A stretch of 64,000 nt of DNA from Bacteroidales bacterium (lineage in GTDB: Bacteria > Bacteroidota > Bacteroidia > Bacteroidales > UBA7960). The DNA is taken from positions 1 to 64,000 of the forward strand of contig PUKZ01000185.1 of NCBI GenBank assembly GCA_003550725.1, in the 5' to 3' direction. The notes below the pieces were generated by a model that made no database searches, was not told the origin of the DNA, and saw only the letters and a program-made list of their open reading frames with translations. A program made the position numbers and the translations under genes. Below, one piece after another: positions 1 through 64,000 of the stretch (positions within the stretch are counted from its first letter, which is position 1; each line of letters starts with the position of its first letter).

Positions 1-24
1 CATTTTTATTTTTATCTTTCATCT

Positions 25-94
25 CGGAAGTGAGTTTAAAGTGTTTTGTTTATTGTTTTAACACCTTAAAGATAAGCATTTTAGCTCACTTCCG
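25..94. repeat. Interrupted inverted repeat / long hairpin (CGGAAGTGAG ... CTCACTTCCG plus an inner arm)
   Basis: Perfect 10-bp arms CGGAAGTGAG (25-34) and CTCACTTCCG (85-94); inner arms TTTAAAGTGTT (35-45) and AACACCTTAAA (60-70) pair with one mismatch; T-rich on both sides. Confidence 0.5.
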
Positions 95-470
95 TTATTT
101 TTTATTTTAGATTTTTAGGTTTAATATATTTAATAAAAACGGTAACCCGGCATAAAATTATAAAATGTCAGAAGGATAATTTTTTATTTTTTTATGTGTA
201 TGTTGATAACATTTTATTAATAATATTAAACTTTAAAAAACATCAACCCCGGTTAACCCAACAATTATTAACTCTTGTATTGAAGTTTTAAATTATTAAT
301 TGACAGTAGCCTGCAAATTGATTAACTAAATTTTTTATATTAAAACCAAATTAAAATCGCTGATCAGTTTTGAAACAATTTTTTAAGTGATCAAAGTTAT
401 TGGTTAAATTATAAATATATATTCTTTATTTTATTATTTTTGAGAAAATTTCAAGGTATAAATTGTAGAA

Positions 471-3400
471 ATGCCTATAGCACTTAAACTGGAATTATTA
501 TTCAAAAAATTTACTTTACTGGTAATATTTACATTACCCCTGTTTTATTTGGCTGCATTCAATGAACAAGGATCTCCTTTATTAAATAATTATTCTTCCA
601 CTGACTACAGGGCTAATAATCAAAACTATGCTATTACTGAAGACCACAGAGGCATTTTGTATGCTGCTAATTTTGACGGAGTATTAGAGTTTGATGGGAT
701 ATCCTGGAATTTGATAAGACTTCCCCATAATAAGCCTGCAACTTCAGTTGCCAGTGATAACGAAAACGTAATATTTGTTGGCAGTTACTCTGAATTTGGT
801 TACTTAAAGCCAAACGATAAGGGCAAATTGATTTATGAGAGCTTATTACACCTTTTCCCTGAAAAAGAAAAAAGATTTTCTGATATTTTGAATATACACA
901 CCTCGAAACATGGTGTTTTTTTTAATAGTAAAAACAAGCTTTATCATTTGTCCGACAGCACAATAAGACATTGGAATATTTCTGAATCCGGTAATGTTTT
1001 TGAGGTTGACAATAATATTTTTCTTTTTGACAAAAAGCCCGGAAAAGGATTGATGTATTTTGACGGCAAAGATTTTAAAAAGAATAAAACAGAAAATTCT
1101 TTGTCGGAATATTCTATTTTTACAATGCTTCCTTATTCTGATAAAAAAATTCTTTTTGGCTGCTCTGAAAATGGCTTTTTTCTAATAAGCGACATCTTTG
1201 ATACATCGCAAAAAAAACACCCTGAAATCAAAGCACTTGAAAATCAAGATGTTTTGCATGCTTTAGCTGATGATACAATAAATTCAGGCTTAAAGCTTAA
1301 AAATGGTAATTACGCTTTTGGAACGCTTTCAGATGGCACCTATATAATGAATAAAAAAGGAGAACTGATTAATATTATCAACGAAAATGCCGGCCTGCAA
1401 AACAATACAGTCAATTACATCTATGAAAATAGTGACCAAATATTATGGATGGGACTTAATAATGGCATTAGTTCGGCAAATATTAATTACCCTATCACAT
1501 TTTGGGATAAAACTTCCGGGTTTGATGGACCAATTTCGGATATTATAAGATTCAAAAATGAAATTTATATTTCAACCTGGAAAGGTGTTTATAAATTATC
1601 AAAAGATACAATTAAAGGTAAAATACCAAAACCTAATAAGCAGTTTGAAAAAATTAATAATATTCCGGGAAATGCATGGTCTTTTTTGGTATTAAAAGAT
1701 AATAACCATAATGATGACAAATTACTTGTAGCCACAACTGATGGAATATATAGCATTGACAATAATTATGCACGGAGAATTTTCGAAGACTCTTTTTTTA
1801 CAATGAAAAGGTCGAATTATAATCCTGAAATAATTATTTGCGGCGGTATAAAAGGATTAAAAATTTTGCATTATAATAAAGAAAAGAAACTATTAAAACC
1901 TATCAAATATTTAAATGAGTTGAAGGATTATGAAATATACGAAATATACGAAGGTCATTCTGCAAAATTTTGGTTGGCAAATATAGACGGTGGTATTTTA
2001 TTTTTAAAATTTAACAACCTTGATACTTTCCTAAAAAATGACGAAAATATTTTATATGATTTTTACCATTTTGAACAAAAGCATGGTATACCAAAAAACT
2101 TATCACTTAGGCCGTTGGAAATAAATGGACTTCCTGTTTTCTTATCTCATAACTCAATTTACATATTTAAAAATGATGATTCGGATAATATCAATAATGG
2201 AAAGTTTGTGCCGGTTTCAGATATTTTAAACCGGTATTTAGAAAGAAAGTTTTCCTTTTCGAAGATAAAAATTGATAAGTCTGGCAACTGTTATTTACAA
2301 CTTTTATCAAAAATATATAGAGAAAGAAGGCTCTTTTTTTTAAAAGATTTTAAAAAACTCAATTTAACTGATTTTCGGTTACTGCCTATTTGGCAAACGG
2401 CTATAAATGCTATAATGGTGGAAAACCAAAAAGGTTCTGCCTGGTTCGGAGGCGATGATACTCTTTTCAAGCTTGAATTAAATTCATTAGATTATGAGCA
2501 AGGCAAAACAAACCCATACATCAGAAGCATCAGGGTAAACAACAAGAGAATTTATTATGGAGCAAATAAAAAGAATGATTTTAGCATTTTTCATGCAGAA
2601 AAAATGAATGACAGTATAAATAATATAACACCAAATTTATATAAGTATACAAAAAATTCATTTAATTTTAATTATACATTGCCAAGTTTGTTTAACCCGG
2701 CAGCAAACCTTTATAGTGTTTATCTTAAAAATCATGACAAAGAATGGTCAAAATGGTCGTATGAAACTACTAAAACTTATAACAATTTGTCTCCGGGCGA
2801 TTACAAGTTTTTAATTAAAGGTAAGGATGCTCTTGGCAACGAAAGTTTTATTGCCGGATTTGCTTTTAAAATTTTGAACCCTTGGTATAAAACCCAAACC
2901 GCCTATATTATTTATTTCTTTTTGATTATTATAATAATATATTTGATAATAAGGATCACTAACCGTCAATTGGTAAAAACTAAAGCAAACCTTGAGAATA
3001 TAGTAGAAGAACGCACTTCGGAAATAGCAAATCAGCAAAAAAAGCTTGAAATAGAAAAAGAAAAATCCGACAAATTACTACGCAATATATTGCCATATAA
3101 GATAGCCCAGGAGATTAAAGTTCATGGACATGTTCTGCCCAAATACTATGATTTGGCAACAGTAATGTTTATGGACTTCAAAGATTTTAGTAAAACATCT
3201 CAATTTATAAATCCATTGCATCTAATTAATGAACTCGACAAAAGTTTTGGTTTTTTTGATGAAGTTTGTGCTGATCATAACCTTGAAAAAATAAAGACTA
3301 TGGGCGATGCCTATATGTGTGCAGGGGGAATTCCTGAACCAAATAAAACCAATCCGTTTGATGCCGTTTTGGCTGCACTTGAAATATTGGATTTTATCAG

Positions 3401-3755
3401 GGAAGCAGGAAAAAAACAATGGCTTTGTGACCTGCGTATAGGTATTCACACAGGTGAACTTATTGCGGGTGTGGTTGGGAAAAACAAATTTACCTACGAT
3501 ATTTGGGGAGAAACCGTTAACACAGCAAGTAGGCTTGAAGATAAAGGAGAAGCCAATAAAATCAATATTTCAGGCCAAACATACAATATTATAAAAGATT
3601 ACTTTGTATGCAGCTACAGGGGCAAATTGCCGGCAAAGCATTCTGATGAATATCAAATGTATTTTGTTAACAGGATAAAAAAAGAATATTCGGCCGATAG
3701 TTCAGGGAAAAAACCCAATAAAAAACTTATTGATATTATACTTAACATGAAATAA
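471..3755 (+). CDS. Two-component-regulator-like beta-propeller / Y_Y_Y sensor protein with TM helix, coiled coil and C-terminal class III adenylate cyclase domain
   Basis: Repeated propeller motifs (ILWMGLNNGIS), Y_Y_Y-like segment (YSVYLKNHDKEWSKWSYETTKTYNNLSPGDYKFLIKGKD), TM (TAYIIYFFLIIIIIYLIIRI), cyclase motifs VMFMDFKDFSK, EKIKTMGDAYM, YDIWGETVNTASRLE. Confidence 0.85.
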   Translation: MPIALKLELLFKKFTLLVIFTLPLFYLAAFNEQGSPLLNNYSSTDYRANNQNYAITEDHRGILYAANFDGVLEFDGISWNLIRLPHNKPATSVASDNENVIFVGSYSEFGYLKPNDKGKLIYESLLHLFPEKEKRFSDILNIHTSKHGVFFNSKNKLYHLSDSTIRHWNISESGNVFEVDNNIFLFDKKPGKGLMYFDGKDFKKNKTENSLSEYSIFTMLPYSDKKILFGCSENGFFLISDIFDTSQKKHPEIKALENQDVLHALADDTINSGLKLKNGNYAFGTLSDGTYIMNKKGELINIINENAGLQNNTVNYIYENSDQILWMGLNNGISSANINYPITFWDKTSGFDGPISDIIRFKNEIYISTWKGVYKLSKDTIKGKIPKPNKQFEKINNIPGNAWSFLVLKDNNHNDDKLLVATTDGIYSIDNNYARRIFEDSFFTMKRSNYNPEIIICGGIKGLKILHYNKEKKLLKPIKYLNELKDYEIYEIYEGHSAKFWLANIDGGILFLKFNNLDTFLKNDENILYDFYHFEQKHGIPKNLSLRPLEINGLPVFLSHNSIYIFKNDDSDNINNGKFVPVSDILNRYLERKFSFSKIKIDKSGNCYLQLLSKIYRERRLFFLKDFKKLNLTDFRLLPIWQTAINAIMVENQKGSAWFGGDDTLFKLELNSLDYEQGKTNPYIRSIRVNNKRIYYGANKKNDFSIFHAEKMNDSINNITPNLYKYTKNSFNFNYTLPSLFNPAANLYSVYLKNHDKEWSKWSYETTKTYNNLSPGDYKFLIKGKDALGNESFIAGFAFKILNPWYKTQTAYIIYFFLIIIIIYLIIRITNRQLVKTKANLENIVEERTSEIANQQKKLEIEKEKSDKLLRNILPYKIAQEIKVHGHVLPKYYDLATVMFMDFKDFSKTSQFINPLHLINELDKSFGFFDEVCADHNLEKIKTMGDAYMCAGGIPEPNKTNPFDAVLAALEILDFIREAGKKQWLCDLRIGIHTGELIAGVVGKNKFTYDIWGETVNTASRLEDKGEANKINISGQTYNIIKDYFVCSYRGKLPAKHSDEYQMYFVNRIKKEYSADSSGKKPNKKLIDIILNMK

Positions 3756-3842
3756 CACTTTATCTTAACTAAACAGGGCGTTTTAAAAAAGTAATAATAT
3801 TTTGGTCATTTTATTTGTCAAATTCGCTTATTAAAAATTATC

Positions 3843-4457
3843 ATGAAATATATAGAAGTAAAAGAATTTGTAATTAACAAATTAAAAAAAGAGCTAAAGC
3901 CAAGCTTATATTACCATAACCACAAACATACAATTGACCTTTGTGAATGTGTTGAATATTTGGCAAAAGAAGAAAATGTTAACGGCGAAGATCTTGTGCT
4001 TCTCAAAACTGCTGCAATATTTCATGACACAGGGTTTTTGTGGCAATATGATTACAATGAACCACTGGGTTGTGATTTTGCCAGGGAAGTATTACCAAAA
4101 TATGACTATACCAACAAACAAATTGAACGAATTTGTGATATGATAATGGCAACTAAAATGCCTCAAAACCCCAATGATAAACTTGATGAAATTATTTGTG
4201 ATGCCGACCTCTTTTATCTTGGCAGAGATGATTTTTTTATTACCGCATTAAAATTACATCGCGAATGGAGAGAAAACAGTCAAAAAAAAATAACTTTTAG
4301 AGATTGGTATTTGAACCAAAAAGATTTTGTATTATCTCATAAGTTTTTTACAAAATCTGCAAGAAGACTTCTAAACGACAAGAAACAACAGAACCTGTCA
4401 AAAATTAATGAACTTTTGGCTCTTTTAGAAGCAACTTTTGGTGAAAAAACAACCTAA
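3843..4457 (+). CDS. HD domain-containing phosphohydrolase
   Basis: YHNHKHTIDL...AAIFHDTGFLW...ICDADLFYLG HD-type metal-binding pattern. Confidence 0.8.
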   Translation: MKYIEVKEFVINKLKKELKPSLYYHNHKHTIDLCECVEYLAKEENVNGEDLVLLKTAAIFHDTGFLWQYDYNEPLGCDFAREVLPKYDYTNKQIERICDMIMATKMPQNPNDKLDEIICDADLFYLGRDDFFITALKLHREWRENSQKKITFRDWYLNQKDFVLSHKFFTKSARRLLNDKKQQNLSKINELLALLEATFGEKTT

Positions 4458-4584
4458 TTTTTAATTATTTTAATCATATTTATAGTATAATTTTATTTAA
4501 TAATCAACAAACATAAATTTTTTTTATACGTATAAATTAAAAAAATCATATCCAAATTGTAAAAACCAATAAATCACCACAATC

Positions 4585-5436
4585 ATGCAAAACGACAAAA
4601 GTAACACAATTCTAGTTCCTTCAGATTTTACTAAAATTGGTGATCATGCTATTGATAATGCTATAAAAATAGCAAAAGATTTAAATTTTAGCATTTGTGT
4701 TTTACACGTTATTAATAAAAAAACAAAAAAAAATCTTCAAAAAGAGAACAAACCAATTGAACATGTCAATGAAAAATTGACTGTAATAACCGATAGTATT
4801 AAGCAAAAACACAATATTGAAGCAACTTATATTGCAAGGGAGGGAAGCATTTTTTCGGTTATTGGCCAAGTGGCCGAAGAAATTAATGCCAACTATATCA
4901 TTATTGGGACACACGGAAAGAAAGGCATTCAGTTTCTACTTGGAAGTTTTGCTTTAAAAGTTGTTAAAAGTTCACCTGTGCCTATTTTTATAATTCAAAA
5001 ACCACCCGGGCAAGAGAATGTCAACAATATAATTTTTCCATTAGACCTTGAAGAAGGGTCGAAACAAAAAGTAAAATGGGCAGTTACTTTACACAAACAA
5101 TTTAATGCTAAATTTCATATTTTTTTAGATAATCAAAGCGATGAATTTAGTCAAAACCGGATCAAAGGTGACCTACACCAGGTAAAGAAAATTTTTGATA
5201 AACACGGTGTCCACTATACTGAAACTTTTAGTACAAAAGGAAAATCTTATTATAAAGAATTAATAAATTATAGTAAAAAAATAAACAGCAGCTTTATAAT
5301 GCTTTCTACTGATCCTGATAAGTCAACTATTCATCCCTTTGGATCAACACATGAGCAAATTATATATAACCAGGAAAAAATCTCTGTAATGTGTATTAAC
5401 TTACATGAATTGAGAATACTTGTCGGTGGATTATAG
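4585..5436 (+). CDS. Universal stress protein, tandem UspA domains
   Basis: ILVPSDFTKIGDHAIDNAIKIAKDL and IIIGTHGKKGIQFLLGSFALKVVKSSPVPIFII motifs. Confidence 0.85.
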   Translation: MQNDKSNTILVPSDFTKIGDHAIDNAIKIAKDLNFSICVLHVINKKTKKNLQKENKPIEHVNEKLTVITDSIKQKHNIEATYIAREGSIFSVIGQVAEEINANYIIIGTHGKKGIQFLLGSFALKVVKSSPVPIFIIQKPPGQENVNNIIFPLDLEEGSKQKVKWAVTLHKQFNAKFHIFLDNQSDEFSQNRIKGDLHQVKKIFDKHGVHYTETFSTKGKSYYKELINYSKKINSSFIMLSTDPDKSTIHPFGSTHEQIIYNQEKISVMCINLHELRILVGGL

Positions 5437-5694
5437 TCTTATATTAATAAGTCTCGGTTTTTCATGATATAATAAATTTATCCGGCATACAAAGCTTTTA
5501 TTATATTGAATTTTATCTAACTAAATTGCTGCCTTTCCCCAGCAAATAAGCAAAATATTTTTTAACTTGCTTCGAGATACAAGTTATTTTGCAAAAACAA
5601 CCTTTTTTTTAATTTTTCCAATTTCATTTCATTGAAAAATGTAATTTAGTAATCATTATAAACAAACAATATTGTAGTTTTAAAAGCAAAATAA

Positions 5695-7746
<2,052 letters not shown>

Positions 7747-7759
7747 ACATCAAGTTACA

Positions 7760-8425
7760 CTATTTTACTATATATCCATCGTGTAGTGTAATTTTACGAT
7801 CAGCCATTTTTGCAAGTTCTTTGTTATGTGTAACGATAACAAATGTTTGATTTAATTCTTTGCGCAGAGAAAAAAATAATTTATGCAATTCTTCTGAATT
7901 TTCAGAATCGAGGTTTCCGCTGGGCTCATCAGCAAGCACAACTTCCGGTTTGTTTATTAATGCCCTTGCAACAGCCACTCGTTGTTGCTCACCCCCCGAT
8001 AATTCGCCGGGCTTATGTTCTTCTCTCTCTAATAGACCCATTAAACCCAATAATTCCCTGGCTTCTTTTTCTGCCTGTTTTTTAGATTTGCGAGCTATAA
8101 ATGCAGGAATACAAACATTTTCCAAAGCAGTGAATTCAGGCAGCAGATGATGGAATTGAAATACAAAGCCTATCGATTTATTACGGAAATCAGATAACCT
8201 TTTGTCATTATACTTAAATACATTAACACCGCCTATCTCAACAACACCACTATCGCACCTGTCAAGTGTACCTATAATATGTAGTAAAGTCGTTTTACCG
8301 GCACCGGAAGCACCGGCAATACTAACAACCTCACCTTTGTTAACCTGCAAGTCCACGCCCTTAAGAACTTCTAAAGTACCGTATGACTTATGTATACCCG
8401 ACGCGTTAATAATTATTTCTTTCAC
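7760..8425 (-). CDS. ABC transporter ATP-binding protein (LolD/MacB-like)
   Basis: Walker [16 protein letters not shown], signature [16 protein letters not shown], Walker [13 protein letters not shown]. Confidence 0.93.
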
Positions 8426-8920
8426 AAATAAGCATTTTTTATAGTTTTAAAAATCAGTATAATATAAAAACCATAATTTGAATTTTTATCCGGCAAATCG
8501 TTGTATCAATCAGCGAAGATATTAAAAAATATAAAAATTAATGAGAACATAACAGAGGATTATTTTTGACCGAAAATAAAATTAATCATTTTAATAATAT
8601 TTTATGCAAAATAAAACTACAATACAAAAACTCCTATTAAAGTGTTTTTAGGTAATTTAAAAAAAATGTTGCACTTGCCACTTAAACATAAGGTGGATTA
8701 AATTATTATTATTTTCACAATTACTGTTTGCTTTATAAATTATCTTTGATAATAAATTATCACAATTTAAAACCATGAAAATTTTAATAAATTAAAAGCT
8801 AAAAATTACTGAATAACTGAGTATACACAATTGTATTTATAAAAACATTCAAAACAACATTATTTATCAAAAAATCGTTTTAAAATAAAATTTTTTAAGT
8901 TTTCAATCTTATAATATAAA

Positions 8921-9376
8921 ATGGACGAACAAAAACAATTTCACCCAAATAAAATAGTTCATTTTACTGTTGATTCTTCTGCAGGAAAAGGTGGTAATTA
9001 CAGGGCAACCGTTTTGGGTCAGCTTATGTTTGGGTTTCTTTACTCTTTCGGTTACTTTGATTTAAAAATTGTTGGATTAATTATCGGCTATATTCTTCCG
9101 CTTATTTGGGTTATTAGTTCATACAGGCTTTTGAAATTCAGAGCTATAAAAACAGAAAAACTACCATTTCCCGGCTTCATAAAAAAAGACCCCGGCAATT
9201 TGTTTGTTATAATAGCAGATATTGTTTTCCTTTCACTGATTTGGTCAATGATTCTTTCGGGATTATATGATGCCACATGGTTGCGTTTTATCTTTACCAT
9301 AATTTTTCCGGTACTGACATTGTCAATGATGAGATCTCTTGTTATTATACCTGAAAATAATGATACTAATGCCTGA
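8921..9376 (+). CDS. Hypothetical membrane protein
   Basis: 151-aa ORF with several hydrophobic segments; no family recognised. Confidence 0.6.
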   Translation: MDEQKQFHPNKIVHFTVDSSAGKGGNYRATVLGQLMFGFLYSFGYFDLKIVGLIIGYILPLIWVISSYRLLKFRAIKTEKLPFPGFIKKDPGNLFVIIADIVFLSLIWSMILSGLYDATWLRFIFTIIFPVLTLSMMRSLVIIPENNDTNA

Positions 9377-9552
9377 ATAGCTCTGCTAAATAAAGTTTTG
9401 ATTATAGCTTTTTCTTTTAACAACTTCCTTAAACCGCCAAATAAATATTATTACAAGATTATTAATAAAATTTTAACTTTAATATAAACAAAATGACATA
9501 TTTTTGTGTTTCAGGTGTATTATAATTTCATCATTTAACAAAAAATAATGAC

Positions 9553-11961
9553 ATGTCAAAAGTTTATCTTTCAGGCAGATTTTTTATACTTTCTGTTTTA
9601 CTAATAGTTTTAACCTCTTCTCTCTATTCGCAAAGTGCTGCTATACGCGGTAATATATACAACAAAGCTAACGATGAGCCTATCCCTTTTACTAATCTTA
9701 TTATTTCGGGCACTAATATTGGGAGTACTTCTGATTTTGATGGTAATTTTATATTTAAGGGACTGGAGCCGGGTTCTGTCCGCTTGGAAGTTTCTTCTGT
9801 AGGTTTTGAAAGGAAAATTACCGAAGAGTATAAGCTAGTTAATGATAGTACGGTATACATAGATATAGGCATGGAAAAAAAAGACTTTGAGCTTGATGAG
9901 GTTGTAATTACAGCCTCCCCGTTTCAGAGTATTGATGAAAGCCCTGTTTCTTTGCGCCGTATGGATATATCAGAAATAGAAAGTAATCCCGGCAGCAACC
10001 GCGACATATCCAAGGTAGTTCAGTCTTTACCCGGGGCTGCATTTACACCGGCTTTCAGAAATGATGTTATAATTCGCGGGGGCGGGCCAAATGAAAACAC
10101 TTTTTATCTTGATGGGATAGAGATTCCAAATTTAAATCATTTTTCCACACAAGGTGCCGGGGGCGGGCCGGTAGGAATAATAAATGTGGATTTTATTCGT
10201 GAAATTGAAATGTATTCATCAGCTTTCCCTGCCAACAGAGGCAATTCATTAAGTTCGGTATTCGAGTTTCGACAGGTTCGGGGCAACTCTGAACGTATGA
10301 ACTACAAGGGAACCATTGGAGCTAGCGACTTAGCATTAACCTTAGATGGGCCGGTTGGCGAAAATACTACTTTTATATTTTCAGCAAGACGTTCTTATTT
10401 ACAGTTCATTTTTTCTGTATTAGAGCTGCCTTTTCTGCCCACTTACAATGCTTTTCAATTTAAAACCGACACTGAACTGACTGATAATTCTGATTTATCA
10501 TTTATAGGCATTGGAGCAATTGATCAATTCAGCCTTAACCTTGATGCTAACGATACCGAAGAACAAAGATTTATACTGGATTACCTGCCAGTTAATGAAC
10601 AATGGAACTATACTATAGGAGCACTTTACAGAAGATACAGGGATAATGGTATTGACCGGCTGGTTGTCAGTCGTAATATGCTCAGGAATTTCTCATACAA
10701 GTATCCTGATAATAATGAAGATCAACCACGCACATTCGATTACGAATCTGATGAAATAGAAAACAAAATTCGCTATGAGAGAAACCGCGAATTGGGATCC
10801 TACAATATATTAATCGGAGCCGGTGGGGGTTACGCAAGATATCTCAATGATACCTACCAGGAAATATTTATAAATAACCAACCAGATACTATTGATTATA
10901 ACTCCCTGCTTGAAATATATAAATGGAATTTGTTCTCACAACTGACAAGAAAATTCAGGTATGATAGGCTAACTATTTCATTTGGTTTGAGAGCAGATGG
11001 GAATAATTACTCCTCACTCATGGCAAACCCATTTAATCAATTGAGCCCGCGCATATCATCATCATACCAATTAAGAGATAACTTCTCGCTCAATGCCAGT
11101 ACAGGAAGATACTTTCAGTTACCATCATATACCACACTTGGTTACAGGGATAATGAGGGGGGTTTGAAAAACAAAAAAAATGACCTTAGTTACATCAGTG
11201 CAGACCACTATGTTGCAGGATTTGAGTATAATCCGACTAGCCAGACCATAATCACGATCGAAGGTTTTTATAAAGATTATAATAATTATCCTTTTTCTTT
11301 AAATGATAGCGTACCTTTGGGAACTAAATCAGTAGATTTTGGTATATATGGCGATGAAGAGGTTACATCATCCAGCGAAGGAAGAGCTTATGGCGGAGAA
11401 CTGCTTTATCGTGAACAAAGGTTTGAAGGGTTGAATATTATACTTTCATATACCTTCGTTAGGAGTGAGTTTAAAGATATACGAAGCAAAGATTTTATCC
11501 CTTCATCATGGGATAACAGACATATAATTAACCTTACCGCAACTCAAAAGCTGCCAAATAACTGGCAAGTGGGTGGAAAATGGAGGTTTTCGGGGGGCGG
11601 GCCTTATACACCTTTCGATATTGGCCTTTCAGAACAAACAGATGCATGGGATGCTCAAAGACAAGGCTATCTGGATTTTAGCGCTTTTAACTCCAGAAGA
11701 CTCCCTAATTATCACCAACTTGATTTAAGGGTCGACAAAAAATACTTTTTTGATAATTTTTCCCTTATGCTTTACCTGGATATTCAAAATATTTATAATT
11801 TTAAATCTGAACTTCCCCCTAATTTGCTCAGAGAAACTGATGAGAATGGTAACCCCTTACCTCCTGTAATAGAAAACGGGGATAAGCGATATGAGTTAAA
11901 AGAAATACGCAATAAAACGGGAACTATTTTACCTAGTATAGGAATAATGTTTGAATTTTAA
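9553..11961 (+). CDS. TonB-dependent receptor with N-terminal carboxypeptidase-regulatory-like domain
   Basis: Signal peptide; AAIRGNIYNKANDEPIPFTNLIISGTNIGSTSDFDGNFIFKGLEPG; plug VQSLPGAAFTPAFRNDVIIRGGGPNENTFYLDGIEIP; beta-barrel C-terminus ending in F. Confidence 0.92.
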   Translation: MSKVYLSGRFFILSVLLIVLTSSLYSQSAAIRGNIYNKANDEPIPFTNLIISGTNIGSTSDFDGNFIFKGLEPGSVRLEVSSVGFERKITEEYKLVNDSTVYIDIGMEKKDFELDEVVITASPFQSIDESPVSLRRMDISEIESNPGSNRDISKVVQSLPGAAFTPAFRNDVIIRGGGPNENTFYLDGIEIPNLNHFSTQGAGGGPVGIINVDFIREIEMYSSAFPANRGNSLSSVFEFRQVRGNSERMNYKGTIGASDLALTLDGPVGENTTFIFSARRSYLQFIFSVLELPFLPTYNAFQFKTDTELTDNSDLSFIGIGAIDQFSLNLDANDTEEQRFILDYLPVNEQWNYTIGALYRRYRDNGIDRLVVSRNMLRNFSYKYPDNNEDQPRTFDYESDEIENKIRYERNRELGSYNILIGAGGGYARYLNDTYQEIFINNQPDTIDYNSLLEIYKWNLFSQLTRKFRYDRLTISFGLRADGNNYSSLMANPFNQLSPRISSSYQLRDNFSLNASTGRYFQLPSYTTLGYRDNEGGLKNKKNDLSYISADHYVAGFEYNPTSQTIITIEGFYKDYNNYPFSLNDSVPLGTKSVDFGIYGDEEVTSSSEGRAYGGELLYREQRFEGLNIILSYTFVRSEFKDIRSKDFIPSSWDNRHIINLTATQKLPNNWQVGGKWRFSGGGPYTPFDIGLSEQTDAWDAQRQGYLDFSAFNSRRLPNYHQLDLRVDKKYFFDNFSLMLYLDIQNIYNFKSELPPNLLRETDENGNPLPPVIENGDKRYELKEIRNKTGTILPSIGIMFEF

Positions 11962-11972
11962 ATTTTGCAGTT

Positions 11973-12764
11973 ATGATTAACAGAAACCACTTTACAGCAA
12001 TAGTTTTAATAACCTGGATTTTGCCTCTTATTACGGCTTTCTCTCAACCTGATATATATAATCATCAAGCCAAAAATGAAAGTCAAAACGAACAAGATTC
12101 CAAAAAAATATTCCAAACTCTTACAGAATATTCGGGACACAAAATAGTTATTCAATTTACAAAAGGCGAATCTCACAATCATCCACTTATGGCCTTCTGG
12201 TTGGAAGACACTTCAGGTAGATACATTCAAAGTTTATATGTTGCCAAATCGATTGCAAAAGGATATTTCAGATATGGTGATGCTTCCACAGGCAGATGGA
12301 AACCCGGCCCATTAAGAAGACCTGCAGCTTTACCTTACTGGGGGCATAAAAGGGGTATAAAAGCAAACGATGGTTACTATATCCCTGCAAAAGACAGCCC
12401 TATGCCTGATGCTGTGACAGGTCCAACACCAAAAGCTGACTTTATCCTTAAAACTAATTCCAAACATAAAAAACCGGAAGTTTTTAATGTTATGATGGAA
12501 ATTAATCAATCATGGAACTGGAATCATTATTGGCATAACAATAAATTCCCCGATGATGAACACTATAAAACATCAAGTCAACCCGCATTGGTTTATAAAG
12601 CAACTATCAACATAAACAACCTGCTACCCGAGTATATTATGAAACCTATTGGTCATAGCCATTGGTCAGGCAAAAACGGCAATCTTTATGATGACCTTAG
12701 CACTATAACAACCGCACTTGATATTGTAGATGAAGTAAAAATAAAAATTGAAGTACCTGAATAA
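11973..12764 (+). CDS. Secreted hypothetical protein, possibly DUF2271-like
   Basis: Signal peptide; DAVTGPTPKADFIL and MEINQSWNWNHYW segments recall DUF2271; 11 bp downstream of the TonB receptor. Confidence 0.5.
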   Translation: MINRNHFTAIVLITWILPLITAFSQPDIYNHQAKNESQNEQDSKKIFQTLTEYSGHKIVIQFTKGESHNHPLMAFWLEDTSGRYIQSLYVAKSIAKGYFRYGDASTGRWKPGPLRRPAALPYWGHKRGIKANDGYYIPAKDSPMPDAVTGPTPKADFILKTNSKHKKPEVFNVMMEINQSWNWNHYWHNNKFPDDEHYKTSSQPALVYKATININNLLPEYIMKPIGHSHWSGKNGNLYDDLSTITTALDIVDEVKIKIEVPE

Positions 12765-12791
12765 TTTAGAATAGGTGCTTTAGTGATACAT

Positions 12792-13223
12792 TTATTCTGT
12801 CGGCATCACATACCCCTTTATTTTAATTATTTTACTGTTTTCGGGCGAGTTACTGTGAATTATAAGCCTGCGATTTATAGGCCCGGGATGCGAAGAATTA
12901 TAACTAATCTGAATAAAACCTTGTTTGCCGGGTTCAATTGCCAAACGGGGCCAGGAAGGAATTGAAATACCACACGAACTCCTTACACTGTAAACCTGCA
13001 ATGGTATATTACCTGTATTAGTTAATGTAATCTGCCTGCTTGTATTACTATGTTGTAATATGGTATCATAGTTTACAGTTTTAAAATCCACCATTAACCT
13101 GGGGTGATTTTGATTTATGTCTTTCTGTATATTTTGCGAGTAACAACTTAATGGAAAACACGGCAAAAGAATAGCAGCAAAACCTACAAAAAGCAAAAGA
13201 ATTATTTTTTTATAACCCATCAT
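12792..13223 (-). CDS. DUF1573 domain-containing secreted protein
   Basis: Signal peptide; VDFKTVNYDTILQHSNTSRQITLTNTGNIPLQVYSVRSSCGISIPSWPRLAIEPGKQGFIQISYNSSHPGPINRRLIIHSN. Confidence 0.8.
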   Translation of the reverse strand: MMGYKKIILLLFVGFAAILLPCFPLSCYSQNIQKDINQNHPRLMVDFKTVNYDTILQHSNTSRQITLTNTGNIPLQVYSVRSSCGISIPSWPRLAIEPGKQGFIQISYNSSHPGPINRRLIIHSNSPENSKIIKIKGYVMPTE

Positions 13224-13270
13224 TTATAGTGTATGCAATGATCCAATTAAGTACTCAATTTTAACTTCTC

Positions 13271-13843
13271 TTACTTTCCAAAATATTTTTTTGCAATATC
13301 GAAAAAATTATCGTACCACTTCTTGCCATATTTTCTAATAAGGGCATCTTTACAAAATTCATAAACCGTAACATTAAGTTTTTCCCCATATTTGCGGGCA
13401 GGGTCACAAACAGGCCATTTATGGTAGTTAACCGCATCAAAACCATTATTTTGCGATATCCTGATTGGATATAGATGGCAAGAAATTGGTTTTCGAAAAT
13501 TAATTTCCCCGTCAAAAAATGCTTTTTCTATGGCGCATCTTGCAATTTTGTGCTCATCATAATAAACGTAAACACATTGTTTATTATCAACCAAAGGTGT
13601 AGTCAGTTCGCCTTCAAAATCTTTAACATATAGCCCCTGCTGAGCAATTGCCCGCAAACTATCATTTAATAAATATGGCTTTATTGACGGATATATACGT
13701 TGTAATATATTGGTTTCTTCTTTAGTCAGCGGAGCTCCTGCATCGCCTTCAACACAACAATTACCAAGACATTTTTTCAGGTCGCACGTAAAACAGACAT
13801 CAAGCAAATCTTCAGATAAAATGGTATCATCCACAATTATCAT
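13271..13843 (-). CDS. DUF3109 family Cys-rich protein
   Basis: CFTCDLKKCLGNCCVEGDAGAPLTKEE and CHLYPIRI pattern typical of DUF3109. Confidence 0.8.
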   Translation of the reverse strand: MIIVDDTILSEDLLDVCFTCDLKKCLGNCCVEGDAGAPLTKEETNILQRIYPSIKPYLLNDSLRAIAQQGLYVKDFEGELTTPLVDNKQCVYVYYDEHKIARCAIEKAFFDGEINFRKPISCHLYPIRISQNNGFDAVNYHKWPVCDPARKYGEKLNVTVYEFCKDALIRKYGKKWYDNFFDIAKKYFGK

Positions 13844-13968
13844 AAAATAATATATTAGGTTAATTTAATCCTATTCTATTAATAAGAATTGACAAATTAA
13901 TATTGACATCAATTATGGTTGTTTTCGCATAAATTAGCAATAGATAACATAGCTGTTACCAGATAGTT

Positions 13969-14490
13969 TTAGCCTTTATTATTTTTTAAATTTAAGACAC
14001 CAAAAAGATAAGCACTAAAAACTATTGAAGTTATAATTTGCAAATACATTGGTGTTCCTATCAGTGGTTCTTTAGGTATCAGTATAATAACTGCCAGATA
14101 TTTTAATCCATAATAAAGTGTTTTGGAAGCCCAGATACTTATAAAAATACTTAAAAAATTATTATAACGTTCGGCAAGCCTATAATATAGCCACACCATA
14201 AACAAGAGTTCAATAGAAATCAAAATACTTTTCACAAAAATGGGATGGGCGGCAATTGCAAAGGAAACCAACGGAAGTGTTGCAGCCAAAGCATAAGCAT
14301 TGTAACGATGAGTATGAACAATAGCAATTATAAGCATCAGCCTCATGGGCTCAATTAAATATATTGGCAAACTCAAAAGATGAGAAAAAGTAGGTATCAA
14401 ATACACAAATGCAAGTGCAAAAACATTAAAAACAGCTGCTGTGACAGTTTTTCTAATATTAATGGTTGAAGTAAGCGGTATTATTTTCAT
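13969..14490 (-). CDS. Hypothetical multi-pass membrane protein
   Basis: 173-aa ORF, strongly hydrophobic with several TM segments. Confidence 0.6.
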   Translation of the reverse strand: MKIIPLTSTINIRKTVTAAVFNVFALAFVYLIPTFSHLLSLPIYLIEPMRLMLIIAIVHTHRYNAYALAATLPLVSFAIAAHPIFVKSILISIELLFMVWLYYRLAERYNNFLSIFISIWASKTLYYGLKYLAVIILIPKEPLIGTPMYLQIITSIVFSAYLFGVLNLKNNKG

Positions 14491-14610
14491 ATTTTTTTGA
14501 TTTAATATGATTTTGTATTTTTATTGCATACTTAAAATAAAGCATTAATCTTTTTCAAAATTAAAACTTTTTGTACATTTCTTATATATTTGTAAATAAA
14601 AAATAACATA

Positions 14611-15528
14611 ATGGACAGGAGAGATTTTTTAAAAAAAGGTTTTTTATACAGTTTATCGGGCAGCTTAATTACTACTGCATCAGGTTTTTTCTCTAATGTT
14701 TTTGGTAAGGGCAACTCATTGCCTGATTTGGTGGCAGTTAGGGGTTCTGACCCTGTTACTATGTATAAAAGGGGGATTGATGAAATCGGGGGTATGAGCA
14801 GGTTTGTAAAAAGAGGCCAGACAGTTGTTGTAAAGCCCAATATAGGGTGGGATGTTCCTCCCGAGCGTGCGGCTAATACTAATCCTCATCTTGTAAAAGC
14901 AATAATTGAGAGCTGTTATGAGGCCGGTGCCAGGAGAGTTTATTGTTTTGATAATACATGTGATAACTGGCGAAGGTCATATAAAAACAGCGGCATAGAA
15001 GATGCAGTTAATGACGCCAATGGGCAAATGGTGCCGGGCAACCAGGAAAGATATTACCATGATGTTGATATCCCTGGAACAAAAAAGCTTAAAAATGTTA
15101 AGGTACATGAGTTACTAATGGAGTCAGATCTGTATATAAATGTACCTGTGCTTAAGCATCATGGATCTACAACGCTGACTATAGCTATGAAAAACCTTAT
15201 GGGTGTTGTATGGGATCGCCGCTTTTATCACAGAAACGATTTACACCAATGCATTGCAGATTTTTGTCTTTTTGAGCGTAAACCAAAACTTAATATTGTA
15301 GATGCTTACCTTGTTATGACTAAAAACGGCCCCAGGGGCACATCTACATCAGACCTTACAAGAATGAAAAGCCTTCTAATATCTCCTGATATAGTTGCTA
15401 TTGATTCTGCCAGCGCCCGATTATTTGGCGCTGATCCCAATAATATCGGCCATATGCGTATTGCTGAAAAATTAGGTATTGGCTCACTTGACCTTAGCAA
15501 GCGTAATATCGAAAGGGTATATCTCTGA
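14611..15528 (+). CDS. DUF362 domain-containing protein with Tat-like signal
   Basis: MDRRDFLKKGFLYSLSGSLITTASGFF (twin-Arg); VKPNIGWDVPPERAANTNPHLVKAIIESCYEAGARRVYCFDN; LKHHGSTTLTIAMKNLMGVV. Confidence 0.88.
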   Translation: MDRRDFLKKGFLYSLSGSLITTASGFFSNVFGKGNSLPDLVAVRGSDPVTMYKRGIDEIGGMSRFVKRGQTVVVKPNIGWDVPPERAANTNPHLVKAIIESCYEAGARRVYCFDNTCDNWRRSYKNSGIEDAVNDANGQMVPGNQERYYHDVDIPGTKKLKNVKVHELLMESDLYINVPVLKHHGSTTLTIAMKNLMGVVWDRRFYHRNDLHQCIADFCLFERKPKLNIVDAYLVMTKNGPRGTSTSDLTRMKSLLISPDIVAIDSASARLFGADPNNIGHMRIAEKLGIGSLDLSKRNIERVYL

Positions 15529-15686
15529 TCGCAATAGCAGCAAGTTTTATATTCCATAATTTTTGTTAATGTTACTGAAAAGTGTTGAAGTTAATTCTTA
15601 AAAATTGACCTGTTTGATTTAATATATCAAATTGATGAAAAGCCAGTAATCAAAAAAACAATTTTTAAATAAAAAAAATTAAATAT

Positions 15687-17264
15687 ATGAATCTTCGCCA
15701 TTTAAAAAAACTTCGGATTATTGTATCATTAGTAGTTTTTGCTTTCATTCTTTTACTTTTTATTGATTTCAGCACTCCTTTTATAGATTCTGTGTCAAAT
15801 TTTTTCATACGCTTACAGCTTTTTCCCTCTATACTAAGGTTTTTTGCTCTTTTCTTTACTATTTCAGGGCTTGGTTTTCTTTTGATTATCCTAATTTCAT
15901 TATTCTTTGGCAGAGTTTACTGTTCTTCTTTATGTCCTTTAGGTACCTTGCAAGATATCATTATAGCAATATCGAAAAGGCTTAAACCAAAAAAAAAGAA
16001 AAGGTTTACCTATAGCCGCTTTTCAAATCGCATTTTAAGATATGGAATACTTACAGTTACAATATTATTTTGGGTTTTGGGCAGTTTGTTTTTGATCAAT
16101 TTACTGGACCCCTTCAGTAATTTCGGTAAAATTTCAGTAACTTTTTTTCAGCCACTAATTTATTGGATAAATAACTCAATAAACATTGTTTTAGAGAATT
16201 TTGGCATATATTCATTGAGGCCATTAGATTTTAAGAGCCTTCCATTAAATGTGGTTTTAGTGTCAACTGTAATTTTTTTGGTTATTGCTATTTTATCGGT
16301 TTGGCGGGGAAGGTTATTCTGTAACACATTATGTCCGGCGGGTGCAGCTTTAGGTTTAATATCGGAAACATCGCTTTTTAAAATTGCTTTTAATGAAAAA
16401 GCTTGTTCTGGTTGCATGAAATGCGAGCATGTTTGTAAAGCCCAGTGCCTTGACAGCAAAAACCAGTTTATTGATCAAGGTCGTTGTGTAAGTTGCTTTA
16501 ATTGTTTTACAGCCTGCCCTAATAATGGTTTTTACTATAAATACAGGTTTGCCGGCAAAAATAATTTTACAGACCCTTCTGATAATCATGGAAAAAATAG
16601 GCGTAATTTCCTGATATCACTTGCATCTGCTACTTTAGCCATACCGATTGTCAGCAGCAATAAACTTTTGGCACAAAGTGCTGGTGCCGGATCTATACCA
16701 ACAGGAACAAGTTATCCTGTGACACCACCCGGATCTTTAAGCCACAATCATTTTACAAGTAAATGTATTGCTTGTTATTTATGTGTCGGTGTATGCCCGA
16801 CTAATGTTATTGTTCCGTCGTTTTTCGATTATGGGTTGGAAGGATTTATGCAACCCAAGCTGGATTACCATAAAAATTTTTGCAATTTTGATTGCGTTAA
16901 ATGCACCGAAGTTTGCCCAACAGGTGCTATTACCAAGCTTTCAAAAAAAGAAAAAGCAACAACTCAAATAGGTATTGCCAAATTCATGCCAGAAAGCTGT
17001 ATTGTGGTAGTTCAGGGAACAGATTGCGGGGCTTGTGCAGAGCATTGTCCTACACAAGCATTACAAATGATCCCTTACAATGACATTTTTCTTCCCGAAG
17101 TTACTCCCGAATTATGCGTTGGTTGCGGCGCTTGCGAATATGCATGCCCAACCGAGCCATACAAAGCTATCTTTGTTGAAAGCAACTATAAACATAAAGA
17201 AGCATTACCAATTGAAGAAGCAAACGGACCACGTGAACATGATGAAGATGAGTTCCCCTTTTAA
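15687..17264 (+). CDS. Membrane 4Fe-4S protein: NapH/NosR-like N-terminus fused through an internal Tat-like segment to a polyferredoxin
   Basis: VYCSSLCPLGTLQD, LFCNTLCPAGAALG, CSGCMKCEHVC, CVSCFNCFTACP; internal RRNFLISLASATLAIPIVSS; then CIACYLCVGVCP, CVKCTEVCP, CGACAEHCP, CVGCGACEYACP. Confidence 0.9.
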   Translation: MNLRHLKKLRIIVSLVVFAFILLLFIDFSTPFIDSVSNFFIRLQLFPSILRFFALFFTISGLGFLLIILISLFFGRVYCSSLCPLGTLQDIIIAISKRLKPKKKKRFTYSRFSNRILRYGILTVTILFWVLGSLFLINLLDPFSNFGKISVTFFQPLIYWINNSINIVLENFGIYSLRPLDFKSLPLNVVLVSTVIFLVIAILSVWRGRLFCNTLCPAGAALGLISETSLFKIAFNEKACSGCMKCEHVCKAQCLDSKNQFIDQGRCVSCFNCFTACPNNGFYYKYRFAGKNNFTDPSDNHGKNRRNFLISLASATLAIPIVSSNKLLAQSAGAGSIPTGTSYPVTPPGSLSHNHFTSKCIACYLCVGVCPTNVIVPSFFDYGLEGFMQPKLDYHKNFCNFDCVKCTEVCPTGAITKLSKKEKATTQIGIAKFMPESCIVVVQGTDCGACAEHCPTQALQMIPYNDIFLPEVTPELCVGCGACEYACPTEPYKAIFVESNYKHKEALPIEEANGPREHDEDEFPF

Positions 17265-17500
17265 TGTTATTTTATAAAACAGTGTTTTATATTCTAAATT
17301 GAAATTTTTAAATAACAACCGAACATGCCGATCAACAATAGAAAAATACCAAAAAACTAACATTGTAGGCTTGTAAACACCTTTAAAAATATTTTTATGT
17401 GATCAAAAACAATTACCAAAAAACAAATAAATCAAATCTTCATCCATGAAATGAACAAATTGAACCGGAGTGTTTTAAATTAAGTATTTGAAAATTGGAA

Positions 17501-17587
17501 TTTATTTACTCACATATTTATAATTTAATTGGTGTTCGTTGTCTCGCTGCACTCAGCAGTAATTTGCAACTTTGTTATTTGTTTTTT
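17501..17587 (+). repeat. Dispersed ~86-bp intergenic repeat, copy 1
   Basis: TTTATTTACTCACATATTTATAATTTAATTGGTGTTCGTTGTCTCGCTGCACTCAGCAGTAATTTGCAACTTTGTTATTTG; near-identical to the reverse complement of 61603-61688. Confidence 0.85.
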
Positions 17588-17640
17588 TAAATCATTAATA
17601 ACTCATTGTTATACATTATAGGTAAATAATAAAAAAGCAT

Positions 17641-18807
17641 ATGCAAATAAAAGAAGTTAAGAGTTCTGCAGATAAAAAAGAATTCCTGTCGGTTCCACGT
17701 ATAATATACCGCCATGACCCTTATTGGATAAGCCATCTCGATCATGATATAGAAGCTGTTTTTGATACCGGGAAAAACAAAAATTTTCAAAATGGCGATG
17801 CAATCAGATGGATAATTAAGGATAATAACGGCAATTTAATAGGACGGGTAGCAGCTTTTATCAATAAACAGCTTGCATATACGCATGAACAACCTACAGG
17901 TGGAATGGGTTTTTTTGAATGTACCGATAATAAGGAAGCAGCATTTGCATTGTTTGACAAAAGCCGTGAATGGCTGGCTAACCGAGGAATAGAAGCGATG
18001 GAAGGCCCGGTAAACTTTGGCGAAAAAGACAGGTACTGGGGACTTTTAATAGATAATGCCGGATACCCTCCACCATACCTAATGAACTATAACCCGCCAT
18101 ATTATAAAAAACTTTTTGAATCATACGGATTTAAAAATTTCTATGAACAATATGTTTATCGCATACATAAAAATACAACATTAAACCCGTTTTTTGAAAA
18201 AAAATATCAACGGCTTATAAAACAACAGGGATATAAATTTGAAACCCTAAACAAAAAAAATATTGAAAAGTATGCCAATGATTTTATGATTATATACAAC
18301 GAAGCATGGAAAAATACACACAAACACTTTAAACCTTTAACAAAAAAAGAAGTGCTTAATATCTTTCACTCCATGAAGAGAATTATTGATCCCGATATTG
18401 TTTTATTTGTATACCATCATAATCGCCCAATAGCATTTTACATAAACCTACCCGAATTAAATCAAATATTTCGCTATTTAAACGGAAAACTTAATCTGAC
18501 AGGTAAACTCAAATTTTTGTATTACAAATGGATTGGAAAATGCAGAACAATGTATGGTTTTGTATTCGGTATTGTACCGGACCACAGAAATAAAGGCATA
18601 GAAAGTGCTATGATTAAAAAGTTTAAAGAATTATTATTAGAAATAGACCGGTATGATGACCTTTATATCTCATGGATAGGAGACTTTAATCCTAAAATGA
18701 TCAGGCTCATTGAAACATTAAACACGAAAAAAATTTTTACACTGGTTACCTACAAAAAATTGTTTGACCCAAATGCGAAATTTAAAAGGCACCCTGTCCT
18801 TTCTTAA
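17641..18807 (+). CDS. GNAT-like N-acetyltransferase family protein
   Basis: RIIYRHDPYWISHLDHDIEAVFD; C-terminal GFVFGIVPDHRNKGIESAMIKKFKELL resembles the acetyl-CoA binding motif. Confidence 0.65.
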   Translation: MQIKEVKSSADKKEFLSVPRIIYRHDPYWISHLDHDIEAVFDTGKNKNFQNGDAIRWIIKDNNGNLIGRVAAFINKQLAYTHEQPTGGMGFFECTDNKEAAFALFDKSREWLANRGIEAMEGPVNFGEKDRYWGLLIDNAGYPPPYLMNYNPPYYKKLFESYGFKNFYEQYVYRIHKNTTLNPFFEKKYQRLIKQQGYKFETLNKKNIEKYANDFMIIYNEAWKNTHKHFKPLTKKEVLNIFHSMKRIIDPDIVLFVYHHNRPIAFYINLPELNQIFRYLNGKLNLTGKLKFLYYKWIGKCRTMYGFVFGIVPDHRNKGIESAMIKKFKELLLEIDRYDDLYISWIGDFNPKMIRLIETLNTKKIFTLVTYKKLFDPNAKFKRHPVLS

Positions 18808-18848
18808 TAAAACATCCATAAAAACTCGCCGAAATATTATGAAAAAAA

Positions 18849-18880
18849 TTTGGGTATTTTAATTATAGACTTTACATTTG
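18849..18880 (+). promoter_or_regulatory. Bacteroidota-type promoter TTTG-N20-TACATTTG upstream of tRNA-Lys
   Basis: Matches -33 TTTG / -7 TAnnTTTG with a 20-nt spacer, 57 nt upstream of the tRNA. Confidence 0.6.
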
Positions 18881-18936
18881 CACTCCCAAAAAAACAAAAA
18901 GGTTCATAAAATAATAACACTTTAGTTTATTTAACT

Positions 18937-19009
18937 GACTCGGTAGCTCAGTTGGTAGAGCATATCCCTTTTAAGGATGGGGTCCTGGGTTCGAGTCCCA
19001 GCCGAGTCA
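18937..19009 (+). tRNA. tRNA-Lys(TTT)
   Basis: Full cloverleaf: GACTCGG/CCGAGTC acceptor, GCTC/GAGC D-arm, TATCC-CTTTTAA-GGATG anticodon arm, CTGGG-TTCGAGT-CCCAG T-arm, discriminator A, CCA not encoded. Confidence 0.97.
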
Positions 19010-19013
19010 CAAA

Positions 19014-19041
19014 AGCCCGGCCAACCAGCCGGGCTTTTTTT
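19014..19041 (+). terminator. Rho-independent terminator after tRNA-Lys
   Basis: AGCCCGGC-CAACCA-GCCGGGCT 8-bp GC-rich stem followed by a T run. Confidence 0.92.
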
Positions 19042-19133
19042 ATAACTTCTCGCCATAAAACAGTTTTACCCAAAAAATCATAAAAATGTATGAAAAAATA
19101 CACTTATTTTAAAAATAAGCTGTTTTTCTCGGG

Positions 19134-19165
19134 GTTGTGTATTTTTTAATTTTTTCCTATATTTG
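19134..19165 (+). promoter_or_regulatory. Bacteroidota-type promoter GTTG-N20-TATATTTG upstream of the radical SAM pair
   Basis: TAnnTTTG element at 19158-19165 with TTG 20 nt upstream. Confidence 0.55.
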
Positions 19166-19326
19166 TTATATACGGCTAATTAGGCTTTATAATTATCACT
19201 TGATAGGGTGAAAATTATATAATAATAATAGTTCATTTTGAACCGTTTTTTATTCTCATTAATATAAATATCACATTTAGTATTGATTTGTTGAAGTTTT
19301 AAAATAGGGAGTGAAATAATTTTTGC

Positions 19327-20493
19327 ATGAAAAAGACGTGCCGACGGGAATTTTTAAAGAAAGCATTAATTGGAAGTGCTGCTGTTGTATCTGTTGGTAG
19401 TTTTTTTTTTAATAGCAGGGTTTTGCTCGGTGGGGGTATTTCTCCTTCTGCGAGTTATGCACTTAACACATTCTCTTATAGTGGAAAGGAAGCCATGTTT
19501 TACCGGGCAGTTGACAACAACAGGGTGCAATGCCAACTCTGCCCTCACAAATGCACTCTTCGTAATGGAAGTAGTGGATTATGCCGGGTAAGAAAAAATA
19601 TAGCAGGAAAGCTTTATAGCCAGGCATACGGCAATCCATGTTCAGTCAATGTAGGTTTAATCGAAAAGGCACCATTGCATCATTTTATTCCCGGACATGA
19701 AAGACTATGTGTAGCAACTGTAGGTTGTAATTTAAGATGTAAGTATTGTCATAACTGGCAAATTTCCCAAAGATCTCCCGGTGAAATCAGGGAATATAAC
19801 ATGACTCCCGAAGATATTGTGAAAGAAGCGTTAATACAAGAAGTAATGTCTATTTCCTTTACATATACTGAGCCCACCATCTTTTACGAATACATGTATG
19901 ATATCAGTCGAATAGCCAAAAACAATGGTTTAAAAGTAAGTATTGTATCCAACGGATATATAAATCCTCAACCTTTAAGAAAACTGCTTCCATACCTTGA
20001 TGCAGTTAAAATAGATCTTAAGGCTTTCAGCGATGACTTCTACAGGGAAATCTGTTCTGCTAAACTGGATCCGGTTTTACAAACACTTTTGGTTTTAAAG
20101 GATGAAGGCATGTTATTTGAAATTGTTAATCTTGTTGTACCTACACTCAACGATAATCCTGATGAAATCAAGCAAATGTGTGTCTGGATAAATGAAAATT
20201 TAGGAGCAGAGGTGCCTGTTCATTTCAACAGGTTTTCTCCTTCATATAAACTGACTGAATTACCAACTACACCAATAAACACTTTAGAGTCAGCTGTAAG
20301 AATTGCTAATGAATCAGGGCTTAAGTATGTTTACATGGGTAATGTTCCGGGGCATAAAAATAATTCGACATTTTGTCCCAATTGTGGAGAAAGATTGATT
20401 CATCGAGTTCATTATTCGGTGAGAAGCAGAAATTTAAAGAATGGAAACTGTAAGTTCTGTGGCTATAATATTCATGGAAGATGGGAAGCATAA
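19327..20493 (+). CDS. AmmeMemoRadiSam-type radical SAM enzyme with Tat-like N-terminus, paralog 1
   Basis: TCRREFLKKALIGSAAVVSVGSFF; CQLCPHKCTLRNGSSGLCRVR; radical SAM CNLRCKYCHNWQISQ; FTYTEPTIFYEY; C-terminal CPNC...CKFCGY. Confidence 0.92.
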   Translation: MKKTCRREFLKKALIGSAAVVSVGSFFFNSRVLLGGGISPSASYALNTFSYSGKEAMFYRAVDNNRVQCQLCPHKCTLRNGSSGLCRVRKNIAGKLYSQAYGNPCSVNVGLIEKAPLHHFIPGHERLCVATVGCNLRCKYCHNWQISQRSPGEIREYNMTPEDIVKEALIQEVMSISFTYTEPTIFYEYMYDISRIAKNNGLKVSIVSNGYINPQPLRKLLPYLDAVKIDLKAFSDDFYREICSAKLDPVLQTLLVLKDEGMLFEIVNLVVPTLNDNPDEIKQMCVWINENLGAEVPVHFNRFSPSYKLTELPTTPINTLESAVRIANESGLKYVYMGNVPGHKNNSTFCPNCGERLIHRVHYSVRSRNLKNGNCKFCGYNIHGRWEA

Positions 20494-20592
20494 ACCATAT
20501 TATTTGGAATTAATAATTGAGCATAAAATGTTTTTTGCAGTAAGATGTTTGACATTGCTAAATAGTCCAATAACAGGCAATTAAGCTTAAGG

Positions 20593-21798
20593 TTGAATAT
20601 TATTATGATAAACACAAATCGCAGGGGTTTTATAAAGAAACTATTTATAAAAAGTATTGCCGGTTTAACTGCCGGATATTTATTGTTAAATAGTTATAAG
20701 AGGTTTTTTTCGGATTTAATAGCTTCCTCTTCGGAAGATACCGGATACAACCATAAAAATTACACCTATAACAAAAAAGTCAATAATAAAAAGGAAGCTA
20801 TGTACTACAAAAGGCTAGGCAGAAATAGCGTTAGTTGTACTCTTTGCTTTCACAACTGCACTATACAGGAAGGCAACACCGGGTTTTGCCGGGTCAGGGA
20901 AAACAGCAATGGCAGGCTTTACAGTTTGGTTTACGGCCTTCCCGCAGGTCTACAGATTGATTCGATTGAAATGGAGCCGATGTATCATATGGTTCCCGGT
21001 CATAGAAACCTGTGTGTTTACACAGCATCATGCAACTTCAGGTGTAAGCACTGTCACAATTGGCATCTTTCTCAAAGAGGGCCTGATGAAGTATCATACG
21101 AAATCCATTCTCCTTATGAGGTCGTTAATAGAGCTAAAAACCAGGGCTGTAAATCCATATCACACAGTATCAATGAGCCGGCTGTATTTTACGAATACAT
21201 GTATGATATTGCAAAACATGCCCAAAAAGAAGGATTGTTAACCCTTTTTCATACAAACGGCTACTTAAATCCTGAGCCATTAAAAGATATTCTGAAGTAT
21301 ATGGACGGGGTTACTGTCGATCTAAAAGCATTCAATGAAAGTTTTTATCGTGAGATCTCATCAGGCAGCCTCGAACCGGTATTAGAAACCCTGAAGATTA
21401 TAAGAAAAGAAAATGTTCACCTTGAAATTGTAAATTTAGTTATACCCACCTTAAATGATGATCCGGATGAGATAAAACAAATGTGTACCTGGATAATTGA
21501 TAATATAGGCAACTCAGTTCCATTGCATTTTAACAGGTTTTCACCCACATACAAATTAACAGATTTACCATCAACACCTGTTAATACCTTAGAATCAGCA
21601 GCAAATATAGCATATGAATCAGGTTTAAAGTATGTATATATTGGTAATGTGCCTGCCCATAAATATAACTCTACATATTGCCCAAATTGTAAAACGAAGA
21701 TGATCGAACGCGCTTATTTCTCGGTTTTAAGCAATAAAATGGAAAATGGAGCTTGTATATCTTGTGGCTATGAAATACAGGGTATTTGGAAAAGTTAA
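20593..21798 (+). CDS. AmmeMemoRadiSam-type radical SAM enzyme with Tat-like N-terminus, paralog 2
   Basis: NRRGFIKKLFIKSIAGLTAGYLLL; CTLCFHNCTIQEGNTGFCRVR; CNFRCKHCHNWHLSQ; C-terminal CPNC...CISCGY; high similarity to the preceding ORF. Confidence 0.9.
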   Translation: MNIIMINTNRRGFIKKLFIKSIAGLTAGYLLLNSYKRFFSDLIASSSEDTGYNHKNYTYNKKVNNKKEAMYYKRLGRNSVSCTLCFHNCTIQEGNTGFCRVRENSNGRLYSLVYGLPAGLQIDSIEMEPMYHMVPGHRNLCVYTASCNFRCKHCHNWHLSQRGPDEVSYEIHSPYEVVNRAKNQGCKSISHSINEPAVFYEYMYDIAKHAQKEGLLTLFHTNGYLNPEPLKDILKYMDGVTVDLKAFNESFYREISSGSLEPVLETLKIIRKENVHLEIVNLVIPTLNDDPDEIKQMCTWIIDNIGNSVPLHFNRFSPTYKLTDLPSTPVNTLESAANIAYESGLKYVYIGNVPAHKYNSTYCPNCKTKMIERAYFSVLSNKMENGACISCGYEIQGIWKS

Positions 21799-22019
21799 AA
21801 TTATAGCATATAAAAATCATTTTACAGCAGAAGAATTGAACTGATAATTATCTGCGATATAGAGACATTTATAATAATTAAATAATAAAAAGACAGTTTG
21901 ATGAGGGTTTGCCGAGCAAAAAAAAACATTAACATTTGTGAAAGGCAACAAATACCGCAAGCCCTATAATTGAAAACATAACTAATAAATAATTAATGGC
22001 TTAAATTAAAAATATTTTT

Positions 22020-24344
22020 GTGAAAAGAAAACTAATTTTTGCAATTGTTGTAATGGGTTTCAGCGGTATTATCGCTGAAATTGTTCTTTTGAGAGAACTG
22101 GTGATAACTTTTCATGGTAATGAGCTTTCAATAGGTGTAATTTTAGCTAACTGGCTGTTGTTAGAATCTGCAGGAGCTTATTTTTTAGGCAAAAAAGTTT
22201 CCAGGGCAAAGAGAAAGCTGGGTTTATTTATATTGTTAACAATCCTTTTTACAATATTTTTTATTGCAGCTATCTATGCTTCCCGCATCTTCAAAGATTA
22301 CCTGTCAGTTATACCCGGCGAAGGATTGGGTATAATGCCCATGTTTTACGTATCTTTCTTAATACTTCTGCCTGTAAGCTTATTACATGGAGCTTTGTTT
22401 ACCTGGGGTTGTAAACTTTACTTTCTTTATTCATCATCCAAAACTTCAAAAACTTCACAAGATAAGCTTAGCGCTTTTAGTATTTCAAGGGTTTATATTT
22501 ATGAAACTTTAGGGACCATGGTTGGTGGAGTAATATTAACTTATCTTCTTATACCTTACCTGCATTCTATAAAGATAGCTTTTGTTTTAGCGTTATTAAA
22601 TTTTATAATTTGTGCGTACTTAATAAAGCCTTTCTGGAAGCCTAATATTACTATACAAAAACGGCTTGTAAGTATATTTTTATTTAGCCTGGTGCCACTA
22701 ACTATCTATGTTATTTTTAGTTCAAATGCAGACCAGTTGCATTTTATGTCTGTAGAACAGCAATGGAAAAATCATAACCTGGTACATTATGAAAATTCTC
22801 ATTATGGAAACATAGTGGTAACTGAAAGAGAAGGAGAATACACATTTTTTTCCGATGGCTTGCCTGTAATTACTTCACCCAACCCTGATTTAGTTTATGT
22901 AGAAGAATTTGTTCATTTGCCAATGCTTTCACATTCCGATCCCCGTAATATCATGATACTCAGTGGAGGTGCAGGTGGCATAATAAATGAAATTTTAAAA
23001 CATGATGTATCAAGAATTGATTATACCGAAGCTGATCCTTTGTTACCAGAGGTAGTAAAAAAACATTCTACTCCACTGACAGAAAATGAGTTCCTTGATC
23101 CCCGTGTTAATATAGAAAAAATTGACGGCAGATTTTTCCTTAAAAGAGCAGCCAAAAACTATGATATTATTTTTAGTGGATTTACTGATCCGGCAACTTT
23201 ACATACAAACAGATTTTTTACAAAAGAGTTTTTTTCACTGGCAAAGAGCAGGCTCTCATCAGATGGTATTTTTATTTTGGGGTTACCCGGTTCTTTGACT
23301 TATTTAAGTTCAGAGCTGGCAGATTTAAATGCTATGGTACTTAATACTCTTGAAAGTGTTTTTCCATATGTAAAAGTTATACCGGGCGAGATTAATAATT
23401 TTTATTTAGCTTCCCGATCACAAAACATTGAAGATGTAAGCCCTGCTGAAATGATTGAAAGAAAAGAGGCGCGTAATTTGGAAGTTAATATGTTAACACC
23501 GGGCTATATAGAGTATAAACTTCAAGCCCGTTGGTTAGACTTTTATTTTAACAATATAGAAGAAGCTACGGATAATATTAACCATGACTTTAAACCCCTG
23601 GGAGTTTTTTATAGTTTGGTATACTGGAATGAAAAATTCTCCCCCTCTTTTAACAATATATTTAAACAAGGCGCGCAAATAAACTTATATTCTTCAGGGT
23701 TGGTTTTTATTTTATTTTTTCTGATTTTTTATACAATCTCTTCACGCAGCAAAAATTTCCGAAAACCGGCGCTTTCATTATGTATTTTTTCTACCGGATT
23801 TGCCGGGATGTTGTTTGATCTGATTTTAATTTTTGCTTTCCAGGTGCTTTTCGGTTATATTTTTTACTGGCTGGGATTATTGGTAACTGCCTTTATGGCC
23901 GGTGTAATGGTAGGTGGTATGTGGATGTCTTCTTACATTAAAAAAGCAGAAACCGCAGCACCGGCAATAATAAAGTTAGAAGTAGTTGTAATAGTTTTTG
24001 CATTTTTATTACCCTGGATATTTCTAAATGCAGGTCCTCTATTGGTTCATAAATGGTTTGATGCAACCCTGAGGATTATATTTTTAATTCTCTCCGGCAT
24101 ATCCGGGGTTTTAGTTGGAGCTGAATTTCCCCTGGCTAACAAAGAATATCTGAAATTGTCACCAAATTTAAGTGGTACTGCCGGTTTACTATACAGCTCC
24201 GATCTTTTGGGTGGATGGCTGGGTGGTATTATTGGTGGTGTATTACTTTTACCTATTTTAGGGATTTTTGAAACTTCTTTGGTTATAGTAATGTTTAAAA
24301 TTACCAGTTTAGCAATATTTATAATTGCCTTAAAAAAGAAATAA
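22020..24344 (+). CDS. Multi-pass membrane protein with spermidine-synthase-like domain (fused MFS/SpeE-like), GTG start
   Basis: N-terminal TM block (FSGIIAEIVLLRELVITFHGNELSIGVILANWLLLESAGAYFLGKK); central ILSGGAGGIINEILKHDVSRIDYTEADPLL...NYDIIFSGFTDPATLHTNRFFTKEFFSLAKSRLSSDGIFIL; C-terminal TM block. Confidence 0.85.
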   Translation: MKRKLIFAIVVMGFSGIIAEIVLLRELVITFHGNELSIGVILANWLLLESAGAYFLGKKVSRAKRKLGLFILLTILFTIFFIAAIYASRIFKDYLSVIPGEGLGIMPMFYVSFLILLPVSLLHGALFTWGCKLYFLYSSSKTSKTSQDKLSAFSISRVYIYETLGTMVGGVILTYLLIPYLHSIKIAFVLALLNFIICAYLIKPFWKPNITIQKRLVSIFLFSLVPLTIYVIFSSNADQLHFMSVEQQWKNHNLVHYENSHYGNIVVTEREGEYTFFSDGLPVITSPNPDLVYVEEFVHLPMLSHSDPRNIMILSGGAGGIINEILKHDVSRIDYTEADPLLPEVVKKHSTPLTENEFLDPRVNIEKIDGRFFLKRAAKNYDIIFSGFTDPATLHTNRFFTKEFFSLAKSRLSSDGIFILGLPGSLTYLSSELADLNAMVLNTLESVFPYVKVIPGEINNFYLASRSQNIEDVSPAEMIERKEARNLEVNMLTPGYIEYKLQARWLDFYFNNIEEATDNINHDFKPLGVFYSLVYWNEKFSPSFNNIFKQGAQINLYSSGLVFILFFLIFYTISSRSKNFRKPALSLCIFSTGFAGMLFDLILIFAFQVLFGYIFYWLGLLVTAFMAGVMVGGMWMSSYIKKAETAAPAIIKLEVVVIVFAFLLPWIFLNAGPLLVHKWFDATLRIIFLILSGISGVLVGAEFPLANKEYLKLSPNLSGTAGLLYSSDLLGGWLGGIIGGVLLLPILGIFETSLVIVMFKITSLAIFIIALKKK

Positions 24345-24595
24345 AAGTTAAGCAGATCAAAGCAACTTTAATAAACCATTCGAGCACTCCATTCTACTGA
24401 AAAACCCTGCAAAATCATATTTGCATTTTATAACTTTTATTTTTCAATCACTAAATATAACCGATATTACGTATAAACACCTAAAAATTCAGATAAAAAA
24501 AGTTTACTTTTGAAGCCACATAATAGGATTGTATGCTATATATATCTGTTTATTATCAAATAAATCACTTCAACTACAGGTAGAAAAAGTTTTTT

Positions 24596-27187
24596 ATGGT
24601 AAGCATTGATGATGGTATGAATATAAACAAAATATCTTTATCTTTTCCAAAGGATCAGGAAAAAATTTATCAAGATTATTATTTTAAAGATTCGTTGCGT
24701 GTTTTTAGAATTTCTTTTTTATTGGTAATATTGATTTATGGGCTTTTTGGTATACTGGATACTGTTTTCGCAACTGAAAAAAAAGAACTTTTATATCTTA
24801 TCCGCTTTGGAATTGTAATACCTTTTTTACTAATTGTTTTTTTGTTATCTTTTTTTGGTTTTTTCAAAAAAATATGGCAGTGGCTGGTATTTTCAGCCTA
24901 TATTATAGCCGGAAGCGGAATTGTAGCAATGATAACTCAAAAACCAGAGGATCACATATATTATGCAGGGCTAATGTTAGTATTTTCAGCCGGCTATTTT
25001 ATTGTCAAGCTGCGTTTTTTACTGGCATCATTGGCCGGCTGGTCTATTTTGCTGATATTTAATGTAGCTGTAATTTGGTTTTCTAATACTCCATCCAAAA
25101 TGATACTGGCATACAATTTTGTTTATGCCTCTGCCAATATTATAAACATGGTTGCAGCCTATTATATCGAATTTTTTAACCGCCGTCAGTACTACCTTTC
25201 ACGCAAGTTAACCCGAAAAAAAGCAGAACTTGAAGAATCTAATAAAAACCTCGAAATAAACGTAAAAGAAAGAACAAAAGAGTTAATTGAAAACGAAAAA
25301 AAATACAGAGATCTCGTTGAGGATATAAATGATGTAATATTTTCTATTAATTCTAAAGGTATATTCACATATATGAGTCCTGTAATAAAAAACATAACAG
25401 GTTATGCACCCTCAGAATATATAGGTTCTCATTTATCTTTTTTTATCCATCAGGATAACTTAAAAACACTATTAAATGATATTAAAAATTTAAAAGCGGG
25501 GAAATATTATCAAAGTGATTACAGGGTTAAAACAATATCGGGTAAAAACGTTTGGTTTAGAATTTCCGTAAAAAACGTTATAACCAACAATAATCCTGTA
25601 GAATATCGCGGTGTTGCCCAAAATATCACAAAGCGAAAAAATGCGGAAGAAGCTTTTAAAAAAAGCAACCGGCGTCTGCAGTCAGTTTTGCAATCGCAAA
25701 AAGAGATGATATGCCGGTTTAATTCTGATACCACTATTACATATGTTAATAATGCTTACTGTAAAACTATTGAAAAACCTGCAGAAGAGCTTATAGGCCA
25801 AAAATGGATTGATCTTGTTCCTAAAGACCAAAAATCAAAAATTGTTAATAAACTTAAATTACTTACAGAAGGAGAAGAGGATACAATCACTTACACATAT
25901 AAGATCAACTTGCCAAATGGCGCTTTCAGGTGGATGGAATGGACTAATTATATTATACGTGACAAGGCAGGCAGTTTTTTGGAATTCCAGTCAGTAGGAC
26001 ATGACATCACTGATACAATAGAAAAAGAGAGGCTTGAAAAAGAAGTAAAAGTTGCTCGTAGCACGCTTAAATTTAAACAAAACTTTCTGGCAAACATGAG
26101 CCATGAAATACGCACGCCACTTACCGGGGTATTAGGAATGGCAGAAATATTGAAAAGAAGCAAATTAACTCATCAGCAGGAAGATTATCTAAACACCTTA
26201 ATACAATCAGGCAATAACTTAAAGGAGATCATTGATCTGATACTGGATTATTCAAAAATTGAAGCAGGGCAAGTAAAACTAAAAATGAACCAATTTTCTT
26301 TAGAGAAACTTGTTAATGATGCTTCAAAGCTTTATACACCTTTTACAGATAAAAAAAATATTAAGATAATAACCACAATTAGCCCAAAAATACCAAAGTT
26401 AATAATCAGTGACAGCCATCGTATAACACAAGTTTTAAACAACCTTATTTCAAATGCCGCTAAATTCACCGAAAAGGGTAAAATATCGGTTAATGCTAAT
26501 TTAATTGACAGTTTATCTGAAGACAATGATAATATATACATCAAAATTGAAGTTGAAGATACAGGCATGGGAATTAATGCCGAAAAAAAAGAACACATTT
26601 TTAAACCTTTTTTTCAGATTGAACAGGATTATAACAGGAGAATTGAAGGGACCGGACTAGGACTGTCAATTTGTAAAGAACTTACAGCTATACTGGGAGG
26701 GGATATTGGGGTTGAAAGTGAGCCAGGTAAAGGAAGTAAGTTTTGGTTTACTTTTAAAGCCAAAATTGCACAAGAAAATGTTAAAAGTGTCAGGAAAACA
26801 AATTCAAATGATACTTTATCTGCAAAATCATTAAAAATATTACTTGTAGAAGATAAAATAGTAACTCAGAAAGTTGTAACAATATTGCTTAATTCAATTG
26901 GCCATGAAGTTGAATCAGTAAATAATGGTAAAGAAGCACTTGATATTTTTGAGCCTGGCAAGTACGACCTTATATTGATGGACATTCAAATGCCTGTAAT
27001 CGATGGCATCACTACTACAAAAAAGCTCAAAAAAAAGTATTCTGATTTGCCTCCTATAGTTGGCCTTAGTGCTAATGCATTTGAAGGCGACAGAGAAAAA
27101 TATATAAAACAGGGGCTTGATGAATACATCACCAAACCCGCTAAAAAGGATGATTTTGAAAAAATAATAAAGAAGTTGGGAATTTAG
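24596..27187 (+). CDS. Hybrid sensor histidine kinase (TM region, two PAS, HisKA, HATPase, REC)
   Basis: H-box NMSHEIRTPLTGVLG, N-box QVLNNLISNAAKFTEKG, G-box GTGLGLSICKEL, receiver LILMDIQMPVIDG. Confidence 0.95.
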   Translation: MVSIDDGMNINKISLSFPKDQEKIYQDYYFKDSLRVFRISFLLVILIYGLFGILDTVFATEKKELLYLIRFGIVIPFLLIVFLLSFFGFFKKIWQWLVFSAYIIAGSGIVAMITQKPEDHIYYAGLMLVFSAGYFIVKLRFLLASLAGWSILLIFNVAVIWFSNTPSKMILAYNFVYASANIINMVAAYYIEFFNRRQYYLSRKLTRKKAELEESNKNLEINVKERTKELIENEKKYRDLVEDINDVIFSINSKGIFTYMSPVIKNITGYAPSEYIGSHLSFFIHQDNLKTLLNDIKNLKAGKYYQSDYRVKTISGKNVWFRISVKNVITNNNPVEYRGVAQNITKRKNAEEAFKKSNRRLQSVLQSQKEMICRFNSDTTITYVNNAYCKTIEKPAEELIGQKWIDLVPKDQKSKIVNKLKLLTEGEEDTITYTYKINLPNGAFRWMEWTNYIIRDKAGSFLEFQSVGHDITDTIEKERLEKEVKVARSTLKFKQNFLANMSHEIRTPLTGVLGMAEILKRSKLTHQQEDYLNTLIQSGNNLKEIIDLILDYSKIEAGQVKLKMNQFSLEKLVNDASKLYTPFTDKKNIKIITTISPKIPKLIISDSHRITQVLNNLISNAAKFTEKGKISVNANLIDSLSEDNDNIYIKIEVEDTGMGINAEKKEHIFKPFFQIEQDYNRRIEGTGLGLSICKELTAILGGDIGVESEPGKGSKFWFTFKAKIAQENVKSVRKTNSNDTLSAKSLKILLVEDKIVTQKVVTILLNSIGHEVESVNNGKEALDIFEPGKYDLILMDIQMPVIDGITTTKKLKKKYSDLPPIVGLSANAFEGDREKYIKQGLDEYITKPAKKDDFEKIIKKLGI

Positions 27188-27211
27188 AATTATAAAGACC
27201 AACTAAAATAC

Positions 27212-27252
27212 CCGGGAGATGGAAACCTCAGATAGGAGTTTCCATCCTCCGG
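27212..27252. repeat. Strong hairpin / inverted repeat
   Basis: CCGGGAGATGGAAAC-ctcagatagga-GTTTCCATCCTCCGG; 9-bp perfect inner stem extended to ~15 bp with two imperfect positions; no T tract. Confidence 0.6.
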
Positions 27253-27700
27253 AACCATATAACGAAGGATTTATCTGCAAAAATAAGTTTTCATAGTTAT
27301 GTAGTTGTGTTTAATATAGTGCAATCATAAAAAAGGTTTGATAATTTGGTGTGAAATCATGATATTTGTTAATAATCTTACCACGAAATAAAATTTTTTC
27401 TCCAAAAATACGTTTAGGTGATTGATTTACTGGTATTTTGACCCTGCCAGACATTTTATTTTTTTATAGGAGTTTTATTTTCAATTGTTTAATACTAAAG
27501 ATTGTTACAAAAACAGTTACTTTTTAATAAAATAATTAATATTAAGCCATTAACGGTCAGGAGTATACAAAAGTGAATAAGCTTCGCGTTATTGATATTG
27601 TGATCAAAAGAGGTAATAATAATAACGGATAACTTGTGATCCGATTTTTCGGGATTACTTATTACTAAAATTTTAAATAATAAAACTTTAAATACATTAT

Positions 27701-28159
27701 ATGCAGATGAAAAATCTTAAAAACACAGCAATTATATTAATTGCTTTTGCATTGCTATTTGCCTGTAAAACCCAGGAAGAGCTAAAAGTTGTTGAAAAAC
27801 CGGAAAAAGAAAAAATTGATAAACCCGAAAAAGACATAGAAAAAGTTAAATACGATGATATAATAGTAAAGGAAGAAAAGGTTTCGCTTGAACTTCTTGA
27901 AGAAAAAGACTTAGAGGTTCATGATAAAAACCGGTTTTTTGTTATTTTAGGTAGTTTTGAATATAAGGAAAATGCGGAAAATTTTATGCAGCAACTGAAA
28001 GAAAAGGGTTTTGAACCTTTCATGCTACTGACTGATTTTGGTTTTCACCGTGTTAGTGTTGATTCATTTGTTGATGAAGATGACGCAAGAGATTATATTC
28101 AAAAAATACGATCCAGATATCAGGCATATAATGATACATGGTTATTAATAAAAAAGTAA
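27701..28159 (+). CDS. SPOR domain-containing lipoprotein
   Basis: Lipobox-like IAFALLFACKTQ; C-terminal RFFVILGSFEYKENAENFMQQLKEKGFEPFML SPOR pattern. Confidence 0.85.
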   Translation: MQMKNLKNTAIILIAFALLFACKTQEELKVVEKPEKEKIDKPEKDIEKVKYDDIIVKEEKVSLELLEEKDLEVHDKNRFFVILGSFEYKENAENFMQQLKEKGFEPFMLLTDFGFHRVSVDSFVDEDDARDYIQKIRSRYQAYNDTWLLIKK

Positions 28160-28397
28160 TTATTTGTGGTTTAAACTATAGAAAAAACCTCAGTTATCAA
28201 CTAATAATTATCCATTTTACACTAGTAACTAATACTAAAAAGCCAAATAAAACTTGAATTAAACCGCCAGAGGTCAAAATATTTGATTTAATGAACAGTT
28301 TTTTTGGTTACAGGCCGTTTGAATTTAGCAAAAACCGCTGACAGTCTTAACAGCTAAAGTTTGAATAGTTTTTGTCAGGTAAGATTTATACGATTTA

Positions 28398-29756
28398 CTA
28401 TTTCGGAGTTTTTTTTGTTCTTTTCTGCAGTTCTTTCATCTTTTCTTCATAACCGGGTTTTCCGAGCAAGCCAAACATGTTGGCCTTATATGCCTCTACT
28501 CCCGGCTGGTCGAAAGGATTTACATTAATAATATATCCGCTTAAAGCACAGCTCATCATGAAGAAATAAAGAAGTTCACCAATATTTTTCTCATCTAATC
28601 CGGATAGCGATAATTTTATAACAGGCACACCACCTTCTATATGAGCTATTGTAGTGCCTTTTTCAGCCATAGAGTTTACCTGGCCGAGATTTTTACCTGC
28701 AATGTAATTTAGTCCGTCAAAATCATCATTATCTTTTGGAATTTTTAATTCTTTTTTATTCTTTCCTGCAAATAATACTGTTTCAAACATTAATCTTTTA
28801 CCTTCCTGTATATATTGCCCCATTGAGTGCAGGTCTGAAGTAAAGTTCACTGCTGCAGGGAATATACCTTTATTATCTTTACCTTCGCTTTCGCCAAAAA
28901 GTTGTTTCCACCATTCGGTAAAATAATACAGGTTTGGTAAATAGTGTGCCATTATTTCAATAACTTTACCTTTGTTATGAAGAATATTTCGGGTAGTAGC
29001 ATAAAGGAAGGCCGGATTTTTGAAAATATCATTAGTTTTCAAAAGGTAATTTTTCATATTGCAGGCTCCGTTAATCAGCTGTTTGATGTCGTATCCTGCA
29101 GCAGCTATAGGTAAAAGACCTACTGGTGTAAACACCGAATATCTTCCCCCTACATTATCGGGTATAGTATAAGTTGCATACCCTTCTGCTTCAGCAAGTT
29201 TTCTTAAGGCTCCTTTATTGGCATCTGTAATTGCAATAATTCGGTTTTTGGCGTCTTTCTTTCCGTATTTATTTTCGAGATGTTCTTTAAGAAACCGAAA
29301 AGCTATTGCTGTTTCTGTTGTAGTACCCGATTTTGAAATAACTATTACAGAGTATGATTTATCATCAAGCCACTTCAGTAGCTGGTAATGGTAATCTTCT
29401 GAGAGATTATGTCCGGCAAATACAATTTTGGGATGTTTGTGTTTTTCTTGTTGTATTGGAAAGTGGTTATTCAATGCTTCAATTACTGCTCTTGCACCAA
29501 GGTATGACCCTCCTATACCTGCAACAACAATAACATCAGAGTTTGCCGTAATTCTATCGGCTTCTTCTAAGATTTGTTTTAAAAAATCGTTATTGATATT
29601 CCCGGGAATATCAACCCAGCCTAAAGCATCTTTTCCTTTCCCGGTTTTTTTCAAAATATTATCAAAATGAAAAGCTGTTTCGTTTTGAAATATTTTAACT
29701 TCATCATGGCTGACAAAGTCAGCTACTCCATCAATATTAAGCCTGAGATCAATCAT
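28398..29756 (-). CDS. pgi: Glucose-6-phosphate isomerase
   Basis: VVAGIGGSYLGARAVIEAL, VISKSGTTTETAIAFR, VGGRYSVFTPVGLLPIA, NPFDQPGVEAYK. Confidence 0.96.
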   Translation of the reverse strand: MIDLRLNIDGVADFVSHDEVKIFQNETAFHFDNILKKTGKGKDALGWVDIPGNINNDFLKQILEEADRITANSDVIVVAGIGGSYLGARAVIEALNNHFPIQQEKHKHPKIVFAGHNLSEDYHYQLLKWLDDKSYSVIVISKSGTTTETAIAFRFLKEHLENKYGKKDAKNRIIAITDANKGALRKLAEAEGYATYTIPDNVGGRYSVFTPVGLLPIAAAGYDIKQLINGACNMKNYLLKTNDIFKNPAFLYATTRNILHNKGKVIEIMAHYLPNLYYFTEWWKQLFGESEGKDNKGIFPAAVNFTSDLHSMGQYIQEGKRLMFETVLFAGKNKKELKIPKDNDDFDGLNYIAGKNLGQVNSMAEKGTTIAHIEGGVPVIKLSLSGLDEKNIGELLYFFMMSCALSGYIINVNPFDQPGVEAYKANMFGLLGKPGYEEKMKELQKRTKKTPK

Positions 29757-29773
29757 ATTTAAACTGATAAATA

Positions 29774-32700
29774 TTATTCAAGTTTTCTGGCAATCTCAAC
29801 TGTTTCAAAAGCTTCTATGATATCGCCTACTTTAATATCATTAAAATTTTCAACATTAAGGCCACATTCATAACCTGAATGCACTTCTTTAACATCTTCC
29901 TTATACCTTTTTAAAGACCCAAGCTTACCGGTATAAATCACAATTCCATTGCGAATAACACGCACATTTGAGTTGCGATGTATTTTACCATCCAGAACAT
30001 AGCAGCCTGCCACGTTGCCCACTTTGGTTATCTTGAATACATCCCGGACTTCAAGGTTGCCTTTAATTTTTTCTTCAATTTCGGGTGAAAGCATACCTTC
30101 AATGGCTGATTTAAGCTCATTTATGGCATTATAAATCACCGAATATATTCTTATGTCTATCTCCTCTTGTTCGGCGAGTTTTCTCGAAGATGGGGAAGGC
30201 CTTACCTGGAACCCAATGATGATTGCATTTGATGCTGAAGCCAGCAACACGTCACCTTCAGTTATAGGTCCGACAGCTTTATGTATTATGTTAACCTGGA
30301 CTTCTTCTGTTGAAAGTTTAAGAATAGAGTCGCTTAAGGCCTCTACAGATCCGTCAACATCACCTTTAACAATAATGTTAAGTTCTTTAAAGTCACCGAT
30401 AGCAATTCTTCGTCCTATCTCATCGAGAGTTATATGTTTTTGAGTACGCAAGCCTTGTTCTCTGACAAGTTGTTGTCTTTTTGCAACAATATTTTTTGCT
30501 TCCTGCTCATTATTCAGCACATTGAATCTTTCACCAGCCTGTGCTGCTCCATTAAGTCCAAGCATTAAAACGGGTGTTGATGGTCCGGCTTCTTTAATAC
30601 GCATACCCCGTTCATTAAACATTGCTTTCACTTTACCATAATTTACACCTGCAACCACCATATCTCCTACTTTCAGTGTACCGTTTTGCACCAGAATAGT
30701 AGTTACATAGCCTCTTCCTTTATCAAGCATAGACTCAATAACGGTACCTGATGCTTCTTTATTTGGATTGGCTTGTAAAGCAAGTATTTCAGCCTCAAGC
30801 AATACTTTTTCCAAAAGCTGGTCAATATTTTTTCCATGTTTTGCTGATATTTCCTGGCATTGATATTTACCTCCCCAGTCTTCAACAAGAATATTGAAGT
30901 TAGCAAGCTCTTCTTTTACTTTTTCAGGGTCAGCAGTTGGTTTGTCGATTTTATTAATAGCGATGATTATGGGCACACCTGCTGCCTGGGCATGATTTAT
31001 GGCTTCTTTTGTTTGTGGCATAACGCTGTCATCGGCTGCCACAACAATTATAGCCACATCAGTAATCTTTGCTCCCCTTGCACGCATGGCAGTAAAAGCC
31101 TCGTGACCGGGTGTATCAAGGAAGGTAATAAATTTATTATCATCAAGTTCAACAGAATAAGCACCAATATGTTGCGTTATACCACCGGATTCACCGGCTA
31201 TAATATTGGAATGCCTAACATAATCAAGCAGCGAGGTTTTACCGTGATCTACATGGCCCATCACCGTAATTATTGGCGCCCTGGGTTCAAGATCCTCTGG
31301 ATCATCTTGTTCTTCTTCATCAACAACTTCCTGATCATCAACACTAACAAAATTTACCGAATATCCAAATTCATCAGCAACAATAGTAATCGTTTCAGCA
31401 TCAAGCCTTTGGTTAATTGAAACAAACAAACCCATATTCATGCAAACCGAAATAACTTCAGTAACGTTAACATCCATAAGGTTAGCAAGCTCATTAGCGG
31501 AAATAAACTCGGTTACTTCCAGTGTTTTCTCATTTGCTTCGCTCTGTTGCTGATCTTTAAGCTTTTGTTGTTGAATCAGTTCACGTTTTTGACGCCTGTA
31601 TTTTGCGGCTTTTGATTTACTTTTTGTGCCACTGAGAGATGCAAGAGTTTCTCTTATTTGCTTTGAAATTTCTTCTTCAGAAATATCCGGCTTGGAATGC
31701 TCTTTTTTGCTATGTGACTTCTTTTTGGTTTTTGCAGGCGGCTTTTGCTGCCTTTGTTTTTTGTCTTCAGCTTTTTGCTTCTGTTCTTCCTTAGATTGTT
31801 TTATCTCCTGAGATTTTTCTTTTTTTATGCGTTTTCTTTTCCGTTTTTTATAACGCAACTCATCAGAGGAAGAAGCAACAGGTTTCTTTTGTGCTTCCTT
31901 GGATTTAGGAAGATCAATCTTTCCTAATATTGTAGGCCCTTCAAGCTTCTGAAATTGGGTTTTTAAAACATCATCTTTTTCTTTATCCTTTTTTTCAGAG
32001 GTCTTTTTTATATCAAGTTCAAGATTATCTGATAATGTTGTTTCTTGTTTTTTCTCTTCTGATTTATCTTTGTCAGATGATTCTTTTTTCTTTTCTTTAG
32101 TACTGTCAATTTTTTCAGCCGGCTTATCAACCTTCGTTTCAGCACTTGGCTCACTTTTAGTAGCTTTAGCTTCGGCTTTATCTTTTAGAACGGTTTTATC
32201 TTTTTCTTTCTTCTTATCATCAACTAAACTATCTTTATCCGGTTTTTTGGTTTTATCTATATCTTTTTTATCTTCTTTATCCTTAGTTGTCTTTACTTTT
32301 GCCTTAGAGGGTTTTTTACTTTCTTTTTTCTTATCTTCCTTCTTTACAGCCTTTTTCTTGGTTTCAGTTTTAGCAATTGTATCGGGGTCTATTTTGCCCA
32401 CAACCTTTGGCCCTGATAGCTTTATCTCTTCACTTTCAATATCTTCAGGAGATTTTGTGTCTAATGAAGATTTAAGATCTTTTATAATTAAGTCTTCTGA
32501 AGACGATTCAGCTTCCTTGTCTTCTATATCTTTTTCAGGTGTTTTTGTAGCTTCTTGTTGTTGGTCTCCGCTATCTTTTTTATCATCATCAAGGCTAATT
32601 GTTTCACGTTTTAACACACTCTGCCTTGCCTTTTGAGTTGCCTCTTTGAGGTTTTTTTCAGATTGAAACTCCTTACAAAGCAATTCATAGGCCTCTTGGG

Positions 32701-32830
32701 TAATTTTAGAATTGGGATTACTTGATACGTTAAAACCTTTTTTATTAAGGTAACCGGCAATAGTACTTATCCCAATGTTAAATTCCCTGGCAACTTTACT
32801 TAGCCGTAATGTTTTAGTGCCTTCAGTCAT
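29774..32830 (-). CDS. infB: Translation initiation factor IF-2
   Basis: G-domain [45 protein letters not shown]; long charged N-terminal region. Confidence 0.98.
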
Positions 32831-32888
32831 ATAAGGTATTTAAGTTTAAAAAATGCCAAGCATTAAAAATGAAACAAAGTTATATAAA

Positions 32889-34124
32889 TTAATCAAATTC
32901 TGCTTTTAGTATACGTATAACCTCATTTATAGTTTCTTCCTCAAGATCGGTTCGTTTAACCATATCTTCTACAGGCAAATTGAGAACACTTTTGGCCGTA
33001 TCTAAGCCAACAGCTTTAAATTCACTAATCACCCAGTCTTCTATCTCATCAGAAAACTCAGACAGGTCAACATCTTCAGTATCAGAATCTGTTTCTCTGT
33101 AAACATCAATTTCATATCCTGTAAGCATTCCTGCGAGCTTAATATTAAAGCCTCCTTTACCTATAGCCAATGAAACCTGGTCGGGTTTTAGAAACACTTC
33201 AGCTCTTTTATTTTCTTCATCAATATTAATAGAAGTAATTTTTGCAGGGCTAAGCGATCTTGAAATATATAAAGATTTATTTGTTGTATAATTGATAACA
33301 TCAATATTTTCATTTTTCAGTTCTCTTACTATTCCATGTATTCTTGAACCTTTCATTCCAACACAGGCACCAACAGGGTCAACCCGCTCGTCATAAGATT
33401 CAACAGCCACTTTGGCACGCTCACCGGGTTCCCTAACAATTTTTCTTATAGTTATCAGCCCATCATACACTTCAGGTACTTCCTGTTCGAACAGGCGTTC
33501 AAGAAATACCGGTGAAGTCCTGGATATAATAATCAGTGGATTATTGTTTTTTATTTCAACTTTTGAAACAACTGCACGTATAGTATCTCCTTTACGGAAA
33601 AAATCTGAAGGTATTTGTTCTTCTTTAGGCAAAATAAGTTCTATACCTTCATCATCCAGAACTAATAATTCTTTTTTCCAAACCTGATATACCTCCCCCG
33701 TAACAACCTCGCCAATACGTTCCTGATACTTCTTATATATATCATCCTTTTCAAGTTCCAGGAGCTTGGAAGCAAGATTTTGCCTTATAGCCAAAATTTC
33801 CCGCCTGCCAAAATCACTCATCTTAACAGGTTGAGAAACCTCCTCTCCAATCTCAAAATCAGGCTCAATTTTTATGGCATCGCTGTAAGCAATTTGTTTG
33901 TTAGGGTCTTCAACCTCGTCATCGTCAACAATCACCCTGTTATGCCATACCTCAAGATCACCTTTCTCAACGTTTACAATTATATCAAGATTAACATCCT
34001 GACCATATTTCTTCATCAACATATTTTTAAATACATCTTCCAAAATTACCATCATAGTTGATGGTTCGATGTTTTTAAACTCTTTGAATTCCGTAAAGGA
34101 TTCAACTAAATTTATATTTTCCAT
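32889..34124 (-). CDS. nusA: Transcription termination/antitermination factor NusA
   Basis: VDPVGACVGMKGSRIHGIVRELKNENIDVI and KPDQVSLAIGKGGFNIKLA KH motifs; lies between rimP and infB. Confidence 0.97.
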   Translation of the reverse strand: MENINLVESFTEFKEFKNIEPSTMMVILEDVFKNMLMKKYGQDVNLDIIVNVEKGDLEVWHNRVIVDDDEVEDPNKQIAYSDAIKIEPDFEIGEEVSQPVKMSDFGRREILAIRQNLASKLLELEKDDIYKKYQERIGEVVTGEVYQVWKKELLVLDDEGIELILPKEEQIPSDFFRKGDTIRAVVSKVEIKNNNPLIIISRTSPVFLERLFEQEVPEVYDGLITIRKIVREPGERAKVAVESYDERVDPVGACVGMKGSRIHGIVRELKNENIDVINYTTNKSLYISRSLSPAKITSINIDEENKRAEVFLKPDQVSLAIGKGGFNIKLAGMLTGYEIDVYRETDSDTEDVDLSEFSDEIEDWVISEFKAVGLDTAKSVLNLPVEDMVKRTDLEEETINEVIRILKAEFD

Positions 34125-34205
34125 TTTTGTTAAAAATAAAACAATATTCCTTTTTAATATTATACTTTTTTGATATCAATACAGTCTCGATAAAAACTAT
34201 ACAAT

Positions 34206-34673
34206 TTAAAATGCCGCTTTTATTTTGGCTTCTTTAATTTTTTCAAATTTAATAAACCTGCTCTTAATTTCATTTTTCGCAGTTTGCCGGCCTTTATCAA
34301 CAATGTCTTTCTCAAGCAACAGTAGTTCAACTCCATCATTTTCAGCACTTATTAACTTGCCTCTTATTTTATCATTATCATAAGTCTCCACAACAATATT
34401 TCTCCCTATATTTTTTTTATATTGGCGAAATACTTTCAATGGTTTGCCAACACCGGCAGATGACACCTCCAGTTTAAAATCTTCCTCATCACGATTCAAA
34501 AAACTTTCAATGTGTTTACTAAGTCTGGCACAATCAGAAATAGTTATATCATTATCGCCGTCTACAAAAACTTTTATTTTATTTTGTTGTGATATTTTTA
34601 CATCAACAGCAAACATATCACTTCCCTGACAATAATCATTAATAATATTTAAGATTTTTTGCTTTCCTAACAT
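34206..34673 (-). CDS. rimP: Ribosome maturation factor RimP
   Basis: KVFVDGDNDITISDCARLSKHIE...LEVSSAGVGKPLK; upstream of nusA. Confidence 0.93.
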   Translation of the reverse strand: MLGKQKILNIINDYCQGSDMFAVDVKISQQNKIKVFVDGDNDITISDCARLSKHIESFLNRDEEDFKLEVSSAGVGKPLKVFRQYKKNIGRNIVVETYDNDKIRGKLISAENDGVELLLLEKDIVDKGRQTAKNEIKSRFIKFEKIKEAKIKAAF

Positions 34674-34743
34674 AGCGTATACGTAATAAAATAGGGGACT
34701 TAGCCGCCCCCTTTCTTAAAACAACTTCATTGCAATTATTGTG

Positions 34744-34773
34744 CAAAAATACAAAAAAAACAGCTAACACAAA
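34744..34773 (-). promoter_or_regulatory. Candidate promoter for rimP-nusA-infB (TTTG-N18-TATTTTTG)
   Basis: Minus-strand TATTTTTG (34744-34751) with TTTG 18 nt upstream. Confidence 0.45.
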
Positions 34774-35087
34774 AAACATCAACGATTTTTACAAAATATT
34801 TTTCAATTTTGTGGTAAAAACTTTTTGATTAGAGATTATAAATTTAAAAATTATTAGTTATCAATAACACAAATTATTTAAAAGATTTATATATACAATA
34901 ACAATTAATGATATTCCAAAATCTTATTACACTTGAAACTTTTATAAGTTAAACTACAAATAATTTTCAGATTCCCGGCAAGGCTTTTTTTTTGTAAAAA
35001 ATTATCAGCTTTAAAATTTATCCAATATTGAAAAAAAGTTTTTTTGTCTCCAAAAAAACAAACAACTATGCTTAAATTGCAAAAAGC

Positions 35088-35119
35088 ATTGATCTGTTTA
35101 AAAAAAAAAACTATTTTTG
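35088..35119 (+). promoter_or_regulatory. Candidate promoter upstream of the porG-like tandem (ATTG-N20-TATTTTTG)
   Basis: TATTTTTG at 35112-35119 with TTG exactly 20 nt upstream; 49 nt before the ORF. Confidence 0.5.
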
Positions 35120-35167
35120 TCATTGCTTTAAGTTTTTTTCATACACAAACTTAATTTTCATTTAATC

Positions 35168-36151
35168 ATGAAGGTTTACTCAGTTTTATTAATATTATTT
35201 TTCTTTTGTATTGCTGACAATTATGGCCAGGTACCTCTTCGAGACAGGCATCATTTAGTTTTCGGCATAGGAGGAAGCGGTTTTATGGGTGACTTGGGTG
35301 GGGCAGATGATGTAGGGAGTCAATATATTCGTGATTTTGACTTTAAAGCTGTCAGGCCTTCGTTAATATTGGGTCACAAGTATTATATTACTGAAGATGT
35401 TGCACTTCGCAGCAATGTTGTATACGGTCAAATATCGGGTAATGACAGGTATACTGATCAAATTCACCGTAATAACCGCAACATCCATTTTCGTTCGTCT
35501 TTGGCTGAATTATCATTTCAAGGTGAATATTATTTTTTTAGTGCTGAAAGAATCGGGGCTAGTTATCGAAGAATAACCGGTACCCGGGGTTGGATGGGGT
35601 ATAATATTTATGCATACGCATTTGGCGGAATAGGTGGTTTTTATTTCAATTCCAAAGCAAAATTTAATAAAGACAAGTACATGGAATTAAACCATGGCAC
35701 AGTAGATTATGAAGATTTGCCTGATGATGGATGGTATGAGCTTAGGCCTTTAAGTACCGAAGGGCAAGGGTTTTTCCCAACCCGCGATAAATACAATCAG
35801 ATTCAACTATCCATGCCTTTAGGAATAGGAGTCCTGTTTCAGATAAACAGAACTTTTTCTGTTGGTTTGGAATATGGATTCAGAAAAACATGGACAAATT
35901 ATATTGATGACGTTGGTTCAACATATATAGATCCTGTTATTTACAGGAAAATGTGGCCAGATGATCCGCAAAAAATTGCTCTTGGCGAATATTTTTCAAA
36001 CCCGACCAACAATTCACTGGGCGAAAATGTTACTGCACCCGGTCAACAAAGAGGTGGCTCGAGTTCAAATGATTCATATATGTTTGGATTTATTACTTTG
36101 TATTATAGGCTTTCGGGCTTTGGCCCCGGTTATGGGTTACCTTGGTTTTAA
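35168..36151 (+). CDS. DUF6089 / PorG-like outer-membrane protein, copy 1
   Basis: Signal peptide; NRNIHFRSSLAELSFQGEYYFF, FGGIGGFYFNSKAK, GLEYGFRKTWTNYIDDVGSTYIDP; upstream of uppS-bamA-skp. Confidence 0.8.
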   Translation: MKVYSVLLILFFFCIADNYGQVPLRDRHHLVFGIGGSGFMGDLGGADDVGSQYIRDFDFKAVRPSLILGHKYYITEDVALRSNVVYGQISGNDRYTDQIHRNNRNIHFRSSLAELSFQGEYYFFSAERIGASYRRITGTRGWMGYNIYAYAFGGIGGFYFNSKAKFNKDKYMELNHGTVDYEDLPDDGWYELRPLSTEGQGFFPTRDKYNQIQLSMPLGIGVLFQINRTFSVGLEYGFRKTWTNYIDDVGSTYIDPVIYRKMWPDDPQKIALGEYFSNPTNNSLGENVTAPGQQRGGSSSNDSYMFGFITLYYRLSGFGPGYGLPWF

Positions 36152-36274
36152 CATATCTTGATTATATTAGAATTATATAATTTTTGTTTTCAAAAAAATA
36201 TCGACCAGCAACTTGCGTTAGCTATTACATAATGATTAGTGCAATATTTTTTATTGTAATTTCTAATTGAAGTA

Positions 36275-37090
36275 ATGAAAATATCAAAAAAAGGTTTTTT
36301 TACACTGTTGTTTTTACTGCCTATGCTTTTATACGGGCAAAACAGTGAATTGGGGGGATTTTACGGGTTATCATATTACCTGGGTGATTTGAATCCTTCA
36401 AGGCAATTTGCGATGTCAAGATTCGCCTTTGGTGGTCTTTATCGTTATAATATTGATGATCATAAAAGCCTTAGGTTTAATGGTTATTATGGAAGCGTCG
36501 AAGCTGATGATGCTGTTATTGGTTATAATAAAGATCGCAATCTTCATTTCAGGTCATCAATAGCTGAAATTTCGCTTCAGGTTGAGATTAACTTTTTGCC
36601 TTTCAATCCTGAAGACCTCAACAGCACACATACACCCTATGTTTTCGGTGGTATAGGCGGGTTTATGTTTAATCCTCAGGCAAAAGATGAAAATAATAAA
36701 TGGCACGACCTTCAGCCACTGGGTACAGAAGGGCAATATAGTGATAATTATCCCGAAAATAACCCATATGACTTATATGCCGCATCATTTATTTTTGGTG
36801 TTGGATATAAATTCAATATTACAGAACGATTTACCGGGGGGCTTGAGTGGGGCATGAGAAGAACAACAACAGACTATCTGGACGATGTCAGTACTATATA
36901 CCCCGATCCGGATGATTTATCGCCCCTGGCACGCGAGCTTTCAGACAGATCTATAAGTGATGGAAAAAAAACTAATATGATGCGCGGAAATCCTAACAGA
37001 AAAGATTGGTATTCTTTTGCAGGTTTTGTTCTAACATTCAGGTTTCCCAAATGGTGGGAGGATGATTGTCCGTTCTCACCTTATAATTAA
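36275..37090 (+). CDS. DUF6089 / PorG-like outer-membrane protein, copy 2
   Basis: Signal peptide; DRNLHFRSSIAEISLQVEINFLPF, FGGIGGFMFNPQAK, GLEWGMRRTTTDYLDDVSTIYPDP. Confidence 0.85.
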   Translation: MKISKKGFFTLLFLLPMLLYGQNSELGGFYGLSYYLGDLNPSRQFAMSRFAFGGLYRYNIDDHKSLRFNGYYGSVEADDAVIGYNKDRNLHFRSSIAEISLQVEINFLPFNPEDLNSTHTPYVFGGIGGFMFNPQAKDENNKWHDLQPLGTEGQYSDNYPENNPYDLYAASFIFGVGYKFNITERFTGGLEWGMRRTTTDYLDDVSTIYPDPDDLSPLARELSDRSISDGKKTNMMRGNPNRKDWYSFAGFVLTFRFPKWWEDDCPFSPYN

Positions 37091-37189
37091 AAAATCTTAA
37101 ACTTATACTATAAGTTTTTATTTATCAAAACATTTTAAGAAATTTGCATATTTGGATCGATTTAAACAGAATATTTTTTATAATAAAAC

Positions 37190-37924
37190 ATGGATTTTAA
37201 AGAAAAAATTGATTATAAAAAAGTACCCCGCCATGTTGCTATTATTATGGATGGAAACGGCCGATGGGCAAAAAGCAGAGGGAAAGAACGTATTTACGGA
37301 CACGAAAATGGTATTAATGCAGTCAGAGAAACTCTGGAAGCAGCCGGAGAGCTACAAATACCCTATATCACTATATTTGCCTTTTCCACTGAAAACTGGA
37401 ACAGGCCTAAAAAAGAAGTCGACACACTTATGGAGTTACTTGTAAGTGTTATTAGAAAAGAATCTCAGGAGCTTTGCAAAAACGGTATTAAGCTACATAC
37501 AATAGGTGATTTAATGACATTACCCGAAAAATGTCAGAAAGAACTTAAAGAAGCATTAAACATAACCAAAAATAATAACAAACTAAATTTAATCGTTGCA
37601 TTAAGCTACAGTGCCAGGTGGGAAATAGTTAATGCAGCAAAACAATTAGCAAAAGATGTTAAAGAAGAAAAAATCAAATTGGAAAATATTAATAACAACA
37701 TCTTTGAAAAATATTTAACAACAAGCAATTTTCCAGACCCTGACTTGTTAATAAGAACAAGCGGCGAATTAAGAATAAGTAATTTTTTGTTATGGCAAGT
37801 TGCTTATAGTGAATTTTATTTTAGCCCTGTTTTATGGCCCGATTTTACAAAACACGATTTTTTCCAGGCAATATTTGAATATCAGAAAAGAGATAGACGT
37901 TTTGGAAAAACCAGCGATTATTAA
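37190..37924 (+). CDS. uppS: Isoprenyl transferase (undecaprenyl diphosphate synthase)
   Basis: HVAIIMDGNGRWAKSRGKERIYGHENG, TIFAFSTENWNRP, DLLIRTSGELRISNFLLWQVAYSEFYF. Confidence 0.97.
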   Translation: MDFKEKIDYKKVPRHVAIIMDGNGRWAKSRGKERIYGHENGINAVRETLEAAGELQIPYITIFAFSTENWNRPKKEVDTLMELLVSVIRKESQELCKNGIKLHTIGDLMTLPEKCQKELKEALNITKNNNKLNLIVALSYSARWEIVNAAKQLAKDVKEEKIKLENINNNIFEKYLTTSNFPDPDLLIRTSGELRISNFLLWQVAYSEFYFSPVLWPDFTKHDFFQAIFEYQKRDRRFGKTSDY

Positions 37925-37938
37925 TTAAAAAGCTTTTA

Positions 37939-40494
37939 ATGTTTATAAATAAACCATTTGATATACTTTTAAGAATAACAGGTATAATAATGTCAAAAAA
38001 AATAATAATAACATCAATTGTTTTACTATTTCTGTCATTACAGGTTATTTCTCAAGATAACATTGATGATAGCCAAATAAGCGTAGATTATGACAATCCG
38101 AGGGAGTATACTATAGGTGGAATTTCCGTTTCGGGAGCCAGGAATATTGAAGAAAGTATAATTTTAATGGTATCAGGGCTCAGTGCCGGTGATAAAATTT
38201 TAGTGCCGGGGGAAGAAATATCCGAAGCTATTCAGAATTTGTGGAAACAGGGATTATTTCAAAATGTAATAATTTCGATAACTTCAATTGAAGATGAGTT
38301 TATATATTTAAATATAGATCTTGAGGAAAGGCCCAGGCTGGCAAGATATGAACTCGAGGGGGTCAGGCGGTCTGATAAAAGAAACCTAGAAGAAAAACTT
38401 GATTTAGAACGAGGCGACGTTGTAACGCAAAATCTTTTGGTTAGAGCTGAAAACACTATAAAAGACTATTTTATCGAAAATGGTTATCTAAAACCCACTA
38501 TTGATTACATTAAGGAACCCGACTCAGTTCAACCCGAAAACGTAAATCTTGTATTCAACATTGACCGTGGTGAACGTGTCAGAATTAAGTCTGTTAATAT
38601 ATATGGAAATGAAGAGTTAAGCGATTGGGAAATAAAGCGGTTAATGGAAAACACTCGTGAGCGGAGCCTTAGATTTATTTTTTCTTCATCTAAATTTATT
38701 GAAGAGGATTTTGAAAAAGATAAACAAAGCATCATTAACAGGTATAATGAAATAGGAAAAAGAGATGCCAGGATAGTTAAAGATTCGATATATTTTGTTG
38801 AAGACGATCGTATTAAAGTTGATTTGCATATTGAAGAAGGCCAAACCTACTATATAGGCAATATCAGATGGGTTGGAAATACTGTTCATTCTTCGGAAAC
38901 GCTTGATAGGGTTCTTGGCATAAAAAAGGGTGATATTTACAATCAAACTTTGCTGGACAGAATGATTTACATGAATCCTGAGGGTGTTGATGTTAGTTCT
39001 CTCTATCTTGATGACGGTTACCTGTTTTTTGACATTAATCCGGTGGAAGTAGCTATTGATGGTGATTCTATAGATCTGGAAATCCGCATGCATGAAGGCA
39101 AGCAAGCAGAAATAAACAGAGTAACGGTAAGGGGAAATACGAGAACAAATGACCACGTAATACTACGAGAAATAAGAACACGCCCGGGACAATTGTTTAG
39201 CAGGAGAGATATTATCCGTAGCCATCGTGAAATTGCACAACTTGGGTTTTTTGACCAGGAAAGCATAGATGTAAATCCAAGGCCTAATCCTGAAGATGGT
39301 TCAGTTGATCTTGAGTATATTGTCGAGGAAACATCTTCGGATCAGATAGAGTTATCAGGCGGCTGGGGAGGCGGTCGTATAATTGGAACAGTTGGGTTGA
39401 TATTTAACAATTTCTCAACGAGAAATCTTTTTAATAGAGATGCATGGCAGCCTTTGCCCACCGGTGATGGTCAGCAACTATCCTTGAGAGCACAAACCTA
39501 CGGGCGGGGGTATATATCTTACAGCCTCTCATTTATGGAACCATGGTTAGGTGGTGAAAAACCAAATGCTTTGCGACTTTCTTTATACAGAACAACCCAC
39601 CGACGTGAATTACCCAGAGATCATGAAGATTTTGGTTATTACACCATTATAGGATCATCAGTAGGACTATCGAAAAGACTTAATGTACCCGATGATTACT
39701 TTTTCCTCAGACAAGCTGTGAATTACCAGTATTATGATATTTCAAAAAACAGCCCGGTACCGTTTATGTTTGAAGAAGGAACAGCAAACAATTTAAGCTA
39801 TCAAATCGGGTTTGGAAGAAATTCAATAGATGCCCCGCTGTTTCCTAGGTCAGGTTCAGAAGTATCATTGACATTGCAATTAACACCACCATACAGTTTG
39901 TTTTCTGATTTAGACTACACCAAGGCAACCGATCAGGAAATATTCAAATGGCTTGAATATCATAAATGGGACCTGAAAACGGATTGGTATACCACTTTAG
40001 TAGGTGATTTGGTATTATCAACGAAGTTCCGATTCGGATTTTTGGGGTATTATAATTCTGATATCGGCCAACCACCTTTTGAAAGATATTATCTGGGTGG
40101 TGACGGTTTGACCGGATGGGAGATAGACGGTCGTGAAGAAATTGCCTTAAGAGGTTATGACGACAGATCGCTAACACCTATGGATCAACAAATGCAACCC
40201 ATAGGTGCCAATATATATAACCGCTATACTGCTGAATTAAGATATCCAATATCATTAAACCCCATGGCAACTATCTATGCACTAGGATTTGTAGAAGGAG
40301 GAAATTCTTGGTTAAAATTTAAAGATTTCAACCCTTTTGATATAAAACGTTCGGCCGGTGTCGGGGTTAGAGTATTTTTACCAATGTTCGGCTTACTAGG
40401 AATTGACTGGGGGTATGGATTTGACGAAATACCCGGAATTCCCGGAGCCAATGAAGGACAGTTTCATTTCTCGATCGGACAAGAAATTGATTAA
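37939..40494 (+). CDS. bamA: Outer membrane protein assembly factor BamA
   Basis: Five POTRA-like repeats; Omp85 barrel (GGDGLTGWEIDGREEIALRGYDDRSLTP...FVEGGNSW...GIDWGYGFD). Confidence 0.95.
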   Translation: MFINKPFDILLRITGIIMSKKIIITSIVLLFLSLQVISQDNIDDSQISVDYDNPREYTIGGISVSGARNIEESIILMVSGLSAGDKILVPGEEISEAIQNLWKQGLFQNVIISITSIEDEFIYLNIDLEERPRLARYELEGVRRSDKRNLEEKLDLERGDVVTQNLLVRAENTIKDYFIENGYLKPTIDYIKEPDSVQPENVNLVFNIDRGERVRIKSVNIYGNEELSDWEIKRLMENTRERSLRFIFSSSKFIEEDFEKDKQSIINRYNEIGKRDARIVKDSIYFVEDDRIKVDLHIEEGQTYYIGNIRWVGNTVHSSETLDRVLGIKKGDIYNQTLLDRMIYMNPEGVDVSSLYLDDGYLFFDINPVEVAIDGDSIDLEIRMHEGKQAEINRVTVRGNTRTNDHVILREIRTRPGQLFSRRDIIRSHREIAQLGFFDQESIDVNPRPNPEDGSVDLEYIVEETSSDQIELSGGWGGGRIIGTVGLIFNNFSTRNLFNRDAWQPLPTGDGQQLSLRAQTYGRGYISYSLSFMEPWLGGEKPNALRLSLYRTTHRRELPRDHEDFGYYTIIGSSVGLSKRLNVPDDYFFLRQAVNYQYYDISKNSPVPFMFEEGTANNLSYQIGFGRNSIDAPLFPRSGSEVSLTLQLTPPYSLFSDLDYTKATDQEIFKWLEYHKWDLKTDWYTTLVGDLVLSTKFRFGFLGYYNSDIGQPPFERYYLGGDGLTGWEIDGREEIALRGYDDRSLTPMDQQMQPIGANIYNRYTAELRYPISLNPMATIYALGFVEGGNSWLKFKDFNPFDIKRSAGVGVRVFLPMFGLLGIDWGYGFDEIPGIPGANEGQFHFSIGQEID

Positions 40495-40633
40495 TAAATT
40501 AATAAAATCATAAAAATATATGGTTTCTTTATGATTTTATTTAATGCAAATAAATTACCTGGTTTTAATAATAATCAATAACTAACACAACAATTAAATT
40601 AACAGAATAACATTAATTTTAGGAGGCAAAAAA

Positions 40634-41149
40634 ATGAAAAAAACAGCAATTTCATTATTGTTTTTAGTTTTTGTAGCATTTGCAGCAAATGCACAAAATT
40701 TTGCATATATAGACACTGAATATATTATGGATAATATCCCTGAATATCAGGCAGCACAAATGGAGCTGGAACAAATTTCAACTGAATGGCAGGAAGAAAT
40801 TGAGGCCAAATTCAAAGAAATAGACAAGCTATATCAAGACTACCAGGCTGAAGCTGTTCTCTTGCCTGATGATATAAAGCGTGAGCGTGAAGAAGAAATA
40901 ATGGAAAAAGAAAGAAAAGCCAAAGAGCTCCAGATGCAACGTTTTGGAGAAGGTGGCGACTTATTCCAAAAACGCCGGGAATTAATACAGCCAATTCAGG
41001 ACAAGATTTACGAAGCTGTTGAAGAAATTGCTGCTTCAGGGAATTATGCTATAATATTTGATAAGGCAAGTGGTCCGTCAGTATTTTATACCGATGTTGA
41101 ATATGACCTTAGCGATAAGGTACTTCAAAATCTAGGTTACCGCAATTAA
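40634..41149 (+). CDS. OmpH/Skp family periplasmic chaperone
   Basis: Signal peptide; FAYIDTEYIMDNIPEYQAAQMELEQISTEWQEEIEAKFKEIDKLYQDYQAE; downstream of bamA. Confidence 0.93.
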   Translation: MKKTAISLLFLVFVAFAANAQNFAYIDTEYIMDNIPEYQAAQMELEQISTEWQEEIEAKFKEIDKLYQDYQAEAVLLPDDIKREREEEIMEKERKAKELQMQRFGEGGDLFQKRRELIQPIQDKIYEAVEEIAASGNYAIIFDKASGPSVFYTDVEYDLSDKVLQNLGYRN

Positions 41150-41174
41150 AAAAAAATATTGTTTTAATATTATA

Positions 41175-43814
41175 TCACTTCTTGTTTAACAGGCGTTTTA
41201 TCTCATTAAGCTTCATCAAAGCTTCAACGGGGGTAAGAGTATTCACATCCGTATTAAGAATATCTTCTTTAATCTGCTGTAAAAGCGGGTCATCAAGTTG
41301 TATGAAACTTAATTGATAATCATCCTGTTTTAATTTTTTGTCTTTTTGTTTTTGATTAAGATGCTTTAAACTTTTATTCCCGTCGACTGTATGCGATTTT
41401 TCCAGGTTCGACAGTAAAGAGTATGCCCTGTCTGTTATAACTGAAGGTATGCCTGCCATACGTGCAACATGAATACCAAAGGAATGTTCGCTGCCACCTT
41501 CGGCGAGTTTTCTTAGAAATATCACCTTATTATGCATCTCTTTAACAGTAACATTAAAGTTTTTTATCCTTGAAAAATTGGCAGCCAATTCATTCAGCTC
41601 ATGATAGTGTGTAGCAAAAAGTGTTTTAGCCTTAAACAAAGGATGCTCATGCAAATACTCTGCTATTGCCCAGGCAATGCTTATCCCATCATAGGTGCTT
41701 GTACCTCTTCCTATCTCATCAAGGAGTATAAGGCTGCGATTTGATATATTATTAAGAATTGAGGCTGTTTCATTCATCTCAACCATAAAAGTTGATTCGC
41801 CGGAAGAAATATTATCGGAAGCACCGACACGGGTAAATATTTTATCAACAAAACCAATAGATGCCTTTTTAGCAGGTACAAAGCTTCCCATCTGTGCCAA
41901 AAGAACTATTAATGCTGTTTGCCTTAGCAATGCTGATTTACCTGACATGTTTGGCCCGGTAATTATCATTATCTGTTGTTTTTCATTATCAAGAAATACA
42001 TCATTTGAAACGTACTCCTCTCCTACCGGCATACTCTGTTCTATAACGGGATGCCTTCCCTCTTTAATATCTATAACATAACTATCGTTGATTTCGGGCC
42101 TCACGTATTCATAATGTTTTGCAACATTGGCAAAACATAATAAACAGTCAAGCTTTGCAATAAGACCTGAATTTATTTGTATTGGCTCAATATATTCCGA
42201 AAGAGCCGCTAATAGGTCATTATAAATTTGTTCCTCCAAAATTAGTATCTTCTCTTCAGCCCCAATGATTTTTTGTTCATACTCTTTCAGCTCCGGTGTT
42301 ATATAGCGTTCGGCATTTACTAAAGTTTGCTTACGTTCCCATTCTTCGGGTACTTTATTTTTATGAGTATTTGTAACTTCAATGTAATAACCAAAAACAT
42401 TATTATGTGCAATTTTCAAAGATGGAATACCTGTACGTTCTAGCTCCCGCTGTTTAAGATTAAGCAAATAATCTTTTGCCGAGTGTCTTATTGATCGGAG
42501 TTTATCTAATTCAGAGGATACACCCTCATTAATAACTTCACCTTTTGATATTAAAACGGAGGGCTCTTCCTTAATCTCGGCTGCAATCCTCTTACTAATA
42601 ATAGAACAGGGATTAAGCTGTTCAGATATTTTTTGAAGAGGGTGACTATTTGTCTCTGATAAAACATCTTTCATTGGCTCTATAGATTTTAAAGCCCTTT
42701 TGATTTGCAGCACTTCCCTTGGGTTGATTTTTCTAACTGCCACTTTAGATATAAGCCTTTCAAGATCGCCAATACATTTTATCCATTTACCCAACTTTTC
42801 CGATAATGCATCATCATTATACAAATGATCAACCACATCATGCCTTTCGGTTATCATACTTTTTTCTTTCAGAGGAAGAGTAATCCAGCGTTTCAATAAC
42901 CGGCTTCCCATTGGAGAAATAGTATGATCAATAACATTAACCAATGTCGATGCATCTTCATTTATGCTATATAAAAGCTCAAGATTTCGTATTGTAAATT
43001 TATCCAGCCACACATATTGATTTTTATCAATTCGTGATATCTTGGTAATATGCGACAAATTATCATGATGGGTGTCGGAGAGATATTGCAAAACAGCGCC
43101 GGCGGCAATAATACCCAGATTTAAATCTTCTATGCCAAAGCCTTTATATGATATCGTTCCAAAGTGGTTTAAAAGTAAATCATCAGCAAATTCTTTTGTA
43201 AAAGCCCAATCATCGAGTGTGGTTGTATAGTATTTCCCGGAGAAACTATCATTAAACTTTTGAATCTTATTTTTCTGGACAACAAACTCGCTTGGTTTAA
43301 AACTTTGTATCAGCTTGTCAATATATTCCTGGTTACCCTGCTCAGCTAAGAACTCGCCGGTAGAAACGTCAAGAAAAGCAATTCCAAACTGTTTATCCTG
43401 GATATGTATTGCGGCCAAAAAATTATTTTCTTTCAATTCAAGCACTTTATCGCTGAACGAAATTCCAGGTGTAACAAGCTCAGTTACTCCTCTTTTAACA
43501 ATTTTCTTAGCTTTTTTGGGATCTTCCAGCTGATCGCAGATGGCAACACGCTGGCCTGCCTTCACAAGCTTGGGTAAATACGCATCCAAAGCATGATGGG
43601 GAAATCCTGCTAACTCAACATAAGATGCAGCTCCATTAGCACGGCGTGTCAATACAATACCAAGTATCTTTGAAGTCTTTATGGCATCTTCACCAAAAGT
43701 TTCATAAAAATCCCCTACTCTGAACAACAACAATGCATCAGGGTATTTTGCCTTGATTTTATTATATTGACGCATCAGCGGGGTAGAAACTTCTTTATCC
43801 TGAATATTGGCCAC
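41175..43814 (-). CDS. mutS: DNA mismatch repair protein MutS
   Basis: [60 protein letters not shown]. Confidence 0.98.
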
Positions 43815-43939
43815 ACCTATTTGTTTAAGTTATTTATTGATAAAACTTATTGCCGGTTAAAACAGTGAATTATAAGCCGGTCAGTAATTTATTCTTTAAA
43901 AAAGCCACTTCCAAGATTATAATCAGTGTTTTATAATAA

Positions 43940-43971
43940 CAAAAATAATCAAACAACAACTATCAGACAAA
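43940..43971 (-). promoter_or_regulatory. Promoter for mutS (TTTG-N20-TATTTTTG)
   Basis: Minus-strand TTTG / TATTTTTG with a 20-nt spacer, ~126 nt upstream of the mutS start. Confidence 0.55.
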
Positions 43972-44094
43972 ATAAAATTATGAACATTAAGTATTATTTT
44001 AATAATAATTTTGTAAAATATTATTTCTATAGGTTTTTATAATTTAGCAGAAATTTTCCGTTATTACTGGTAGAAGATTAACTTTAATAAATTA

Positions 44095-44526
44095 ATGGGA
44101 CGCATACTAGCAATTGATTATGGCCAAAAACGAGCAGGGCTTGCGGTAACAGATAAAGAAAAAATTATTGCCAATGGTTTAGCCACAATACATGTAAAAG
44201 ATCTTATTTCATATCTGAAAAACTATATTGCCAAAGAAGACGTTGAGTGTATTGTGGTAGGTGAACCTTTAGATATGAATAGCCGTGCTTCAGACGCAAC
44301 AAAATATATTGAACCATTTGTAAAACATTTAAGAAAACAATTTCCTGAGATAACTGTTGAACGTATAGACGAGCGTTTCACTTCACAAATAGCAACCAGG
44401 ACGATGCTGGATGCAGGTTTAAAAAGAAAATTACGACAAAACAAGGGGCTTGTTGACTCTATAAGTGCCACGCTTATACTTCAATCATATATGGAAATTA
44501 AATCATTAAGAAAAAAAGAATCATGA
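44095..44526 (+). CDS. ruvX: Holliday junction resolvase RuvX/YqgF
   Basis: ILAIDYGQKRAGLAVTD, VVGEPLDMN, ERIDERFTSQIA. Confidence 0.95.
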   Translation: MGRILAIDYGQKRAGLAVTDKEKIIANGLATIHVKDLISYLKNYIAKEDVECIVVGEPLDMNSRASDATKYIEPFVKHLRKQFPEITVERIDERFTSQIATRTMLDAGLKRKLRQNKGLVDSISATLILQSYMEIKSLRKKES

Positions 44527-45098
44527 TATTACCTATTGTAGCATACGGAGATCCGGTACTAAAAAAAGAAGCCACTCCGGTTGAAAGAGATCACCCAGGC
44601 TTAAAAGAGTTGATAAACAACATGTTTGATACTATGTACAATGCCCAGGGAGTGGGGCTGGCTGCTCCGCAAGTAGGTTCAGGTTTACGTGTTTTTATAG
44701 TTGATGCCTCACCATTTAAACAAGAAGATAAAAGACTTGAAGGTTTTAAAAAGGTTTTTATTAACCCGGTTATTGTTGAAGAAACCGGAAAAGAATGGTT
44801 GTTTAACGAGGGGTGTCTTAGCTTCCCTAAGCTTCGTGAAGATATATGGAGAAAGCCTTCAATAAAAATCAAATATTATGATGAAGATTTCAACCTTCAT
44901 GAGGAAAAATATGATGGCATTGCCGCCCGCATAATACAGCATGAATATGACCATATAAAAGGAATAGTGTTTATCGACCATATTACACCTTTTAAACGCC
45001 GCATAATAAAAAGCAAACTGAACGCTATCTCCAAAGGATTGGTAAATGCTGATTATAAAATGAAAGTACCGGTTAAAAAGCAAAAAACTGTCGGCTGA
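44523..45098 (+). CDS. def: Peptide deformylase
   Basis: GVGLAAPQVG, EGCLSFP, QHEYDHIKGI; 4-bp overlap with ruvX. Confidence 0.97.
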   Translation: MILPIVAYGDPVLKKEATPVERDHPGLKELINNMFDTMYNAQGVGLAAPQVGSGLRVFIVDASPFKQEDKRLEGFKKVFINPVIVEETGKEWLFNEGCLSFPKLREDIWRKPSIKIKYYDEDFNLHEEKYDGIAARIIQHEYDHIKGIVFIDHITPFKRRIIKSKLNAISKGLVNADYKMKVPVKKQKTVG

Positions 45099-45123
45099 TT
45101 AAACATAATTCGAAAAAGTCATA

Positions 45124-46353
45124 TTGATTATGAATTATCATCATCACACTTTATCAAATGGAGTTCGTATAGTTCATCGCGAAAGTATTTCACCGGTAGC
45201 TCATTGTGGTATTACTATTAATGTGGGTTCTCGTGATGAAGATAAAAATGAACAGGGGCTGGCTCATTTTATAGAACATTTGATATTCAAAGGAACAAAA
45301 CGCCGAAAAATGTATCAAGTGTTAAGCCACATGGAAAATGTAGGCGGTGATATAAATGCATATACATCTAAAGAAGATACGTGTATATATGCCTCTTTTT
45401 TAAATAAATATTATGCAAGATGGTTTGACTTGTTATCTGACATCATATTTAACTCAACTTTTCCCGAAAAAGCTATTTATAAAGAAAAAGATGTTATACT
45501 TGATGAGATTAACTCATATAAAGATACACCGGGAGAACAAATTATTGATGACTTTGATGAGCTATTATTTAATAATCACCCTATTGGAAGGAATATTTTG
45601 GGTAACAGTCAAAATATAGAAAAATTTAAACGCAAAGACATCCTTGATTTTTGGGAAAAAAATTATTTAACTTCCAAAATGGTTATTTGCTCTGTTGGCA
45701 AAATTAAATTCAGCGAACTGATTGAACTGACAAAAAAATATTTTGAACAATTCCCTTTACAAAAACACAAAAATCGCCGTAAGCCTTTTAAATCATATAC
45801 TCCAGGCATAAAAGAAATAAAAAAGCATAATCATCAAGTACATTGTGTTATTGGAAACATCGGCTATTCCGGAATGGACAAACGCAAAACAACACTTATT
45901 TTACTTAATAACCTGTTAGGAGGCCCGGGGTTAAATTCGCGACTCAATATGGCTATTCGTGAAAAATACGGCTATTGTTACAATATTGAGAGTAATTACC
46001 AACCATATTCAGATACAGGAGTTTTTTCGATTTATATCGGCACAGACAACGGGAATTACGAAAAAACTATTGAGCTGGTATACAAGGAGCTGAAAAAACT
46101 TATGAATTATAAACTTGGATCTATACAGTTAAAAAGAGCTAAAGAGCAACTTAAAGGACAAGCAGCTATATATTTTGATTCAAATATTAATGAAATGTTA
46201 TCGATGGGAAAAAATATAATTTTATATGATAAAATCAACACCATTAAAGAAATTTATGAACGAATTGATTCAATAACTTCTTCAAATCTTTTAGAAACAG
46301 CCAATGAAATATTTGATCTCAAAAGTTTAAGCAAATTAACTTACAAACCTTAA
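45124..46353 (+). CDS. M16 (pitrilysin/insulinase-type) metallopeptidase
   Basis: HFIEHLIFKGT (HxxEH) and DVILDEINSYKDTPGE. Confidence 0.94.
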   Translation: MIMNYHHHTLSNGVRIVHRESISPVAHCGITINVGSRDEDKNEQGLAHFIEHLIFKGTKRRKMYQVLSHMENVGGDINAYTSKEDTCIYASFLNKYYARWFDLLSDIIFNSTFPEKAIYKEKDVILDEINSYKDTPGEQIIDDFDELLFNNHPIGRNILGNSQNIEKFKRKDILDFWEKNYLTSKMVICSVGKIKFSELIELTKKYFEQFPLQKHKNRRKPFKSYTPGIKEIKKHNHQVHCVIGNIGYSGMDKRKTTLILLNNLLGGPGLNSRLNMAIREKYGYCYNIESNYQPYSDTGVFSIYIGTDNGNYEKTIELVYKELKKLMNYKLGSIQLKRAKEQLKGQAAIYFDSNINEMLSMGKNIILYDKINTIKEIYERIDSITSSNLLETANEIFDLKSLSKLTYKP

Positions 46354-46362
46354 TAACAATTC

Positions 46363-47004
46363 ATGAATTTTCTACCAAAAGATATTGAAGTTTATGCTGA
46401 AAAGATAACAGAGCCCGAAACTCCTGTACTTCAACAACTTGCAAGAGAAACCAATATTAAGGTGTTACGCCCAAGGATGTTATCAGGTCATTTGCAGGGC
46501 AAATTTCTTGAATTTATTAGCAAGATGGTAAAGCCAGAGCGAATACTTGAAATAGGTACATATACAGGCTATTCGGCTATCTGCCTGGCGCAAGGGTTAA
46601 CAAATAAAGGAATATTACACACCATTGATAATAATCCCGAGCTCGAAGATATAGCGCTAAAATATATCAATATGGCAGGCCTGAGCGAAAAAATAGTATT
46701 ACATATAAAAAACGCCATAGATGTTATACCTGAAATCAAAGAAAGTTTTGACCTGGTTTTTTTGGATGCCGATAAAGAAAATTACATTAATTATTATGAA
46801 ATGGTAATAGACAAAATGAATAAGGGCGGTATATTGCTGGTTGATAATGTGTTATGGAGCGGGAAAGTCCTTAAAGAGCCAGAAAAAGGTGATACGGAAA
46901 CTCAAAGTATAATCGAATTCAATAATCACATTTCAAATGACAATCGTGTGGAAAACTTTCTTTTGCCATTTAGAGACGGGTTAATGATATTGCGAAAAAA
47001 ATAA
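46363..47004 (+). CDS. Class I SAM-dependent O-methyltransferase
   Basis: RILEIGTYTGYSAICLAQGL, DLVFLDADKENYINYYEMV, GGILLVDNVLWSGKV. Confidence 0.92.
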   Translation: MNFLPKDIEVYAEKITEPETPVLQQLARETNIKVLRPRMLSGHLQGKFLEFISKMVKPERILEIGTYTGYSAICLAQGLTNKGILHTIDNNPELEDIALKYINMAGLSEKIVLHIKNAIDVIPEIKESFDLVFLDADKENYINYYEMVIDKMNKGGILLVDNVLWSGKVLKEPEKGDTETQSIIEFNNHISNDNRVENFLLPFRDGLMILRKK

Positions 47005-47040
47005 AGATTATAATTTGGCACTTCTATATAAGATTACACA

Positions 47041-48123
47041 CTATTCATCATTATCTACTTCCACCCTGCGGCCTTCAAAAACGTCACCAATATCAATCGA
47101 AACTGATATGTGATTTGGAGAGGCGGCAAGATGGTAGTCTGCACGTCCGTAGCTAAATTCAAATCTGGATATTTTTACTCCCATACCCCACGAAAAACCA
47201 ACAGTGGAAGCCCTTGTTTCGACTTGCATCTCTTGGCGGCGACGGTAATTATAGCCTGCCCTGAAGCTAAGATTATCAGTGGGTAAAAATTCAATACCAA
47301 AAATAAAATGATGCATCAACAAATCAGCAAAATCAAAAATATCTGTTTCATCATTAATGCCGGCCTCTTCAAAATGATTGTTATTATATAGTGGACGGGG
47401 TTCATAAGTAAGATCATATTTCTGCAGATTATGAGCAACACCATACAACCTTATGGGTGCATTAAGTAATTTTTTCGAAGCCCCGGCAACTATTTCAAAA
47501 GGTAAAGATTCGCTGTTTCCACTATGATAATAAGTTACCTGCCTGCCAATATTTCTAAATAATATACTTGCAGCAAATAATTCATCATGATTTATATAAC
47601 TTCCCGATACATCAGCAGCCAAACCAAATGAACTGTAATCATAAAAATCTGAACCAATTATCTTAAAATTACTTCCAATGTAAAAATTATCGCTGAGCTG
47701 ACGACCCCAACCAATAATCGCAGAATATTCCCCGGCACCGAAAGTGCCTAGTTTATTTCCCAGTTCATCTGTTTCATCAAATTCGCCGTAACTGATATAA
47801 TGTATCCTGCCTGTAAAACTACCATACCTTTCAAAAGTATGTGAATATGCAGCAGTGCCATAATGTATATCATCAAAATAATCAACAAAGTTCAGCGACA
47901 ATTGTTGGTGCATTTCTTCATTTATAAGAGAAGGATAAAACAAAGCCATATTAAGATCATTTTCTGTATCAGGTATCCCATAACCGCCCATAGCAGTAAT
48001 CCGGGCAGAAGAAGGTAAATTAAGAAACTCGTAAACCCTGCCGCTTTGAGTAATTGCCGGATTGAAAACCAAACAAAGGAAAAAAAATGTTATTAAAAAC
48101 CTTAAAACACCGAATTTATTCAA
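47041..48123 (-). CDS. porQ: Type IX secretion system protein PorQ
   Basis: Signal peptide; VYEFLNLPSSARITAMGGYGI...FYPSLINEEMHQQLSLNFVDYFDDIHYGTAAYSHTF; GYNYRRRQEMQ. Confidence 0.85.
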   Translation of the reverse strand: MNKFGVLRFLITFFFLCLVFNPAITQSGRVYEFLNLPSSARITAMGGYGIPDTENDLNMALFYPSLINEEMHQQLSLNFVDYFDDIHYGTAAYSHTFERYGSFTGRIHYISYGEFDETDELGNKLGTFGAGEYSAIIGWGRQLSDNFYIGSNFKIIGSDFYDYSSFGLAADVSGSYINHDELFAASILFRNIGRQVTYYHSGNSESLPFEIVAGASKKLLNAPIRLYGVAHNLQKYDLTYEPRPLYNNNHFEEAGINDETDIFDFADLLMHHFIFGIEFLPTDNLSFRAGYNYRRRQEMQVETRASTVGFSWGMGVKISRFEFSYGRADYHLAASPNHISVSIDIGDVFEGRRVEVDNDE

Positions 48124-48439
48124 AGTATTAATAAATTATAAATGTGATAATAATAAAAACTATACAATAAAAAAGATCATAAAAAAATTTTGTGCTCGTC
48201 TTACAATATAACGGGTAACGGAAAAAACAAATCAATTATTATTAATTACATAATTTTACTAAAATAGATAAAATTAATTTACCAAAAAGATTTTTTGAAA
48301 TTCAAAAATGAAATGCCAAAATTACATTAAAACAAAATTTTTAGCAATCGAATTAAACTGACAAATAGTTAAAAGTAATGATATAAAACATTACAAAATA
48401 AATTAATATTTAAATAAACATAAAAAAATATACTTGTAG

Positions 48440-48586
48440 AATATTAACGGGCAGAAAATCATCAATCGCAGTGTCAACAAATCAGAAATAAAAATTAATG
48501 TAAAACACCTTAAACCGGGTATCTACTTAATGAAAATCTACCTACCAGATAATATAATAACAAAACCGGTACAGATAATGCACTGA
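48440..48586 (+). pseudogene. Orphan fragment of a T9SS type A C-terminal sorting domain
   Basis: In-frame NINGQKIINRSVNKSEIKINVKHLKPGIYLMKIYLPDNIITKPVQIMH*, preceded in the same frame by HKKIYL and a TAG; no start or catalytic ORF upstream. Confidence 0.7.
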
Positions 48587-48971
48587 TTCTGAAACTTAGA
48601 TTGAAATTAAAAGCTTAATTAAACCCTTAATATTTAAGTATTTATATTTTTAAATTATTATTTAAATTAAATACTGGTTTTTCCACTCAATTGTCAGGTA
48701 TAAAAAAGAAACAATCTTTAATGTGTTTTTCTTTGTCATATATCCTGCTTAAAACAGTTATTTTATATTATGTATATTGATAATATTAAGCTGAGCAGAT
48801 TTCAGATCTTTTTTTGAATCTTTTGTGATTTTATAATTCTTATTTGTTAAAGCATTTCTTTTTTTATTACTTTAGTTTTGATAACGATTGATATACTTTC
48901 AATATAATTTTGATTAAAAAAATAAAAACATTTTGTTACGCTATAATAGAAAATAACAACACTTAAAACGA

Positions 48972-51161
48972 ATGAAAAAGATAACAACCCTGGTATTTTG
49001 TGTTTTTATGGCATTTTCACCTATTGTTAAAGGGCAGGTGTTTGAAAGTGCTAGAAATTCGGAATTAACTTTTAATAGTATTGATGGCTACAGGCTTCAT
49101 CCGGTGGGTAAATATAGATTTTTAACCATAATGGTCAACATCATTTATCCAGATACCGACAAAGACCCATACCCGGGCAGAAACAGGGTATGGGATCCCG
49201 CTTATAAAGAGGGTATTAATAATGAAAGCATACCGGTATACCTTGAAGATTTGCTTGACATTGAGTACGACCCTGATAATGTTAATGGAATGATGACAAG
49301 ATTATATCATGAATCTTCATTTGGCAATTTAATTATATTAGGAGATTTTATTGTTGTAAACATTAAACTGGAAACCCTGAATCCACAGGGAGGCGGATTT
49401 CACATTGCAAATTCTGAAATAATAGATAATATTTTTGAACTGATTAACAAAAACGGTGGATTGGACAATACTCTATACGGATATAACAGCATAGATGATT
49501 ACGACAATAACAATGATGGGAAAATTGATAATGTTATGTTTTTATGGAGGAATACCACAGGCAGGTACGGTAGATCTACCTGGGGAAGAGGGGTTTCAAT
49601 GTCAAATTTAAACTTTAATATTTTAGCCGGCGGCAAGCTAAATAAGCAGGAGTCAGTCAATTACACGGCTCAAGGTGTTTCAAACAGAAAAGTTATTCCT
49701 TTACAGCTTAATGGTATTGTGATGCATGAAGTCTCTCACCATTTTTTTGGAGCAAATAATTTACACTCATCAGGTGGCAACCATTACAGTGGAGGTCGTA
49801 CCAATACCTGGTTTGGCCTTGAAGGAGGTTATGGATTAATGGGTGGTTACAATTCAGGTTTGGTGTCTTGCAATGGTTATGAACGTTGGCGTATGAACTG
49901 GACAAGCCCTAAACATAATCCGGAAGGATACCCCATTCAGGCCAGCAGGAAACCTTCTGATATTTCAAGAGAGGATGGAGAAAAGTCATTTTTATTGAGA
50001 GATTTTGTCACAACTGGTGATGTGGTTAGAATAAAACTGCCATACGTCGACTCGGGCGCTTCCAACCAATATATATGGCTGGAAAATCATCAAATTGGAA
50101 ATAATAACAAGCTGGATTATCTTGAATACTCCATAGGTTATGATGGAAAACCGTGGCATGAATGCCGCCCAAAGGGAACCCCGGGAATATACAGCTATAT
50201 CCAGGTTGGTAAAGATATTTTGGAAGGAACAGAGAAAGAAGTATATCCATGGAATGAAACAGATAACTTAAGAATAATAAGTGCTGAAGGTAATTGGGAT
50301 TTCATGAAAATGGAAAATCATGAAGTTAATTGCGTTAGATCAGGATACCAGCACACAGCCAAAAGATATATGCCTAACCCATTATCGGGTTACCAGGATC
50401 AAACAACTCATTTTTTTGATAATACCCCTGACAACGAAATGTTAAGCAGTGATGATGGCCACTGGTTAAACATAAAATACAACAGCAATGGCAAAAAAGT
50501 GTTAAATAAGGCTTTACCATATTTGGGCGATGAATCGGATGCTTTTACTGATTCAGGGCAAATGAATATTGGTACTAATCCTCCACCGGCAAATCAAAAA
50601 ACGTCATACACCTATCAACAAGGTGGTAATTTTAAATTACCCGATAGCCTTGACAAAAGAGGAAACTATAAATATTATCAAAATACAAATACTTCAAATA
50701 TTTATCTTACAGGCTTAAGAATTGATATGACAGAAAAGCCTGGCGGCAAATTTAAGATAGATATAGTATGGAATGATTATAATGTTAGAAATGATGTACG
50801 TTGGACAGGAAGTATAATAATGAAGGAAAAGATTATATTAAAGGAAGGCAAAACCATAAAAATAGATCAAAGTAAAACACCTAATCAGATATTTCGCGAT
50901 TCTGTATCGGGATTATTTGCCAAACCTTCTATATTCACCTGCAAAGATGGTTCTGAGTTTATAATGGAGGATAACTCAAACTTAATATTAAATAACAACT
51001 CAACATTGCTGTTAAAAAGCGGGAGCACTTTTAAAATTGGTGATAATGCCAGTTTAACAATAAACAAAGGAAATAAGCTAATAATTAAGCCGGGTGCAGA
51101 ACTCATTAAAGACAAGAATAGCAGGTTAAAAATTAAAAAAGGAGGCAAGTTAATTAAATAA
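48972..51161 (+). CDS. Secreted M6-like zinc metalloprotease with C-terminal short beta-solenoid-like repeats
   Basis: Signal peptide; VMHEVSHHFFGANNLHSSGG (HExxH); GLEGGYGLMGGYNSG...NGYERWRMNW; C-terminal repeats NSNLILNN/NSTLLLKSG/STFKIGDN/ASLTINKG/NKLIIKPG. Confidence 0.75.
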   Translation: MKKITTLVFCVFMAFSPIVKGQVFESARNSELTFNSIDGYRLHPVGKYRFLTIMVNIIYPDTDKDPYPGRNRVWDPAYKEGINNESIPVYLEDLLDIEYDPDNVNGMMTRLYHESSFGNLIILGDFIVVNIKLETLNPQGGGFHIANSEIIDNIFELINKNGGLDNTLYGYNSIDDYDNNNDGKIDNVMFLWRNTTGRYGRSTWGRGVSMSNLNFNILAGGKLNKQESVNYTAQGVSNRKVIPLQLNGIVMHEVSHHFFGANNLHSSGGNHYSGGRTNTWFGLEGGYGLMGGYNSGLVSCNGYERWRMNWTSPKHNPEGYPIQASRKPSDISREDGEKSFLLRDFVTTGDVVRIKLPYVDSGASNQYIWLENHQIGNNNKLDYLEYSIGYDGKPWHECRPKGTPGIYSYIQVGKDILEGTEKEVYPWNETDNLRIISAEGNWDFMKMENHEVNCVRSGYQHTAKRYMPNPLSGYQDQTTHFFDNTPDNEMLSSDDGHWLNIKYNSNGKKVLNKALPYLGDESDAFTDSGQMNIGTNPPPANQKTSYTYQQGGNFKLPDSLDKRGNYKYYQNTNTSNIYLTGLRIDMTEKPGGKFKIDIVWNDYNVRNDVRWTGSIIMKEKIILKEGKTIKIDQSKTPNQIFRDSVSGLFAKPSIFTCKDGSEFIMEDNSNLILNNNSTLLLKSGSTFKIGDNASLTINKGNKLIIKPGAELIKDKNSRLKIKKGGKLIK

Positions 51162-51282
51162 CATAAAGTTTTTTGAACTGACAGTATGAATAAATAAAAA
51201 CAATATTGTATTGTTGAAGCAGCTCCACTCTAAAACATTATTTTTATAATTTCAAATCTTTTATAATCAGATTATCTGAACT

Positions 51283-51873
51283 TCACTTACTTGTTTTAAG
51301 AAGTTTATTGTGAACATCAATAACTTGCGGAATCAAAAGAGTGTTTTCATAATTATCAATGACATAATCGGCTTTACTTATTTTTATCTGCTGATCAAGC
51401 TGATTTGACAACCGTGCTTTAACTGATTCGATAGTTGCATTATCACGTTTTCTTACCCTTTCTATCATCATATCAATTGAAGATGCAATTACAATTATTT
51501 TGTCTAATTTTTTATATCTCCCGGTTTCGTATAGTATTGCAGCTTCCTTTAATACATATGCATGTGATTTACGCTTATTTAACCAAAGATCAAAATCCTT
51601 ATCTATTTGGGGATGAATAATTTCGTTAAGATTTTGAAGGGCCATTTTGTCACAAAAAACTATCCTGGCCAATCTTTTGGTATTTAGATCTCCATTTTCA
51701 TTAAAAACAGCAGGGCCGAAAAGTTCTTTAATCTCTTTTTTGACATCATGATTATGCATAATTTCTTTAGCCCTGTTGTCGGCATAATAAACTTCGACTT
51801 CCAGCAATTCAAAAATTCTGCAAACTGTGGTTTTTCCACTGCCGATATTACCGGTTATTCCAACTTTTAGCAT
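51283..51873 (-). CDS. coaE: Dephospho-CoA kinase
   Basis: VGITGNIGSGKTTVCRIFELLEVEVYYADNRAKEIM. Confidence 0.95.
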   Translation of the reverse strand: MLKVGITGNIGSGKTTVCRIFELLEVEVYYADNRAKEIMHNHDVKKEIKELFGPAVFNENGDLNTKRLARIVFCDKMALQNLNEIIHPQIDKDFDLWLNKRKSHAYVLKEAAILYETGRYKKLDKIIVIASSIDMMIERVRKRDNATIESVKARLSNQLDQQIKISKADYVIDNYENTLLIPQVIDVHNKLLKTSK

Positions 51874-52886
51874 TATTGCAATAATATATATTCGGTCCGG
51901 GATGGATTAAAACGAATTATTTCAACATTCTGCGGCTTGCTATCAACTCTTATATTCAAACGATTGTCATTATCTTTTTCAAATGGACATTCGGCCTTAA
52001 TAGAAAACATCTCATCACTGATTTGCGAATAATCTTCAAGAGCCACAAGATAATAAATCGTAACATGGGAAGGAAACAGCCTTACTTTTTTTAGCTTATC
52101 TCTATATTTTTCAGGACATTCAATCTCAACCTTCACCTCAGAGTTTGCCTCGGTAAATTCCCTGACATCAATAGTTATATTAACTTTTTCATCTGATAAA
52201 TACATTGGTTCTGAGGGAAAAGGATTTACAATATCCAATTGTTTTTCAACAGAGCTGTCAAGTTTACCAAAATCGATATAAGAAGTAAAAATTGTATCAA
52301 CACTGCTAATTAGGTTTTGCGGACCGGATATGGTTAGAGAATCGGGTTGCAACTTAATATCACCATATTTATTAAAACCACTTGAAAAGCTAATATTTCC
52401 GTCAAAAACAACCGGTACTTTCTTTTGTTTTGCTGTTTCTACTTCAAAAAATAAAGTGTCAGGATGTACTGAAACAATCTCCGAATAATCTCTTGAAAAA
52501 GCAGGATAACTTAATGCTGCTTGTTTTCCTGTAATAAAAAAATAAACTTTATCGTCTTTTGTTATTTGTTGAAAATCATAAAAATCCAAATCTGCACTGT
52601 TTGGTTGATTAAATAACAGCAAATATAGCAACCTGATTCCCACGTCACTATAATCTACAAATATTCGTTCATGGCTAATATTGCTAATCATCATATCTGC
52701 AGGAATATTATGCAGAGATATATTTAACTCAAATCGAGCAACATTTTCCTGTGAAAGTTTAATGGTTAACCAAAACAGTATACTTAAAAGAAGAAAAGAA
52801 GAAAAAGTATAAATCCTCTTTCTTCTTTTGGGATCTTTAGGAAAAATTTTTTTTGAATTGTTGGTTGAACCAAAAATTTTTTTCAC
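51873..52886 (-). CDS. YbbR/CdaR-like domain protein
   Basis: N-terminal TM; YbbR-like repeats (QKKVPVVFDGNISFSSGFNKYGDIKLQPDSLTISGPQNLISSVDTIFTSYID); between yajC and coaE. Confidence 0.75.
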   Translation of the reverse strand: MKKIFGSTNNSKKIFPKDPKRRKRIYTFSSFLLLSILFWLTIKLSQENVARFELNISLHNIPADMMISNISHERIFVDYSDVGIRLLYLLLFNQPNSADLDFYDFQQITKDDKVYFFITGKQAALSYPAFSRDYSEIVSVHPDTLFFEVETAKQKKVPVVFDGNISFSSGFNKYGDIKLQPDSLTISGPQNLISSVDTIFTSYIDFGKLDSSVEKQLDIVNPFPSEPMYLSDEKVNITIDVREFTEANSEVKVEIECPEKYRDKLKKVRLFPSHVTIYYLVALEDYSQISDEMFSIKAECPFEKDNDNRLNIRVDSKPQNVEIIRFNPSRTEYILLQ

Positions 52887-52924
52887 CGAATTATTAAAAA
52901 ATAAAAAATCTTTATAAAACTTAA

Positions 52925-53254
52925 TTAACGTTTTGAATCAAGAGTCTCAGAAGGTCCATCCATTGCTATAGCCGACTTTTCAACTTTCAAACGATTCTGT
53001 CCTTCTACTTCTATAGTAACAGTTTTATCTTGCATTTCCACAATCTTGCCGTGAATACCTCCTATAGTTACGATTTTATCACCATTTTTAAGATTTTCGC
53101 GATACTTACGTAACTCCTTGGATTTTTTCATCTGTGGTCTAATAAAAAACATGTAAAATACTACAATAATCAACAAAAGAAAAATAAGAGATGCACCACC
53201 TCCTCCTTCTTCTCCAGGCTGCATTAAAAATACCGTCAAATAGTTCATTATCAT
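52925..53254 (-). CDS. yajC: Preprotein translocase subunit YajC
   Basis: VVFYMFFIRPQMKKSKELRKYRENLKNGDKIVTIGGIHGKIVEMQDKTVTIEV. Confidence 0.95.
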   Translation of the reverse strand: MIMNYLTVFLMQPGEEGGGGASLIFLLLIIVVFYMFFIRPQMKKSKELRKYRENLKNGDKIVTIGGIHGKIVEMQDKTVTIEVEGQNRLKVEKSAIAMDGPSETLDSKR

Positions 53255-53327
53255 TTTGTTTTTTGGTTTATAAAATTATTTATTTTTATTTCAAGATTAT
53301 TAAGGATAAACAAAGTTAAAAAAATTA

Positions 53328-54287
53328 CTAATATGATTTACTAATTAACCCTTTCCCGGTTTTTTTTATTTTATTTTCTTTTTCAAGGTCAATAACCAAC
53401 TTATCTAAAACACCATTTATAAAAACTTTACTTTTTTGAGAGCTGTACATTTTTGAAAGCTCTATGTATTCATTAAGTGTAACTTTAACAGGTATCTCCG
53501 GGAATTTGAGCAGTTCTGTCAAAGCCATCTTCATAAGAATAATATCAACAATAGCAATACGTTCTATATCCCAGTTTTTGGTTTTTTCAGATATCATAGG
53601 ATCGAAAAACTGATGATTCAAAATGGTTTTATTAAACAATTGTCGTGCAAACTCTTTATCTTCGCTGTCTTTGTATAAGTTCATCAGGTTTATGTCATGA
53701 TCATCTTCTTTAAGATTATTTAAAGTTTTGATGGTCATCTTAAAAACAAGCTCCCAGTCATCTATCCAATAAATTGACTTCTCTTCATAAAAGTTATGAA
53801 GCAATTCAAATTCACAAACACATGCCTGGTATATTTTTAATAGAAATTTTTTGTCTTCTTCAAATGAATTATCGCCGGAACTGATATAACTCCTGTAAAA
53901 GTCGGTTTTACGAATATGAAAAAAAATTTTCCTTACCAGATCATGTTCGCCAGCCCAACTTACATTAAATTCTTTGCAAACCTTATCTAAGGTTTTGCTC
54001 TGAAGCAATAATTTCAGCAAAAGATTGTCGGTAAACTTTTGTTCTGACTGCAGGGTGTTTTTCGAGGATAATTGATTATATTTTCGTTCATCAATAAATT
54101 TTTCTGCTATGAAACCTAATTCGCGTAAAAGCAATAACTGATGAAGATAAAGCTCATATGTTTTATTTATATTAAATAATAACTCTTTTTCTCCGCTTTC
54201 AAGATTATCATTAGCAGATTGAAAAAATGCATAAAGAACTTGTAATACTTTAACTCGCAAATGCCTTCTGTTGAGCATAAAAAACAA
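53328..54287 (-). CDS. nusB: Transcription antitermination protein NusB (long Bacteroidota form)
   Basis: N-terminal RRHLRVKVLQVLYAF; C-terminal NWDIERIAIVDIILMKMALTELLKFPEIPVKVTLNEYIELSKMYSSQKSKVFINGVLDKL. Confidence 0.93.
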   Translation of the reverse strand: MFFMLNRRHLRVKVLQVLYAFFQSANDNLESGEKELLFNINKTYELYLHQLLLLRELGFIAEKFIDERKYNQLSSKNTLQSEQKFTDNLLLKLLLQSKTLDKVCKEFNVSWAGEHDLVRKIFFHIRKTDFYRSYISSGDNSFEEDKKFLLKIYQACVCEFELLHNFYEEKSIYWIDDWELVFKMTIKTLNNLKEDDHDINLMNLYKDSEDKEFARQLFNKTILNHQFFDPMISEKTKNWDIERIAIVDIILMKMALTELLKFPEIPVKVTLNEYIELSKMYSSQKSKVFINGVLDKLVIDLEKENKIKKTGKGLISKSY

Positions 54288-54642
54288 AAATAACGTATAT
54301 AAATATAATATTCAATTAACGCAATAATTTAACGCAATAATTGACTGATATCAAAGTTACAAAAAACAGGCAAAAGTAACTTTTTTAAAGAATATGTGAT
54401 AATTATTTGAACATTTTTTTTAAATAAACCCGAAACCATATAGGAGTGATCGATGGATTATCTAAAAGTATTTTTATTTTTAAAAAAGAGGGCAAAAAAC
54501 TTTTAAAAATCACCTTATCTTCATTAAATTTGTAATTAGATTAGCATTTATTTTGTATAACTTTTATTATTTAAATTTAACAAGTTTAAATATTTATTTT
54601 ATTTTTGGAAAGTAAAATAAAAACAAAAAAGAGAGAGGACCT

Positions 54643-55074
54643 ATGGACGAACTAGCTAATAAAGGCCCGAGAGGGGAAGTATTTACAAAAACCATTAGAG
54701 CGGGGAAACGCACATATTTTTTTGATGTCAAAACCACTCGTTCAAATGAATTTTATTTAACGATTACCGAAAGCAAAAAACGGTTCAATCAGCAAAGTGG
54801 AAAGTTTTATTATGAAAAACATAAGCTGTTTCTCTATCCTGAGGATTTTGAAAAATTCACAGATGCTTTGAAAGAATCGTTTGCTTTCATTGAATCCAAC
54901 AACCCGGAGGACTTTGCAGAGGAATCTCAAAATAGTGGAATTGATGATGTGAAATTTGAAGATTTGGACAAGGAAGAGAATAAAAAGTCTGGGGAAGAAG
55001 AAGATATCGATGCATCAAAAGATGATACAAAAAACAAAGATAACCAAGACGGTGAAGAAAAGGAAGAAGAGTAA
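54643..55074 (+). CDS. DUF3276 / PUR family DNA/RNA-binding protein
   Basis: GEVFTKTIRAGKRTYFFDVKTTRSNEFYLTITESKKRF...KHKLFLYPEDFEKF; acidic C-terminal tail. Confidence 0.9.
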   Translation: MDELANKGPRGEVFTKTIRAGKRTYFFDVKTTRSNEFYLTITESKKRFNQQSGKFYYEKHKLFLYPEDFEKFTDALKESFAFIESNNPEDFAEESQNSGIDDVKFEDLDKEENKKSGEEEDIDASKDDTKNKDNQDGEEKEEE

Positions 55075-55442
55075 TTTTTAATGCATCTGAAGAAATATAA
55101 TTGCAGGGAAACGATATGAAATAACATTTTATTCATATCATTCAATAATGTTGTTTCGCCTTAAAACATTTGAGTTCTCTTTTAGTTAAACCAGATTTAT
55201 TATCAATATTATTTTTAAAAAGACCTTCAAAGTATCCTAAAATTGTAAATTTGCAAATCCTTGGAATATTTTTATTTTTTTCTGCAACATTATTTTAAGG
55301 GTTATATTTAATTAAGTATGTTGAGATATACTTTTTATGTCAAAATAATGTTTAAAATAAAAATATAATTACATAGCTCTGTCTATAAAGAAATAATTAA
55401 AATATTAACATTTATATAATATAACATTATTAATAATCATAT

Positions 55443-56246
55443 ATGACTAAAGTAATAGCTATAGCCAATCAAAAAGGCGGTGTAGGGAAAACCACGACTG
55501 CTATTAATCTTGCAGCCAGTTTTGCTGTTCTTGATTATAAAACATTGTTGATTGATGCTGATCCGCAATCAAATGCAACCTCAGGCGTAGGATTTGACCC
55601 CAAGGTTGTCAAAACAAGTATTTATGAATGTATAATTGATGATGTGGATCCTAAAACTATCATGTTGAATACTTCTACTCCTAATATGGATTTGATTCCC
55701 GCACATATTGACCTTGTTGGGGCAGAAATTGAAATGATAAATCTTCCCAATCGTGAAAAAATGATGAAAAAAGTAGTAGATACGATCAAGGAAGATTATG
55801 ATATAGTACTTATTGACTGTTCGCCGTCTTTAGGATTAATTACTATTAATGCACTTACTGCTGGCGACTCAGTTATAATCCCGGTACAATGCGAATATTT
55901 TGCCCTGGAAGGTCTGGGTAAACTTTTAAATACCATTAAGATAGTACAATCAAGATTAAACACCAAGCTTGAAATAGAAGGCATACTACTTACAATGTAC
56001 GACAATCGTTTACGGCTTTCTAATCAAGTAGTTAGTGAGGTAAGGATGCATTTTCAGGAATTGGTTTTTGATACTATCATCCAGCGAAACATCAAACTTG
56101 GAGAAGCTCCCAGTTTTGGTGAAACAATCATTATGCATGATGCACAATCCAGAGGGGCAGTTAATCATCTTAACCTTGCACGGGAAATACTCCAGAATAA
56201 CAACATGACAAAAATGGAGAAAGAAGAAAAAAACATAAATATTTAA
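55443..56246 (+). CDS. parA: Chromosome partitioning ATPase ParA/Soj
   Basis: VIAIANQKGGVGKTTTAINLAASFA, LLIDADPQSNATSG. Confidence 0.96.
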   Translation: MTKVIAIANQKGGVGKTTTAINLAASFAVLDYKTLLIDADPQSNATSGVGFDPKVVKTSIYECIIDDVDPKTIMLNTSTPNMDLIPAHIDLVGAEIEMINLPNREKMMKKVVDTIKEDYDIVLIDCSPSLGLITINALTAGDSVIIPVQCEYFALEGLGKLLNTIKIVQSRLNTKLEIEGILLTMYDNRLRLSNQVVSEVRMHFQELVFDTIIQRNIKLGEAPSFGETIIMHDAQSRGAVNHLNLAREILQNNNMTKMEKEEKNINI

Positions 56247-56247
56247 A

Positions 56248-57156
56248 ATGGCAAACAAAAAAAAAGCATTAGGAAAAGGACTTGGAGCTTTGCTTGAAGA
56301 TTCAACCGGCAGCAATAAACAAAATTATGATATTGAAAAAGATTTGCTGCCTATAGGTACAGTAGCAAATGTGCCTTTGGATAAAATTGAAAAAAACCCT
56401 TTTCAACCAAGAGAAGATTTTCCTGAAGATGGCTTGTTGGAGCTTGCAAATTCAATCAAAGAACAAGGGGTTATTCAACCTATTACTGTCAGAAAAATTG
56501 AAAACGACAAGTATCAGCTTATTACCGGCGAGCGAAGGTTTAAAGCTGCAACAATGGCCGGCCTTTCCGATATTCCGGCATATGTCAGAACTGCTGACGA
56601 CCATGCAATGCTCGAAATGGCTATTGTTGAAAATATTCAACGAGAAAATCTCAATCCCCTGGAAATAGCTATTGGTTATCAAAGATTAATGGAAGATTAT
56701 AATTTTACACAGGAATTGCTAAGCGAAAAACTTGGTAAAAGCCGCTCCTCAATTGCCAATTATATAAGACTTTTAAAACTGCCTGCAGATATACAAATCG
56801 GGCTCAGACAGGAAAAAATAACCATGGGTCATGCAAGAAGCTTAATTTCTGTTGAAAATACACAAAATCAATTAAATATTTATCATGATATTATAACTCA
56901 AAACCTCTCTGTCAGAGAAGTGGAAGAAATTGTGCAAAATTTGGGAAAAGAACAAGATACAGACCTGTCACCAAAAAAGAAAACAAAAAACGCACTGCCA
57001 AAGTATTATGAAGACGTTCAAAATAACCTTGCAGATTCACTCGGAACTAAAGTACAGATAAAAACCAAAAACGGTGAAAAAGGAAAAATAATATTGAACT
57101 TTTCTTCTCCCGATGACTTTGAAAGAATTATCAATATGGTTAATAAAAAACCTTAA
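56248..57156 (+). CDS. parB: ParB/Spo0J partition protein
   Basis: KKKALGKGLGALLEDS; VPLDKIEKNPFQPREDF; GERRFKAATMAGLSDIPAYVR; NIQRENLNPLEIAIGYQRL. Confidence 0.96.
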   Translation: MANKKKALGKGLGALLEDSTGSNKQNYDIEKDLLPIGTVANVPLDKIEKNPFQPREDFPEDGLLELANSIKEQGVIQPITVRKIENDKYQLITGERRFKAATMAGLSDIPAYVRTADDHAMLEMAIVENIQRENLNPLEIAIGYQRLMEDYNFTQELLSEKLGKSRSSIANYIRLLKLPADIQIGLRQEKITMGHARSLISVENTQNQLNIYHDIITQNLSVREVEEIVQNLGKEQDTDLSPKKKTKNALPKYYEDVQNNLADSLGTKVQIKTKNGEKGKIILNFSSPDDFERIINMVNKKP

Positions 57157-57224
57157 TAGGTGCAAGCTAAAATTTTATATAAGAGTATTAAACCGCTAAA
57201 ACCACTAATCAACATTCCTGTAAA

Positions 57225-57845
57225 ATGAAAACCGTTATCATCATTTTTACCACAGGACTGCTAAATATCACATTATCAGCTAATAATTGTTGTGAAAATA
57301 CAGGCATACTATATTCTTCAAAACCGACACAACAACTTTTTTTATCAAATCAAGAAACTACCGAATCAGTTTCACAAGAAGAGACTTATAGAGAACCAAC
57401 TTCTCCTGCCAGGGCAGCGATGCTTTCGGCAACTTTGCCCGGTTTGGGGCAAATTTACAACCAGAAATACTGGAAAGTTCCGGTTATTTATGCCGGATTT
57501 GGTGCAGTCATTTATTTCCTTGACTTTAACAACAGTTATTATCAAAAATATCAAAAGGCATATCAATACAGGGTTGATGGCAACCCGCATACACAAGACG
57601 ATTTTCCGCAATATGATGCAGATGTTCTTCGAAGGGCAAGAGATTATTATCGCAGAAACCTGGAAATAACTTATATAGCTGCAGCCGCACTCTATATTCT
57701 TAATATTCTTGATGCCAGTGTTGATGCACATCTTATGGATTTTGACATAAGCGAAGATCTCTCAATGAGTATGAAACCGAGTATAGAAAAAGTAAATTAT
57801 GGCAAATATTCAAACACCGGGTTAAGGTTAACAATTAATTTTTAA
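57225..57845 (+). CDS. DUF5683 domain-containing membrane protein
   Basis: SPARAAMLSATLPGLGQIYNQKYWKVPVIYAGFGAVIYFLDFNN...RRNLEITYIAAAALYILNILDASVDAHL. Confidence 0.88.
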   Translation: MKTVIIIFTTGLLNITLSANNCCENTGILYSSKPTQQLFLSNQETTESVSQEETYREPTSPARAAMLSATLPGLGQIYNQKYWKVPVIYAGFGAVIYFLDFNNSYYQKYQKAYQYRVDGNPHTQDDFPQYDADVLRRARDYYRRNLEITYIAAAALYILNILDASVDAHLMDFDISEDLSMSMKPSIEKVNYGKYSNTGLRLTINF

Positions 57846-57885
57846 TTATTAATAATATCTCATTTTAAACTTAGTTAAAAAAAGT

Positions 57886-58617
57886 ATGAGTAGTTCAATA
57901 TCAATAGCATTAATAGGATATGGCAGAATGGGAAAGGAAATTGAAAGTATTGCCCTATCGCGTGGGCATAAAATTTCAGCAAAAATAGACCCTGCCGTTA
58001 CGGGTGAGGATTTCAATTCTTCATCACTGTCAGATACCGATGTGGCAATAGAATTTACAACCCCTGAAGCAGCATTTAACAACTACATCGAATGTTTCAA
58101 GCGCAACATACCGGTAGTTTCAGGCACTACAGGATGGCTTGATAAAATAGATGAAATTAAAAGCTGGTGTAGCAAAAAAGGTCAAACTTTTTTTTATGCT
58201 CCCAACTTCAGCATAGGAGTGAATATATTATTTGAGCTTAACCAACATCTTTCAAAGATAATGAATACACAAACTGCTTATGATGTAAATATTACCGAAA
58301 TTCACCATACAAAAAAACTTGATGCTCCAAGCGGTACGGCAATTGCCCTGGCTAAAGACATTGCAGGCAACATGGAAAGAAAAACAAAATGGGAGCTTAA
58401 TAAACAATCCGATAAAGAATCTATAAAGATAGATGCTATTCGTGAAAATAATGTGCCCGGAACTCATACAATAAAATATGACTCTGAAGCAGATGAAATC
58501 ATATTGCACCACAGGGCCAAATCAAGAAAAGGATTTGCATTAGGAGCTGTAATGGCTGCAGAATTAACAGTTAAAAACAAAGGTTTTCTTACAATGAAAG
58601 ATCTTCTTAAATTTTAA
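57886..58617 (+). CDS. dapB: 4-hydroxy-tetrahydrodipicolinate reductase
   Basis: SIALIGYGRMGKEIE, VVSGTTGWLD, EIHHTKKLDAPSGTAIALA. Confidence 0.96.
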   Translation: MSSSISIALIGYGRMGKEIESIALSRGHKISAKIDPAVTGEDFNSSSLSDTDVAIEFTTPEAAFNNYIECFKRNIPVVSGTTGWLDKIDEIKSWCSKKGQTFFYAPNFSIGVNILFELNQHLSKIMNTQTAYDVNITEIHHTKKLDAPSGTAIALAKDIAGNMERKTKWELNKQSDKESIKIDAIRENNVPGTHTIKYDSEADEIILHHRAKSRKGFALGAVMAAELTVKNKGFLTMKDLLKF

Positions 58618-58625
58618 AACCAAAT

Positions 58626-60071
58626 ATGATGTATAACTTTATAAAAAATATTCCCTTCAGATCAAAAATAAAATTTGCAATAGTTTCTTTGATTTATATA
58701 CTGGTTGTGGTTTGGATCGGCAACTATTGGTTATTATTAGGTCTGCCTGTCATTTTTGATGCTTATATAACAAAAAAAATTCCCTGGAACTTTTGGAAGC
58801 GTAAAAAAAAGAGTGGTAAAACTCCTGCATGGATAGAATGGATTGATGCATTGATTTTTGCACTAATTGCTGTTTATATCATCAATATTTTCCTGTTTCA
58901 AAACTATAAAATTCCTACATCCTCAATGGAAAAATCTTTACTGGTCGGAGATCATTTGTTTGTAAGTAAAGTCAGTTATGGGCCAAGAATGCCTATAACA
59001 CCGCTGTCTTTTCCGCTTGTACAGAATAGATTTCCAATAATAAATGCAAAATCGTATTTTGAATGGCCTCAATGGAACTACAAACGTTTGAAAGGGTTAA
59101 GTGAAATAGAGCACAATGACATTGTAGTTTTTAATTTTCCGGCAGGCGACACTGTTCCTGTTTACCGGCCCAACCCCGATTATTATACCACCATAATGGA
59201 AATTGGAAAAAGGCAGGTAAATCAAAATCCGTCAATTCTCGGCGACAAATCATTTGATTCGGAGTATGAGCGCCGTATGTTTATAAATGATTTGGGAAGA
59301 AAGGTCGTTAACAACAACCCAGGGCAATTTGGAAAAGTGGTAAGCCATCCTGTTGACAGGCGAGACAACTACGTAAAAAGATGTGTGGCCTTACCGGGTG
59401 ATACATTTGAAATACGAAGTAATCAAATATACATCAATGATGTAGCCCAAGAAAACCCTGAAAGTGTTCAACATAATTACCATTTGATAACAGATGGTAC
59501 TATGTTGGGCAAACGATTTTTTAACAGGCTTAATATTTCTGATGCTGATAGAAGACAAGCAGGCGTCGGACCTCATTATATACTTCCATTTACAAAAGAA
59601 ATGATTGAAACTGTAAAAAAATATGATTTCGTCAAAAGCCTTGAAATTGATGAACAAAAATCTGACAAATCAGGATTACGTGTATTCCCTCACAGCAGAA
59701 ACTACCCCTGGAACCGTGATAACTACGGCCCGCTATGGATACCAAAAAGCGGCGAAACAGTTGAGTTATCTTTAGATAACCTTTTACTTTATGAACGAAT
59801 TATAACAGCATACGAAGGAAACACCCTGGAAGTTAAAAACAAAACAATATACATTAATGGAAAACCCACAAACAATTATACATTTGAAATGGATTATTAT
59901 TTTATGATTGGTGACAACCGCCACAAATCAGCTGATTCACGACACTGGGGATTCGTGCCTGAAGACCACATAATTGGCAGGCCAATACTTACATGGCTTT
60001 CTCTCGATGCAGACAAGAGCTTCCCGTCAAATATCAGATGGGGCAGATTTTTCAAATCAGCAAGAGAATAA
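58626..60071 (+). CDS. lepB: Signal peptidase I
   Basis: NYKIPTSSMEKSLLVGDHLFVSKVSYGPR (catalytic Ser), NYVKRCVALPGDTFEIR (Lys), MIGDNRHKSADSRHWGFVPEDHIIGRP. Confidence 0.95.
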   Translation: MMYNFIKNIPFRSKIKFAIVSLIYILVVVWIGNYWLLLGLPVIFDAYITKKIPWNFWKRKKKSGKTPAWIEWIDALIFALIAVYIINIFLFQNYKIPTSSMEKSLLVGDHLFVSKVSYGPRMPITPLSFPLVQNRFPIINAKSYFEWPQWNYKRLKGLSEIEHNDIVVFNFPAGDTVPVYRPNPDYYTTIMEIGKRQVNQNPSILGDKSFDSEYERRMFINDLGRKVVNNNPGQFGKVVSHPVDRRDNYVKRCVALPGDTFEIRSNQIYINDVAQENPESVQHNYHLITDGTMLGKRFFNRLNISDADRRQAGVGPHYILPFTKEMIETVKKYDFVKSLEIDEQKSDKSGLRVFPHSRNYPWNRDNYGPLWIPKSGETVELSLDNLLLYERIITAYEGNTLEVKNKTIYINGKPTNNYTFEMDYYFMIGDNRHKSADSRHWGFVPEDHIIGRPILTWLSLDADKSFPSNIRWGRFFKSARE

Positions 60072-60127
60072 AAATAATATGACCACAGCCTGCTTGACTA
60101 AATAAAAAATACACATTAGTACGATTA

Positions 60128-61528
60128 TTGCCAAAAATGAAGAACAAGTATATTGATTTAATTGAACAAACTTTTTACTTCCCCCAGGATGAGTTTAAAG
60201 TTGTTGATAATAAGCTGTTTTTTAATGATATAAACCTGATGGATGTTATCAAACAACATGGAACTCCATTAAAAATATTCTATTTACCCAAAATAAGCCA
60301 GCAAATAAAGAAAGCCAAAAATCTTTTTCATGATGCAATGGCTAAATTTAATTACAAAGGAAAATACCATTATTGTTATTGTACCAAAAGCTCTCATTTT
60401 ATGCCTGTTTTTAAGGAAGCGTTGAAAAACGATATTCACCTAGAAACATCGTCGGCAAATGATATACATATAATGGAAGAGCTATACAATAATGGACTTA
60501 TTGATAAGCACAAATATATAATATGTAATGGATTCAAAAGACAATATTATATAGAAAAAATATGTGGTTTAATAAACAATGGGTTTAAAAACATTATACC
60601 CATCCTTGATAATAAAAAAGAGCTTGATTTTTATGAAAACATTCTGAAAAAAAAATCCCGGCTTGGAATAAGAGTAGCTACGGATGAGGAGCCGATGTTT
60701 GAATTTTATACTTCCAGGCTGGGAATGAGGTATAAAGATATTATACCTTATTACAAGGAAAAAATAAAAAATAACCCCCGGTTTGAACTGAAAATGTTGC
60801 ACTTTTTTGTTAACACTGGAATCAAAGATACAGCATACTACTGGAATGAGCTTCACAAATGCCTTATTCTATACTGTCGGTTAAAAAAAATATGCCCCGA
60901 GCTTAACACCCTTAATATAGGAGGTGGCTTTCCGATAAAAGATTCATTGGGATTTGAGTATGACTATAAATATATGACTGAAGAAATTATTACACAAATA
61001 AAAGCCATCTGCGCTGATAATAATGTTGAAGAACCGGATATATTTACCGAATTCGGTATTTATACTGTAGGCGAAAGCGGAGCTGTTATTTATTCAATAC
61101 TTGACCAAAAGCAACAAAATGATCAGGAACCCTGGTATATGATAGACAGTAGTTTTATAACCACACTACCCGATACATGGGCAAATAAACAAAGATTTAT
61201 ATTACTGGCTATTAACAACTGGAATGCCGAGTGTCAAAGAGTAAACCTGGGAGGGCTTACATGCGACAGTAAAGATTATTATAATTCTGAAGCAAATGCT
61301 AATGCAGTATTTCTGCCAAAAATACGCAAAGATATAACTCAATATGTTGGCATGTTTCACACAGGAGCATACCAGGAAACTCTCGGTGGTTTCGGAGGAC
61401 TACAACATTGCCTTATACCTTCTCCTAAAATCTTATTAATAGATAAAAACAAAAAAGGGGAATATACAACAAAACTTTTTGCCGAAGAGCAAAGCCCTGA
61501 ATCAATGATGAAAACTTTAGGATTTTAA
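60128..61528 (+). CDS. Arginine decarboxylase-like PLP-dependent (fold III) decarboxylase
   Basis: YHYCYCTKSSHFMPVFKEAL (PLP-Lys region), LNTLNIGGGFP, TEFGIYTVGESGAVIYSI, GGLTCDSKDYY. Confidence 0.85.
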   Translation: MPKMKNKYIDLIEQTFYFPQDEFKVVDNKLFFNDINLMDVIKQHGTPLKIFYLPKISQQIKKAKNLFHDAMAKFNYKGKYHYCYCTKSSHFMPVFKEALKNDIHLETSSANDIHIMEELYNNGLIDKHKYIICNGFKRQYYIEKICGLINNGFKNIIPILDNKKELDFYENILKKKSRLGIRVATDEEPMFEFYTSRLGMRYKDIIPYYKEKIKNNPRFELKMLHFFVNTGIKDTAYYWNELHKCLILYCRLKKICPELNTLNIGGGFPIKDSLGFEYDYKYMTEEIITQIKAICADNNVEEPDIFTEFGIYTVGESGAVIYSILDQKQQNDQEPWYMIDSSFITTLPDTWANKQRFILLAINNWNAECQRVNLGGLTCDSKDYYNSEANANAVFLPKIRKDITQYVGMFHTGAYQETLGGFGGLQHCLIPSPKILLIDKNKKGEYTTKLFAEEQSPESMMKTLGF

Positions 61529-61602
61529 TCAAAAATATAGTTTTTCTGTTTTAAGCTGTAGCTGATTTAATACAACCAAAAACTCTAAAATAATTAATTA
61601 AT

Positions 61603-61688
61603 AAAAAACAAATAACAAATTGTAAATTACTGCCGAGTGCAGCGAGAAAACTAACACCAATTAAATTATAAATATGTGAGTAAATAAA
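61603..61688 (-). repeat. Dispersed ~86-bp intergenic repeat, copy 2 (inverted relative to copy 1)
   Basis: Reverse complement TTTATTTACTCACATATTTATAATTTAATTGGTGTTAGTTTTCTCGCTGCACTCGGCAGTAATTTACAATTTGTTATTTG differs from 17501-17587 at a handful of positions. Confidence 0.85.
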
Positions 61689-61847
61689 CCCAGTTAAATA
61701 ACTGCTTATTTTAAAACAAAACAGAAAAATATCATCTATGTAGTACGGTTTATTTATGTTTTTTGTTATTTGTAAATTTCAATTTAGAAATTTAGGCACA
61801 ATAGATTAGTTTATTATCTTTACATTTTTAAACAAAACAGATAATCT

Positions 61848-62159
61848 ATGTCAGTACTTGCAGAGTTTGCCATGTTTCCCACCGACAAAGGTGAAAGCGT
61901 TAGCGGGCATGTCAGTCAAATTATTAAAATGATCGATGATTCAGGCATTAACTACCGGCTCACACCTATGGGAACTATCATAGAAGCCGATACAATGGAA
62001 GAAATCCTGGCTATTATAAGCAAAGCATACAAAATACTGGAGCATGACTGTAACAGGGTTTACTCCAATATAAAGCTTGACATAAGAAAAGGTTCGGAAA
62101 GCCGTATTGAAAGTAAGGTTAAATCCGTTGAGAAAAAAATTGGAGAGGTTAAAAAATAA
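61848..62159 (+). CDS. MTH1187/YkoF-like thiamine-binding family protein
   Basis: FAMFPTDKGESVSGHVSQIIKMIDDSGINYRLTPMGTIIEADTMEEILAII. Confidence 0.85.
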   Translation: MSVLAEFAMFPTDKGESVSGHVSQIIKMIDDSGINYRLTPMGTIIEADTMEEILAIISKAYKILEHDCNRVYSNIKLDIRKGSESRIESKVKSVEKKIGEVKK

Positions 62160-62320
62160 CAAACACTTTAATGCCTGTTCAGTCATTTAATTTAGACTTT
62201 TAGATGTTTTATAAAGAATTGTATTGCAATTGATGCACCCTGTTTTATCAATTTGCTTTTACAGATATCTCAACATAGTAACAAAAATATTTTTACTAAA
62301 CTTGATTTTTACCTTTAAAA

Positions 62321-63058
62321 ATGCTTATAAGACAGATACCCAATATTTTAACCGGGTTGAATTTATTAATAGGTTGTATTGGCATTACTTTGGTATTCTC
62401 TGATAAACTCTACTTAGCCTCATTTTGTATAATAATTTCCGCGTTACTTGACTTTTTAGACGGTTTTATTGCAAAACTACTGAATGCACATAGCTCATTT
62501 GGCAAGGAGTTTGATTCGCTGGCCGATATAGTTAGTTTTGGAGTTTTACCTGCAACAATAGTTTATATATATATGTCACAGGCAAGTGTTTTTGGAATTC
62601 CGGCAAAACATGATTATTTGGCATATTTAGCATTTCTCATAGTGGTTTTTTCGGCATTAAGATTATCAAAATTCAACATTAACAATAAATATGATGACCA
62701 TTTTTCAGGTTTACCAACTCCTGCCAATGCATTATTCATATCATCATTTCCTCTTATCGCTCATTATGGTTTAGAAAACCACTTTTTGCACTGTTTTGCA
62801 TATTCTATCATAAACAGCTTCAATGCATTACTATTATTGACAATTATAAGTTCAACATTGCTTATTTTACCATTGAAGATGTTATCCCTTAAATTTAAAT
62901 CCTGGAAGCTGAAAAAAAACTTATTAAGGTATATAATTATAGTTTTTGCTGTAATCAGTTTGGCAGTATATAATTTTATGGCAATTCCTCTGATAATGGG
63001 TTTTTACATATTTTTATCAATCTTGAATCAAATATTTGAAATTGATAAAAATCTATAA
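62321..63058 (+). CDS. pssA: CDP-diacylglycerol-serine O-phosphatidyltransferase
   Basis: IPNILTGLNLLIGCIG; CDP-alcohol phosphatidyltransferase motif ALLDFLDGFIAKLLNAHSSFGKEFDSLADIVSFG. Confidence 0.93.
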   Translation: MLIRQIPNILTGLNLLIGCIGITLVFSDKLYLASFCIIISALLDFLDGFIAKLLNAHSSFGKEFDSLADIVSFGVLPATIVYIYMSQASVFGIPAKHDYLAYLAFLIVVFSALRLSKFNINNKYDDHFSGLPTPANALFISSFPLIAHYGLENHFLHCFAYSIINSFNALLLLTIISSTLLILPLKMLSLKFKSWKLKKNLLRYIIIVFAVISLAVYNFMAIPLIMGFYIFLSILNQIFEIDKNL

Positions 63059-63089
63059 CCAGGCAAGTATTTTTTTTGTTGATCTTGTA

Positions 63090-64000
63090 TTACGACCATG
63101 CAGCCATTAATAAGTCGATATCCTGATAGGGTATTTTGAACAACTCCCCGATATAGGAATTTGTAAGTATTCCATTGTAGATATACACTCCATGTCTGAT
63201 TCCGGGATCGGTTTTAAGAAGGTTTTCAACACCTCCTCCTTCTCCTATATTAATAAGAACAGGGGCAAAAAAATTGCTAAAAGCGTAGGATGCGGTATTT
63301 GGAACACGCGAAGCTATATTTGGAACACAATAGTGTGTGACGTTATATTTTTTAAATACAGGATCGGAATGAGTTGTAACTTTGGATGTTTCCACACATC
63401 CACCCTGATCAATACTAACATCAACAATTACAGATCCATATTTCATTTGGCTTACCATCTCTTCAGAGACAACAACCGGGGAGCGCCCTTCAGGCGAATG
63501 AATAGCAGAAATGACAACATCTGCAGTTTTCAAGGCTTTCAAAAGAACTTTGGGTTGAATAATGGATGTATAAATTCGGGAATTCAAATTACTCTGCATT
63601 CTACGCAGCCGGTAGACAGAATTATCAAAAACTTTGACAAATGCACCAAGCCCCATAGCTGCCCTGACAGCAAATTCACTTACTGTGCCGGCGCCCAAAA
63701 TCAAAACTTCAGTAGGTGTAATCCCTGAAAATCCACCAAACATAATACCTTTTCCATGTTTAGGATTACTTAAATATTCGGCAGCTATAAGAACCGATGT
63801 ATTGCCAGCTATTTCACTCATACTTCTTACCAAAGATAAAACATTAGCCCTGTCTTTTATTAACTCAAAAGCAACAGCATATACTTTTTTTGCCATTAAT
63901 GCACTGAAGAAATGCTCGTTTTGCATTGTCAGTGCTATAGTTGAAAATAAAACCTGCCCCGGCCTGAAATATTTCAGTTCTTCTTCATTTGGCGGAGCAA
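63090..64000 (-). CDS. Alanine dehydrogenase, 5' part truncated by the window edge
   Basis: AEYLSNPKHGKGIMFGGFSGITPTEVLILGAGTVSEFAVRAAMGLGAFVKVFDN; open frame continues upstream as PPNEEELKYFRPGQVLFSTIALTMQNEHF to the window end. Confidence 0.92.
   Translation of the reverse strand, partial: APPNEEELKYFRPGQVLFSTIALTMQNEHFFSALMAKKVYAVAFELIKDRANVLSLVRSMSEIAGNTSVLIAAEYLSNPKHGKGIMFGGFSGITPTEVLILGAGTVSEFAVRAAMGLGAFVKVFDNSVYRLRRMQSNLNSRIYTSIIQPKVLLKALKTADVVISAIHSPEGRSPVVVSEEMVSQMKYGSVIVDVSIDQGGCVETSKVTTHSDPVFKKYNVTHYCVPNIASRVPNTASYAFSNFFAPVLINIGEGGGVENLLKTDPGIRHGVYIYNGILTNSYIGELFKIPYQDIDLLMAAWS

Follow-up and report, generated by a model that had tools for sequence, protein, structure and literature searches.

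The window, a stretch of 64,000 nucleotides from a Bacteroidales genome (assembly GCA_003550725.1, contig PUKZ01000185.1), carries five genes on the + strand that a preliminary description had placed and assigned to families; the placement stands, and the families were confirmed with Pfam and NCBIfam. The first gene (14611..15528) encodes a Tat-tagged DUF362 protein (PF04015, E 1.2e-50; twin-arginine N-terminus MDRRDFLKK). It is followed by a polyferredoxin gene (15687..17264), in which family models and the sequence itself place a NapH half, an internal twin-arginine transmembrane segment (NRRNFLISL, recognized earlier as Tat-like) and a NapG half. The same order is found in the dual Sec/Tat polyferredoxin PFD, a NapH-NapG fusion that has already been described (Tooke et al., 2017; PMC5449189). 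The DUF362 and polyferredoxin genes are paired across the order, and in the window the PFD-type gene is only a neighbour of the SAM module, as the partner of DUF362. A 388-aa gene at 17641, a candidate GNAT-like gene at most, gave no Pfam or NCBIfam match. An uninformative sigma-70 scan found 48 where 47 were expected.

As had been proposed, the gene run is broken by a tRNA and a terminator. The tRNA-Lys(ttt) (18937..19010, + strand; ARAGORN) is followed by a terminator-like, GC-rich hairpin with a T-run (AAAAGCCCGGC-N5-GCCGGGCTTTTTTT; 19011..19041, + strand), which divides the upstream DUF362 unit from the genes downstream. These begin with two tandem paralogs encoding Tat-tagged radical-SAM enzymes of the AmmeMemoRadiSam type, rSAM1 (19327..20493) and rSAM2 (20605..21798), which exceed the TIGR04337 cut-off of 220 bits with 365.9 and 343.1 bits, respectively, and thus bear out their earlier assignment. 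The twin-arginine N-termini reported for them were also found (CRREFLKK and NRRGFIKK). Translation of rSAM2 most likely begins at ATG 20605, which is a better start than the TTG at 20593 of the earlier list and yields MINTNRRGFIKK. The last gene, SpeE-MFS (22020..24344), encodes a polytopic protein in which two six-helix MFS-like repeats flank an arrangement of TM7, a SpeE-like domain and TM8. The spermidine-synthase-like core ascribed to it is supported by both a Spermine_synth match (PF01564, E 1.9e-25) and the fold (Foldseek); the domain comprises residues 241-550 (22740..23669, + strand) and is predicted to be extracytoplasmic. The best explanation of the data is that rSAM1, rSAM2 and SpeE-MFS (19327-24344) constitute the functional unit.

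Architecture and active site of SpeE-MFS

The AlphaFold2 model of SpeE-MFS (pLDDT 87, pTM 0.87) has seven helices before and about seven after the spermidine-synthase fold. Helices 1-6 are homologous to helices 9-14 (hhalign probability 97.6, E 3.9e-12). No PDB sequence match was found for the membrane half; the isolated C-terminal half was modelled with a pLDDT of 89. Nearly every protein in its list of Foldseek neighbours is an MFS-type carrier (FLVCR, ferroportin and SLC37 among them), at probabilities of 0.91-1.00; the E values are weak (best 0.063), which weighs against a carrier. The positive-inside rule is obeyed in 88/88 homologs with both termini in the cytoplasm (K+R 21.9 inside vs. 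1.6 outside), and the SpeE-like domain is therefore predicted to lie outside. SpeE-MFS thus has the two homologous six-helix halves and the cytoplasmic termini of the major facilitator superfamily. The haem-type N-terminal extension of some relatives is a sub-threshold DUF4405 match only.

Membrane parts, either MFS-like or of seven helices, are also attached to a spermidine-synthase fold in NF037959 (fused MFS/spermidine synthase) and PRK03612. SpeE-MFS passes the NF037959 cut-off of 40 with 43.6 bits, in a match that spans only 327-453; it remains below the cut-offs of speE (105.6 vs. 249.55 bits) and of PRK03612 (NF002956; 177.3 vs. 472). Unlike these proteins, SpeE-MFS holds its domain between two MFS-like halves and, by the positive-inside rule, outside the cytoplasm; it is tied to exported radical-SAM genes, and it lacks both the catalytic and the amine-binding aspartate.

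In spermidine synthases, one aspartate serves as the general base and the aspartate of the GGGDGG motif holds the aminopropyl amine. The domain of SpeE-MFS matches aminopropyltransferases in fold (TMt about 0.72-0.74); however, these two polyamine-specific residues are replaced by A318 and G387, and across the 88 homologs the two positions hold G/N/H and A/V/I/M and others, but never aspartate. The acids E337 and D369, which we take to be the nucleoside-binding positions of the fold, are retained in 87/88 and 88/88 homologs, respectively. The active-site residues led us to reject a function as polyamine synthase. The earlier statement that the SpeE domain binds decarboxylated SAM is likewise weakened, since the residue that holds the aminopropyl amine in spermidine synthases is lost. 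Retention of the two acids in an extracytoplasmic domain that tracks radical-SAM genes could point to a group-transfer enzyme, which would use a SAM-like nucleoside on the outside and act on the product of the radical-SAM enzymes or on a membrane substrate. Such an enzyme is nevertheless unlikely: both aspartates of polyamine catalysis are gone in all homologs, an enzyme has no need of an MFS-like 6+6 repeat, and the nucleoside donor would still have to be supplied to the outside.

Predicted export of the radical-SAM enzymes and the Memo-AMMECR1 partner

The N-terminus of rSAM1 consists of CRREFLKK and a weakly hydrophobic h-region, and the window genes together with their genome show the features of Tat substrates (twin-arginine motif, weakly hydrophobic h-region, TatC encoded in the genome). 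The cluster motif CxxxCxxC was detected in all 81 aligned TIGR04337 members, exported or signal-less, and rSAM1 retains it along with every accessory cysteine motif. Judged by their sequences, the exported enzymes appear to be active, as all cysteine groups of the family are kept. In a tree of 119 TIGR04337 sequences, exported and signal-less members are separated by 5 label changes (shuffled mean 26). Both window enzymes fall within a supported set of 51 sequences, every one of them exported by its N-terminus, and belong to separate supported groups of 13 (rSAM1) and 11 (rSAM2) exported sequences.

Near SpeE-MFS, 71/85 TIGR04337 proteins pass the hydrophobicity threshold, and 13 of the 14 below it still carry RR/KR-x-F/L/I, the remaining one having no extension at all; away from SpeE-MFS, 13/34 pass, mostly in genomes with SpeE-MFS elsewhere or on a truncated contig (these counts are not independent, a few loci being duplicate contigs, e.g., L092 and L048). 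Chance N-terminal hydrophobicity was rejected as an explanation, since the TIGR04337 genes that lack a signal have no tie to SpeE-MFS. A lipobox-like cysteine is located downstream of the twin arginine in several paralogs. TatC was detected in 39/42 genomes with exported enzymes; the lack of a match in the other three, all draft genomes, counts against the Tat route, as does KR in place of RR in many relatives.

The canonical AmmeMemoRadiSam set combines TIGR04337 with Memo (PF01875) and AMMECR1 (PF01871). Its radical-SAM component is of the same family, with all cysteine motifs, as the window enzymes; these differ in being Tat-tagged, tandem and partnered by SpeE-MFS, and in having no exported Memo or AMMECR1. 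Memo and AMMECR1 had been reported as missing from the window, and no match to either family was found among the proteins encoded at 11973-27187. The preliminary description had also named the presence of both elsewhere in the genome, co-evolving with the paralogs, as a finding that would refute its proposal; half of this is borne out. Memo is indeed present, at a single site on another contig (C17:39204). It directly follows a third, signal-less TIGR04337 gene, so this genome has a cytosolic Memo/radical-SAM pair at a site of its own, apart from the exported enzymes. AMMECR1, on the other hand, was found neither in this genome nor in any of the 47 family genomes, whereas 48/100 other genomes of the order have it; its absence is thus not an assembly gap.

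Outside the family, a Memo-AMMECR1 fusion, recognized by the length of its open frame, occurs in 26/28 genomes with SpeE-MFS vs. 11/72 others, and related families have it beside a radical-SAM gene, as in the canonical set. Signal peptides were detected by script in 25/27 fusions near SpeE-MFS (of the two scored signal-less, L182 was mis-parsed, as inspection by eye shows, and L151 has an uncertain start) and in 0/9 stand-alone Memo proteins. A signal-bearing fusion joins the module in other families, so the AmmeMemoRadiSam set also has a form that is predicted to be exported. The exported fusion of relatives had been missed in the preliminary description, as had the outward topology of the SpeE domain and the MFS-like architecture.

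The prevalence of KR variants could suggest that the radical-SAM enzymes stay in the cytoplasm, their N-terminal segment being an anchor or a non-functional signal, while SpeE-MFS exports their product; it is common for a biosynthetic enzyme to have the exporter of its product as a neighbour. We regard this as distinctly unlikely, given that the window genes carry RR-x-F/L/I followed by low hydrophobicity, that several paralogs have the lipobox-like cysteine, that the Memo-AMMECR1 partner has signal peptides, and that a positive N-terminus ahead of a single transmembrane helix implies a C-out orientation. The preferred reading remains that the enzymes are located outside the cytoplasm.

Composition and distribution of the module

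In the unit conserved within the family, the SpeE-like gene is preceded by one, two or three radical-SAM genes in tandem; other families of the order combine a single radical-SAM gene with the SpeE-like gene and the Memo-AMMECR1 fusion. SpeE-MFS, the polyferredoxin, DUF362, TIGR04337, Memo, AMMECR1 and TatC were searched in the same 147 related genomes. Exported TIGR04337 enzymes (status coded by hand from N-termini) were found in 42 of these, SpeE-MFS in 41 and both in 40. SpeE-MFS without the enzyme was found in one genome (G092, in which the SpeE-MFS gene lies at a contig end), and the enzyme without SpeE-MFS in two (G012 and G116). The genome G012 is 73% complete; G116 counts against the unity of the module. 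Pairwise distances of SpeE-MFS and of the nearest TIGR04337 protein are correlated (r = 0.68 for 50 loci; for 25 named loci r = 0.57, the best of 2000 shuffles being 0.24). Both the location outside the cytoplasm and the unity of the rSAM/SpeE-MFS module are well supported in silico. We consider the gene unit, the export signals, the topology, the fold and the loss of polyamine catalysis, as shown in silico, highly probable.

It had been proposed that all five genes encode one membrane-associated redox/SAM system. The SAM part of this proposal stands: Tat-tagged AmmeMemo-type radical-SAM enzymes occur with a SpeE-like polytopic protein far beyond this genome. The five-gene module is not supported and was rejected in view of genome co-location and co-occurrence. 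DUF362 and the polyferredoxin form a separate conserved pair, adjacent in most of the genomes that have both, with or without the module. Most genomes of the family have the pair, which adjoins the SAM module in the window genome only; in the other genomes where both were located, they lie on different contigs. DUF362 was found in 0/60 retrieved neighbourhoods other than the window; 13/41 module genomes lack it and 35 genomes have it without the module. Within the family, the polyferredoxin is present in 11/13 genomes with SpeE-MFS and 27/34 without (p = 1). It would be on the correct side of the membrane to provide electrons, yet its presence does not track the module. The role of electron donor assigned to it earlier has become a guess, as the pair lies on separate contigs and DUF362 is missing from 13/41 module genomes. 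In favor of a single system with electrons donated by the NapH-NapG protein are the adjacency of the five genes in the window, the side of the membrane and, outside the family, the enrichment of DUF362 with SpeE-MFS (16/28 vs. 9/72, counts uncorrected for phylogeny). Set against the two separately conserved units, the genomes that have one of them alone, and the tRNA and terminator between them, these observations leave such a system very unlikely.

A scan with one genome per species revealed SpeE-MFS, among the matches listed, in Bacteroidota, Cloacimonadota, WOR-3, Clostridia, Chloroflexi and Deltaproteobacteria, as well as in Omnitrophota, Spirochaetia, Thermodesulfovibrio, Latescibacterota, Lentisphaeria and other MAGs; it stands beside radical-SAM enzymes tagged for export in anaerobes of more than ten phyla. 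Among the matches listed, 65 named SpeE-MFS loci lie away from contig ends, and at 50 of these a radical-SAM gene is no more than 1.5 kb distant (TIGR04337 at 27, a second family at 19, both at one, others at three); the named loci are partly the same contigs as the genome loci, and the locus counts carry a few duplicates. Most of these radical-SAM neighbours have Tat, lipoprotein or anchor N-termini. The second family (about 365 residues, motif HCNLRCVFCQNW), presumably COG1313/PflX-like, has such N-termini as well; it is likewise exported and adjacent to SpeE-MFS, but it is a different family and absent from the window. No radical-SAM neighbour was found at 15/65 of the listed loci, many of them in Omnitrophota and several with a glycolytic gene cluster. 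At L117, SpeE-MFS is located beside a signal-less SPASM enzyme missed by the loose profile. Both L117 and the glycolytic clusters of several Omnitrophota count against the exported-module reading. The annotation by homology (polyamine aminopropyltransferase or fused MFS/spermidine synthase) and the Omnitrophota cluster without a radical-SAM neighbour would fit a polyamine exporter or synthase whose adjoining radical-SAM enzymes are unrelated or merely co-regulated, but this is most improbable in view of the missing general-base and amine-binding aspartates (88/88) and of a distribution that matches that of exported radical-SAM enzymes nearly one to one.

A possible radical-SAM system outside the cytoplasm

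Radical-SAM enzymes are taken to work in the cytoplasm, the site of SAM and of low-potential reductants. The explanation that we favor, if only by a little over an even chance, is an extracytoplasmic radical-SAM system in which SpeE-MFS most likely supplies SAM or recovers products. In such a system, rSAM1 and rSAM2 would acquire their fold and their Fe-S clusters in the cytoplasm; Tat would then carry them across the inner membrane, on whose outer face they would remain anchored or become lipoproteins. SpeE-MFS would be a major-facilitator-type carrier whose central linker bears a spermidine-synthase-like nucleoside-binding domain on the outer face; it might supply SAM to the exported enzymes, take back the 5'-deoxyadenosine or methionine of radical-SAM turnover, or both. 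In related families the signal-bearing Memo-AMMECR1 fusion would complete the exported set, and the family of the window would work without it. The supply of SAM or the recovery of products by SpeE-MFS, taken by itself, has a little less than an even chance. No SAM pool is known to exist outside the cytoplasm, which counts against this explanation. In its broadest form, tentatively put, Tat-exported radical-SAM enzymes of two families would share, in many phyla of anaerobes, a dedicated MFS carrier with a SpeE-like, SAM-binding domain on the outside; this carrier may bring SAM across the membrane, either alone or in exchange for 5'-deoxyadenosine or methionine.

Each component is a member of a known family; neither the exported combination nor any other exported radical-SAM system was found in the open papers that were searched. 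If confirmed, the system would place S-adenosylmethionine radical chemistry outside the cytoplasm, on the side of the cell envelope. Two parts of the Memo/AMMECR1/radical-SAM trio have human homologs, MEMO1 and AMMECR1; if the explanation is true, it would provide a concrete handle on this uncharacterised trio and would suggest a class of carriers for SAM.

Radical-SAM genes and a putative promoter

Upstream of rSAM1 (19327..20493), the first of the two tandem Tat-tagged radical-SAM genes, positions 19135-19165 of the window contain TTG, 20 bases and then TATATTTG. Bacteroidota promoters carry TTG at -33 and TAnnTTTG at -7; the stretch resembles this consensus. A plain hydrophobic N-terminal anchor replaces the twin-arginine signal in some radical-SAM paralogs (loci L052 in genome G020, L039 in G096, L095 and L171). 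Genome G116 (loci L032, L190) encodes a predicted exported radical-SAM protein and a signal-bearing Memo-AMMECR1 fusion; SpeE-MFS was not found anywhere in this genome.

Memo and AMMECR1

Memo and its radical-SAM partner were retained in many of the 47 genomes of the window's own family, and AMMECR1 was absent from all 47. A distant Memo-like family (~365-410 aa, roughly 70-95 bits; G085:C150, G120:C3, G142:C1:31035, G058:C113 and others) was separate from both the stand-alone and the fused Memo forms.

Neighbors and N-terminus of SpeE-MFS

Immediately downstream of their SpeE-MFS gene (the window's own copy is 22020..24344), many phyla encode a second radical-SAM family (~365 aa, motif HCNLRCVFCQNW; L099, L101-L103, L105, L107, L108, L110, L111, L114, L120, L129, L139, L141, L150), with predicted Tat or lipoprotein signals and no match in NCBIfam. 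In several Omnitrophota (L132, L134, L140, L144, L146, L155), SpeE-MFS lies within or adjoining a cluster of glycolytic genes, GalT-GAPDH-PGK-TPI, and has no neighbor of the radical-SAM type.

At eight loci (L035, L037, L046, L051, L058, L063, L066, L068) the SpeE-MFS N-terminus is longer by ~100-130 residues, with transmembrane helices and conserved His. The DUF4405 match of this extension was sub-threshold; it is possibly a fused haem b module.
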